Positions 1 to 45,782 of a stretch of DNA of 45,782 nucleotides are shown piece by piece. Each line of letters opens with the position of its first letter. Position 1 is the stretch's first letter. The notes under the pieces are model-generated. The model saw nothing but the letters and a program-made list of their open reading frames with translations. It made no database searches and was not told the origin of the DNA. A program made the translations under genes and the position numbers. The stretch is from positions 1 to 45,782 of the forward strand of contig MHDZ01000077.1 of assembly GCA_001805055.1 (NCBI GenBank). Reading direction: 5' to 3'. This DNA is from Nitrospirae bacterium GWC2_57_13 (GTDB lineage: Bacteria > Nitrospirota > UBA9217).

Positions 1-611
1 TGTATCCCGTGAGGAAATACGGACTCCGATATCCCCGACATCTCGGCGCGAAGCCTGAGAGTCTTGTCGATACGAATGACCTGCCTGCTCCCGTCAATAC
101 TGCTTTGCGGATCGATCGCCCCTTTTTTGAGCGCTTTTACCCAGTCGATCTCGTTGCCGTACTCGGAACTCGGCAGCTTTCGCTGAAGGGCTGAGAACTT
201 CTTGCGATTTGGCTTGGCCGTCGCATTGTGGCAGCGGTCACAGCTCTCCTTGCCCTGTTCCGACGGGCCGAACGCCGTTGTTCCATCGTGGCATGTTTCG
301 CAATACTTACCGCCCATCGATCCCCCACTGCAGACGATCGGCGTCCCGTTCGCCACCATGAAGAACTCAAGTTCAACGTGGCACACCCGGCAGGTATACC
401 CGGTCCGATGCACCCAGTGGGAAAATATCACGGGAACCGTCCTGCTCGTCTCCGTGCGGCGTGAGATCAGTACGTCGCCGTATTCCTCGGGCGCTGCCTG
501 GGCGGGCAGATCGAGATCGCCCCGCGAGAAGGCCGGTTGCGCTTCAAAAAAGACCGGACACCATGCCAGGACAGCGACCAGCATCACAATTTCGTGACTG
601 ATTTTCTTCAT
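1..611 (-). CDS. Multiheme c-type cytochrome with c7-type triheme repeat (3' end off the window)
   Basis: Read on the minus strand, an ATG at 609-611 behind a purine-rich GGAGAGAGACGAG leader opens a frame with no stop to the window edge (203 codons seen). It begins with a signal-peptide-like hydrophobic stretch (VMLVAVLAWCPVFF). It then carries the pattern of the c(7)-type triheme domain: FSHWVHRTGYTCRVCH, then EFFMVANG, then KYCETCHDG and SCDRCHN, giving three CxxCH haem sites in about 60 residues. The last visible residues (ESVFPHGIH) look like the start of a second triheme unit, so the full protein probably has at least six haems. Such proteins are periplasmic or extracellular electron carriers. 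It is transcribed from its own sigma-54 promoter at 660-675. The repeat number beyond the edge is unknown. Confidence 0.85.
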   Translation of the reverse strand, partial: MKKISHEIVMLVAVLAWCPVFFEAQPAFSRGDLDLPAQAAPEEYGDVLISRRTETSRTVPVIFSHWVHRTGYTCRVCHVELEFFMVANGTPIVCSGGSMGGKYCETCHDGTTAFGPSEQGKESCDRCHNATAKPNRKKFSALQRKLPSSEYGNEIDWVKALKKGAIDPQSSIDGSRQVIRIDKTLRLRAEMSGISESVFPHGI

Positions 612-659
612 CTCGTCTCTCTCCGCTGTTCTCGTACGAATACATTAGTGCTATCCAAA

Positions 660-675
660 AGCAAAGCTTATGCCA
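660..675 (-). promoter_or_regulatory. Sigma-54 (-24/-12) promoter of the triheme-repeat cytochrome
   Basis: The minus strand reads TGGCATAAGCTTTGCT, matching TGGCAC-N5-TTGCW with GG and GC ten bases apart. The predicted start is near 649, giving a leader of about 38 nt before the ATG at 611. It belongs to a set of four near-identical promoters in this window. Confidence 0.85.
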
Positions 676-808
676 CCCTATCAACTTATGCAACTTGGTG
701 TACCGCGATAGTGCGCCTAAATTTACTTCACCTTTTCAAGGAATACTGTCGGCCTGAGCAACAATAATAAATGAAATATCAATATATAATTGCTTGCATG
801 ATCAGCAT

Positions 809-843
809 GGGTGATATTGCCTACAGGGTGGGTTATTTCACCC
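809..843. promoter_or_regulatory. Tandem enhancer-like sites for a sigma-54 activator
   Basis: Two copies of a GGG-N8-CCC type element, GGGTGATATTGCCT (809-822, imperfect right arm) and GGGTTATTTCACCC (830-843, palindromic arms TGGGT/ACCCA). They lie 21 bp apart, which is two helical turns. They sit about 165-190 bp upstream of the start predicted for the 660-675 promoter, the usual location for enhancer-binding proteins. The same element recurs upstream of the other three sigma-54 promoters here. Confidence 0.65.
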
Positions 844-892
844 ATCCTGCGCCTTTCTGCCTCGAGCAACCCGTTCACCGGAAATTCTTTAA

Positions 893-930
893 TAAGAAAA
901 CGGGCAGAGGGATCGAACTCCCCTGCCCGT
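893..930 (-). terminator. Rho-independent terminator of the first PKD cytochrome
   Basis: ACGGGCAG (900-907) pairs with CTGCCCGT (923-930), extended by GGG/CCC with one bulged base. On the minus strand the stem is followed by TTTTCTTATT. It lies about 27 bp past the stop of the 957-3914 gene. Confidence 0.85.
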
Positions 931-956
931 TCAGAAAAAAGATCATAACCTCAGCG

Positions 957-3914
957 TTACTGAGGAATCGCGACCACCTCTGTTTTGGTCGATTGAGTTC
1001 CAGTTGCATCCGTAACCGTGTAATTGATCGTGTACTGACCTGCGTACTTGTAGGTCTTCGTGAACGTTGCTCCGCCGGCGCCGCTGATCGCCGTACCATT
1101 GCCCCAGACCACTTTTACCTTGAGAGGCACGTCATCGTCGGTCGAACTGTCCACGAGGGTGACCGTCATGCCGGACAGGGTCATCGTGTAGGCGACCACC
1201 GGCTTGAGACTGACGTTCCTGGCAGTCACATCCGCTGAGTGCACTCCCTGGGTCCCCTCATTGGATACGATCAGTTTGACCCGGTACTGCCCGACAGCAT
1301 CATAGATGAACGCGGGCCTCATCGGATCGGCAAGGTCGGGCGTTCCCGCACCGCCGAAGTCCCAGGTGAACGTGCAGGTCGCTGTCGACGGCCGGCATGT
1401 ACTGAACGAGCCGTCAAAGTTCATCTTCCTGCTCACGACGGCGTCGGCATTGACGATAAAGTACGCCGATGGCATTTCCACGCCGGCCGTGCCGGGAGCG
1501 ATCAGCGACGCGAGGTAGGCACTGTCATAGCCCATTGCCTTGCGCTGATCGAGCGTGTTCGGGACTGTCCCGCCTGCGGGAGTGCTCCCGGCAATATCGA
1601 TGACAAAGGGGCCCCCCTTGACGTCCGACGTCTTGAACTGCATCTTCACCCGCTTCAGGGGGTTTCCCGAAGCATCGTTCACGACGGTCTGCACGAGGCC
1701 GCTGCCCCCGTCCTGCGGCTGGTCGAACAGCACATGCTTCTTGTCGAAGAATCCTACGGCATATTTCGAATAGTAGATATTGTTCCGATCATCACTCGCA
1801 TGGCACATAAGGCAGACGCCGCCTTCCGGAGCCCCGAGAATCTTCCCGGAGACGGTCGGCACGACATTATGGCTCACGGTGAATGCATTGACATAGAGGT
1901 TCATCACCGGCTCGCCCACGCCGAGCGCTTTCAGGTTACCGACCATCCATGCTATCTCGTCAGCCTTGTTGACTATCAGCGCTGTATCGCTGTTCTGCGC
2001 GCGATTGAGCGGCCAGTCGTAGACGCCGTTCGAATCAGCATCACCCCTGAATAGGCGATATGCTTCCGCGGACTGCGCGGCGAGGCGCTGGAACGCCGGT
2101 TTGTCCTCGGAACCGTCAACCCATACCGCCGAGGTCATGGTGATTGTCGGCAGGATGCGCACGACGCCTTTTTCCCGCAACCGGGGCGTATAGAGCGGTC
2201 GGTATACGATGCCCCCGCCGCCGCCCGTGGAGACCTGCGTCCGTTCATAGCCCCGGTACGTTCCCGCCGTATGGTCGATCACGTTCTCCTTGACGTCCGT
2301 CCTGAGCTCAGGTATATGGCAGGCACGGCAATCGATGCGGCCGAAGTGGAACGAGGGGAACCCCGTGTGCGTCGGTATCTTTATCACTTTGCTCGTTCCC
2401 GAGAGGTACCACTTTCCGTCCGGTTGCGTCTTGTCCACCCTGGGATGCGCTCCCGTAATGTGACAGCTTTCGCAGGTCACGGTGTTCGCGATCTGGTCCA
2501 TGTTCCTGCCGTCGGGACTGTTGTTCCCTTTCGCGAACATATGGTCGATGCGGAAGATGGTCACTTCGGGGAGGACCTCATTGTCGGATGCGTCATAAAC
2601 AGCGCCGAACGTATCTTCGATGATGTAATGGCAGTCAACGCAGTTCATGCCGCGGTCCATGTGAACGTCCGGGTTCTGCAACGGATCATTGATGGACCCT
2701 ATCCTCTTGCCGTATTCAGCGCGTTTCTTGGCGTAGTTCCATGGCACGTCGTTCAATCTATCAGTGCCGTTGGCCCCTGTCTCGTCGCTGTCAACGGCAC
2801 TGCCGGCGGGCATGCGCTTCTGAAATACCGTTGAACCAAGCGAAACTCCCGCCGGACCAAGCTCCGTCCAGCTCCCGTCCTCAAAATGGCAGATGGCGCA
2901 ATTCTCAGTTGCCGGGATCCTGTTGAACGATGTCTTGCTGATCTTCGCAAAATTGAACTGATTGGTGATCTCGGTGTTCCACTTCCATTGCGCCGGATCG
3001 ATAGTGGGATTTGTTCCCGCCGCCGCCTTCTGTCCTATCGTGAGCAGCCCGGCCGCGCCTTTCACGCCGACTAGACCGAGCGATGGAGCAAGATTCGGGC
3101 TCGAATACGCCGCCGTAAGGACCGGCTTTTCAGCAATGCCCCAGTTTCGTTCAACGTTCGCATACTGGCGTGAATAATGACAGATAAAACAATCGAACTC
3201 GACCACGCCGCCGTCCGCCCATGCAGCGGCCCTTGACTCCAGACCGACGCCTTGCACATAGGTGAAATAATCGCCCTTGATGTCATTTGGCAGCCGAGGA
3301 TTGAATCCTGCTGTTCCGAGCAGTCCGCTGTAGACGCCGTCATAACGGTATCCCGCCCGGTCGTATTCGAGGGAGCCGCCGCCCGGATGACACCAGGCGC
3401 ATTCGGAATGGGCGAAATCATATGAGCTCATGTCGAATCGCGACGGGTCCTGCTCCGCCGGATGCGTGAGCTGCCGGTCGGAGGGAGGACAGTATTTACC
3501 GTACATTCCCGATGAGCTGGTGAAAGCGAAGAGACCGTAATAATTGCGCTGAATGTCGCCCCAGGTCATGTTCCTGCCCATTTGATGGTATCCCGCTGTT
3601 ACTCCGTGCTGCGGATAGGGGACCAGATAGGAGGCAGTTCCCGGCCCATGGTCCTTGCGCGCCTGGCCGATGTGGCTCTCATAGATATTGTCCAGACCGA
3701 AAAAATCGACATATGATTTGTGGCATCCACCCGCAGAATTCGGAGCGCACGTCTGTTTCGGACTATAGGGAACACTGGTTCCAATAGTGATCGACTTATT
3801 GCTGTAGTCAATGAACGTTACGTCACCTCCGGAGTGCTCCGCACGAACTGATTGCATGAACCCGCCGATCATCGTCGAGATGGCAATCACCAGAAGAGCA
3901 GCCGTTTTCTTCAT
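957..3914 (-). CDS. Large multiheme c-type cytochrome with C-terminal PKD domains (Cys paralogue)
   Basis: A 985-residue exported cytochrome. AAAGGAGG stands six bases before the third of three consecutive ATGs, so 3914 is preferred over 3920. It has a signal peptide ending near SVRAEH. There are seven canonical CxxCH haem motifs (about residues 172, 242, 339, 425, 481, 529 and 701). An eighth, unusual motif lies near the N-terminus: Cys56, seven residues, then Cys64-His65. The C-terminal 145 or so residues form two PKD-like beta-sandwiches (TCTFTWDFGG; FIYDAVGQYRVKLIVS; YKYAGQYTINYTVTD), typical of surface proteins. It is paralogous over its length to the 4732-8559 gene; Cys142 (GKYCPPSDRQ, codon TGT) is the residue replaced there by an in-frame TGA. 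It is a single-gene unit with a sigma-54 promoter at 4317-4332 and a terminator at 893-930. The electron partner or substrate is unknown. Confidence 0.92.
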   Translation of the reverse strand: MKKTAALLVIAISTMIGGFMQSVRAEHSGGDVTFIDYSNKSITIGTSVPYSPKQTCAPNSAGGCHKSYVDFFGLDNIYESHIGQARKDHGPGTASYLVPYPQHGVTAGYHQMGRNMTWGDIQRNYYGLFAFTSSSGMYGKYCPPSDRQLTHPAEQDPSRFDMSSYDFAHSECAWCHPGGGSLEYDRAGYRYDGVYSGLLGTAGFNPRLPNDIKGDYFTYVQGVGLESRAAAWADGGVVEFDCFICHYSRQYANVERNWGIAEKPVLTAAYSSPNLAPSLGLVGVKGAAGLLTIGQKAAAGTNPTIDPAQWKWNTEITNQFNFAKISKTSFNRIPATENCAICHFEDGSWTELGPAGVSLGSTVFQKRMPAGSAVDSDETGANGTDRLNDVPWNYAKKRAEYGKRIGSINDPLQNPDVHMDRGMNCVDCHYIIEDTFGAVYDASDNEVLPEVTIFRIDHMFAKGNNSPDGRNMDQIANTVTCESCHITGAHPRVDKTQPDGKWYLSGTSKVIKIPTHTGFPSFHFGRIDCRACHIPELRTDVKENVIDHTAGTYRGYERTQVSTGGGGGIVYRPLYTPRLREKGVVRILPTITMTSAVWVDGSEDKPAFQRLAAQSAEAYRLFRGDADSNGVYDWPLNRAQNSDTALIVNKADEIAWMVGNLKALGVGEPVMNLYVNAFTVSHNVVPTVSGKILGAPEGGVCLMCHASDDRNNIYYSKYAVGFFDKKHVLFDQPQDGGSGLVQTVVNDASGNPLKRVKMQFKTSDVKGGPFVIDIAGSTPAGGTVPNTLDQRKAMGYDSAYLASLIAPGTAGVEMPSAYFIVNADAVVSRKMNFDGSFSTCRPSTATCTFTWDFGGAGTPDLADPMRPAFIYDAVGQYRVKLIVSNEGTQGVHSADVTARNVSLKPVVAYTMTLSGMTVTLVDSSTDDDVPLKVKVVWGNGTAISGAGGATFTKTYKYAGQYTINYTVTDATGTQSTKTEVVAIPQ

Positions 3915-4316
3915 CATCATCCTCCTTTGTCTGAAACAAAATATTTTACAGTACTGCCGTGCACCACAATAAAAAGGCCGCCGTTGCCCAATACATTTGA
4001 CAACTGCGGCGTCTCAGGACATCAGGGACTCCCGACGCCTGCGAACGGTCGAAATGTTCCAACCGATACTGCGGGAACTCCCGGATCGATAGATAACGTT
4101 GGGCTCGATGCACCGTGCTCGCTTTCCAGCATCAAAATGGAGCAGGGGGGATCACCGCCTGACCCGGAATGCCTGAAATGAAGTGCTGTTACTGCGGCAA
4201 CGCCAGCCCCATCCGACACGTACGTGGGCTTTACTGCGTCTTCGATAAACCGTAAAACTTTAGTGCATAGCGCCCGCCCTTATCGCACTGCGCAGTACCG
4301 CCGACGTACTTATTGC

Positions 4317-4332
4317 AGCAAGTACCATGCCA
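4317..4332 (-). promoter_or_regulatory. Sigma-54 promoter of the first PKD cytochrome
   Basis: The minus strand reads TGGCATGGTACTTGCT, a full match to the -24/-12 pattern. The predicted start is near 4306, about 390 nt from the start codon, an unusually long leader. Confidence 0.8.
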
Positions 4333-4514
4333 GGTAAACGAACATCGGCGCTTTCACTGCTAGGGTTCAGCACCTCCGAAGCAATGACCTCAAAAAAACG
4401 TCTGTATTCGGGTTTTTTTTAAAAATGCAGAAAGAACATTAAGGTAAAAAAATCGTCCACTTCCCGCAACGCCGTTGATCCACTGGAATGTCTGCGGCAT
4501 CAGGAAGAAAAAAG

Positions 4515-4550
4515 GGGGCATTTCACCCTTGCAGATACGAGATTTCACCA
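4515..4550. promoter_or_regulatory. Enhancer-like site pair upstream of the 4317-4332 promoter
   Basis: GGGGCATTTCACCC (4515-4528) matches the GGG-N8-CCC element. A partial copy with the right arm GATTTCACCA lies 22 bp further on (aligned 4537-4550). The pair is about 215-240 bp upstream of the predicted start. Confidence 0.55.
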
Positions 4551-4666
4551 CACTTCCATAAAAAAAGAACGCCGGGAGCAGTGGAACCCTTCGGGCAGTC
4601 ACGCAATGGCGTGATCTGATAAAGCGACACCTCGCACCGATCGCTGCGGGGCCGCGGGGGCGCACC

Positions 4667-4699
4667 AAAAAAACCGGACAGGGTTGCGGCCCTGTCCGG
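4667..4699 (-). terminator. Rho-independent terminator of the TGA-containing cytochrome
   Basis: A perfect 10-bp stem, CCGGACAGGG (4674-4683) with CCCTGTCCGG (4690-4699), loop of six. On the minus strand it is followed by TTTTTTT (4673-4667). It lies 33 bp past the stop at 4732. Confidence 0.92.
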
Positions 4700-4731
4700 C
4701 GAATGGACTTCAGATCAAAGGATAAACGACG

Positions 4732-7700
4732 CTACGGGGTCAGTGTCACGGTCTCGGATTTGACCGCCTTCGCGCCCGTGAAGTCCGTTACCGTGTAGTT
4801 GATGGTGTACTTTCCAGCGTACTTGTAGATTTTCGTGAGCGTTCCGCCGCCCACGCCGCTGGTCGCCGAGCCGTCGCCCCAGATGATCTTTACTCTGAGC
4901 GGCACGTCGACGTCGGTCGAGCTATCCACGAAGGCGACCGTCATGCCGGCCACGGTCATCGTGTAATTGACCACCGGTATGGTATTGACGGTAGATGCCA
5001 TAGCATTGGCAGTATGTACGCCCATGGTCACCCCGTTCGACACCATAAGCTTCACGGTGTAGGTGCCTGCTGCGTCATACACGAACGTGGGTTTTACGGA
5101 GCTCGTCATGTCCGGCGTTCCGGCCCCGCCGAAATCCCACGTGTAGGTGCAGGTCGCTGTTGACGGCTGGCACAGGCTTGCCGAACCGTCGAAGTTCACC
5201 TTCCTGCTGACCGTTGCGTCGGACTTGACGGTGAAGTACGCCGTCGGCGACTCCACGCCGGCCGTACCAGGGGACATGAGCGTCGCCAGCTGAAGTGCCG
5301 AATAACCGAGCAGGTCATTGGCATGCACCGTGGTCTTGATGTAGCCGCCGTCAACGCAGTCCAGAGGCGCGCCGGTCATGGGATTGTAGCACTTGGTGCC
5401 CTGATCCCAGGAGGCTACATGCGCCGCGTTGCTCGGATTCTTTTCGACCGAGATCGGCCAGGTTACCTTGGCCGCTGCGCCGGAACCCGATTGCTGCAGG
5501 GCGATCTTGAAATGCGACCGCGCCTCTCCCCTGCTGTACAGTAGCGGCATGGGATTGGCCAGGGCGCCCTCGCAGTCGGCGGTGACCATACAGGGGCCGC
5601 CATTCCGGAAGCCGCCGGTGCAGGCGCCCGGTACTGGAGGCGCTGCGCCCGTGCATACTCCCTGCATCATACCGCCATAAGGATCGTTGGCCGGATTCGG
5701 GATGCAGTTGTTCACGCTCTGGCCAGGCACGGGACTGAAGCTGACGGGGCCGGCAAAGGGATTGCAACCCTTGGTCGTGCCGTCAACAGTTTCGCGGATG
5801 GCGAATCCCTGGAGCCCGGCGATGCCGTCGAACATCCCCATCTGCATAGCCGTACCCTGCGGGAAGCCCATCATGGCGTCGAACCCTGCCGCCATCTGGG
5901 TGGTGCATTGTGTGAGGCAGGCATTCCCCGTGACAGGTGCACCCGTCAGGGGATTGAAAAGCGCCTGATCGTCGGCATCGGTCGGCGGGGTCGCCGGCGT
6001 CGGATCGCACATAGCAGTGCAATCGTAATCCGCGAACAGGGCGAACCAGTTTTTGATAAGATCATACTGTCCGATCCCCATCCCTGCCTTGTTCAAGGGC
6101 TGCTGATAGCTCTCGAAGAAAGCGGTGGATCTCGGAGAGTAGTTCTGATTGTGGGAAGCGCAGCTTCCGTCGGGGTTCCGGGTCGCGCAGGGATCAGCGC
6201 TCGAATGGCAGCTCACGCAGCCACCCTGCATCGATCCGCCGAGCGCCCACGCCTTCGGTGCCACGCCGTGGGTCACATCGAACATGGTGTTGAAGAGCTT
6301 CAGTTTGGTCGCGAATCCCGTGACGCCCACCATGGCGTCGATCTCGGCCTTGGTATCGATCTCCCAGGAATCAGAGAGGCTGAAACCGTCAAAGAGCGGA
6401 ATGATGTTCCCGCCGTTCAAACGGATATCGAAGCCGGGATTAGCCGCCGCAACGATCTTCGCGGCAGTGATATTGTCCCGTGCCTTCACAGGCGCCACAA
6501 GTATGGGATCAACCGGATAGGTCCCGCCGGCGATCTCACTGCCTGCCTCTATTCCCGAGTTGGGCGAAGCTTTCACCCAGATGGGCATCACCGAGGGCAG
6601 GAAGGGATAGATCTTCTGCTCGTGGTCTTTCGTAAGCCATGCATGCAGCATTGGCATCGTCTTATGCGAACCGGTCACGAGGTCGTAGTTCCAGTCCAGC
6701 ATGTTCCGGAACCCGCCCTTGTACTGTCCCACCGACCAGTCGCGGTACTTCAGGCGGCCGGGAGCGGCGTAGATCTCGGGAATGTGGCAGGTGGCGCAGG
6801 CGATCTTCTGGATGTGGAATGACGGGAACCCGGCATGGGCCGGCGTGGGAGAAACGAGCGGTCCACCGTTGTCCGTGAGCCGCGGATGGGTCCGCGTCGT
6901 GTGGCAGCTCTCGCAGGAGACCGTTCCGTCCAGGTTGTTCTTGGACTTCGTGTCCGGATAGGAGTCAGCCTGGGCAAACTGATGGTCTATTGCCCAGACC
7001 GTCTCGTCGGGATAGGGCAGCCCATGATGGTCCGCCGCCGGAAAGAGCTTGCTGTTCGTGGCGTCCTGGTCCGCCTGAGCATTGTAGACGGGATTTCTCA
7101 CTCCTCCCGTGTACTTTTTCTCCGACCCGAGTGTGTAGTGGCAGGAAGCGCACTGCATGCCCTTCACGTCATGCACGTCGGCGTCAGGCATTTTGTTCGC
7201 GATCGGATCGCCGGCATTCGGCACCGTGAGAGGATCGGCATCGAGCGTGCTCGCCAGGAACATGCTCATGCCGTATTTATCATTGGGACCGGCGCCGATC
7301 TTATGAGCCCGTTTGCCCATGCCGGTCTTGCAGCCCAGCTCGAACCAGAGCTTGTCGTTGGCTGCGTTCGTATCGTCATCGTACTGCGTGCCCGGCGGGC
7401 TGATGAGCGCGAAGTTGCCGTAGCCGTACTTCATGGCCATCATGCCCGGCAGGCCCGGAGTGCTGTCGTCGCGGGCGTGACAGACCGAGCAGTTTTTGCT
7501 GTTCGGCAGGGCATTGATCTGACCTTCCGCGATCTGGGTTGGTACGCCCGCCACGCCGGTCATTGCGCTGCCCGTCCATGTTGCGGCTGCACCGATACCC
7601 AGGGACGCTGCAAAATCGAACCTCTTGTTCTTGAGCGCCAGGTTCCGGTTGTACATGTCATAGGCCGTGCCGGCAGCGTAGGGTCCCGCAGTTGGAACCG

Positions 7701-8559
7701 TCGGCGGGTAGCCCGGGTCGGTCACGCCGTCGCAGTTCTTGTCATTCGACGGCCCCATGGGATTCGCAGGTCCGCACCCCATGGACTTCAGGAAGGCCTG
7801 GCCGTTCTTCGAATCGGCAAGATGGCACAGCAGGCAATCGAGCTCGGCCTTGTTCGTGGCCGACAAGCCGGCTGTGGCATCCACCGTGGTCAAGCGACCG
7901 CCTGGGAAGGCGAGACTCGGCATCTCAAAATAATACCGGTCGCCGGTGGGAGAGGAAGCACTGTAATTGTTCTGGTCCCGATCGTATTCCATCTGGCCGC
8001 CGCCTACGTGGCAGACGCCGCAGGTCACTGCCCAGTCCTGGGCGCCCGTTTCGATGGACTGCAAAGCGACACCGTTGTTGAGGGGATCGATGTTCTTGGC
8101 CGCCAACTGGCGGTTCGAGGGTGGTCAGTACTTGCCGAACATGCCAGGGGAACTCGTGAAAAAGGGGTCCCCGAACTTGATCCGCATGGAGGTGCCATAG
8201 GCCTCGTTCCGGCCCTGGTTCGAATGACGGCCCTTCGAGACACCGTGATCGAAGAAGTTCACATCATAGCTCTGCCAGTAGACCTGCCCGTCGGACTCCA
8301 GTAACCCTTGGGTGTGGGTGACCGACGCAGGCATGGAGCCGTAGTTGTGGCCTCCTGTTGTTGCGACGCCGCTGATATGGCAGGTCCCCGTGGCTCCGCA
8401 GCTCATCTTCGGGCTGTAGGGCGTCGTGGGTGCGGCGATCGCCCCGCCTGCCTGTTTCATATCCACAGCAGGATGGGGGGCCGCAGCAGCGAACCCTGCA
8501 CTGGCGATGAGCAGGACCAGGGACAGAGCTGCCATCGTCCATATTCTGGAAAACTTCAT
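4732..8559 (-). CDS. Candidate selenocysteine-containing multiheme c-type cytochrome with PKD domains (in-frame TGA at 8125-8127)
   Basis: A 1275-codon frame interrupted once, at codon 145, by TGA. Codons before and after share one frame, with no other stop for 1130 codons downstream. AAAGGAGG lies seven bases before the ATG at 8559, which heads a signal peptide (MKFSRIWTMA, cleavage near AAAAP). The protein has seven CxxCH motifs (about residues 180, 242, 357, 470, 549, 588 and 781), colinear with the paralogue at 957-3914. It also has an N-terminal Cys54-x5-Cys60-His61 and two C-terminal PKD domains. The paralogue reads GKY-Cys-PPSDRQL where this one reads GKY-TGA-PPSNRQL. A SECIS-like hairpin follows (8100-8113). 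Alternatives are a recent Cys-to-stop mutation or a base-call error. If the TGA is a true stop, the product would be a 144-residue fragment with only the atypical motif. Selenocysteine is my preferred but unproven reading. Confidence 0.75.
8100..8127 (-). promoter_or_regulatory. SECIS-like hairpin directly after the in-frame TGA
   Basis: In the minus-strand transcript UGA (8127-8125) is followed after 11 nt by CCGCC (8113-8109), AGUU (8108-8105) and GGCGG (8104-8100). This is a 5-bp G/C stem with a 4-nt loop, or 6 bp if A-U closes. The loop begins 16 nt after the UGA and has G in its second position. Both fit the general bacterial SECIS description: loop roughly 16-37 nt from UGA, a short stem of at least 4 bp, and G in the first two loop bases. 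Confidence 0.6.
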
Positions 8560-8708
8560 GCTGATTCCTCCTTTCATTACGTTCGCAAACCGAAAAATAG
8601 GTCAACAACGATAAGGGACCGCGCTTCTCACCTCCATTGCTTACCGCTATTCACCTGGTTTGGGGGTTGGTGACTGGAGATGCGAAGGTCCGATCCTCAT
8701 GTTTTACA

Positions 8709-8724
8709 AGCAAAGCGTGTGCCA
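8709..8724 (-). promoter_or_regulatory. Sigma-54 promoter of the TGA-containing cytochrome
   Basis: The minus strand reads TGGCACACGCTTTGCT, a perfect -24/-12 element. The predicted start is near 8698, about 139 nt before the ATG at 8559. Confidence 0.88.
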
Positions 8725-8812
8725 TAGTTTAGCATTTTCTAAATCGTTACTATAACTGCCCTGTCATCCGGCCACATCCGCTGATTGGGATCAGGGAACG
8801 CATTCTATCTGT

Positions 8813-8826
8813 GGGTGATATGACCC
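8813..8826. promoter_or_regulatory. Enhancer-like palindrome upstream of the 8709-8724 promoter
   Basis: GGGTGATATGACCC is the best palindrome of the set. It is centred about 120 bp upstream of the predicted start, on the minus-strand side. Confidence 0.65.
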
Positions 8827-9029
8827 CGCAGTCCCCTTTTATCATTACCTCAATCGAATACAGACGTTATGGCATCATAGATCACTCGTCGCCATGCACT
8901 ATAGTAACGGTCCGGGAATGATCCGGCATTTGGACGCATCGCAAAGGAACAGGCCGCAGAAGGCGATAGTATTTTTGCGGCATGCCTGGTCGGGCCCGGA
9001 TGACCTGCTTTTATGGAACCGCGGTCTTC

Positions 9030-9062
9030 GGGCATTTACCCCCCGCTGGGGTTATTTCGCCC
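9030..9062. promoter_or_regulatory. Enhancer-like site pair upstream of the tetraheme gene
   Basis: GGGTTATTTCGCCC lacks one base of perfect symmetry (9049-9062). A weaker copy, GGGCATTTACCC, begins at 9030, about 20 bp away. They are centred about 155 and 175 bp upstream of the start predicted from the 9185-9200 promoter. Confidence 0.6.
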
Positions 9063-9184
9063 AAGAGTGGTCAATCATGATTTGGCATCAGGTCATCGTC
9101 CGGAACGGGGTACTTCGGCCATGTCCGACAAATCTGCATGAAAATGCAGGTCATTTTTATACCCGCAGCATTCCTTTGGTCCGC

Positions 9185-9200
9185 TGGCACCCGACTTGCA
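9185..9200 (+). promoter_or_regulatory. Sigma-54 promoter of the tetraheme cytochrome
   Basis: TGGCACCCGACTTGCA is a perfect -24/-12 element. The predicted start is near 9211, giving a leader of about 113 nt that ends in a strong AGGAGG before the ATG at 9324. Confidence 0.9.
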
Positions 9201-9323
9201 AAATAGCGTCACAAGCTTGCCGTACGTATTTGATTTGGGGGTAGTCGGGAGAGGGTTGGCGGTTCCAGAAAACCGTCACAGGGTACTAACTAGAAGGAAC
9301 ACTACTTCACAGGAGGAAAAACC

Positions 9324-10097
9324 ATGAAACGCTACACATTGTTGTTCGCAGTCCTGGGGATACTGCTCATATCCTCACTAGCCATGGCAGGCATGACACC
9401 GAAGACCGGCATCGTCGGTTCCTATCATGACCTGAGCACATTGGGAGCAGCCACGAATTGGGGAGACACGGCTGAGCAGAATGAGGCAAACGGCGGACTG
9501 AACCGGATCTGCATCTACTGCCATGCGCCGCACCACACGCTCTCACCGGCAGAGGCGGAACTGAAGGGCTACGATTATCTGCCCCTTTGGAACCACAAAC
9601 TCTCGGAAGTTACCTACATCTACTACTCGAACATCAGCAACAATCCGAATGACACTGACCACCAGTTCAACGGCGCTGCCAGCATCGGCCAGCCCGGCGG
9701 CGTCTCGCGCCTCTGCCTGAGCTGCCATGACGGCTCCGTGGCCACCAATGCCTACGGATTCGCCCCCTCATTATCGCTCGGAGCAGGCGACAAGAAGTTC
9801 GCGACCACGCACCGCGCAAACCTCGGCGGCACGGACAGCGACGATCTCTCGAACGACCATCCCATCGGATTCCTGTATGCCAATGCCGATGACAATGATG
9901 CTGAGATAGCCGCGGCAACAGCGACCATGAACGCTCAATACTCGATCGGCGACCTTCTCTGGGGAGGCAGGATGGAGTGCACGACCTGCCATGATGTGCA
10001 TAACACGCAGAACGACGGCGAGAAGTTCCTCTGGGTCTCCGACAAGAACAGCGGTCTCTGCCTGACCTGCCATCTCAAGGGCACACTGACACCGTAA
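9324..10097 (+). CDS. Secreted tetraheme c-type cytochrome, OmcE/nanowire-like
   Basis: A 257-residue exported protein (signal peptide MKRYTLLFAVLGILLISS, cleavage near AMAG) with four CxxCH haem motifs at residues 63, 131, 219 and 246. The order of motifs resembles the OmcE-type tetraheme cytochromes that polymerise into extracellular filaments: N-terminal GIVGSYHDLS, then RICIYCHAPHH, PLWNHKL, RLCLSCHDGS, ECTTCHDVH and LCLTCH. The N-terminal 200 residues of the 16330-18141 protein are clearly related. AGGAGG precedes the ATG. It is expressed alone from a sigma-54 promoter and closed by a strong terminator, as expected for an abundantly made subunit. Haem count and export are seen directly; polymerisation is inferred from family resemblance only. 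Confidence 0.9.
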   Translation: MKRYTLLFAVLGILLISSLAMAGMTPKTGIVGSYHDLSTLGAATNWGDTAEQNEANGGLNRICIYCHAPHHTLSPAEAELKGYDYLPLWNHKLSEVTYIYYSNISNNPNDTDHQFNGAASIGQPGGVSRLCLSCHDGSVATNAYGFAPSLSLGAGDKKFATTHRANLGGTDSDDLSNDHPIGFLYANADDNDAEIAAATATMNAQYSIGDLLWGGRMECTTCHDVHNTQNDGEKFLWVSDKNSGLCLTCHLKGTLTP

Positions 10098-10141
10098 CAG
10101 CGCTCTGTCGATCAGATCCAAATTTGCGACTTGATCGTTTC

Positions 10142-10175
10142 AGAAGAGGGATGAAGGCTGTCCCTCTTCTTTTTT
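10142..10175 (+). terminator. Rho-independent terminator after the tetraheme cytochrome
   Basis: A perfect 10-bp stem, AGAAGAGGGA (10142-10151) with TCCCTCTTCT (10161-10170), followed by a T run to 10175. It separates the tetraheme gene from the downstream operon. Confidence 0.93.
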
Positions 10176-10225
10176 CTTGTCCTGGTTTCATGGTTTCGAA
10201 TTTTATCGCAATGCGCACGATCCGA

Positions 10226-10254
10226 TTGAATTCATTAGTGCTATCTGATATAAT
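10226..10254 (+). promoter_or_regulatory. Sigma-70-type promoter of the conduit operon
   Basis: TTGAAT (10226-10231), a 17-bp spacer, then a consensus TATAAT (10249-10254). Transcription should start near 10261, about 120 nt before the ATG at 10382. Unlike the four stand-alone cytochrome genes this operon shows no -24/-12 element. Confidence 0.75.
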
Positions 10255-10381
10255 CGCCGACGAATATCTCTTATCTTTCAAAACACTATATATGATGCGG
10301 TTCCTGCCGAGCGGAACTCGCGCATAAGCTATCGTCGGAATTCCATGCTCGTTTCAGTACTACCAAAGAAGGAGAGAAAAC

Positions 10382-11557
10382 ATGACCAGGACCGGTTCAG
10401 CCGTGAAGCTTCTGGGGCTCGCGCTCGTCATTCTGGTGGGAGGCTGCGCTTCAGGGGGGCCGAAAAAATATGAGGCCGTTTTCTACCCGGAGCCGCCGGA
10501 GCTTCCTCGCATCCAGTTCCTTACGTCATTCACCGAGGCGAGCGACGTCCAGCCCGGCAAGTCCTGGTTCGAACTCTTCATAACCGGCGAGAAGGAAGCG
10601 AGACTGCGTCCTGATAAGCCTTACGGCACCGCTGTTCACCAGGGCCGCATATTTGTCTGCGACACGAACTCAACGGTCGTCTTCTTCGACCTGGGAAAAA
10701 AGACCTACGGCACCCTGGAAGGTGCCGTAGGGCTCGGCAAGCTTCGCCAACCCCTGAACATCAGCATCGACCGCGATGGCAACAAATACGTCGCCGATCC
10801 CGTCCGCAGCGACATTGCCGTCTACGACCGCAATGACGCCTTCGTCCGTTCCCTCAACGCGCCGGAACGGTGGAAGCCCGTGGACGTGGCGGTCTTCGAG
10901 GACGGTGTCTATGTCGTTGATATGAAAAATGCCCTGGTCCACGTCTTCGACCGCCGGAACGGGGCCTATCTCCGCAAGTTCGGCCAGTCGGAGACCGCTG
11001 AGGGCAGCCTCAGACTTCCGGCGAACATCGCCTTTGATAAGGACGGCTACCTCTACCTCTCCGACACCGGACGGTTCCAGATCGTGAAGATGGACAGGGA
11101 CGGCAATATCCGCGGGACCTTCGGCCAGCTCGGCACGAGCACGGGTTATTTCGCCCGGCCCCGCGGCGTCGCCGTCGACCGGGCGGGCCGGGTCTATGCC
11201 GTGGACGCCGCCTTCGACAACGTTCAGATATTCACGGCCGAGAAGCGGATGCTCATGTATTTCGGCAAGGCGGGAGTCAAGCCGGGAGATCTGTTCCTTC
11301 CTGCCTCGGTGACCATAGACTACGATAATGTCGATTATTTCCGAAAATTCGCCGACCCCAAGTTCGAGATCGAGCACCTGATCTTCGTGACCAGCCAGTT
11401 CGGCGAAAGATTGGTGAACGTCTACGGGTTTGGAAAGGAAAAGGGCAAGACCTATCCGACCGAGGCGGAGCTCCTTGAGCGGCTCATGGAGCGCATGAAG
11501 ATAGAGAAGGAGAAGCAGGAGAAAGAAGACGGAACAGCGTCGGGCGAAAAGAAGTAA
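10382..11557 (+). CDS. NHL-repeat beta-propeller lipoprotein
   Basis: A 391-residue lipoprotein: signal peptide with lipobox LVGGC (Cys22). A six-bladed propeller made of NHL-type repeats follows, with recurring phrases such as LRQPLNISIDRDGNKYVAD, PANIAFDKDGYLYLSDTG and PRGVAVDRAGRVYAVDAAFD. The tail is a charged, probably helical stretch rich in Glu and Lys. The propeller has no catalytic signature and probably acts as a binding scaffold at the membrane. It heads the operon; AAGGAGAG lies just before the ATG and the next gene starts 10 bp after its stop. A second, related propeller is encoded at 15299-16333. NHL proteins are common neighbours of extracellular cytochrome genes, suggesting a role in cytochrome assembly or anchoring, but this is inference. 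Confidence 0.88.
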   Translation: MTRTGSAVKLLGLALVILVGGCASGGPKKYEAVFYPEPPELPRIQFLTSFTEASDVQPGKSWFELFITGEKEARLRPDKPYGTAVHQGRIFVCDTNSTVVFFDLGKKTYGTLEGAVGLGKLRQPLNISIDRDGNKYVADPVRSDIAVYDRNDAFVRSLNAPERWKPVDVAVFEDGVYVVDMKNALVHVFDRRNGAYLRKFGQSETAEGSLRLPANIAFDKDGYLYLSDTGRFQIVKMDRDGNIRGTFGQLGTSTGYFARPRGVAVDRAGRVYAVDAAFDNVQIFTAEKRMLMYFGKAGVKPGDLFLPASVTIDYDNVDYFRKFADPKFEIEHLIFVTSQFGERLVNVYGFGKEKGKTYPTEAELLERLMERMKIEKEKQEKEDGTASGEKK

Positions 11558-11567
11558 GCGGAGCACT

Positions 11568-12116
11568 ATGGGGAAAAAGCGGGTCTTCGCGGTCCTTCTT
11601 TCCGCAGTGCTGATCGTCGGGACGATCATCGGGTGTTCACGGGACACGACCTATCGGGTGCTGAGCGTATTCTTCGACGGTGTGCCCGCCCCTGGTAGCC
11701 CAAAAGACTCCCTCATAGACGACAGGGGCAGACGAAAATCAGCACCTGACACGGCCAGGCGGATCCGGTACGGGGAGCACGGTCCCTACGCGGCAAAGCT
11801 CTGTGATGGGTGCCACCTCCGCGGCGGCAGCTTCAAGCTGATCATGCCGATCGAGGAACTCTGCTTCCACTGCCACACGATCACGGTGGACCGAAAAAAG
11901 GTGCACGGCCCTCTCGCCTCGGGAGGATGCCGGGTCTGCCACGAACCGCACGGTTCATCGTTCCGGCTGCTCCTGACCTCTGAGTCCAGGGAGTTCTGCG
12001 TCCGCTGTCATGCAACGGAAGACGTGCTGAAACGGGAGGTCCATCGGGACAATCCCATGGAGTGCACGGACTGTCACGACGCCCACGCGTCGGACAACGA
12101 GCATCTGCTGAAATGA
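11568..12116 (+). CDS. Pentaheme c-type cytochrome lipoprotein
   Basis: A 182-residue lipoprotein (lipobox GTIIGC, Cys23) with five CxxCH motifs at residues 79, 99, 121, 144 and 166, in the paired CxxCH arrangement of small c3/c7-like cytochromes (LCDGCH, LCFHCH, GCRVCHEPHG, FCVRCH, ECTDCHDAH). A short segment after the lipid anchor reads SVFFDGVPAPG. It sits immediately before the outer-membrane barrel gene, so a natural role is the lipid-anchored cytochrome that delivers electrons to, or lies within, a porin-cytochrome conduit. The membrane leaflet cannot be told from sequence. Confidence 0.88.
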   Translation: MGKKRVFAVLLSAVLIVGTIIGCSRDTTYRVLSVFFDGVPAPGSPKDSLIDDRGRRKSAPDTARRIRYGEHGPYAAKLCDGCHLRGGSFKLIMPIEELCFHCHTITVDRKKVHGPLASGGCRVCHEPHGSSFRLLLTSESREFCVRCHATEDVLKREVHRDNPMECTDCHDAHASDNEHLLK

Positions 12117-12203
12117 ACGCTTGTTTTCTCAAAGATCACGCTCCATGGGGAATGAGCCCGCTCCGAACCGGATTCCGGAGCCCGGAGAACGCTTTAACGG
12201 CCC

Positions 12204-14279
12204 ATGAACGTCCATCGGCACATACGCCCGGAACGACCGCACACTGCCCCCCCTTCACGGAGAGCAGCGGCCCGTTCCTGTATTTGCCTTTGCCTTACCC
12301 TGTGGGCGCTATTCGTTCCTCTGACGGCCCAAGGCCAGCAGCGCATGTTCCTGCCCCGCATCACGGCCTATGAAGGCCTTCTGGAGCTGGACGGGCAGTA
12401 TGCGCGGAACTACAACGAGACCAACGGCAGTGGTACGGCGGTTGAGCACTCCCTGCTCACGGAAAAAATGCGGATCAACGCCTACGGCTATATCTATCAT
12501 CCCCGGTTCATCTCGTTCTTCCTGAGCGGAGCAGGAGGGTTTCAGCAGGAATCGTATACTGCTGTGCGGACCGGCGACGACTCGCCCCGGACCACGGCTT
12601 CGACGAAGGAGCATGAGTTCCGGATCGCTATCCTTCCCGAACATCCCTACCGTCTGGAGCTCTATACCTTGCGCCGCCGTCCCTTTTACCGGAAGATAGC
12701 AGCCGACGGCATCAGTCCCGTGATCACCGAAAAAGGAGCGCTGTTCCGTCTTGAGCAGCGGCCGTTCCTGATCGGAGCCGACTATGCCCTGTCGTCACAG
12801 ACGACGAATACGGGCGTCGTCGACACACGGATGAAAAGGCTGGCCGTGACTCATTTTATTTCACGGTTCGTCACGTCCGCCGGCGTCCACGCAACAGACA
12901 CCATGGCGCCCGAGGTCCGGGCCCTGCGGGAGGAGTATTTCTTCTCCAACCAGTTCACCATTGAAAAGGCCATACAGCTCCAGAGCAAGGTAAACATGGA
13001 CCGCTATTTTCAGGATGAGACCGTGGAATCCCGGGATGACCGCCAGGTGACCTGGACGGAACGCCTGTCTCTGAACCTTCCCTGGAATTTCGAGGGAGAC
13101 CTGTCCTATGACGAGGTCCGGGATCGCCTGATCACGGACAGCCCATCTTTTCCGGAGCCGGCACGCCAATTATTCGAGTCCCGCGCCGGGACCTTGGGCC
13201 TTACCCACCGGCTCTTCTACAGCCTGCGCACCAATTACGGCTTGACGTACCGTGAACTGGAATCATCCCGGGGGGAAAGCTCTACTGCGTCCAACCATAT
13301 CGGAGCGACATATCAGAAGAACCTCCCCGGGGGGCGGCTCCTGGCCGGCGTGGACGGCGGCCGAAGCCTGACGGACAACATCGGCGCCCCCGCGGTGGCT
13401 GAAACATTCCAGCGGAGCGCGGACGGGACAGGAACCTACACACTCAGCCAGCCGAATGTCGACACCGCCACGATCGTCCTGAGAGTGAAGGACCCCTCAA
13501 CAGGCCTTTTCCGAACGATGCAGGAAGGGCCGACATTGCATTACGAACTGGTCCCGGTCGGAGATACGGTCCGGATCAATATCCTGGATGTTCCCTTTAT
13601 TGATACGGGAGCGGCCTATGACTTCCACGTCGCCTACTCCGTCATCCCGGCCGAATACGAGCTCAAGCTGACCCGCTTCAGTCATAACTGGAAGCTCGAC
13701 CTTCTGAACAACCGCATCAGCCCCTACTATCGGTATACCTATTCAAAGCAGGAGCTTCTGTCGGGGTCCCTGCCCGGTGAGCCTGTGACAAGCAAGATCA
13801 GTTTTGTCGGCGTATCCGCCCGGCAGGCCCCCTATTCGGGATTCATCGAGTACGAGAGCGTCCGCTCCACGAAGAATCCGACGCGCCAGATCAACGGAGA
13901 CCTGCGTTATGTGGAAAAAGTGGCCCCCAACGCGCACCTTGACGCGAGGCTTTTTTATCGCCGCTCCATGTACTCACAGGACACCTTCGGCCTTTCCAAT
14001 GAAGGGCATACCGTCAACGTGATCGGGCTGGATGCGAAACTGAAACAGAGGCTGCGGCAGAAGAACCTCAGCCTCACTGCCGGCGCGTCCCTCTCCTACC
14101 GGAGCAGCACGACCGACACCTACCGTTACGGCCTGTCCTGCGGTCTTCTCTGGAACAAGGGCAGCCTTACCGTCGACGCGGGCGCCAGCCTGAACTATTC
14201 TGAAAGTTCTTCACTCTTTGCTGATTCCGAGCAGCATTCGGTCCACTACTACGCTTCCATAAAGCGAAGACTATTCTGA
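12204..14279 (+). CDS. Outer-membrane beta-barrel (porin-like) protein of a cytochrome conduit
   Basis: A 691-residue protein with an N-terminal export signal (hydrophobic CICLCLTLWALFVPL, then AQGQQ) and a body of alternating polar/aromatic strands. It ends in Phe (YYASIKRRLF), the classic terminal residue of barrels inserted by the Bam complex. No haem motif is present. It is similar in style, size and ending to the barrel at 43022-44941. Its position between a lipoprotein multiheme cytochrome and a periplasmic isomerase fits the barrel of an outer-membrane electron conduit. The start is uncertain: the ATG at 12204 has only a distant GGAG, and the signal peptide would have a long positively charged front; a later start is possible. 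Confidence 0.75.
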   Translation: MNVHRHIRPERPHTAPPSRRAAARSCICLCLTLWALFVPLTAQGQQRMFLPRITAYEGLLELDGQYARNYNETNGSGTAVEHSLLTEKMRINAYGYIYHPRFISFFLSGAGGFQQESYTAVRTGDDSPRTTASTKEHEFRIAILPEHPYRLELYTLRRRPFYRKIAADGISPVITEKGALFRLEQRPFLIGADYALSSQTTNTGVVDTRMKRLAVTHFISRFVTSAGVHATDTMAPEVRALREEYFFSNQFTIEKAIQLQSKVNMDRYFQDETVESRDDRQVTWTERLSLNLPWNFEGDLSYDEVRDRLITDSPSFPEPARQLFESRAGTLGLTHRLFYSLRTNYGLTYRELESSRGESSTASNHIGATYQKNLPGGRLLAGVDGGRSLTDNIGAPAVAETFQRSADGTGTYTLSQPNVDTATIVLRVKDPSTGLFRTMQEGPTLHYELVPVGDTVRINILDVPFIDTGAAYDFHVAYSVIPAEYELKLTRFSHNWKLDLLNNRISPYYRYTYSKQELLSGSLPGEPVTSKISFVGVSARQAPYSGFIEYESVRSTKNPTRQINGDLRYVEKVAPNAHLDARLFYRRSMYSQDTFGLSNEGHTVNVIGLDAKLKQRLRQKNLSLTAGASLSYRSSTTDTYRYGLSCGLLWNKGSLTVDAGASLNYSESSSLFADSEQHSVHYYASIKRRLF

Positions 14280-14294
14280 TCAGGGAGGTATATC

Positions 14295-15302
14295 ATGAGC
14301 CTGTCACATCGTATGCGAGGCGCGGCGCTTTTCCTGACCGTCGTCCTGCTCACCGGAGTTGGATGTTCAGCACGGACGTCTTCCACCCAGAAAGCGCAGG
14401 AGGAGTCCAAAAAGATCGTCGTTGCCAGGGTCAACAGCGCGCCGATAACCATGGATGCCGTCGTCATTATGATGAACCGCCTTGCCGCGCGCAGCCAGGA
14501 CGGGTCGACGCCGGAGAGGACCGAGGAGATCAGGAAAGCATCTCTGGACCGGCTCATTCTTCAGGAACTGGCCTGGCAGCAGGCCCGGTCCCGGGGGATC
14601 GCACCGGACCCGAAGAACATCGACGCTTCCATCGCGAACCTCCGGATGAACCTGGGCGGTAAAAAGGAATATGCCGAGTTTCTCGAAAAAGATGGGGTCA
14701 CCGAAAAAGAGCTTCGCGCGAGGGTCGAACGTAGCCTCACCGTCGAACTGATCTTCGCCCGTGAAGTACTGGACAAGATCGTGATTCCCGAAGAGGATGT
14801 CCGGAAAGAGTATCAAAAGGAGAAAGCACGCTACGTGCTTCCCGAAAAGATCAACGTGACCGATGTCGCATTCTTTCTGAAGGGTGACAAGAAGGCTGCC
14901 CGGAAGAGCGCCCGGGAGATCCTGAAAATGATCACGGCCGACCCCGGAAAGGACCCCTGGAAGCTCGTGCTCGACGGCACCTTCATCGTACGGACCCTGG
15001 AGGTCCGCGCCGACCGTGACAAGGAACTGCACGCAGCCGCAAAAAAGCTGAAGCTGAATGGCCTGTCCGGCATCATTAACGCTTCGGACGGTTACCACAT
15101 TATCAAACTGAAGCAGTATGAGCCGTCGCGCCAGCTCACCTTCGACGAAGTGCGGCCCACTCTGGAACAAAAATTTCGGGTCCCCGAACAGGACAAAAGG
15201 CTCGCCCAATGGGAGCAGGAAATGAGGGCGGGGGCTTCCATAGAAATGGTCGGATCGGCGCTGAAGACCTCGAAGGCTGACAAGGAAACAACGACACCAT
15301 GA
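14295..15302 (+). CDS. SurA/PrsA-like peptidyl-prolyl isomerase lipoprotein
   Basis: A 335-residue lipoprotein (lipobox TGVGC, Cys24). Residues about 40-170 form the helical chaperone part of SurA/PrsA proteins (ARVNSAPITMDAV, then LDRLILQELAWQQARSRGI). Residues about 180-290 resemble a parvulin domain (RYVLPEKINVTDVAFF, then LNGLSGIINASDGYHIIKL). The canonical parvulin ERFS and GG-DLG motifs are weak, so isomerase activity is uncertain and it may be mainly a chaperone. AGGGAGG precedes the ATG. It overlaps the next gene by ATGA. Its place between a barrel and a propeller suggests folding of outer-membrane or cytochrome clients. Confidence 0.85.
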   Translation: MSLSHRMRGAALFLTVVLLTGVGCSARTSSTQKAQEESKKIVVARVNSAPITMDAVVIMMNRLAARSQDGSTPERTEEIRKASLDRLILQELAWQQARSRGIAPDPKNIDASIANLRMNLGGKKEYAEFLEKDGVTEKELRARVERSLTVELIFAREVLDKIVIPEEDVRKEYQKEKARYVLPEKINVTDVAFFLKGDKKAARKSAREILKMITADPGKDPWKLVLDGTFIVRTLEVRADRDKELHAAAKKLKLNGLSGIINASDGYHIIKLKQYEPSRQLTFDEVRPTLEQKFRVPEQDKRLAQWEQEMRAGASIEMVGSALKTSKADKETTTP

Positions 15303-16333
15303 AGTTGAGAACGCTTCTGACTTGCTGCATGCTCGCTGCCCTGGCATCGGGATGCGCAACGACATGGAACATGCGCACTGAGGTCTCGCCTGCGCCGATC
15401 GCCTGGAGCGATTCCGGTGGACACATTCGGATCCGGCATCTGATGACGGTGCGCGGATTTGCCGAGGGAGGCGTGACCGCGTCGAACGTCCTGCGCTATG
15501 CACTCTTCGGAAGATCACGGGACGCTGACCTGGTCCGTCCCGTTGCCGTTGCCATGGACCGTGAAGGCCGGCTTGCCATCGCCGACACCGGCTGCAGGTG
15601 CGTACATCTCTATCTGCCTGCTGAAAAGCGGTATGTAAAACTGGTCACGGCTGGCGAGCGGCCGTTCCTTTCGCCCGTGAGCGTCGCTTTTGACGCAGAA
15701 TCCCGGATGTTCATTTCCGACTCTGCTGGCGGCTTCATCTCGCTCTTCGACCGGGACGGTGTTTTCCTGTCATTCCTGACAACAGCAGCAAGCACGGAGC
15801 GATCGAGGCCCACGGGCCTTGCCTATCTGGCCGGGACAGGGACCCTCTACGGCGTGGACACGCGGTCCCACGAGATCGTCGCCTTGGCCGCAGATGGAAA
15901 CCATCTCTTCTCCTTCGGCTCCCGGGGAGCGGAAGCAGGGAAGTTCAACTTCCCGACGCACATCGCCGTAGCACAGGACGGAAAGATCTACGTGACCGAT
16001 GCGATGAACTTCCGGATCCAGGTCTTCGACCGGTCCGGCTCCCTCCTCGCCTCCTTTGGAAAGCACGGGAACGGCTCAGGCGATCTTTCCATGCCCAAGG
16101 GCGTGGCCGTCGATAGTTCAGGCGTTATCTACGTGGTGGATGCCCTGTTCGACAACGTGCAGTTGTTCAACCTGAAGGGGGAGTTCCTGTTCACGCTCGG
16201 AGGACGGGGTGCGGCCCCCGGCGAGTTCTGGCTTCCATCGGGAGCGTTGATCGACGGCAAGGACCGCCTGTATGTCTGTGATACCTACAACCAGCGGGTC
16301 CAGATATTTCAGATCGAGGTCGGCGAACGATGA
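15299..16333 (+). CDS. Second NHL-repeat beta-propeller lipoprotein
   Basis: A 344-residue lipoprotein (lipobox LASGC, Cys19) made almost wholly of NHL repeats, seen as recurring phrases VAMDREGRLAIADTG, IAVAQDGKIYVTDAMNFRIQVFD, GVAVDSSGVIYVVDALFDNVQLF and LPSGALIDGKDRLYVCDTYN. It is paralogous to 10382-11557 but lacks that protein's charged tail. It starts inside the stop of the isomerase gene (ATGA) and its own stop overlaps the following cytochrome start (ATGA), so the three genes are translationally coupled. It is probably a periplasmic or surface scaffold for the neighbouring cytochrome. Confidence 0.9.
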   Translation: MKLRTLLTCCMLAALASGCATTWNMRTEVSPAPIAWSDSGGHIRIRHLMTVRGFAEGGVTASNVLRYALFGRSRDADLVRPVAVAMDREGRLAIADTGCRCVHLYLPAEKRYVKLVTAGERPFLSPVSVAFDAESRMFISDSAGGFISLFDRDGVFLSFLTTAASTERSRPTGLAYLAGTGTLYGVDTRSHEIVALAADGNHLFSFGSRGAEAGKFNFPTHIAVAQDGKIYVTDAMNFRIQVFDRSGSLLASFGKHGNGSGDLSMPKGVAVDSSGVIYVVDALFDNVQLFNLKGEFLFTLGGRGAAPGEFWLPSGALIDGKDRLYVCDTYNQRVQIFQIEVGER

Positions 16334-18141
16334 ACAGATCGATCACCACCGGCACAGGACTGGCGCTGTTCCTCCTCGTTGTCGCCCTTCCGTCGCCCCG
16401 CGGAACGAGCGCGCAGACCGGCATCGTGGCGACCAAACACAACCTGTCGGCCTCGGGGCCCGGAGAATTGAAGGCCCTCACGGAGACGAGGATCTGCGTC
16501 TTCTGCCATACTCCGCACAATGCGCAGCCGGCAACGCCGCTCTGGAACAAAAAAATAGAGCCCCTGACCTATATCACGTATTCCAGCAGCACCATGGGCG
16601 CGACGCCGGGACAGCCCACGGGACCGTCCCGGCTCTGCCTGAGCTGTCATGACGGCACCGTTGCGCTGGGCGCGGTCCTTCAGCCTTCAGGCGGCATCGA
16701 CATGTCGGTGTCGGGAGGCATCCCCTCTGCTCGTCCGTCCTATCTCGGGACCTTCCTGTCCGACGACCATCCCGTTTCATTCTCCTATAGTGATTCGCTC
16801 CCCAATCCGGAACTTTCGCCGACACTTCCTCCGGACCTGCTCTTCTACGGGACCGGGACCCTGCATTGTTCCACCTGCCATGACCCTCATGACAACAGCA
16901 ATAAGAAATTTCTCGCCGTGGACAACGAGTTCTCCGGCCTCTGCCGGAAATGTCATGTGAAAACGGGTTGGCTGGGATCAAGCCATAACACGTCCATGGC
17001 CCTATGGAACAACATGTCCCCGAACCCCTGGCCGAGAACAGGCGCCGGAACGGAGTTCCACTGGACGACCGTTGCGCAGAATGCCTGCGAGAACTGCCAC
17101 GCGACCCACTCCGCCGAGGGGCCGAAACGCCTTCTGACCTGCTTTGATGCGGACTGCGCGCCATTCACTGAAGAGGGCACCTGCTATGCATGTCATAACG
17201 GGAATGTGGCGTCCCTGGATGTGCGTTCGCAGTTCACGAAATCGTCCCGCCACTCCGTGGACTACGCGGTAAATGTCCATGCTCCCGGCGAGGACCCCAA
17301 GCTCATCACGAACCACGTGGAGTGCGCAGACTGCCACAACGCGCATGGAGCGCAGAACAAGTCGACCTCCGCCCCTGCCGTGTCGGGCAAAACGGCCGGC
17401 GTCAGCGGAGTCGACATCAATGGCGCGGCCCTGTCATCGGCGGTCAATGAATATGAGATCTGCTTCAAATGTCATGCCGGTTCCACTCCGCTCAAGCCTC
17501 TTTCACCGGGGTTCCCGATCGAGCGGGCCGTCAATTCGGTGAACACACGCCTCGAGTTCAACACCCTTAATCCGTCGTACCATCCCGTCGTGAGCTACGG
17601 AAAGAACAGTGATGTTCCGAGCCTGCCGTCAACACTGGCGCCGATCGAGTGGAACCTCTCGACATCGAGCATTATCTACTGCACTGATTGCCACGACAGC
17701 GACGAGACCGTTACGCTCGGCGGAGCAGGACCGAGGGGGCCCCATGGGTCCCTCTACAGTCCTCTGCTTCGCGAGGCCTACGAGACCACGGACAACACGG
17801 CGGAAAGCGCGTCGAACTATGCGCTCTGCTACCGGTGCCACGATCGGACCAGCATTCTGTCGGATATCAGTTTTCAGAGGAATCTAACGGCGGGAAGAGG
17901 AGGGCACAGTCTGCATCTGGGGCCTCTCGTGAACGCCCCCTGCTCGGCCTGTCATGATCCGCATGGTGTGGTGGACAACGGCATGTCAGGCAGCCATACC
18001 CATCTCATTAACTTCGACATCACGATCGCTACTACGATCAGCCCGAATCTGTACCCGTTTTTCACTGATACAGGCGGCCGCTCGGGAAGCTGCATGCTTG
18101 TCTGCCACGGCATCAGCCATTCAGGCTATTCCTACCCCTAG
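16330..18141 (+). CDS. Large multiheme c-type cytochrome with OmcE-like N-terminal domain (11 CxxCH plus one CX3CH)
   Basis: A 603-residue exported protein (signal peptide to about GTSAQ). Residues 30-210 match the tetraheme 9324-10097 protein: TGIVATKHNLS, RICVFCHTPHN, PLWNKKI, RLCLSCHDGT, HCSTCHDPHD and LCRKCH (haem sites near 56, 103, 180 and 205). Seven more CxxCH motifs follow (ACENCH, TCYACH, ECADCH, ICFKCH, YCTDCH, LCYRCH, PCSACHDPH). Near the C-terminus is a twelfth site with one extra residue (SCMLVCHGISH, CX3CH). No membrane anchor is seen. It is the last gene of the operon. It could be the terminal, surface-facing cytochrome of the conduit, or the piece that caps or nucleates a filament of the tetraheme protein; both are inferences. 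Confidence 0.9.
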   Translation: MNRSITTGTGLALFLLVVALPSPRGTSAQTGIVATKHNLSASGPGELKALTETRICVFCHTPHNAQPATPLWNKKIEPLTYITYSSSTMGATPGQPTGPSRLCLSCHDGTVALGAVLQPSGGIDMSVSGGIPSARPSYLGTFLSDDHPVSFSYSDSLPNPELSPTLPPDLLFYGTGTLHCSTCHDPHDNSNKKFLAVDNEFSGLCRKCHVKTGWLGSSHNTSMALWNNMSPNPWPRTGAGTEFHWTTVAQNACENCHATHSAEGPKRLLTCFDADCAPFTEEGTCYACHNGNVASLDVRSQFTKSSRHSVDYAVNVHAPGEDPKLITNHVECADCHNAHGAQNKSTSAPAVSGKTAGVSGVDINGAALSSAVNEYEICFKCHAGSTPLKPLSPGFPIERAVNSVNTRLEFNTLNPSYHPVVSYGKNSDVPSLPSTLAPIEWNLSTSSIIYCTDCHDSDETVTLGGAGPRGPHGSLYSPLLREAYETTDNTAESASNYALCYRCHDRTSILSDISFQRNLTAGRGGHSLHLGPLVNAPCSACHDPHGVVDNGMSGSHTHLINFDITIATTISPNLYPFFTDTGGRSGSCMLVCHGISHSGYSYP

Positions 18142-18373
18142 GGCATCTCTCGTAGAGCGCGCAGAGGACGCAGAGTTAAAACAAAATCTTTAAGACTTAC
18201 AAATAGCCTGGAAAGACCAGCTCAAATCACCAGGGAATCATTCTATTGGTTTTTTTAATGCGGAATAGGACGTGCCGGCCAAATGGACCAAAATTAAGAC
18301 CGGCAGGAATATCACTTCATTTCTGCTTAGCTTTCGCGACCTATACCACCACTACAATCGCCGCAATGCTTTG
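18142..18373. other. AT-rich intergenic stretch between two converging genes
   Basis: I see no gene. It contains a short cgcagaggacgcagag repeat next to the operon end and a 6-bp inverted repeat TGCCGG/CCGGCA near 18270-18305. Base composition drops sharply from the flanking operon. Confidence 0.5.
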
Positions 18374-19240
18374 CTATGGGTTGATTCTTGTGACTTTTGC
18401 CCGTAACGCCTCAATAAACTTAACGTCACCTTTATTTTCAGCCGAGAGTTCGATCTGCAACCAGGCATCTGGCTTACGTGAATTAATCTTATACAGGCTA
18501 TTGTTCATTGCATTTCCCCTCTCTACCAGCTCGATCGAAGAAATATCGTTGACAGAGACTTCGTAAACTTCTATTTTTTTATTATCTTCCGGCAAATAAA
18601 GTATCACTCGATCTTCGGTTAGAATTGAGCCTCCCTCCAATATGGAGATCAGGCCAGTCGAATAAAAATATTCAATATGGTCACCCTTTGCGATGATGTC
18701 ATTAGAAATGAGCAGGTCCCTGTCGCTCTGCGAAATCTCAGTGCCGATTTGAACCTCGGTTGAAGGCAATACGCCCGTCACAGTCATGAGCCCAACGACC
18801 ATTAAAGCTGCACCAATAATAAGAGCTGTCACTCCCGTGTAATAAATCCACTTTGGAGTTGCTTTATAGCCAGGATTTTCTGATTTCTCAATTTTGTGAA
18901 ATACAAAGGCCCCCTGAATTGCCTTGCCATAAAAATATAGAAATACCACGGCCGTTCCAATTCCAGATACCTTTCCTGTTTCTATACCAATAACTATTTT
19001 TGCAAAAATGAAATAGACAAACAGTAGAACCGCAGCAAACCTTGACTTTTTATAAATGCCGTATGCACACGCAAATATAAGAACTATGTCAAATGCCACT
19101 GAAGGATCATTCCACAACCCTATTGCCCCGCTTGCGTTAGTGAAAATTGCGATCCAAAATATCGCAAGAGTCAAAGCCCCAGATATACACCCGGCGACAG
19201 CACCGTTTTTGGTTGCCTGTATGGCTTCATCTCTATTCAT
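18374..19240 (-). CDS. Uncharacterised membrane protein in an AT-rich island
   Basis: A 288-residue protein I do not recognise. The first 165 residues hold about four to five membrane segments (for example AGCISGALTLAIFWIAIF, VVFLYFYGKAIQGAFVF, TALIIGAALMVVGLMTV). The last 120 residues are soluble, with strands such as DHIEYFYSTGLISILEGG, EDRVILYL and VSVNDISSIELVER. These resemble a small PH-like or photosystem-reaction-type beta domain, which I cannot name firmly. GAGGG lies five bases before the ATG. It is clearly AT-richer than neighbours and is followed on its upstream side by an attC-like palindrome, suggesting acquisition as a gene cassette. Confidence 0.8.
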   Translation of the reverse strand: MNRDEAIQATKNGAVAGCISGALTLAIFWIAIFTNASGAIGLWNDPSVAFDIVLIFACAYGIYKKSRFAAVLLFVYFIFAKIVIGIETGKVSGIGTAVVFLYFYGKAIQGAFVFHKIEKSENPGYKATPKWIYYTGVTALIIGAALMVVGLMTVTGVLPSTEVQIGTEISQSDRDLLISNDIIAKGDHIEYFYSTGLISILEGGSILTEDRVILYLPEDNKKIEVYEVSVNDISSIELVERGNAMNNSLYKINSRKPDAWLQIELSAENKGDVKFIEALRAKVTRINP

Positions 19241-19870
19241 TTTTCCCTCGTGAATTAATTACCAACTGCCCATAACGTGGAGTTCACACGCCCCGGTCGG
19301 CGTGGAACGACTTGTTGGTCTTACCTCTGCATATCATGCCGCAAATTAAAGCTGATGCTAGATCCACTTTTCAGCTTTCGGCGTTAGCTCGTAAATCCTG
19401 CATCATATTGCCTGGAATATTCATGTTCACAGCACTGCATGCAGCTATCAAGATTTTCGCAACTTTCTTTAATCCACTGCTAGTGTCACCACATGCCTGG
19501 AGAATCGCTGGAACATTTAATCTGGGACTTAAAAGAGCAAAACCTCTAGTTTCGGCAGTGTGCCTCCATATCCTTATGACTATCACTTCAAAATAATCTT
19601 GAGCTTCACGACCCCATAATTGTCCTTTACCAGCGAGAAAGCTAAACAATAATAGATTCCCCTATAAGATTGATGATCTCGTAAGAAGTCTTATTTTCAC
19701 TCAGCGGCACAAAGAACACAAAGAAAACCCTATTGATAATGAATGGTACTCCTCTTCGTGACTTCCTCCGTCCCGCATCCAATTGTCATAGATACGGTGC
19801 GGGGGTGGCTTTGTGTGATACAGAACTCTTTACGACTTTATCACGGTTGATTCATGCAGGCCTGCTGAGA
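19241..19870. other. AT-rich gene-poor stretch beside the attC-like site
   Basis: It holds the attC-like palindrome (19268-19320) and a second one: GCCG (19338-19341) with AAAGCTGA (19348-19355), against TCAGCTTT (19371-19378) with CGGC (19379-19382), ending in GTTAGCT. A 92-codon frame on the minus strand (19371-19649, TTG start, AGGGGA nine bases upstream) is possible but matches nothing I know. The rest shows no feature. Confidence 0.4.
19268..19320. repeat. attC-like imperfect palindrome
   Basis: AAC (19274-19276) and GTT (19314-19316) flank an inner stem of GTTC-A-CACGCC (19282-19292) against GGCGTGGAAC. The loop is short and one base (A) is extrahelical. Short unpaired spacers (GTGGA; GACTT) separate inner and outer stems. 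This is the layout of integron attC sites, but the outer core sites deviate from RYYYAAC and GTTRRRY. No integrase gene is in the window. Confidence 0.4.
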
Positions 19871-20992
19871 TTACGGCAGTAAGAGGACCTGCCGCAATGC
19901 GCTGATGAGCCGTTCGTTCTCTCGCCGCGTGCGAACGGCCACGCGCAGGAAAGAGTTTCCGAGACCGCCAAAAGAGGAACAGTCGCGGACAAGAATGCCG
20001 CGCTGGGCCAGCGCGTGGGCAAGCACCGGCGATTCATGGGCGGCAACCCGCAGCAACAAAAAATTCGCCGAACCGGCCGAGAATTCAACTCCCGGCAGAA
20101 GGCGCAGCGCTGCCATGAGCTCGTCGCGCTCCCGGGCAATGAACTTCCGCGTCTTTCTGATGTAGCGCCAGTCATGCAACGCCGCAAGCGCGGCTTTCGA
20201 GGCAGGCGTGCTGACAGACCAGGGCTCCTGGCCTGCGCGAAGCGTCTCTGCTGTCTCATCGCCGGCCACGGCGTAGCCGACGCGCAGCCCCGGCATGCCG
20301 AAGAATTTCGTGAAGGCGCGGATGCAGATGAGATGGGGAGAGAGCGCCGCTTCCTGGACCAGCGATCCATCGCCGGAGAACTCTATAAAGGTCTCATCGA
20401 CGACGAGACGCACGCCTTCCCTGAGAGCGTAACCTGCGATCTCCGCCATTTCAGCTTCCGGCACCAGCAGGCCCGACGGGTTGTTCGGATTGCACAGGAA
20501 GGCCATGTCAACACCCTTCAGGGCAAAGGCCATGTCCACTGCGTCGATGCGAAATCCCTTGCGCGGGTCAAGAGGGAAAGGGACGACCTCCCCGCCTGCG
20601 TCCTGGACCGCGGCTGCGTATTCCGCGAAGGTAGGCACTGGTATGAGCACTCTCCGGGGGCGAAAGACGCGGGGAATGAGATGAATGAGGGCCGTCGAAC
20701 CGTTTCCGCAGACCGCCTGCTCGGGGCTGATGCCGTAGTAGTCTGCGATCCCCTGCCGCAGTTCCTTCATTTCCGGGTCAGGATAGCGATCGATAAAAGC
20801 GAGGGCTTTTTTCGCGGCGCGCTGCGCGGCAGGCGAGGGCCCGAGGGGATTGACGTTGGCGCTGAAGTCGATGATCTCCCGTTCCCGGAATCCGTATCGT
20901 TCAGCAGCCTCGCGGACATTGCCGCCGTGATACCGCGGCGCACTAACAGTCTCAACAGTTCCGGTGACATCGTTCTCAGAGGTGACTGACAT
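19871..20992 (-). CDS. cobD: PLP-dependent CobD-like threonine-phosphate decarboxylase / histidinol-phosphate aminotransferase family
   Basis: 373 residues from the ATG at 20992, chosen because GGGAGG lies seven bases upstream; the longer frame to 21073 has no ribosome site. This is a fold-type I PLP enzyme. YHGGNVREAAERYG and DFSANVNPLGPS near the N-terminus are typical of CobD (L-threonine-O-3-phosphate decarboxylase, aminopropanol for the cobalamin lower-ligand linker). FLCNPNNPSG, VVDETFIEF and RAFTKFFGMPGLRVGYA (the Lys of TK forms the PLP aldimine) are shared with HisC. It follows ptsI by 133 bp and need not be functionally linked to the PTS. No other cobalamin gene is in the window, so a HisC-like role stays possible. 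Confidence 0.8.
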   Translation of the reverse strand: MSVTSENDVTGTVETVSAPRYHGGNVREAAERYGFREREIIDFSANVNPLGPSPAAQRAAKKALAFIDRYPDPEMKELRQGIADYYGISPEQAVCGNGSTALIHLIPRVFRPRRVLIPVPTFAEYAAAVQDAGGEVVPFPLDPRKGFRIDAVDMAFALKGVDMAFLCNPNNPSGLLVPEAEMAEIAGYALREGVRLVVDETFIEFSGDGSLVQEAALSPHLICIRAFTKFFGMPGLRVGYAVAGDETAETLRAGQEPWSVSTPASKAALAALHDWRYIRKTRKFIARERDELMAALRLLPGVEFSAGSANFLLLRVAAHESPVLAHALAQRGILVRDCSSFGGLGNSFLRVAVRTRRENERLISALRQVLLLP

Positions 20993-21125
20993 GAAGATCC
21001 TCCCAGACAAATTCTTGGCGAATTCCGCTGCTTGCATCGGGCATGGGTAATACACGCAAAGCGAATAGAGCATAGCGCATAGGGTATGAATCTCTCTGCT
21101 CTCTGCCGCCGCTGCCTGGCCTACT

Positions 21126-22901
21126 TCACAGTTCCGCAGCCAGTTCCGGAAATCGCTCCTGCATGAACGTCTCGACGGTCTGGCGCGCGCGCACGGCCGT
21201 GGGCTGCTGCATCACCAGGGAAACAAGCTCCACGGCGTCCTGACGCCGCACGGACCTGATCACTTTTTTCACCCAGGGGATCGACGGGATGTTCATGCTC
21301 AGGTTCCCGAACCCCATGCCGAGCAGGATCGCCGCATAGAGCGGTTCTCCCGCCATCTCACCGCACATGGACAAAGGAATATTCGCCTCACGGGCCGCAT
21401 CGGCGATGCGCTGAAGCAGGCGGAGCACCGCCGGATCAAGGGGCTCGTACATGTATGCCACATGTTCGTTCTGACGGTCAATGGCCAGGGTATACTGGAT
21501 CAGGTCGTTGGTGCCCACACTGAAAAAATCCACTTCCCTGGCAAGCAGGTCGGCGATCATGGCCGCTGACGGGATCTCGATCATCACGCCGATCTTGATG
21601 TGGGCGTCGAAAGCCGCGCCTTCGGCGGCAAGCTCGCCCCGCACCTCATTCAGGACCTTCTTGGCCTCGTGCAGCTCCGGCAGACCGGAGATCATGGGGA
21701 ACATGATCTTCACATTATTGAAGATCGTTGCGCGCATGATGCCGCGAAGCTGCGTCTTGAAGATGTCGCGGTTCTGAAGGCAGAAACGGATGGCGCGAAG
21801 CCCCAGGGCGGGGTTCGCCTCTTTCTCGAATTCGCCGGGGATGCCGATCTTGTCGCCTCCCACGTCGAGCGTGCGGATCACCACTTCGTGGGGCGCTGCT
21901 GCCCGGGCAACGCGCAGATAAGCGGCATAGTGCTCCTCTTCCGTCGGGAGAGTCGTTTTGTTCATGAACAGGAACTCCGTGCGGTAGAGTCCGATCCCCG
22001 TGCCGCCGTGGTCGGCGACGGAAGCGACCTCCTCGGGCAGCTCGATATTCCCCTGGAGCGATACAACATACCCGTCCGGTGTTTCGGCGGGCAGCGATTT
22101 TAGATTTTCGAGCTCCTGCTCAAAATATTTATATCGCCGCTGTTTCTTAAGGTAATCAAGGAACGTTTCCTCGTCGGGATCGACGACCACCACGCCATGA
22201 ATGCCGTCGACGATCACCACGTCCCCGGTCTTCACCTCCTCGGTGATCCGCTCAAGACCGACAGCAGCGGGGATCCCGAGGGACCGCGCCAGGATCGCCG
22301 TATGGGAGGTTTTACTGCCCACGTCCGTGGCGAAACCGAGGATCCGGTCCTTCCGCATCTGGATCGTGTCCGATGGGGCAAGATCATGGGCGATTATGAC
22401 CGCCTCACCCTTGATATCAGCCAGGCTTTCCTGCCGGTGCCCCACGAGGTTCCTGAGGATCCGCTCGCCAACCTGTTCCACGTCGTGCTTGCGCTCGCGC
22501 AGGTATTCATCTTCGATGAGATCGAACTTCTGGCCGATTGCGGCGATGGTCTCCTTTAACGCGCCGGCAGCATTGAGGCGGCCTTCCTTGATCCGCTTCA
22601 CCGTCCCGTCGACCATCAGCTTGTCTTCGAGCAGCATGATATGCGTGTCGAGGATGTAAATATGGGACTTGCCGAGACCCTTGCCGATGCGCTTCTTCAG
22701 GACCTCGAGCTGTTCCTTCGAGACATCAACGGACTTCCTGAAGCGCGCCACTTCCTCCTTGACGCTGACCTCTTCTATGCGCTGCGTGGCAACGACCACC
22801 TTTTTGCGGTCGAGAAGATAGGCCCGCCCGATCACGATGCCCGGCGATGCGCCGATGCCCCTGAACCGCTTTTCCTGCAGCTGTGTGTTCTCTGTTCCCA
22901 T
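21126..22901 (-). CDS. ptsI: PTS enzyme I (phosphoenolpyruvate-protein phosphotransferase)
   Basis: 591 residues, the normal EI length. It autophosphorylates from phosphoenolpyruvate and passes the phosphate to HPr. The active-site loop SKTSHTAILARSLGIPA puts the phosphohistidine at His200. The C-terminal PEP-binding barrel carries TGIGLYRTEFLFM, RTLDVGGDK, NPALGLRAIR, MFPMISG, GVMIEIPSA, FFSVGTNDLIQYTLA and the catalytic Cys of SMCGEMAG. The ATG follows GGACATCAGGCGC. The gap to ptsH is 235 bp and holds repeat-like sequence and a palindrome, so ptsI may be only loosely coupled to the genes before it. Confidence 0.96.
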   Translation of the reverse strand: MGTENTQLQEKRFRGIGASPGIVIGRAYLLDRKKVVVATQRIEEVSVKEEVARFRKSVDVSKEQLEVLKKRIGKGLGKSHIYILDTHIMLLEDKLMVDGTVKRIKEGRLNAAGALKETIAAIGQKFDLIEDEYLRERKHDVEQVGERILRNLVGHRQESLADIKGEAVIIAHDLAPSDTIQMRKDRILGFATDVGSKTSHTAILARSLGIPAAVGLERITEEVKTGDVVIVDGIHGVVVVDPDEETFLDYLKKQRRYKYFEQELENLKSLPAETPDGYVVSLQGNIELPEEVASVADHGGTGIGLYRTEFLFMNKTTLPTEEEHYAAYLRVARAAAPHEVVIRTLDVGGDKIGIPGEFEKEANPALGLRAIRFCLQNRDIFKTQLRGIMRATIFNNVKIMFPMISGLPELHEAKKVLNEVRGELAAEGAAFDAHIKIGVMIEIPSAAMIADLLAREVDFFSVGTNDLIQYTLAIDRQNEHVAYMYEPLDPAVLRLLQRIADAAREANIPLSMCGEMAGEPLYAAILLGMGFGNLSMNIPSIPWVKKVIRSVRRQDAVELVSLVMQQPTAVRARQTVETFMQERFPELAAEL

Positions 22902-23075
22902 GCGCCTGATGTCCGTCCTCGCCCTTAATCCGTGTTTATCCTAAGAACAGCAGATGTAACCACTGATGAACGCGGTTCGATCAAAAAAACAAAGATGCAG
23001 GGAAAAACAACTTCGCCATCGGGTGATCACCGGATTTGGATTACCTGTTTGCACTATCCGTGTGAAGACCTGTTT

Positions 23076-23108
23076 ACCCCGTTAGATGACTCTTATTTCT
23101 AACGGGGT
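23076..23108. repeat. Perfect 11-bp inverted repeat between ptsH and ptsI
   Basis: ACCCCGTTAGA (23076-23086) pairs with TCTAACGGGGT (23098-23108), loop of 11. There is no T run on either strand, so it is not an ordinary terminator. The flanking gap also contains fragments of the dispersed 'atccgtgtttatcc' type, suggesting a repetitive intergenic element. Confidence 0.6.
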
Positions 23109-23136
23109 GAATCCGTGGCCAACTGCTTTTTCAGGC

Positions 23137-23403
23137 TTATTCCTTTTCGCCGAACCTGTCGGCAAAGAGCCGTTCGATCCCTGCGACGGCCTCGATCTCG
23201 TCAGCGCCTTCCACGTGCACCACCACCGCACTCCCTTTTGCCGCCGCCAGCATCATGACGCCCATAATGCTCTTGCCGTCCACCTCAAGGCCGTCCTTGA
23301 TCAGCGTCACCTTTGAGGTGTAGACGCTGGCGCATTTCACGAGCTGCGCCGCGGCTCGGGCATGAAGGCCCAGTTTGTTCTGGATCAGCAGTTCCTTTTT
23401 CAT
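23137..23403 (-). CDS. ptsH: HPr phosphocarrier protein
   Basis: 88 residues, the standard HPr size. GLHARAAAQLVK places the EI-dependent phosphohistidine at His14. DGKSIMGVMMLAA holds the regulatory serine (Ser45, equivalent of Ser46) that HPr kinase/phosphorylase modifies; hprK is encoded at 26842-27726 in the same run. It overlaps the EIID stop by four bases (ATGA), so it is translationally coupled to the permease. Confidence 0.96.
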   Translation of the reverse strand: MKKELLIQNKLGLHARAAAQLVKCASVYTSKVTLIKDGLEVDGKSIMGVMMLAAAKGSAVVVHVEGADEIEAVAGIERLFADRFGEKE

Positions 23404-24182
23404 CCGATCACTCCCAGATAGGCGAGGGCAAGGCAGAACGCAGCCAGCCCCAGCATGAGATGAATGGGCGACCCGCCCCGCCTCATCAGTACCAGCATGA
23501 GGATGGTGGAGGCTGCTCCGAGCAGGGCGATACCCTGCGCTGACGCCGGCACTTCCAGCCGAAATTCAGCACTCCACAGCGGCATCATCCCCACGATGGC
23601 GCCTGCGACGGCGAGCGAGACGGCCTTGAACAGGCGCGCCCAGGTCGTGAAATTGAATCCCGTGATCAGCGCCACGGCATCGCCTGAGCTGGCATATCCC
23701 CAGAAAAGCAATCCCGTTCGCAGACCCAGGTGCCAAAAATTGTACAACAATAGATACAGCAGGGGGCCCCACAACCAGCCTACGATGATCATAGCCGCTG
23801 CGATCACTGCGGCAAGCGGCTTGAGCGATCCCCAGAAGAAGCTGTCGCCCAATGCGCCGAGCGGTCCCATGAGTGATTCTTTCAGCGCCTGGATGTCGTC
23901 GCCCGTTGTGTTCCCAGCTGCCCGGGACTCTTCCTGCCTGACCACGGCCCCGATAATGAACGACGCCAGGTACGGCTGGGTGTTGAAATATTCAGCATGG
24001 TACCGCAGCCGTTCGTCGAATGCCGCGTCATCAGGGTAGAGTCTCCGGAGCGCCGGCGCCAGCGCCCAGGCAAACCCCAGTGACTGCATCCGTTCAAAGC
24101 TCCATGACGCCTGGAGCAGAAAAGCCCGCACCAGGACCCTGAGCAGCACTCCTATGCCGACTCGCCTTCCGTTGTTACCCAT
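23400..24182 (-). CDS. PTS mannose/sorbose-family EIID membrane component
   Basis: 260 residues. ASWSFERMQSLGFAWALAPALRRLY at the N-terminus, HAEYFNTQPYLASFIIGAV and LMGPLGALGDSFFWGSLKP are characteristic of EIID, which forms the membrane channel with EIIC. The C-terminus has several hydrophobic segments. It overlaps EIIC by eight bases and HPr by four. The transported sugar cannot be deduced; in organisms of this kind the system may be mainly regulatory. Confidence 0.92.
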   Translation of the reverse strand: MGNNGRRVGIGVLLRVLVRAFLLQASWSFERMQSLGFAWALAPALRRLYPDDAAFDERLRYHAEYFNTQPYLASFIIGAVVRQEESRAAGNTTGDDIQALKESLMGPLGALGDSFFWGSLKPLAAVIAAAMIIVGWLWGPLLYLLLYNFWHLGLRTGLLFWGYASSGDAVALITGFNFTTWARLFKAVSLAVAGAIVGMMPLWSAEFRLEVPASAQGIALLGAASTILMLVLMRRGGSPIHLMLGLAAFCLALAYLGVIG

Positions 24183-24930
24183 GAAATCTGACCCCCATCC
24201 AGCCCGCTGCTACGGCAAGCAGAATGATCACTGCGGGGGATACGGCGAAGGCAAGGCCGAGCACGGCGGCCAGCAGGAACCCGCCCACCAGGAACCGGTC
24301 GAAGATACGGATCGACAGCTTGCGGGCGATCGAGGCAACACCAAGCAGCGGCAGCAGTTTCACGAACAGCATCATGGCCTCATGAAATACCGCGGGAAGC
24401 CGCTCAAAGGCCTCCAGGGCTAACAGTCCCGCAGGCACAAGGACCAGGCAGAGCAGGAACGATTTTGCGAAGAACAGGGCAAGACCGGCAAGGTGTGCCC
24501 GGCTGAGCGCTGCTGCGGCCGGTCGCCCGGATGACGCAAAGAGCGACGTGCCGAGCCGGGCGTTGCCTTTCCTCATTGCCGTCTCCACGATCATGGTCAG
24601 GGGCGACATGGCCACGGTCAGGAGCAGAACGAAACCGATCGCGCTGAGCGGCGCGCTGCCGCCGCTCCCGATGACGGCGATCGCTGTGGCGGCAACGGCA
24701 GCGACCGTCTGGTTCGCCGGCACAAACGTGCCGACGGGCACGTCCATCACCCAGATCAGCTCCAGCAGCGCTCCGATCAGCAGGCCGGCCATCACATCGC
24801 CAAGGATCAGCCCCGTGAGCGGCCCGGCAACGATGGGCTGCGAGACCATGAACTGGCCTGCGGCGGTCCGGTCCAGACCGATCACGCCCCCTGCCAGGGC
24901 AGCGATCATGATATCACCAGCCAATTCCAT
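24175..24930 (-). CDS. PTS mannose/sorbose-family EIIC membrane component
   Basis: 251 residues, strongly hydrophobic. Features of the family are GGVIGLDRTAAGQFMVSQPI, VAGPLTGLILGD and ALLELIWVMDVPVGTFVPANQT. It forms the sugar-translocating channel with EIID. It starts 42 bp after the EIIB stop and overlaps EIID. The long unbroken hydrophobic runs and the length agree with other EIIC proteins of this superfamily. Confidence 0.92.
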   Translation of the reverse strand: MELAGDIMIAALAGGVIGLDRTAAGQFMVSQPIVAGPLTGLILGDVMAGLLIGALLELIWVMDVPVGTFVPANQTVAAVAATAIAVIGSGGSAPLSAIGFVLLLTVAMSPLTMIVETAMRKGNARLGTSLFASSGRPAAAALSRAHLAGLALFFAKSFLLCLVLVPAGLLALEAFERLPAVFHEAMMLFVKLLPLLGVASIARKLSIRIFDRFLVGGFLLAAVLGLAFAVSPAVIILLAVAAGWMGVRFHG

Positions 24931-24972
24931 AGTACCGTCGCCCTCTCCTGTGATGCCCTACCCGGGGCTTGA

Positions 24973-25470
24973 TCACACCGCTTGATCAGTAGCGAATTCG
25001 CGAAGCACTTTCCCTATCGGAAGCGGCCGCTCCGTCGGGACGGTCTGGATCACCACCTTCACGCCCCTGTTGACCAGTTCCCGAAAGGCCTGTACGTCGG
25101 CGGCGTCCACGGCGAGCACGTCCAGAAGCTTGCACTTGCCCGCCATGTAATGCATACCGCCTACATTAAGCTCACGGAACTCGATACCCGCATTCAGCGC
25201 GCGCACCGCCGACGCGGGATTGGCGAACAGCAGGATGATCCGCTCCTTTTCAGAGGACGACGAACGCACTTTCTCGCAGATGTCCTCGATCCTGCCGATG
25301 CAGACCGTAAGTCCTGAGGGCGCTGACATCTCCATGATGGTGCATTGCAGAGCGTTCGCCGCGGCGCGGTCGTCGGCAACAAAGATGCCCGTGGCCTTGA
25401 CGAAGTTCACCCAGCCCTCCACCACCTGCCCGTGGATCAGCCGGTCGTCTATGCGGCACAATACGATCAT
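24973..25470 (-). CDS. PTS mannose/sorbose-family EIIB component
   Basis: 165 residues. CRIDDRLIHGQVVEGW near the N-terminus carries the phosphohistidine (His13) that receives phosphate from EIIA. ELNVGGMHYMAGK and VKVVIQTVPTE are usual for this family. It starts seven bases after the EIIA stop, so the two are made together; in some relatives A and B are fused, here they are separate. Confidence 0.93.
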   Translation of the reverse strand: MIVLCRIDDRLIHGQVVEGWVNFVKATGIFVADDRAAANALQCTIMEMSAPSGLTVCIGRIEDICEKVRSSSSEKERIILLFANPASAVRALNAGIEFRELNVGGMHYMAGKCKLLDVLAVDAADVQAFRELVNRGVKVVIQTVPTERPLPIGKVLREFATDQAV

Positions 25471-25477
25471 CGGGATC

Positions 25478-25879
25478 TCACTTCGCGCCTTTCAGCATCT
25501 GGCTGGCGATCACGATGCTCTTCTGTCCCGCTTCCTGCACAAGCGCGGCGAGTTCCCGCAATGTCTTGTCCTCACGATGGTTCGCGAACTTGATGAGCAT
25601 GGGCAAATTCACGCCTGTTACCACCTCGACTCTCTCGCCGAGATAGGCCAGGGCGATGTTCGACGGAGTGCCTCCGAACATGTCAGTGCATACGATAACG
25701 CCCTTTTTCCTGTCGGACTTCTTCAGGGCCTTTTCGATCTCCTCCCGGAGCGTTTCAGGAGCGCTGTCCTGCCTGACGCCTACCGTCACGACCCCCTCAA
25801 TGGAGCCCACGATCATCTCGGCCGCCTTGACCAGTTCCACACCCATGTCGCCGTGACATACCACCACCAGACCGATCAT
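25478..25879 (-). CDS. PTS mannose-family EIIA component
   Basis: 133 residues from the ATG at 25879; GGAGGAGG stands six bases before it, so the upstream ATG at 25897, which contains that site, is rejected. GLVVVCHGDMGVELVKAAE holds the phosphohistidine accepting phosphate from HPr. TDMFGGTPSNIA and VVTGVNLPMLIKF are the other family hallmarks. It lies 102 bp after rapZ and begins the EIIA-EIIB-EIIC-EIID-HPr set. Confidence 0.94.
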   Translation of the reverse strand: MIGLVVVCHGDMGVELVKAAEMIVGSIEGVVTVGVRQDSAPETLREEIEKALKKSDRKKGVIVCTDMFGGTPSNIALAYLGERVEVVTGVNLPMLIKFANHREDKTLRELAALVQEAGQKSIVIASQMLKGAK

Positions 25880-25981
25880 CCTGATCCTCCTCCCCATGCT
25901 GAACGCAAGGGCCTAACGGAGAAATGACTCACAACAAGCTACCGGACCACAAATCCCGAATTTCACTACCCAACTGCCGCA

Positions 25982-26845
25982 TCATACACCCACATCCCGG
26001 TGTTTCACGTTGACCTCATGTCCGGCATGGCGGAGCCTCTCTGCCATTGCCTGGGCCACGGCCACGGACCGGTGCCTGCCGCCCGTGCAGCCGAAGCCGA
26101 TCACAAGATAGCTCTTGCCCTCGCTCCGGTATCGCGGCAGGAGATATGCAAGAAAATCCTGCAAGCGGGAAAGAAATTCCTCAGACCCGGGAGCGTCTAG
26201 CACATACCTGCTGACAAGAGCATCCTCGCCCGTCAGCGGTTTCAGATCGGGAACAAAGTGCGGGTTCGGCAGGAACCGCAGATCAAAAAGCAGGTCAAGA
26301 TTATAGGGTACGCCGTATTTATACCCGAAGGTGACGATCGTGGTTACCAGGGGCCGAAGGCCGCTGGAATCGGCATAATGCAGCTGAATGGCCTGACGAA
26401 GGTCATGGACCGTGTAATCAGAGGTGTCGATGATACGGTCGGCCAGGTTCCGCACCGCTGCGAGCGCTTCCCGTTCCTGCCGGATACCGTCGAGGAGCGG
26501 CGTTTCACCACGAGCCAGCGGATGGGGCCTGCGGGTCTCGCTGAAGCGCCGGACCAGTGCCTGATCGTTCGCCTCGAGAAAAAGCATCTCTACTGCCCGG
26601 CCTGCCTCGCGGAATCTGGTGAAGAGCGCGGGAAACTGCTCGGGAAATCCCTTCTCCCGCACATCCAGTCCGATGGCCGACCGGGCCGCGCGGGGCGCTC
26701 CATGGGCGAAGGCGGCAAAAGCCTCAAGGAGGGGCAGCGGCAGATTATCCACGCAGTAGTACCCCGTGTCCTCAAAGGACTTGAGGGCCGCGCTGCGTCC
26801 CGACCCGGAAAGACCGGTAACAATGACCATCCGGGACGAATTCAT
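25982..26845 (-). CDS. rapZ: RapZ/YvcJ-family nucleotide-binding protein
   Basis: 287 residues. It has a P-loop N-terminal domain (VTGLSGSGRS, then YYCVDNLPLPLL) and the conserved C-terminal domain (FGYKYGVPYNLDLLFDLRFLPNPHFVP, then IGFGCTGGRHRSVAVAQ). In enterobacteria RapZ guides an sRNA controlling GlmS; in Firmicutes the homologue affects other pathways. The P-loop Lys is replaced by Arg (GSGRS instead of GSGKS), seen directly in the codon CGC. It overlaps hprK by four bases; the ptsN-hprK-rapZ-EIIA order is widespread. Confidence 0.94.
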   Translation of the reverse strand: MNSSRMVIVTGLSGSGRSAALKSFEDTGYYCVDNLPLPLLEAFAAFAHGAPRAARSAIGLDVREKGFPEQFPALFTRFREAGRAVEMLFLEANDQALVRRFSETRRPHPLARGETPLLDGIRQEREALAAVRNLADRIIDTSDYTVHDLRQAIQLHYADSSGLRPLVTTIVTFGYKYGVPYNLDLLFDLRFLPNPHFVPDLKPLTGEDALVSRYVLDAPGSEEFLSRLQDFLAYLLPRYRSEGKSYLVIGFGCTGGRHRSVAVAQAMAERLRHAGHEVNVKHRDVGV

Positions 26846-27726
26846 CCGGCAAGCCTCCGTTTCAGCGCCCGGTTCAGCTCCCGCGCCGTGTAGACGCCGC
26901 GATTCTTCAGAAGCTGGTTCCGGGCCGCCACCTCGATGAGAGTGGCCATGGTCCGTCCGGGCTTGATCGGCAGCCTGAGATATGGGAGGTTCACGCTGAG
27001 CAGCCGGTGCCGCCGCTCACGCAGCCCCAGCAGGCTGTAGTAGTGCCCCTTCTTCCATTCCTCAAGCTCGACGACGAGGCCCACGGTGCAGGCAACAAGC
27101 GTTGCTGAATCGCCGTAGAGCGCCCGCACATTGATCACGCCGAGCCCCCGGATCTCCAGAAGCTCGGCTCCCATCTCAACGGCCCTGCCCGTTATCTTGC
27201 CGTCCTTTTTTTCGAGCACCACCAGATCGTCGGCCACCAGTTTATGGCCGCGCAGCACGAGATCAAGGGCCGACTCGCTCTTGCCGATGGCGCTCTCGCC
27301 GATGATGAGGGTTCCGAGACCGAAGATCTCGACAAGCACGCCGTGCATGGTGATGCGGGGTGCGAACTTCCCTGCCAACTGCTTCGAGAACCGCGGCAGG
27401 CTCCTGGTCTTCAGGACGGCAATATGCGCCTTATCGGCGCGGCGAAGCAACTCAGCAGGCACCCGGCCCCCGGTCACCACGATGCAGGCAGGCCGCGCCT
27501 TGAACAGCGCACCGATCAGCCTCACCGCTTCGGCAGAGGGAAGACCGCGCAGACGATCAAGCTGGCCCGTTGTCAGATGCAGGACATGGGACGCGACGCT
27601 GCGGGACGCCGGCGGCAGAGCGAACTCCGAGGAGACGATCTGCGGCGACACGATCACCTTGCCGGATCCAGAACGCCCGGCGAGGATCTCCACCTGCTCT
27701 GTCAGCTCTCTGACCGTCACCTTCAT
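26842..27726 (-). CDS. hprK: HPr kinase/phosphorylase
   Basis: 294 residues, slightly shorter than the usual 310-320. The N-terminal regulatory domain is followed by HGVLVEIFGLGTLIIGESAIGKSESALDL, whose Walker A (GESAIGKS) and the preceding His-Gly are the catalytic core. ADDLVVLEKKDG and the family signature EIRGLGVINV follow. It phosphorylates and dephosphorylates HPr on its regulatory serine, which is present in the HPr of this window. It overlaps ptsN and rapZ by four bases each. Confidence 0.95.
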   Translation of the reverse strand: MKVTVRELTEQVEILAGRSGSGKVIVSPQIVSSEFALPPASRSVASHVLHLTTGQLDRLRGLPSAEAVRLIGALFKARPACIVVTGGRVPAELLRRADKAHIAVLKTRSLPRFSKQLAGKFAPRITMHGVLVEIFGLGTLIIGESAIGKSESALDLVLRGHKLVADDLVVLEKKDGKITGRAVEMGAELLEIRGLGVINVRALYGDSATLVACTVGLVVELEEWKKGHYYSLLGLRERRHRLLSVNLPYLRLPIKPGRTMATLIEVAARNQLLKNRGVYTARELNRALKRRLAG

Positions 27727-28196
27727 TTCTGCGGGTATTTACCGTCCTCTTCCAGAATGATCCGCTGAAGATCCGCCCCCCCTTCGGCGTTTCGCAAGTC
27801 GCCTCGCAGGACCGGATTCTTCAGAATGCGCGATATGCGGGCAAGGGTCCGAAGGTGTTCGCCGGGATTATCATCGGGCGTCAAGAGCAGAAAAAAGAGA
27901 TACACCGGCTTGCCGTCCAGGGCCTGAAAATCAACGCCCTTCTTCGACCGGCCGAAGGAGACCACCATTTCCTTCAGCCCGCGGATCTTCCCGTGGGGGA
28001 TCGCCACGCCGTCGCCTATGCCCGTGCTCCCCAGCGACTCGCGTTCGAGCAGGATCCGGGCAGCGGCGTCCTCGTCCTGCAGTTTCCCTGCCGACTTAAG
28101 CATGACCGCGAACTCACGGACCACGCCGTTCTTGTCCGTTGCCTCGATCTCTTCGATCACCAGGTTGTCCTGCAGCAAATCTCTGATCCGCACCAT
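27723..28196 (-). CDS. ptsN: PTS EIIA-Ntr type regulatory protein
   Basis: 157 residues. LLERESLGSTGIGDGVAIPHGK has the phosphohistidine (His68); FFLLLTPDDNPGEHLRTLARIS is the second conserved block. PtsN proteins regulate rather than transport. Its position immediately after rpoN and hpf is the classical one. No separate Npr or PtsP gene is nearby, so the same EI and HPr may feed it. Confidence 0.94.
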   Translation of the reverse strand: MVRIRDLLQDNLVIEEIEATDKNGVVREFAVMLKSAGKLQDEDAAARILLERESLGSTGIGDGVAIPHGKIRGLKEMVVSFGRSKKGVDFQALDGKPVYLFFLLLTPDDNPGEHLRTLARISRILKNPVLRGDLRNAEGGADLQRIILEEDGKYPQK

Positions 28197-28205
28197 GCAC
28201 GACCC

Positions 28206-28736
28206 CTACCGGGAAGGCTCGATCAGCCCCACATTCCCGTCCTTCCTCCGATAGATCACCGAGATCCTGCCGGTTTCGGCATTCGGAAACACGAAAAAAT
28301 CCTTGTCCAGAAGCTCCATCTGCATAACGGCCTCGTCGGGAAGCATGGGCTTCATCTCAAAACTTTTCGTCCTGATGAGCCTGGGACCGGCTTCTTCAGC
28401 CGGCGCTGCAAGGCTCTCTGCAGGGCCGGACTTGGCCGTCCGGTGCTTCTGATCCAGCAGTTTTTCCTTGTATCGCCGCAGCCGCCGCTCCAGTTTGTCA
28501 TAGAGGAGATCGACAGTCGAATACATTTCCTCCGTTTCCTGCGACGCCTGGATAAGGGTGCCGTTCGATTTAATGGATGCTTCCGCCACGTGATGGATCT
28601 TCTTGACGACGGACATCATAATGACCGCCTCCGCACTTGCTTCAAGATACCGCTCGAGTTTCTGGAACTTTTCCGTCGCGTATTGCCGGAGCGCGTCGGT
28701 CACTTCCATCTGTCGTCCTGAGACTACTACCTGCAT
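28206..28736 (-). CDS. hpf: Long-form ribosome hibernation promoting factor
   Basis: 176 residues from the ATG at 28736, chosen for the AGGAGG five bases upstream; the frame extends to 28829 without support. The N-terminal HPF/YfiA domain (MQVVVSGRQMEVTDALRQYA, then TVDLLYDKLERRLRRYKEK) binds the 30S subunit. A linker rich in Ala and Glu leads to the C-terminal dimerisation domain (DEAVMQMELLDKDFFVF, then VIYRRKDGNVGLI), so this is the long form that can dimerise ribosomes by itself. Confidence 0.94.
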   Translation of the reverse strand: MQVVVSGRQMEVTDALRQYATEKFQKLERYLEASAEAVIMMSVVKKIHHVAEASIKSNGTLIQASQETEEMYSTVDLLYDKLERRLRRYKEKLLDQKHRTAKSGPAESLAAPAEEAGPRLIRTKSFEMKPMLPDEAVMQMELLDKDFFVFPNAETGRISVIYRRKDGNVGLIEPSR

Positions 28737-28844
28737 TGCATCCTCCTCATGAGCGGAAATTCCACGTTTCGATCGAACATCACAACCATCTTCAACCAGC
28801 CATGGGAACGCATTTTCACGTGAGCGCATGAAGCCCGTTCCCCG

Positions 28845-30311
28845 CTACATCCTTTTCCGCACGCTCGTCGGCGGGATCCTGAGCTCCTCTCGGTACTTTG
28901 CCACCGTCCGCCGGGCAATGGTGATGCTCCTCTCCTTCAGCGCATCCACGATCTGCTGATCCTTGAGCGGCGATGATGGGTCCTCTTCCTTGATCATTTT
29001 CTGTATGGCGGCCTTGACGGTGAGCGACGATATATCGCCTTCGCCGCCGGCGGAAAACCCGGTAGTAAAAAAGAACTTCATGGGGAAGAGGCCCTGCGGC
29101 GAGTGCATATATTTGCTCGTCGTCACGCGGCTGATCGTGGACTCGTGCATGGAGATGTCTTCGGCCACGTCTTTCAGGACCATGGGCTTCAGGTGGGAAA
29201 TGCCGTTCTCAAGGAAATCAAATTGGAACTTGACGATGCTCTCAGCGACCTTATAGATCGTTTTGTTCCGCTGGTCCATGCCCTTCATGAGCCACTGGGC
29301 GGACCGCATCCGCTCCTCGATATAGTCCCGCGTCGCTTTGTCTACGGCGTCCTTACGGGTGAGCAGTTTGCGATAGTAGGGATTGATGCGCACGCGCGGC
29401 ACCCCATCCTCGTTCAGCTGCACCACATACCGGTCTTCCACTTTTACCACATAGATATCGGGGACAACGTAATGCGTGTCCGGATCGGCATAGGGGATTC
29501 CCGGTTTCGGCTCAAATTCGTGGATGATGATCTGGGACGCTTCCATAACGTCCTGAAGCGTCACGTTAAGTACCTTTGCGATCTGCGCGTACCGTTTCTT
29601 TTCCAGATCGGCGAGGTGGTCCCGAATGATCAGCTCAACAAGCGTTTCTTCAAAATCGAGCTCACGCGCCTGGATCAGCAGGCATTCGCGCAGGTCCCGC
29701 GAACCCACGCCCACGGGATCGAAAAGTTGCACGACAGCAAGGGCCTGCTCCATCACAGCAAGAGGCAGGCCGGCCTGCTCCGCAAGTTCGTCCAGCGACG
29801 CCCGGAGGTAGCCGTCCTCATCAATATTGCCGATGATCCACTCGGCACCCTTCAGATGCGTCTCATCCGATGCGGTGAGCCGGAGCTGCCAGAGCAGATG
29901 CTCGGAGAGAGATGCCCTGCGGGACAGCGTCTGTTCGTAGGAGGGCAACTCCTTCTCATCGGCACCGGCGTACCCCTGGTCCCTGCCGTCGCCCATATCG
30001 CTCAGATATTCATCCCATTGCAGGCCCATTTCGGGCTCGGCAGCGAGCTCTTTTGTTTCCTCGGCGGTCCGATCGCCTTCCGCCTCGGGTGCCGCTTCTG
30101 CGGTCTCGGGCAGCGCCTCCCCTTCACTCTCGGACGCATCAGTATCAGGAGCGTCAGCTGCCAGCTCTTCAAGAACGGGGTTCTCCATCAGTTCCTGGGA
30201 GACCGACTGGACGAGTTCGAGCCGCGAGAGCTGCAGCAGCTTGATGGCCTGCTGGAGCTGCGGCGTCATGATGAGTTTCTGGGCGAGTTTTAGTTCGAGC
30301 CGTACATCCAT
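28845..30311 (-). CDS. rpoN: RNA polymerase sigma-54 factor
   Basis: 488 residues. Region I is Gln/Leu-rich (ELKLAQKLIMTPQLQQAIKLLQLSRLEL), followed by an acidic linker (about residues 50-120), the core-binding part, the helix-turn-helix (ISMHESTISRVTTSKYM) and the RpoN box ARRTVAKYREELRIPP. It reads the -24/-12 promoters, and four excellent ones precede cytochrome genes in this very window. It lies between lptB and hpf; the 108-bp gap to hpf may carry a separate promoter. Confidence 0.96.
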   Translation of the reverse strand: MDVRLELKLAQKLIMTPQLQQAIKLLQLSRLELVQSVSQELMENPVLEELAADAPDTDASESEGEALPETAEAAPEAEGDRTAEETKELAAEPEMGLQWDEYLSDMGDGRDQGYAGADEKELPSYEQTLSRRASLSEHLLWQLRLTASDETHLKGAEWIIGNIDEDGYLRASLDELAEQAGLPLAVMEQALAVVQLFDPVGVGSRDLRECLLIQARELDFEETLVELIIRDHLADLEKKRYAQIAKVLNVTLQDVMEASQIIIHEFEPKPGIPYADPDTHYVVPDIYVVKVEDRYVVQLNEDGVPRVRINPYYRKLLTRKDAVDKATRDYIEERMRSAQWLMKGMDQRNKTIYKVAESIVKFQFDFLENGISHLKPMVLKDVAEDISMHESTISRVTTSKYMHSPQGLFPMKFFFTTGFSAGGEGDISSLTVKAAIQKMIKEEDPSSPLKDQQIVDALKERSITIARRTVAKYREELRIPPTSVRKRM

Positions 30312-30421
30312 AGATCAACCACTGACTTTCAAACAGCCGACTATCAACGGAATCTTACCTCGACACTGCATGCATCGTCACACAGACCACGAGCACGATA
30401 TTCGATTTTCCCGGGATCTCC

Positions 30422-31144
30422 TTACAGCTTAAACGCCTCACCGAGATAAAATTCCCTGACCCGCGGGCTTGCCGTGATCTCCGCGGCGGTTCCGGCCTCG
30501 ATGATCCGCCCTTCGCTGATGATGTACGACCGGTCGGTGATGGCCAGGGTCTCCCGCACATTGTGATCGGTGATGAGAATGCCGATCCCCCGGTTCTTCA
30601 GGTGGGAAATGATCCCCTGGATGTCCTGTACCGCCAGCGGATCAATGCCCGCAAAAGGCTCATCAAGCAGAATGAACTTGGGAGAGAGCGTAAGGGCCCG
30701 CGCTATCTCTACGCGCCGTCGCTCGCCGCCCGAAAGTGTATAGGCGCGGTTGCCGGCCAGGTGGGCGATGCCGAACTCTTCCAGAAGCGCATCCCGACGT
30801 TCCCGACGTTCAAGGGACGACAGGGGCATCGTTTCGAGAATGGCCATCAGGTTCTCGGACACCGTAAGCTTCCGGAACACCGATGCTTCCTGGGCAAGAT
30901 AGCCGATGCCGTTCTGGGCCCGCCGGTACATGGGCATCCGGGTGATATCCACGCCGTCGAGGACCACCCGGCCGTGTTCAGGCTTTACGAGTCCCACGAC
31001 CATATAGAAGGTCGTGGTCTTCCCTGCGCCGTTCGGACCGAGCAGGCCGACAACCTCTCCGTTCTTCACCTGGAGGCTGACGCCGCGCACGACCTTCCTG
31101 CCCTTATACTCTTTTTCGAGCCGTTTCGCCTCAAGACCCTGCAT
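30422..31144 (-). CDS. lptB: LPS export ABC transporter ATP-binding protein
   Basis: 240 residues from the ATG at 31144, the usual LptB length; a longer frame to 31219 looks spurious. Walker [11 protein letters not shown]-loop [18 protein letters not shown], signature [15 protein letters not shown], Walker [14 protein letters not shown] and the H-loop Asp-His are all present. With LptA and LptC it powers lipopolysaccharide transport to the outer membrane. The ribosome site is weak (GGGAC at some distance). A 257-bp gap with repeat sequence separates it from lptA. Confidence 0.93.
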
Positions 31145-31299
31145 GGCCGCACACGTCCCGCACTCCTGATCTCCATCCCGCGCCCGCCGCCCTCGGCGGC
31201 GCAGCGCCTTTGACCACATTCATATCGTTCTGAAACAAGCATTTGGACGCGGATAAAACCTGGAACAAGGATAAAAACAGATTAAAAGCCTCTTCCGAT

Positions 31300-31339
31300 G
31301 CAGAAAAAGGCTCACCTTTTAGGTGAAGGTTCTTTCTGC
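31300..31339. repeat. Long imperfect inverted repeat between lptA and lptB
   Basis: GCAGAAA (31300-31306) pairs with TTTCTGC (31333-31339), and TCACC with GGTGA around a TTTTA loop inside. Close by, at about 31360-31385, is the phrase atctgcgttcatctgcgtcc, and at about 31245-31285 ggacgcggataaaacctgg. These are fragments of a repetitive intergenic element seen at several other gaps here. Confidence 0.55.
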
Positions 31340-31401
31340 CTGAATGCCAGGTTTTTTCTGAGAAATCTGCGTTCATCTGCGTCCAAAAGCTTTTAGTAAG
31401 A

Positions 31402-31908
31402 TTATTCCCCGCGACCGGCTCCCAGGGGCTTGTCCTGGTAGAACAGGACCTTGCCCCCTTCCACAATGCTCCGGTCATCTCGGACAAAGAGCGTGATCCG
31501 CTCCCCGCCCAGCTGGTTTTCGTTCTCGATGATGCGCGCATCTCCGGTCAGCACGATCTTCTCGTCCCGGCTGTAATAGACCGCCTTATCGGCCAGCGCC
31601 ACGCGGCCCTCCCTGCGCACGACCACGTTGCCCAGGGCCTCGATCTCGCGAAGGCCTTTCGTGCGCGTGTTATAAAAGACGGTGAGGGTGTCCGCATACA
31701 GCGTGATATCCTCTTTCTTGAGCGTCACTTCCCCGATGAACGTGACCTTGTCTCCCAGCTTGGTCGCCTCCATTCGTGTGGACGTGATCGCGATCGGCTC
31801 CCGCCCGCTGCTCGTCTGCCGCGCAGCGCGGCCCGTCTCAGCCCCTGCCAGGAACAGCAGAAGGAGGATCAGGAGGGCCAGGCTATTCCTGAAGCACCGC
31901 TTTGACAT
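31402..31908 (-). CDS. lptA: Lipopolysaccharide transport periplasmic protein LptA
   Basis: About 168 residues: signal peptide (LALLILLLLFLAG) then the OstA/LptA beta-jellyroll (PIAITSTRMEATKLGDKVTFIGEV, TLYADTLTVFY, IEALGNVVVRREGRVALADKAVYY, KIVLTGDARI), which bridges the periplasm for LPS. The start is uncertain between ATG 31908 and TTG 31917, neither with an ideal ribosome site. Both overlap the end of lptC, so translation is coupled. Confidence 0.88.
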   Translation of the reverse strand: MSKRCFRNSLALLILLLLFLAGAETGRAARQTSSGREPIAITSTRMEATKLGDKVTFIGEVTLKKEDITLYADTLTVFYNTRTKGLREIEALGNVVVRREGRVALADKAVYYSRDEKIVLTGDARIIENENQLGGERITLFVRDDRSIVEGGKVLFYQDKPLGAGRGE

Positions 31909-32449
31909 TTCCTTCAACCGCCACCGTGCCTTTTTCGATGTTCGCCGTTATTCCGCGCCCTTCAAGATATATCTCGGGCCCCAAGAGCTTGAAGGGTTCG
32001 GCAGTTCGCACGACCCGGTCAGCCGCCTTCCAGGAGAGGGACTGTGTCGTGAGCAGATAGCCGTCATGAGTGACGATCCTGACGTCGCGGGATACACTGC
32101 GTATCACCGCGTCGCCTGTTGAGGTGTCGAGCACGCCCACTTCCCCGCGAAGCGCCGCGTCGCCGCGGTCGGGGCTGCTGAACACGATCTCCAGGTCCTT
32201 CAGGCGCGCTTCTTTGTTTTCGTACAGATCAGCGCTTCCGGCGTTCACACGGAGGGACACGCGGCCGTTCTCGGACTGCGTAAACCGGAAGCCATCCATG
32301 CTGATCTGCAGCTTGGCGCCCGCAGGAGGCCCGAGCAATTCCGGAACATCGATGGCTCTTCCCCGCAGCAGGGAAAGGACGCCGTAGGCCGAAAGGAGAA
32401 CAAGAACTGCGGCTCCGGCTTTGAATGCCTTTCGTGTGCCGGCTTTCAT
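31883..32449 (-). CDS. lptC: LPS export ABC transporter periplasmic protein LptC
   Basis: 188 residues with one N-terminal membrane anchor (AVLVLLSAYGVLSLL). The periplasmic fold is related to LptA (GFRFTQSENGRVSLRVNAG, ARLKDLEIVFSS, DAVIRSVSRDVRIVTHDGYLLTTQSL). It hands LPS from the ABC transporter to LptA. It is the first gene of the run, preceded by a good promoter at 32502-32530, and overlaps lptA. Confidence 0.88.
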   Translation of the reverse strand: MKAGTRKAFKAGAAVLVLLSAYGVLSLLRGRAIDVPELLGPPAGAKLQISMDGFRFTQSENGRVSLRVNAGSADLYENKEARLKDLEIVFSSPDRGDAALRGEVGVLDTSTGDAVIRSVSRDVRIVTHDGYLLTTQSLSWKAADRVVRTAEPFKLLGPEIYLEGRGITANIEKGTVAVEGNVKAVLQE

Positions 32450-32501
32450 GGCGGGTCTCTCTTAAAGGAAGTATGGCGGCCCGTGGCCGCCGCATGCATA
32501 T

Positions 32502-32530
32502 TGTATACCACAGGCCTCAGGATATGTAAA
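32502..32530 (-). promoter_or_regulatory. Sigma-70-type promoter of lptC-lptA and the downstream run
   Basis: On the minus strand TTTACA (32530-32525), a spacer of exactly 17 bp, then TATACA (32507-32502). The start is near 32495, about 46 nt before the lptC ATG. Confidence 0.7.
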
Positions 32531-32690
32531 GGCCAAAAACATTTATGATGCAGCAGGTTCGAGGGAAAGCAGGCTCGTGACGCCCGGCCTCACAGACTGC
32601 TGTTGCAGTCCATACAAAAAATGACCGTAGGCGATGGACACTATCTGTTCCGGAAAGGATCCGGGAATGTAGGTTAAACGATTTTCCGGG

Positions 32691-33950
32691 TCAATGCTCC
32701 TGTTGCCCTTTCAGCGAGGCGATCTCCAGGTCCTTTTTCTGCAACAACGATTCCAGTTGGGCGCGGGAAGACATGTCGCGGATCACCGATTGAACGAACC
32801 GCTTGCCCATGAGCGTCAGACCCACGGCGCTCACGTCCACCGGCACTGCCGCGCCGCCGGACATCTTCAGTTCTCCCTGCCGGAGCACGCGCTGTCCTTG
32901 ACGCGCATCGTCAAGCAGCGCGCGGACCTCTGCGGGGTCGGAGAAAAGGTCAAAGATCCTCTTCTGGAGCAGATCATACTTCGCATACCCTGTGAGGCGC
33001 GCGGCCTGTTCATTGGCGAACACAATATCCCCGCTTTCGGTCAGGACCAGGATCGATTCACAGGCGTTCTCCACCAGGGTGCGGTACCGTTCTTCCGATG
33101 CGCGGAGCTCTTCGGTCTTCTCTGCAACCCACTGTTCCAGCTCCGTGTTCATCTTGGCAAGCTCCTCCTGGAGCCGGTCGTTCTGGATCGTCGTGCTGAT
33201 GATGCCGGACAGCGTGGTGAAGAAGGTGATGTCCTCGTCGGTGAAATGCTTCCCCTTCTCATAATACAGCTCGATCACCCCCATGAGCGTGCCGCTGGAA
33301 TAGACGTAGAGAGGGAGACTGTAGAGTGAAAGATAGTCGGCAACAGAAAGACCGGGGATCTCACTGAAGCGGGCGTCGGAGCGAAAATCCCTCAGCATGA
33401 CAGGCTCTATCTTTCTCGCCGCCCAGCCGGCGATGCCCTGACCCAGGGCAACGCGGACCGCGCCGACAGACTCCTCATGGCCTCCCCAGGTGGCGGCCAG
33501 GACCAGATCATCCTTCTTCTTATAATAGAGATAGACCAGACAGGCATCGGCTCCCATGACCCGTGCCGTGATCTCGGCCACGTCATGGAGCCGCTTTTCG
33601 ATCAAGTGCGGCGAATTGACCGCATGATTGACGTCCGATATGCCCAGAAATTTTATAAAAAGATCATCGCGGATGTCGTTCAACTCCTCCTGGTTCAGTC
33701 GAAGCTCAAGGTTCGCGTCTTCGAGCCTCCGGTAATACGGCTCGATCGTCCCCCGGTACAGAAGTACGGCCAGGATCGGCAGCACGGCAAGCACGCCGAG
33801 GACAACGGCGGACGTCCCTCCCGCAGAGGCGGACCAGAACCCCGCAACAGCTCCGGCGCCTACGGCAGAGGCAAGCACGAGGGTGATCACTATGACTACT
33901 TTCAACCTGCCCCGGTCATGCAGGGGCCTTCGCGAAATGCTCTGCGGCAT
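32691..33950 (-). CDS. Membrane-anchored GAF-PAS sensor protein without output domain
   Basis: 419 residues. Two membrane segments (about 17-37 and 45-65; VVIVITLVLASAVGAGAVAG and VVLGVLAVLPILAVLLY) are followed by a coiled coil, a GAF domain (about 105-260; LGQGIAGWAARKIEPVMLRDF, then LPLYVYSSGTLMGVIELYY), a second coiled coil (ELAKMNTELEQWVAEKTEEL) and a PAS domain (about 290-395; RYRTLVENACESILVLTESGDIVFANEQAARLTGY). It ends in a short helix with no kinase, GGDEF, EAL or helix-turn-helix domain. It may act through protein contacts or as an orphan sensor. It lies between lptC and znuB with gaps on both sides. Confidence 0.85.
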   Translation of the reverse strand: MPQSISRRPLHDRGRLKVVIVITLVLASAVGAGAVAGFWSASAGGTSAVVLGVLAVLPILAVLLYRGTIEPYYRRLEDANLELRLNQEELNDIRDDLFIKFLGISDVNHAVNSPHLIEKRLHDVAEITARVMGADACLVYLYYKKKDDLVLAATWGGHEESVGAVRVALGQGIAGWAARKIEPVMLRDFRSDARFSEIPGLSVADYLSLYSLPLYVYSSGTLMGVIELYYEKGKHFTDEDITFFTTLSGIISTTIQNDRLQEELAKMNTELEQWVAEKTEELRASEERYRTLVENACESILVLTESGDIVFANEQAARLTGYAKYDLLQKRIFDLFSDPAEVRALLDDARQGQRVLRQGELKMSGGAAVPVDVSAVGLTLMGKRFVQSVIRDMSSRAQLESLLQKKDLEIASLKGQQEH

Positions 33951-34022
33951 ACCTTGCTCCCTCCGTTAGATCCGAATTCCAGAATGTTCGCCAAAATCAC
34001 GATGTACCGCAGGACAGTACCA

Positions 34023-34041
34023 GCCCCGCTCAGAGCGGGGC
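34023..34041 (-). terminator. Hairpin at the 3' end of znuB
   Basis: GCCCCGCT (34023-34030) pairs with AGCGGGGC (34034-34041), loop of three. It overlaps the znuB stop codon. No T run follows on the minus strand, so it may be an RNA-end stabiliser or weak terminator rather than a classical one. Confidence 0.35.
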
Positions 34042-34896
34042 CACGCGGGCGTCGCCGCGGCCCCTGTTGATGCGGCGGGCCAGAACCGTCTTCCTGAACA
34101 CATAGGCCAGAACGAACATGACTATGTTCAACAACACGATGGTCGCCCCCGTGGGAAGGTTCATCACAAAGGACCCGAAGATCCCCGCGACAACGGAAAA
34201 GACGGAAAAAACCACGGCCCAGATGATGGTCGCCCGGAATCCACGCGCCACTTGCAGCGCCGCCACGGCGGGCACGATCAAGAGGGCCGAGATGAGCAGG
34301 ATGCCCACGACCTTCATGGCCAGCACGACCGTCAGCGCCGTGAGCAGGACCAGCACCACGTTGATGCGCCGCGCCTGAATGCCCGAACTGCGTGCCAGCT
34401 CTTCATCAAAGGTCACGGCAAAGAGGTCGTTATAGAAGAGACCGACGGCCGAGACCACCACAACGAACAGGATGACGGCGATGACCACTTCGTTGCTGCT
34501 GATGGCAAGGATGCTGCCGAACAAAAAACTGAAGAGGTCCACGTTGAAGCCGCCCGCGGCGCTGGCAAGCAGAACGCCTGTCGCGATTCCCAGGGATGAC
34601 ACGACGCCGATTGCCGCGTCACCGTAGATGCGCGCCTTCTCGGTCAGCTTCAGAATGCCGAAGGACGACAGCAGCACCACCGGGATTGCCGCCACCGTGA
34701 CGGCCGATGGCTCGACGCGCAGTATGAGCGCTGCCGCAACTCCGCCGAAGGTCACGTGGGCAAGGCCGTCGCCGATGAGCGACAGCCGCCTCAGCACAAG
34801 GAACACGCCGAGCACAGCGCACAATGCGGCGATCAGCGTGCCGGCAAGGAGCGCCCGCTGAATAAATGCGTAACCGACCAGGTCAGCGAGTTCCAT
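34030..34896 (-). CDS. znuB: Zinc/manganese ABC transporter permease ZnuB
   Basis: 288 residues from the ATG at 34896 (GAGGAGCCG just upstream). It is an ABC-3 family permease with about eight membrane segments (for example QRALLAGTLIAALCAVLGVFLVLRR, IGDGLAHVTFGGVAAAL, ISALLIVPAVAALQVARG). It forms the channel for zinc with ZnuC. The start overlaps the end of znuC by 14 bases, so the two are coupled. Zinc rather than manganese is inferred from the His-rich substrate-binding protein. Confidence 0.92.
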   Translation of the reverse strand: MELADLVGYAFIQRALLAGTLIAALCAVLGVFLVLRRLSLIGDGLAHVTFGGVAAALILRVEPSAVTVAAIPVVLLSSFGILKLTEKARIYGDAAIGVVSSLGIATGVLLASAAGGFNVDLFSFLFGSILAISSNEVVIAVILFVVVVSAVGLFYNDLFAVTFDEELARSSGIQARRINVVLVLLTALTVVLAMKVVGILLISALLIVPAVAALQVARGFRATIIWAVVFSVFSVVAGIFGSFVMNLPTGATIVLLNIVMFVLAYVFRKTVLARRINRGRGDARVAPL

Positions 34897-35671
34897 CGGC
34901 TCCTCGCTTCTCTCCGTGATGACGGTGGCATATCTGATGCTGCGCATATTCGCCGAAGAACTCCGTCATCTCGCCGGACTGGCAGAACGCCCCGAAGGTC
35001 CCGTCAAAGACCACTTTTTTGTCTAGATACAGGAACCGCGTTGCGTACTGGCCGATGCTCCAGGTGTCGTGTGTCACCAGGATGATGGTGGTGTGCTGCT
35101 TCCGGTTCAGATCGCTCAGCAGGGAGTAGAAATTGCCCCGCGTCTCGGGGTCAAGGGCAGTGGCCGGCTCGTCCAGGATCAGCAGGTCCGGTCCTCCCAC
35201 CAGGGCACGGGCCAGGAGCACGCGCTGCTGCTGCCCTCCTGACAGTTCGCCGACAGGTTGCCGCCTGATGCCGCTGATGCCCATGAACTCCATTGTCCTG
35301 GCCACGGCCTCGTCGTCGGCCCGCGACGACATTTTCGGAAATTTCTTGCCCGCCAGCAGCCCGAGCCGCACGATCTCATCGACAGTGCCGGGGAAATGGG
35401 GATCGGCGTATTTAAGCCGCTGCGGCAGATAACCGATACGGCGCCATGTGCGGAACGCCGGCAAATTGGTGCCGAATAATTCAATGGAACCCTGCTCGAC
35501 GGGCACCAGGCCGAGGACAGCGCGGATCAGCGTGCTCTTGCCTGATCCGTTGGGACCCACAATGCCGAGATAATCGCCCACATGGACCTCAAACGAAATA
35601 TCCCGGAGCGCCTCCGAAGATCCGTACCGGCAACGCAGATCCACCACGCTCATCGCCGGCGTCATCGGCAT
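34883..35671 (-). CDS. znuC: Zinc ABC transporter ATP-binding protein ZnuC
   Basis: 262 residues. Walker A GPNGSGKST, Q-loop GYLPQRLKYADPHFPGTVDE, signature LSGGQQQRVLLARAL, Walker B LLILDEPATALDP and H-loop VTHD are all complete. The C-terminus is His-rich (QHQICHRHHGEK), a common trait of zinc uptake ATPases. Its start overlaps the end of znuA by ten bases. Confidence 0.93.
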   Translation of the reverse strand: MPMTPAMSVVDLRCRYGSSEALRDISFEVHVGDYLGIVGPNGSGKSTLIRAVLGLVPVEQGSIELFGTNLPAFRTWRRIGYLPQRLKYADPHFPGTVDEIVRLGLLAGKKFPKMSSRADDEAVARTMEFMGISGIRRQPVGELSGGQQQRVLLARALVGGPDLLILDEPATALDPETRGNFYSLLSDLNRKQHTTIILVTHDTWSIGQYATRFLYLDKKVVFDGTFGAFCQSGEMTEFFGEYAQHQICHRHHGEKRGADGTR

Positions 35672-36687
35672 TGGAGCCCCGTGCGCAGATTTTCCAGGTT
35701 CCTGCCCATGAGCGACAGATAGGTGGCGCCCGAAGCCAGATCGTCACGGCCCACGTTATGCAGTCCGTGCAGACGCAGAAGGGACGCGCCGGTCTCGGCG
35801 GCGATAACCTGCGCGGCCCGGGGCGTGATCAGTTCTTCGTAAAAAATATAGCCGATCCCGTTCTTCCTCATCAGGGCGATGATCTCCATGAACTTCCGCG
35901 GTGTCGGCTCTGCATCGGCTGTTGCCGGATAGGCAGATACGTAGGTCAGGCCGTATCGATCCGCAAGATAGCCGAAGGCCGAGTGGCCGCCGTGCAGGAA
36001 CAGTCTGGTCCTGCAGTTTCCCAGGCCACGGCTGAACGACTCATCGAGGTGGTCCAGTTCCCGCAGATATGATTCTGCATTGCGCACATACCAGTTCCCG
36101 TTTTTTGGGTCCCTGGCTGCCAGACCCGCGGCGATGTTCTGCACCATCTTCCTGGCATTCGGGATGCTAAGCCAGATATGGGGGTCTGCGCCGCCCTGAT
36201 GGCCCTGCCCTTCATGCGCGCCGTGATCGTGATCATCCGCCTGCCGGCCGCTTTTCTTTGCTGCAAGTGGAAGAAAACGAACCCCACTACTCGCATCGAT
36301 CACGACCAGGCCGCGCTCCCTGCCCACTCCCTTTACCAGCTGAGCGGCCCAGGGCTCCATGAAGCGGTTCGTGTACACGAAGACCGCTGCCTTATTCACC
36401 AGGACGATGTCTTCCGGCCGCGGTTCGAATCCGTGGGACTCCACGCCCGGCGGCAGCAGCAGCTTGACGTCGACCTTGTCCCTGCCCACGTGACGGACGA
36501 AATCATAGAGAGGGAAAAGCGTGGTGACCACGGACAGTCTGCCCGATGCCGGCGCCTGTTCCGGCCGATCGCAGGCGGCTGCGAACAGCAATGCCAGCGC
36601 AAGGACTGCCGCCATGGTCCGTGCCGGGCCACGCACCCAGGACAGGGATAGGATCAGGAGGCTGCATCTTGAGCGTACCCGATGCAT
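35662..36687 (-). CDS. znuA: Zinc-binding lipoprotein ZnuA (substrate-binding protein)
   Basis: 341 residues; lipobox LLFAAAC (Cys39). It is a cluster A-I metal-binding fold with a long central helix. A His-rich loop follows the first zinc ligand region: SHGFEPRPED, then DDHDHGAHEGQGHQGG, then DPHIWLS, then FLHGGHSAFGYLADRYG. The His-rich loop is typical of zinc-specific ZnuA. Its ATG shares a base with the stop of the upstream holin-like gene (TAATG), with AAGGA nine bases before it, so the long N-terminus and coupled translation are preferred over a start at 36615. Confidence 0.92.
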   Translation of the reverse strand: MHRVRSRCSLLILSLSWVRGPARTMAAVLALALLFAAACDRPEQAPASGRLSVVTTLFPLYDFVRHVGRDKVDVKLLLPPGVESHGFEPRPEDIVLVNKAAVFVYTNRFMEPWAAQLVKGVGRERGLVVIDASSGVRFLPLAAKKSGRQADDHDHGAHEGQGHQGGADPHIWLSIPNARKMVQNIAAGLAARDPKNGNWYVRNAESYLRELDHLDESFSRGLGNCRTRLFLHGGHSAFGYLADRYGLTYVSAYPATADAEPTPRKFMEIIALMRKNGIGYIFYEELITPRAAQVIAAETGASLLRLHGLHNVGRDDLASGATYLSLMGRNLENLRTGLQCR

Positions 36688-37082
36688 TACTCTTCGTCCT
36701 TCTTCCTGCCTTCCACTTTCTTAATATACACGACCTTGCCGTCGCCGCTCACGAATAGATTCAAGAGCCAGCTGGTCAGGCTGATGAGCAGGGCGCCCAG
36801 AAGGGCGGCAGTAAACGTCTCGACCACAAAGCCCGGAACGAGCCAGGCTACGAGCTGCAGCATCAACGCATTAATGATGAGCGTGAACAAGCCGAGCGTC
36901 AGCAGGTTGATCGGAAGGGTCAGCAGCAGCACCACGGGACGGATAACGGCGTTCACCACGCCCAGGATGCCCGCGGCCACGATCCCCATGCCGATGCTCT
37001 GGATCACGATCCCGTCGATGAAGATCCCGGCGGTCACCAGCGCCAGGAGATTGATGGACCAGCGCAGAAGAAAACCGAACAT
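36687..37082 (-). CDS. Phage-holin-IV-like small membrane protein (YvlD family)
   Basis: 131 residues with four hydrophobic segments in the order of the YvlD/phage holin family 4 superfamily: FLLRWSINLLALVTAGIF, GIVAAGILGVVNAVIRPVV, LPINLLTLGLFTLIINALML and ALLGALLISLTSWLLNLF. It has a charged tail (KKVEGRKKDEE). Despite the name these are ordinary chromosomal proteins of unknown role. AGGGGG precedes the ATG. It is first in the znu unit, from the promoter at 37106-37134. Confidence 0.88.
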   Translation of the reverse strand: MFGFLLRWSINLLALVTAGIFIDGIVIQSIGMGIVAAGILGVVNAVIRPVVLLLTLPINLLTLGLFTLIINALMLQLVAWLVPGFVVETFTAALLGALLISLTSWLLNLFVSGDGKVVYIKKVEGRKKDEE

Positions 37083-37105
37083 GCTATCCCCCTAAAAACG
37101 CCAGA

Positions 37106-37134
37106 ATCTTAGCATACTTGGATGCTCTTTGCAA
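37106..37134 (-). promoter_or_regulatory. Sigma-70 promoter of the holin-znuA-znuC-znuB unit
   Basis: On the minus strand TTGCAA (37134-37129), 17-bp spacer, TAAGAT (37111-37106), preceded by TGC (extended -10). I saw no clear Zur-type operator. Confidence 0.65.
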
Positions 37135-37170
37135 CCGGGGAAAAGGGTACCGAATACAGCATGCCTGTGC

Positions 37171-37183
37171 TATACTGCAAAAA
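37171..37183 (+). promoter_or_regulatory. Extended -10 promoter giving a probably leaderless glycerate kinase mRNA
   Basis: TGC-TATACT (-10 at 37171-37176) would start transcription near 37183, which is the A of the ATG. No purine-rich ribosome site precedes that ATG. A -35 is poor (TACCGA at 37148). Confidence 0.5.
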
Positions 37184-38511
37184 TGGCATCAGGAACACTC
37201 AGAGAAGCTGCCGAGCTGATCTTCCGGCATGCGGTGAGCGCCGTGGACCCCTGCCGATGCGTGCATTCCCATCTTTCCCGCACCAATGAACTGCTGAAGG
37301 CGGGCCCGCGAGAGTACCGGCTTGATGACTTTACGCGGATTCTGGTCGTCGGGGCGGGCAAGGCGTCGGCGCCCATGGCGCGGGCTGTTGAGGAGATCCT
37401 CGGCAATCGCATCACGGACGGCCTGGTGTGCGTAAAATACGGCCATACTGATGTTCTGAAGCGCGTGCAGCTTCGCGAAGCCGCCCATCCCGTGCCGGAC
37501 GAAGCCGGCGTGATTGCGGCCCGGGAGATGCTCGATCTCATGAAGAACGTTGATGAGCGGACGCTCGTCATCTGCCTGCTTTCCGGGGGCGGTTCCGCCC
37601 TCTTCGTCTCACCTGCCGAAGGGATCACGCTCGCCGACAAAATGGAAACAACGAAGCTGCTGCTGGCCTCGGGCGCGGACATCAGCGCCGTAAACACCGT
37701 GCGGAAGCACCTCTCAGCTGTCAAGGGAGGCCGCTTCGCTGCGGCTGCTGCGCCGGCCACCCTGCTCACCCTGGTCCTGTCCGATGTGATCGGCGATCCG
37801 CTGGACGTTATCGCTTCGGGCCCCACCTCGCCAGACCCGGGCACCTATGCCGACGCACGTGCGGTGCTGAAGAGCTATGGACTTCTGGAGCGTGTGCCCC
37901 GGAGCGTCCGCGAAGCGCTGGAGAAGGGCGCTGGCGGAGCAAAGCCTGAAACGCCGAAGCCGGGAGACCCGCTGTTCCGGTCCGTGCAGAACCTGATCGT
38001 CGGAAACAACCGGCAGGCTTTGACAGCCGGGCGCGCAAAGGCAGCGGAACTGGGATTCAACACCATGGTCCTTTCCTCGCGCCTGCGCGGGGAAGCGAGG
38101 GAGATCGCCAGGGTGTTCGCTGCAACGGCATTCGAGATCAGGGAGATGAACGAACCGGTGGCAGCACCTGCCTGCGTACTGGCCGGCGGCGAGACAACGG
38201 TAACGCTGCGCGGCAGCGGGAAGGGCGGACGGAACCAGGAGATGGCGCTGGCCTTTGCACTGGAGATCTCCGGCTTGGAGAACGTCCTCCTTCTGTCCGG
38301 AGGAACGGACGGCAATGACGGCCCTACGGACGCTGCCGGCGCCTTTGCGCACGGCAAAACCCTTTTTGCAGGCTCAGGCAAGGGATTGAGCGCATCGGAC
38401 TATCTGGCGCGGAACGATTCGTACCATTTTTTCGAGCCTCTGGGCGATCTCCTGATCACGGGCCCGACGCGCACGAATGTCATGGACATCCAGGTGCTGC
38501 TCGTCCGGTGA
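37183..38511 (+). CDS. Glycerate 2-kinase, GckA/TtuD (MOFRL) family
   Basis: 442 residues from the ATG at 37183; the frame reaches TTG 37129 but that region is promoter. ILVVGAGKASAPMARAVEEIL, LLSGGGSALFVSPAEGI, NTVRKHLSAVKGGR, LVLSDVIGDPLDVIASGPTSPD and the C-terminal MOFRL block (CVLAGGETTVTLRGSGKGGRNQEMAL, then LLSGGTDGNDGPTDAAGA) identify a type II glycerate kinase phosphorylating D-glycerate, usually to 2-phosphoglycerate. The following gene dephosphorylates a phosphoglycerate-derived osmolyte, so both deal with glycerate metabolism. Confidence 0.93.
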   Translation: MASGTLREAAELIFRHAVSAVDPCRCVHSHLSRTNELLKAGPREYRLDDFTRILVVGAGKASAPMARAVEEILGNRITDGLVCVKYGHTDVLKRVQLREAAHPVPDEAGVIAAREMLDLMKNVDERTLVICLLSGGGSALFVSPAEGITLADKMETTKLLLASGADISAVNTVRKHLSAVKGGRFAAAAAPATLLTLVLSDVIGDPLDVIASGPTSPDPGTYADARAVLKSYGLLERVPRSVREALEKGAGGAKPETPKPGDPLFRSVQNLIVGNNRQALTAGRAKAAELGFNTMVLSSRLRGEAREIARVFAATAFEIREMNEPVAAPACVLAGGETTVTLRGSGKGGRNQEMALAFALEISGLENVLLLSGGTDGNDGPTDAAGAFAHGKTLFAGSGKGLSASDYLARNDSYHFFEPLGDLLITGPTRTNVMDIQVLLVR

Positions 38512-38514
38512 ATA

Positions 38515-38551
38515 AGGGACAGTCCCCCTGGAATCTAAGGGGACTGTCCCT
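38515..38551. repeat. Perfect 13-bp inverted repeat after glycerate kinase
   Basis: AGGGACAGTCCCC (38515-38527) pairs with GGGGACTGTCCCT (38539-38551), loop of 11. No T run follows. Each arm is itself a partial palindrome (GGGACAGTCCC). It resembles dispersed palindromic repeats; one copy only in this window. Confidence 0.65.
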
Positions 38552-38577
38552 GTCTCATTCGTACCTGACGAATTGCC

Positions 38578-39396
38578 ATGCCTATGCGATACAACATCAT
38601 CATATTCACCGACCTTGACGGCACGCTGCTGGACCTGCGCACCTACTCTTTCGACGCGGCCCTCCCCGCTCTTCGCATGATCGCCGACAACGATGTCCCA
38701 TTGATCCTCTGCTCCAGCAAAACGCGGGCAGAGATCGAACACTACCGGAAAAAATTGGGCAACGAACATCCCTTCATTGCCGAGAACGGAGGGGCGCTCT
38801 TCATCCCTGAAGGATACTTTGCAGCCTCCTTTCCCTACAAGGAAATGCGCGACGGCTATCACGTCATCGAACTCGGCACACCCTATGCGACGCTCCGAAA
38901 AGCGCTCAAGAATGTGGAGGCGGAAGGTGGCTTCCGGATCAAAGGCTTCGGTGACATGACGACAGAGAGCGTGATGGAACTCACCGGACTGTCCCGACAG
39001 GAGGCGGAACTGTCGCGCCAGCGGGAATATGATGAACCCTTCGTGATCGAGAAGGGCGAGGAACAGGAAATCATTGCAGCGATCAGGAAAAAGGGGCTCC
39101 AGGTCGCACAGGCCAGATACCTGCACCTCCTGGGCGCGAACGACAAGGGAAAGGCCGTGACGATCCTGAAAGGACTCTACCGAACCGCCCGCCCTGATGC
39201 GCGCGCCATGGCCCTGGGTGACAGCCCCAATGACCTCCCCATGCTCCAGATCGTGGATGTCCCTGTTCTCGTCCGGAAGCCTGACGGCTCCTATGATCAG
39301 CGCGTCTTCTTTGACCGGCTGCAAAAGGCCGACGGCATCGGCCCTGAAGGATGGAACCGGGCCGTGATCGATTTTCTCACCTCATCGCACCCGTAG
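38578..39396 (+). CDS. mpgP: Mannosyl-3-phosphoglycerate phosphatase (HAD-IIB)
   Basis: 272 residues. HAD motif I FTDLDGTLLD (Asp12, Asp14), motif II LILCSSKT, the MPGP-type PFIAENGGALFIP, and motif III/IV LGANDKGKAVTILK with ALGDSPNDLPML. It would remove phosphate from mannosyl-3-phosphoglycerate to give mannosylglycerate, a compatible solute. The matching synthase (mpgS) is not in the window; related HAD enzymes acting on glucosyl-3-phosphoglycerate are an alternative. Two ATGs (38578, 38584) are possible and neither has a clear ribosome site. Confidence 0.85.
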   Translation: MPMRYNIIIFTDLDGTLLDLRTYSFDAALPALRMIADNDVPLILCSSKTRAEIEHYRKKLGNEHPFIAENGGALFIPEGYFAASFPYKEMRDGYHVIELGTPYATLRKALKNVEAEGGFRIKGFGDMTTESVMELTGLSRQEAELSRQREYDEPFVIEKGEEQEIIAAIRKKGLQVAQARYLHLLGANDKGKAVTILKGLYRTARPDARAMALGDSPNDLPMLQIVDVPVLVRKPDGSYDQRVFFDRLQKADGIGPEGWNRAVIDFLTSSHP

Positions 39397-39680
39397 CGGA
39401 CAGATCTTTCCTGCTCTTTCAATGCTCGCCCTGCCTGTCGGTTCTCAGGCAAAGGCTTTGATTTTTCTCGGTGATCTCTGTGCGCTCTGTGGCCGACTGC
39501 TCCCAGGTGTATCCGCTGTTCAAGATTTTATCCGCGTCCAAATGCCTTTCAGGTCGAGCAATTTCCTCCTGCCGGATGTAGTCGCGGGAAATTAGCATTT
39601 GACTTTGAGTAGTTTGTATGCTAAAAATTCAATGACTTAGCTGGTATTTCTATGAAAGACTGTGAGGATTGACCGGATCT
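39397..39680. other. Gap with repeat-like sequence and the aminotransferase promoter
   Basis: Around 39460-39495 and 39520-39545 it carries phrases of the 'gtgatctctgtgcgctctgtggc' and 'ttatccgcgtccaaatgcc' kind seen in other gaps here. A promoter lies at 39599-39627. No gene is evident. Confidence 0.5.
39599..39627 (+). promoter_or_regulatory. Sigma-70 promoter of the aspartate aminotransferase
   Basis: TTGACT (39599-39604), 17-bp spacer ending in TGC (extended -10), then TAAAAA (39622-39627). The start is about 47 nt before the ATG at 39681. Confidence 0.6.
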
Positions 39681-40877
39681 ATGGGAATAGCAAAAAGAGC
39701 GCTCGCCATCAAGCCGTCCCCCACGCTCGCCATGGCGGCGCGGGCCAAGGCCATGAAGGCCCAGGGCATCGACGTAGTGGATTTTGGGGTAGGTGAACCG
39801 GATTTTGACACGCCTCAGCACATCAAGGACGCAGCCAAGAAGGCCATCGACAACGGCTTCACGAAATATACGCCCTCATCCGGCACCGATGAGCTCAGGG
39901 AGGCGGTAGTCCGGAAGTTCAAGACCGACAACGGGCTTGAGTACGACAAGACGCAGGTGCTCATATCCTGCGGGGCCAAGCAGAGCCTCTACAACATCGC
40001 CGAGGCCCTCTTTGATCCGGGCGATGAGATCATCATACCGGCGCCCTACTGGGTCTCCTACCCCGACCAGGTGGTCCTGAATGACGCCAAACCGGTCATC
40101 GTCGAGACCACGGAAGCGGAAAAGTTCACGCTCTCGGCCAGGAAGCTCGAGAGCGCCGTGACCAAAAAGACGAAGGCCATCATCCTGAACAGCCCGTCGA
40201 ACCCCACGGGCCTCGCCTACGATAAAAAGACGCTTGAAGAGATCGCTGCCGTGGCAATGCGCCACAAGCTCTACGTTATTTCTGATGAGATCTATGAAAA
40301 GCTGATCTATGACGGATTTACCCACACCAGCATCGCTTCACTCGGCAAGGAGATCAAGGACCTGACCATCGTCGTGAACGGCGTGTCCAAGTCCCACGCC
40401 ATGACAGGCTGGCGCATCGGCTTCGCGGCAGGCCCCAAGGACGTGATCACGGCGATGGCCAACATCCAGAGCCAGAGCACGTCGAACCCCGCGTCCATAT
40501 CGCAGAAAGCGGCCCTTGAGGCCCTGACCGGCTCACAGGATTTCCTCAAGGTCATGAACGCCGAGTTCGACAAGCGCCGGAAATACATGGTAGAGCGGCT
40601 GAACAGCATCCCGGGCGTTTCCTGCCTCATGCCCGTCGGCGCCTTCTATGCCTTCCCCCGTGTTTCAGCTCACTTCGGGACGCGCTCCGCAGGCGGGAAC
40701 GTCATCAAGAACTCCTCCGACTTCGCGAACGTCCTGCTCGACGAGGCCAGGGTGGCGCTTGTATCGGGAGATTCCTTCGGCGCCGACGCACACATCCGCC
40801 TGTCCTATGCCACGTCCATGGAGAACGTCCGGAAAGGCCTGGACAGGATCGAAGGCATGGTTAAGGCGCTGAAATGA
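39681..40877 (+). CDS. aspC: Aspartate aminotransferase, class I PLP-dependent
   Basis: 398 residues from the ATG at 39681; the frame reaches a TTG at 39669, which has no better signal. FGVGEPDFDTPQHIKDAA, KYTPSSGTDELREAV, NSPSNPTGLAYDKKTLEEIA, ISDEIYEKLIYDG and VNGVSKSHAMTGWRIGFAAGP, with the PLP lysine at Lys237 and the substrate-binding Arg of GWRIG, place it in the I-gamma aspartate aminotransferase group. These transfer amino groups between aspartate and 2-oxoglutarate; some also use prephenate. Confidence 0.93.
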   Translation: MGIAKRALAIKPSPTLAMAARAKAMKAQGIDVVDFGVGEPDFDTPQHIKDAAKKAIDNGFTKYTPSSGTDELREAVVRKFKTDNGLEYDKTQVLISCGAKQSLYNIAEALFDPGDEIIIPAPYWVSYPDQVVLNDAKPVIVETTEAEKFTLSARKLESAVTKKTKAIILNSPSNPTGLAYDKKTLEEIAAVAMRHKLYVISDEIYEKLIYDGFTHTSIASLGKEIKDLTIVVNGVSKSHAMTGWRIGFAAGPKDVITAMANIQSQSTSNPASISQKAALEALTGSQDFLKVMNAEFDKRRKYMVERLNSIPGVSCLMPVGAFYAFPRVSAHFGTRSAGGNVIKNSSDFANVLLDEARVALVSGDSFGADAHIRLSYATSMENVRKGLDRIEGMVKALK

Positions 40878-40970
40878 ATTGCTGGGCGGGATACACGGGT
40901 TCCGCGGCAATTTGTACTTTTCAATTTCCACTTTTCAATTCCGCTTTTTTAGCGGGATAGGGGGTTCTTC

Positions 40971-41708
40971 ATGAAAGCTTTGGCCTATCTGTTGCTGCTG
41001 CTCCTGACCGGCGGAGGCGCCTTTTTTTATATTACGATCCATGAGCCCATGGCAAAAGAATACGGCCGCATGAAGATCGGGATGCCGGAGTTCGATAAAG
41101 CGACTGCCGAGCTGAAACGGTATAAAGAGCGGGAAGCCTGGACGCAGGATGCCGTCAGCACGCTCCAGGCAGGACTGCAAAAGGAGATCACCGAAGGCAA
41201 GGCCGAGGTCGCTGCGGCCTTTGGCGGAGCAGTGGTGGTCAATATCGCCGAGTCTGTCCTGTATACGCCCGAATCCGTCACCTTCGCCAAGGACAGCCGC
41301 CAGACCATCGAGAACCTCGCGTCGGTGCTCAAGAACCTCAAGGGCCTGAAGGACAAGGAGATATCCATCGGCAACATCACGGAACCTACCAAAGCGCAGC
41401 GCGCAGGCGGAAAAAAGATCCCTGCCAGGTCAGGCCGGGACATCGCCTCGGACCGGTCCAATGCGCTCGTAAAGGCCCTCGAAAAACAGGGTGTACCCGA
41501 GGAATCCCTCATTGCGTCGGCCTACGCCCCGAAGCAGTCTGACCGGGGTTTCAGGATCAAGGACAAGAAAACGATCATCGTCATTGCGACGCCGTTCAGC
41601 CCGCAGTCGACCGCGCCTGCTGCTGCGGCAGCCAAGCCTGCGGCCGCACCGCCGCCTGCGCAGCCGCAGCCGATCCCCATTCAGCCGGCCCCTCCCAAAA
41701 GGCCGTGA
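40971..41708 (+). CDS. OmpA-like protein with one membrane anchor and Pro/Ala-rich tail
   Basis: 245 residues. An N-terminal hydrophobic segment (LAYLLLLLLTGGGAFFYITI) serves as anchor or signal; a coiled coil follows (about 35-75). An OmpA/MotB-type domain is at about 85-205 (NIAESVLYTPESVTFAKDSRQTIENLASVLKNL, then GRDIASDRSNALVKALEKQGVPEESL, then IVIATPF). The last 35 residues are Pro/Ala/Gln-rich. It may bind peptidoglycan. The canonical Asp and Arg of the binding site are only partly recognisable (ASDRS). A strong GGGGG-containing site precedes the ATG. Confidence 0.75.
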   Translation: MKALAYLLLLLLTGGGAFFYITIHEPMAKEYGRMKIGMPEFDKATAELKRYKEREAWTQDAVSTLQAGLQKEITEGKAEVAAAFGGAVVVNIAESVLYTPESVTFAKDSRQTIENLASVLKNLKGLKDKEISIGNITEPTKAQRAGGKKIPARSGRDIASDRSNALVKALEKQGVPEESLIASAYAPKQSDRGFRIKDKKTIIVIATPFSPQSTAPAAAAAKPAAAPPPAQPQPIPIQPAPPKRP

Positions 41709-41793
41709 CCGGACGAATGGGGAGCTATCGAGCAGTGCATGACCAATTCTTCTCGGCAGAAGTCAGAAACGCCGAACAAGACTAAGGACGCCC

Positions 41794-42930
41794 ATGTCTG
41801 AAGAACAATTCCAGGACAGGATCGATGCGCTTGAGCGCGAGCATGAGCAGACGCGGAACGCCATGTGGCAGCTGCTCGAGAAAAAACAGAACGAGATCTA
41901 TGCCCTGTATCACGTCTCCCGGACCATCGGCTCGGTGCTGGACATTCAGGAAATGCTGCTTCAGGTCGCGGGTATCATCAAGAAATCCATCCCCTTTGAG
42001 CGGCTCTCGCTCTATCTCCTCGACGCTGCCACGGCGACCCTGGAACTCGCCTTCTTCACCGGGTTGAACATCGACCGCAAGATCACCATCCCCGTAGGCG
42101 AAGGGATCCCCGGAAGGATCGCCGAGCACGGCGAGCACGTTCATATCCACGACCTGTCCCTCTTCTACGAAACCTTCAATGACTTCGCTCATTACCCGGA
42201 AGAGCCGCCGCAGGACGGGTCCTATATCGGCATCGCCCTCAAGGCCCGCAACGAGGTCATCGGCGTCATCGGCATGGACAGCCCTGCCAAATACGGCCTG
42301 AACGTGGACGACATGGATTTCATGGCCATCCTGTCCCACCAGATCGCGGTGGGCATCGAGAAATCCCGCTATTTCGAGATGATCCAGCAATTGTCCCAGC
42401 GCGACGGCCTCACGGGGCTTTACAATCACCGCATCTTCCAGGAAAAGCTGCGGCATGAGCTTTCCCGTCGGGACCGGACGCAAAAATCCCTGTCACTCAT
42501 GATGCTGGACATCGATCATTTCAAGCAGTTCAATGACAATTTCGGCCATCAGGCAGGCGATGCGGTATTGAAGGAACTCGGCGAGATCATCATGAGCCAG
42601 TGCCGCTGCGGCACCATCGACGTCTGCTGCCGGTACGGAGGCGAGGAATTTACCATCATCATGCCCGAACTGGAGTTGCACAACGCCGTCAAGGTGGCGG
42701 AGCGGCTGCGGCGCGTGGTGGAGATCAATTCCTTCAGCATCAACGGGAACAACCCCGACGCCAAGGTCACGATCAGCGTAGGGGTGGCGTCCATCATGGC
42801 CCAGGAGGACTTCAGCGGGGAAGAACTTATCAAACACGCCGACGATGCGCTCTATTTGTCAAAAAGAAGTGGACGGAACAGGGTGAGTTATACGCCGGGA
42901 GAGGGAGAAGGAAAACCGGTGAGTTCGTAG
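41794..42930 (+). CDS. GAF-GGDEF diguanylate cyclase (soluble)
   Basis: 378 residues without a membrane segment. A coiled-coil start (1-40) leads to a GAF domain (about 45-195; IPVGEGIPGRIAEHGEHVHIHDL, then IGIALKARNEVIGVIGMDS) and a GGDEF domain (about 200-370; RDGLTGLYNHRIFQEKL, LMMLDIDHFKQFNDNFGH, RYGGEEFTIIMPE, HADDALYLSKRSGRNR). GGEEF (282-286) is an active-type A-site, so it should make c-di-GMP. The allosteric I-site RxxD is incomplete: Asp276 is in place but the Arg position is Gly273. This suggests weak product inhibition. The small molecule sensed by the GAF domain is unknown. Confidence 0.93.
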   Translation: MSEEQFQDRIDALEREHEQTRNAMWQLLEKKQNEIYALYHVSRTIGSVLDIQEMLLQVAGIIKKSIPFERLSLYLLDAATATLELAFFTGLNIDRKITIPVGEGIPGRIAEHGEHVHIHDLSLFYETFNDFAHYPEEPPQDGSYIGIALKARNEVIGVIGMDSPAKYGLNVDDMDFMAILSHQIAVGIEKSRYFEMIQQLSQRDGLTGLYNHRIFQEKLRHELSRRDRTQKSLSLMMLDIDHFKQFNDNFGHQAGDAVLKELGEIIMSQCRCGTIDVCCRYGGEEFTIIMPELELHNAVKVAERLRRVVEINSFSINGNNPDAKVTISVGVASIMAQEDFSGEELIKHADDALYLSKRSGRNRVSYTPGEGEGKPVSS

Positions 42931-43021
42931 GTCGGAGTTTCTGCTTCAAAATCCTATGTTCGATGCGCGGTTCTGGCTCTTTGCTCCATGCCCTATGCCC
43001 CATGCCCTCTGCTCATTACCC

Positions 43022-44941
43022 TCAGAACGGCCTCGATATCTTCGCAAAAAAATACTGCTGCTCTGTTTTATTCCCGATCTCCGGAATGTCCTGCCGCCAG
43101 CGATATTCAAAGCTCACAAAGATGCTCCGGATGCGGTAATCAAGGTTCATGTTGACCTGATGCGAACGAATGTCCTCAGTTGTCGTATTTCGCATTTCTT
43201 CCCGCACCTGCGCCCGATAGAGAAGCATGCGGGTCAGGGGGTAGGTGAAGTAAAGGGCGCCATAGACGAGCTTATCATCCGTCAGCGAAGCACTGGAAGG
43301 CAGAAGGCCCGACAGGGAATAATAAGTCGAGGTCGTCTGGCCGCGGCTTGCCCCGGCTGAGATTGTGGAGTAGGCAGAAAGGGTGTGATCGGCGTTCACA
43401 TCATACATAACGGTGCGGCGCTGCTGGTTGGTACCCGGTTCTGTGGCGATGATGTAATTTCTTGCTTCTGACGTGTCTTCCTGAGAAGTATAACTCGCTG
43501 ATCCCCGAACTGACGTGTCCGGGATCCTCCTGGAAGAGAAGAACGCGCGGTAATAATGGCGCCACAGATCGTTGTTCACCGGTGAATGGTCCCTTTTAGT
43601 ACTGAACATGTACGTCAGGTTGAGGCTTTCCTTTTCCCATCCATCACTGCTGAAACCCGCATTCACCGTATTCGAATAATACCAACCATTCCCTTCACTC
43701 AGGCCGGCTGTTTCCGTCGAGAGGCTGGAAGATCCCGCTGATATATCATAACCTGCATCAAGAACAAAGGGCGCGAAAAACCGGGGTGAGAACTTGTCCT
43801 TATAGAGCAGACCCGCTGTCACGCCGCCCGTCTGCAGAGTGCTGATCTCCCCGGGATCGGTACCCGGCCCCGGGGGTAACTCGGGCTCGCGGGTATAGTC
43901 CGTCAGACTGTATTCGACGCCACCCTGCACTCGCAGGGACTCCCGGAGATTGTATATCACTCGCGCATCGCCTTTGTGAACGCGGAGATCCGTGTTTGTC
44001 GTGCCTTCCATGAGCTGTCGCGCAAAATCATACCTATACGAGTGCTTGATGCCGTCCTTTTCCTTGAAATCCAGCAGCGCCGATGAGGCATACGTCCTGT
44101 CGGAACTCGTGTTAATGCCGGCAATATTGTCCGTTTCCCGGTCCGTAAGGCGTCCGGTCAGTGTCAGTGTCCCGTCCGGGGAAACACGGATGTTTGATCT
44201 CAGGTTTGCTGTTCGCGTTGCATAGAAGGAAGAGGTAATAAAATTTTCATACTCTTCCAGGCCGGCATCCAGATTCAGATCAACAGCGGAATTCAGGCGA
44301 TAGCTCAGCGACGCCCTGGTGTCGTCGCGCGATTCATCGAGGGGGCTGGAAAGGGACTTCGACTCGGACTCCGTATGCGTACGGGACAGCGTTATATCCG
44401 GAAACGCGCCGCCATTCTGGTTATTCCGGTTGTTCCTGTTGTTCCTTCCGTTCGCGCTGCTCCCTGGACGAATGAACAGTGTCCCGCCATAGGTTCTTGT
44501 CTGCAGATCGTATCCCGCGATACTTGACGTGCTGTCGACCGTTTGGGAGGACTCGCTGCCGAAAAGGGTCCAGGATATCTTCATTCCGGGAAAAAACTGG
44601 AAGGACAGGTTGTAATCAAGCACATCTCGATCAGGGCTTTCCTTGAAGGTCATGACCGAATATCCCGCACCTGCCGTAAACTTCATGAACCGCGGGTCCA
44701 GAAAATGGCCGCTCGTAGCAGCCCGGTAGACCTGCGTCCAGTACTGCTCGTCTGAGGTCACCACGCCGTTGGTCTTCGTCTGATAGTCCCGATAAGCGAA
44801 CTCCACAACTCCCGACACGTGATATTGGGCTGAAGCCTGAAAAGGCAGTCCCACGATAAGCGAAATAATGGCCATGAAAAACGCTATTCTGCGCACTAGG
44901 CTCAACGTAACTATTTTCCTGAATAAAATCTGAATACTCAT
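43022..44941 (-). CDS. Outer-membrane beta-barrel protein, second conduit-type barrel
   Basis: 639 residues: signal peptide (IAFFMAIISLIVGLPFQASAQ), then a long series of amphipathic strands with alternating aromatic residues, and the barrel-type ending FAKISRPF with terminal Phe. An Asn/Arg-rich loop (GRNNRNNRNNQNGG) stands near residue 165. It is like the barrel at 12204-14279 in size and layout. It follows a parvulin-type isomerase gene in transcription order (45170-45782), just as the other barrel is paired with one. The start at 44941 has a weak ribosome site; a start further in is possible. No haem motifs. Confidence 0.8.
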   Translation of the reverse strand: MSIQILFRKIVTLSLVRRIAFFMAIISLIVGLPFQASAQYHVSGVVEFAYRDYQTKTNGVVTSDEQYWTQVYRAATSGHFLDPRFMKFTAGAGYSVMTFKESPDRDVLDYNLSFQFFPGMKISWTLFGSESSQTVDSTSSIAGYDLQTRTYGGTLFIRPGSSANGRNNRNNRNNQNGGAFPDITLSRTHTESESKSLSSPLDESRDDTRASLSYRLNSAVDLNLDAGLEEYENFITSSFYATRTANLRSNIRVSPDGTLTLTGRLTDRETDNIAGINTSSDRTYASSALLDFKEKDGIKHSYRYDFARQLMEGTTNTDLRVHKGDARVIYNLRESLRVQGGVEYSLTDYTREPELPPGPGTDPGEISTLQTGGVTAGLLYKDKFSPRFFAPFVLDAGYDISAGSSSLSTETAGLSEGNGWYYSNTVNAGFSSDGWEKESLNLTYMFSTKRDHSPVNNDLWRHYYRAFFSSRRIPDTSVRGSASYTSQEDTSEARNYIIATEPGTNQQRRTVMYDVNADHTLSAYSTISAGASRGQTTSTYYSLSGLLPSSASLTDDKLVYGALYFTYPLTRMLLYRAQVREEMRNTTTEDIRSHQVNMNLDYRIRSIFVSFEYRWRQDIPEIGNKTEQQYFFAKISRPF

Positions 44942-44955
44942 GCCGTCATTCCATA

Positions 44956-44971
44956 TGCAATAATACTGCCT
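44956..44971 (-). promoter_or_regulatory. Possible sigma-54 promoter of the second barrel gene
   Basis: The minus strand reads AGGCAGTATTATTGCA: GG and GC with correct spacing but weaker flanks than the other four. The predicted start near 44945 leaves only about five bases before the ATG at 44941, so either the gene starts later or this is chance. Confidence 0.3.
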
Positions 44972-45042
44972 TCGCGCAAGACTTATATTTTATTAATTTT
45001 CAAGTGGTTAGAGGAATTAAACCTATAAAACAGGTCAGGCAT

Positions 45043-45099
45043 GAGCAAAAACGCTCAGAGGTGAGCAAAAAGGAACAATTTATAGAGGAGCAAAAAAGC
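45043..45099. repeat. Three GAGCAAAAA repeats upstream of the second barrel gene
   Basis: TGAGCAAAAACGCTCA (with palindromic TGAGC/GCTCA arms), TGAGCAAAAAGG and GGAGCAAAAAAGC follow within about 55 bp, spaced roughly 20 and 27 bp. They could bind a regulator. Confidence 0.4.
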
Positions 45100-45169
45100 T
45101 TAAACCTATATCCCGGGCGCGTGGCAACACGTTAGTGACTGACCCGCTGACAGCCGGCACAGAACCCTA

Positions 45170-45782
45170 TTAAGGCTTAACCCCATCGCCCGCTTCTTTG
45201 GACAGGATCTCGATTTTCGCATTCACCCGGAGACCTGTCATCCATTTCTCCATGATCTCGGCAGACCTCTTGGCCTCCAGGTCTTTTTTCAGCTTTTCCT
45301 TTGCATCGTCGAAGGTCAGTTCATGCTCGGGCTTTCTGTCCTCCACCTTGATGACGAACCACGTTCCCTTTGCCTGGATCAAGCCGCTCGTTTCCCCAAT
45401 CTTCATCCTGAAGGCCGCCTCCTCGACCTCCGGGAAAACACGCCCGCGGTGGACGTAACCAATATCGCCGCCCTTGATTCGGTACATATCTTCCGACATC
45501 TGTGCCGCAAGATTGCCGAAATCCTCCCCTGCCTTTACCCTGCCGAGCACTTCTTTTGCTTTTTTCTCATCTTTCGTCGATATGAGCCTGAGCCTGACGC
45601 TTTCTGGCTGACGAAATTTCGTCCTGTTCTCGGCATAATATCTCTTGAGCTCATCTTCGCCGACCTGCGATGGTACGATAACTGCCTTTTCCTTCACCGC
45701 CTGTACAAGCGACTCTCGCTCGATCTTTTCCTGTAATTCATCCTCCGTGGTGTCCGCCTGCTTGAGAGCTTTCTTGTATTCC
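45170..45782 (-). CDS. Parvulin-type peptidyl-prolyl isomerase (5' end beyond the window)
   Basis: The frame is open to the right edge (204 codons seen), so the N-terminus is missing. The visible part starts with the helical SurA-like region (TTEDELQEKIERESLVQAV). A complete parvulin domain follows (about QPESVRLRLISTKDEKKAKEVL, GEDFGNLAAQMSEDM, KGGDIGYVHRGRVFPEVEEAAF, IGETSGLIQAKGTWFVIKVEDRKP), with better-preserved catalytic features than the homologue at 14295-15302. It is probably a periplasmic chaperone/isomerase for the neighbouring barrel. The 228-bp gap to that barrel contains the GAGCAAAAA repeats. Confidence 0.88.
   Translation of the reverse strand, partial: EYKKALKQADTTEDELQEKIERESLVQAVKEKAVIVPSQVGEDELKRYYAENRTKFRQPESVRLRLISTKDEKKAKEVLGRVKAGEDFGNLAAQMSEDMYRIKGGDIGYVHRGRVFPEVEEAAFRMKIGETSGLIQAKGTWFVIKVEDRKPEHELTFDDAKEKLKKDLEAKRSAEIMEKWMTGLRVNAKIEILSKEAGDGVKP

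Follow-up and report, generated by a model that had tools for sequence, protein, structure and literature searches.

A predicted selenocysteine in a secreted octahaem cytochrome distantly related to octaheme tetrathionate reductase (OTR)

The cytochrome genes and their surroundings

The window, that is, the whole stretch of 45,782 nt analysed here, contains two related genes for multihaem cytochromes on the minus strand, one of which carries an in-frame TGA (Table 1). The frame of this gene extends from the ATG at 8559 to 4732, and the TGA is its sole interruption in 1275 codons, as claimed in the first-pass annotation. A signal peptide is visible in the sequence of the product. Haem motifs 2 to 8 are all CXXCH (n = 7), the first alone being CX5CH. 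The TGA falls in the haem 1 - haem 2 interval. It is outside every CXXCH, also in agreement with the first-pass annotation. The paralogue contains a Cys codon in the same column, within the motif GKY-C-PPS-DRQL; the assignment of this residue as Cys142 holds if translation starts at MKKT. The length of the first haem motif varies across the family, with CX2CH, CX4CH, CX5CH (8377-8400 in the gene with the TGA) and CX7CH (paralogue, 957-3914) all being represented.

A divergent gene cluster adjoins the gene with the TGA. In other Nitrospirota, the tetrahaem c, the NHL lipoprotein, the pentahaem c, the 691-aa protein and the SurA-like PPIase adjoin the gene as a conserved set, which is partly preserved in Desulfobulbaceae as well. 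No Pfam or NCBIfam match was obtained for the 691-aa protein ending in Phe. The cluster looks like a porin-cytochrome conduit, a resemblance that suggests an extracellular oxidoreductase.

Table 1. Features of the cytochrome genes, the hairpin and the adjoining cluster in the window.
Feature	Position	Strand	Remarks
Cys paralogue	957..3914 (or 3920)	-	TGT 3489-3491 in same column; no SECIS hairpin at corresponding place
Octahaem cytochrome gene, predicted to contain selenocysteine	4732..8559	-	1275 codons including in-frame TGA; signal peptide; 8 haem motifs; C-terminal PKD domains; stop TAG
PKD domain (PF18911)	5032..5253	-	
Haem 8 motif CVSCH	6205..6219	-	
Haem 7 motif CATCH	6784..6798	-	
Haem 6 motif CESCH	6901..6915	-	
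Haem 5 motif CASCH	7138..7152	-	
Lys416 of conserved GKR motif	7312..7314	-	Profile-aligned with KRG of the wider octahaem family, where OTR has the haem ligand Lys153
Haem 4 motif CSVCH	7477..7491	-	
Haem 3 motif CLLCH	7822..7836	-	
Haem 2 motif CGVCH	8008..8022	-	35 residues past the TGA codon; followed by VGGGQMEYDR
bSECIS hairpin CCGCC-AGTT-GGCGG	8100..8113	-	TGA to apical loop 16 nt; G at loop position 2
In-frame TGA, read as selenocysteine	8125..8127	-	Residue 145 (151 if counted from upstream ATG at 8577)
Haem 1 motif CGATGTCH (CX5CH)	8377..8400	-	
Shine-Dalgarno AGGAGG ahead of ATG 8559	8567..8572	-	
Divergent cluster	9324..18141	+	Tetrahaem c, NHL lipoprotein, pentahaem c, 691-aa barrel-like protein ending in Phe, SurA-like PPIase, second NHL lipoprotein, 11-motif cytochrome

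Decoding of the in-frame TGA

In 84,980 species genomes, 78 loci were recovered, and the residue in the column of the TGA was counted in 79 genes, including the two genes of the window and one further genome locus. The count gave 35 genes with selenocysteine (Sec; TGA) from approximately 32 genomes, 32 with Cys and 12 with other residues (Tyr, Ser, Leu or Gln), where the letter counted as "other" is sometimes that of a neighbouring residue, in a group for which the alignment gives Tyr. Tyr was observed in the Sec column of L170, L192 and L201 (RWYPYAFRQLAKK), which belong to the Acidobacteriota and Gemmatimonadota. In an alignment of 54 sequences, Sec or Cys occupies the column in more than 90% of the rows; the position is not freely variable. 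Relatives from the same phylum contain the TGA within the motif (F/W/Y)G(K/R)(Y/F)-U-PPSNRQL, and TGA was found in the same column in genomes G049 (two genes), G002, G008, G261 (two), G269 (two) and G193. The Sec form is distributed over Desulfobulbaceae, Desulfobacca, Desulfobacteraceae, Nitrospirota, Ammonifex thiophilus (Bacillota), Planctomycetota, Wallbacteria and Abyssobacteria. The subfamily with a PKD tail is rare, with matches at E 1e-20 in 5 of 198 sampled Desulfobacterota genomes, two of the five being weak. A search of viral contigs revealed no relatives.

The phylogeny was computed with the Sec region left out. Seven changes of the Sec label are needed on the tree, and the starred branches force at least six gains or losses. 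The paralogue in the window (P0002-type) falls in a group with three other genes, two of them Sec and one Cys. The closest relatives of the Sec gene of the window belong to the Desulfobulbaceae (L126 is 74% identical across the columns used for the tree) and not to other Nitrospirota, and horizontal transfer of the gene at 4732-8559 is possible.

A hairpin centred on CGCCAGTTGGCG is located 3' of the TGA, with its first base 11 nt past the codon. The bSECIS rule (PMC13188914) specifies a loop of 3-9 nt, a stem of 4-16 bp, a G in one of the first two loop positions and a distance of 16-37 nt from the UGA, with an energy cut-off of at most -7.5 kcal/mol. The window hairpin conforms to this rule, with an energy of -8.3 kcal/mol, a loop offset of 16 and a stem of 5 bp. 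At the cut-off of -7.5 kcal/mol, the rule was passed by 28 of the 35 Sec genes, by 3 of the 32 Cys genes and by none of the 12 others. Because the synonymous-codon null was drawn from codons at those same sites, it errs on the conservative side for the Sec genes. Clear departures from the ideal hairpin were seen in four Sec genes (L177, L193, L200 and L202), and a bulge is required in L196.

Comparison of 17 aligned Sec genes showed variable third positions on either side of the hairpin, while CGC CAG TTG GCG is nearly frozen. The substitutions in the stem comprise one double change from C-G to U-A and one change from C-G to U-G. Both the covariation score and the number of double-change cells were above those of all 500 shuffles, although related sequences contribute to this excess. 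Folding of the window hairpin as a single sequence gave a stability not beyond that of shuffled sequences (z about -0.3 to -1.7); non-significant by itself, it was dropped as proof of a SECIS. The Rfam search for SECIS gave no family match. In one metagenome-assembled genome (MAG), a Cys copy with an intact SECIS hairpin (L131; L131:510) is present together with a Sec copy (L130); we regard L131 as a recent change from Sec to Cys, in which an intact hairpin is expected.

The 3.3-Mb Nitrospirota assembly of the host was searched for the decoding machinery. It contains a tRNA-Sec (selC) with anticodon TCA, 66 bits over the Rfam cut-off, as well as selA, selB and selD, so that all four genes whose presence the first-pass annotation had proposed to check were found. 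The host SelD is itself a selenoprotein, with a TGA within a UAAK motif; UxxK is the canonical SelD motif (PMC13188914). Thus, the organism is expected to decode Sec regardless of the cytochrome gene. Across the family, selA scored over the cut-off in 23 of 26 genomes with Sec at the column versus 12 of 24 genomes with other forms (Fisher p 0.0035).

Alternatively, the TGA might be a genuine stop, arising from a nonsense mutation, a sequencing error or a split gene with a separately translated second half. A single TGA is the sole break in the frame, and MAG assemblies can contain errors. However, the codon recurs in many independent assemblies and phyla, and with Sec or Cys in more than 90% of the aligned sequences, chance and sequencing error are ruled out. 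Furthermore, the frame past the TGA is conserved for 500-1100 codons, a SECIS hairpin is linked to the codon, and the only start of the downstream open reading frame is a TTG located 18 nt past the TGA. A genuine stop is therefore highly improbable. Still far less credible is a genome-wide reassignment of TGA to Trp or Gly, which an otherwise open frame would also fit, but which we exclude because many nearby genes end in TGA as a normal stop (15 of the 26 open reading frames listed for the window), the partner residue is Cys, and a tRNA-Sec with anticodon TCA is present.

We conclude that the TGA at 8125-8127 is almost certainly decoded as Sec, as predicted from sequence data. The first-pass annotation had taken the Cys/TGA pair in the window as the sign of a selenoprotein, a proposal upheld by the machinery, by the recurrence of TGA or Cys in the homologue search and by a bSECIS hairpin that tracks Sec and not Cys.

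Relationship to OTR and to other cytochromes

No model in Pfam or NCBIfam spans the octahaem part as a family; weak matches were obtained to TIGR04315, TIGR04314 and small generic cytochrome models, and no selenoprotein model matches the window family. The TIGR04315 score is 23.5 bits for the window gene and 22-48 bits over its relatives, all under the curated cut-off of 375. Profile comparisons connected the window family (A1) to a wider octahaem family (A4) at E 6.8e-71, and the latter to OTR at E 5e-20. The AlphaFold2 model of the octahaem domain (pLDDT 75, pTM 0.83) gave a single significant PDB match, to the Shewanella OTR 1SP3, with E 4.9e-4 and a probability of 0.97 at a low TM-score of 0.23. 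Foldseek with the compact model of L196 gave no significant PDB match. By its motifs the window protein is an octahaem cytochrome, and by profile homology it belongs to a broad, deep-branching family distantly related to the OTR superfamily.

The window protein shares with OTR (TIGR04315; PDB 1SP3) the eight c haems, profile homology across haems 4-7, the DVH and K-R/H-G motifs, and a Cys or Sec in the interval between haem 1 and haem 2. It differs in the spacing from Sec to haem 2, which is 35 residues as compared to 10 in 1SP3, and in the long insertions, the secreted architecture and the PKD tail or FdnI-type cytochrome b of many family members. The latter resembles the gamma subunit of formate dehydrogenase-N (FdnI, 1KQF chain C), a quinone-linked cytochrome b found at the C-terminal end of the membrane-anchored members; many members of the wider family end in this domain, whereas the window protein has PKD domains in its place. 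Fusions of the octahaem part to the quinone-linked cytochrome b were observed in L145-L150, L183 and L188 (checked in L145, L146, L147, L183 and L188), most of them with Sec.

The first-pass annotation considered Sec in a large secreted haem protein to be highly unusual. In a multihaem cytochrome it is indeed unusual, although precedents exist. A 2026 catalogue of prokaryotic selenoproteins includes in its Table 1 a GenBank-annotated TIGR04315 selenoprotein, WP_331457571.1, for which neither a motif nor a study is given (PMC13188914). The window protein is similar to this Sec form of OTR in being an octahaem cytochrome with Sec, but belongs to a different family by score. The same catalogue lists ExtKL of Geobacter (NF040886; GSU2937-2936), earlier predicted to be a Sec-containing multihaem cytochrome (PMC1914089, PMC5877670), for which neither a SECIS nor non-Sec homologues were found in the 2007 study (PMC1914089). 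ExtKL is likewise a c-type multihaem cytochrome with an in-frame TGA predicted as Sec; unlike the window family, it has five haems N-terminally and a C-terminal part resembling no known protein. Membership in the ExtKL family was rejected, as NF040886 gave zero matches to 12 members of the window family. Literature searches among open-licence papers found no account of the window family.

Putative role of the selenocysteine

The alignment to 1SP3 puts Cys64 (in NNFC) in the haem 1 - haem 2 interval; Asp150 and Lys153 come past haem 4. In this structure from 2004, these three residues surround the catalytic haem 2, which has a Lys ligand (Lys153). Among 395 sampled Desulfobacterota genomes, approximately 30 genuine OTRs (over the TIGR04315 cut-off) contain one TGA. 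In the five that were inspected (L209, L213, L214, L219 and L220, all from Desulfobacterota), the TGA is positioned exactly at Cys64, within NNFU or NSFU. The Lys motif is aligned between the profiles of the window family, the wider family and OTR. A forced global hhalign did not align the Sec column of the window with Cys64 of OTR. Because of this result and the spacing of 35 versus 10 residues, the correspondence between Sec and Cys64 is positional, and we infer function from it by analogy.

Sec could instead have a structural or protective function away from the catalytic haem, as a redox switch, in a seleno-disulfide or in resistance to over-oxidation, in a protein that is mainly an electron carrier. 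The lack of alignment to the Cys64 column favours this reading, as do the members with Tyr, Ser, Leu or Gln at the position. It is opposed by the predominance of Sec and Cys in the column across several phyla, by the Sec at exactly Cys64 in true OTRs, by the retention of the Lys motif that belongs to the active site of OTR, and by the repeated exchanges between Sec and Cys, which suggest a reactive residue. We consider a structural or protective function to be the less probable reading, but a serious one.

By analogy to Cys64 of OTR, the Sec is somewhat more probably an active-site residue that faces the catalytic haem on its substrate side, a placement preferred to the direct haem ligand that the first-pass annotation had also envisaged. 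The Sec coding signal, the machinery, the conservation, the octahaem architecture and the distant OTR homology are documented by sequence. Our overall explanation, with Sec decoding as its firm part and the active-site role as its more tentative one, is considered highly probable. SelB with tRNA-Sec would recognise the hairpin past the TGA, and translation would run on into the secreted octahaem PKD cytochrome. Within the OTR-related family, a single position in the haem 1 - haem 2 interval is occupied by Sec or Cys, or by one of a few other residues. The proximity of Sec to haem 2, its part in catalysis and the localisation of the protein are predicted. The selenolate may bind or attack the substrate, or join in a multi-electron reduction for which the remaining haems would supply electrons; candidate substrates are an S, N or Se oxyanion, or a disulfide. 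Encoded beside a porin-cytochrome-type cluster, the window enzyme would act as a terminal oxidoreductase outside the cell or on its outer surface.

We place even odds on an undescribed and widespread family of Sec enzymes with a selenium-haem active site, in which the selenolate faces the substrate side of a c-haem that has a Lys ligand and is one of a chain of eight haems; the enzyme of the window would then be exported together with the porin-cytochrome cluster and serve in respiration as an extracellular oxidoreductase. The finding would add a large and taxonomically broad selenoprotein family, the members of which may be truncated at the TGA by annotation pipelines. The many natural pairs of Sec and Cys forms, some within one genome as in this window, provide a probe of the part played by selenium beside haem. 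Finally, the finding ties Sec to the OTR superfamily and makes the unsettled question of its physiological substrates testable.
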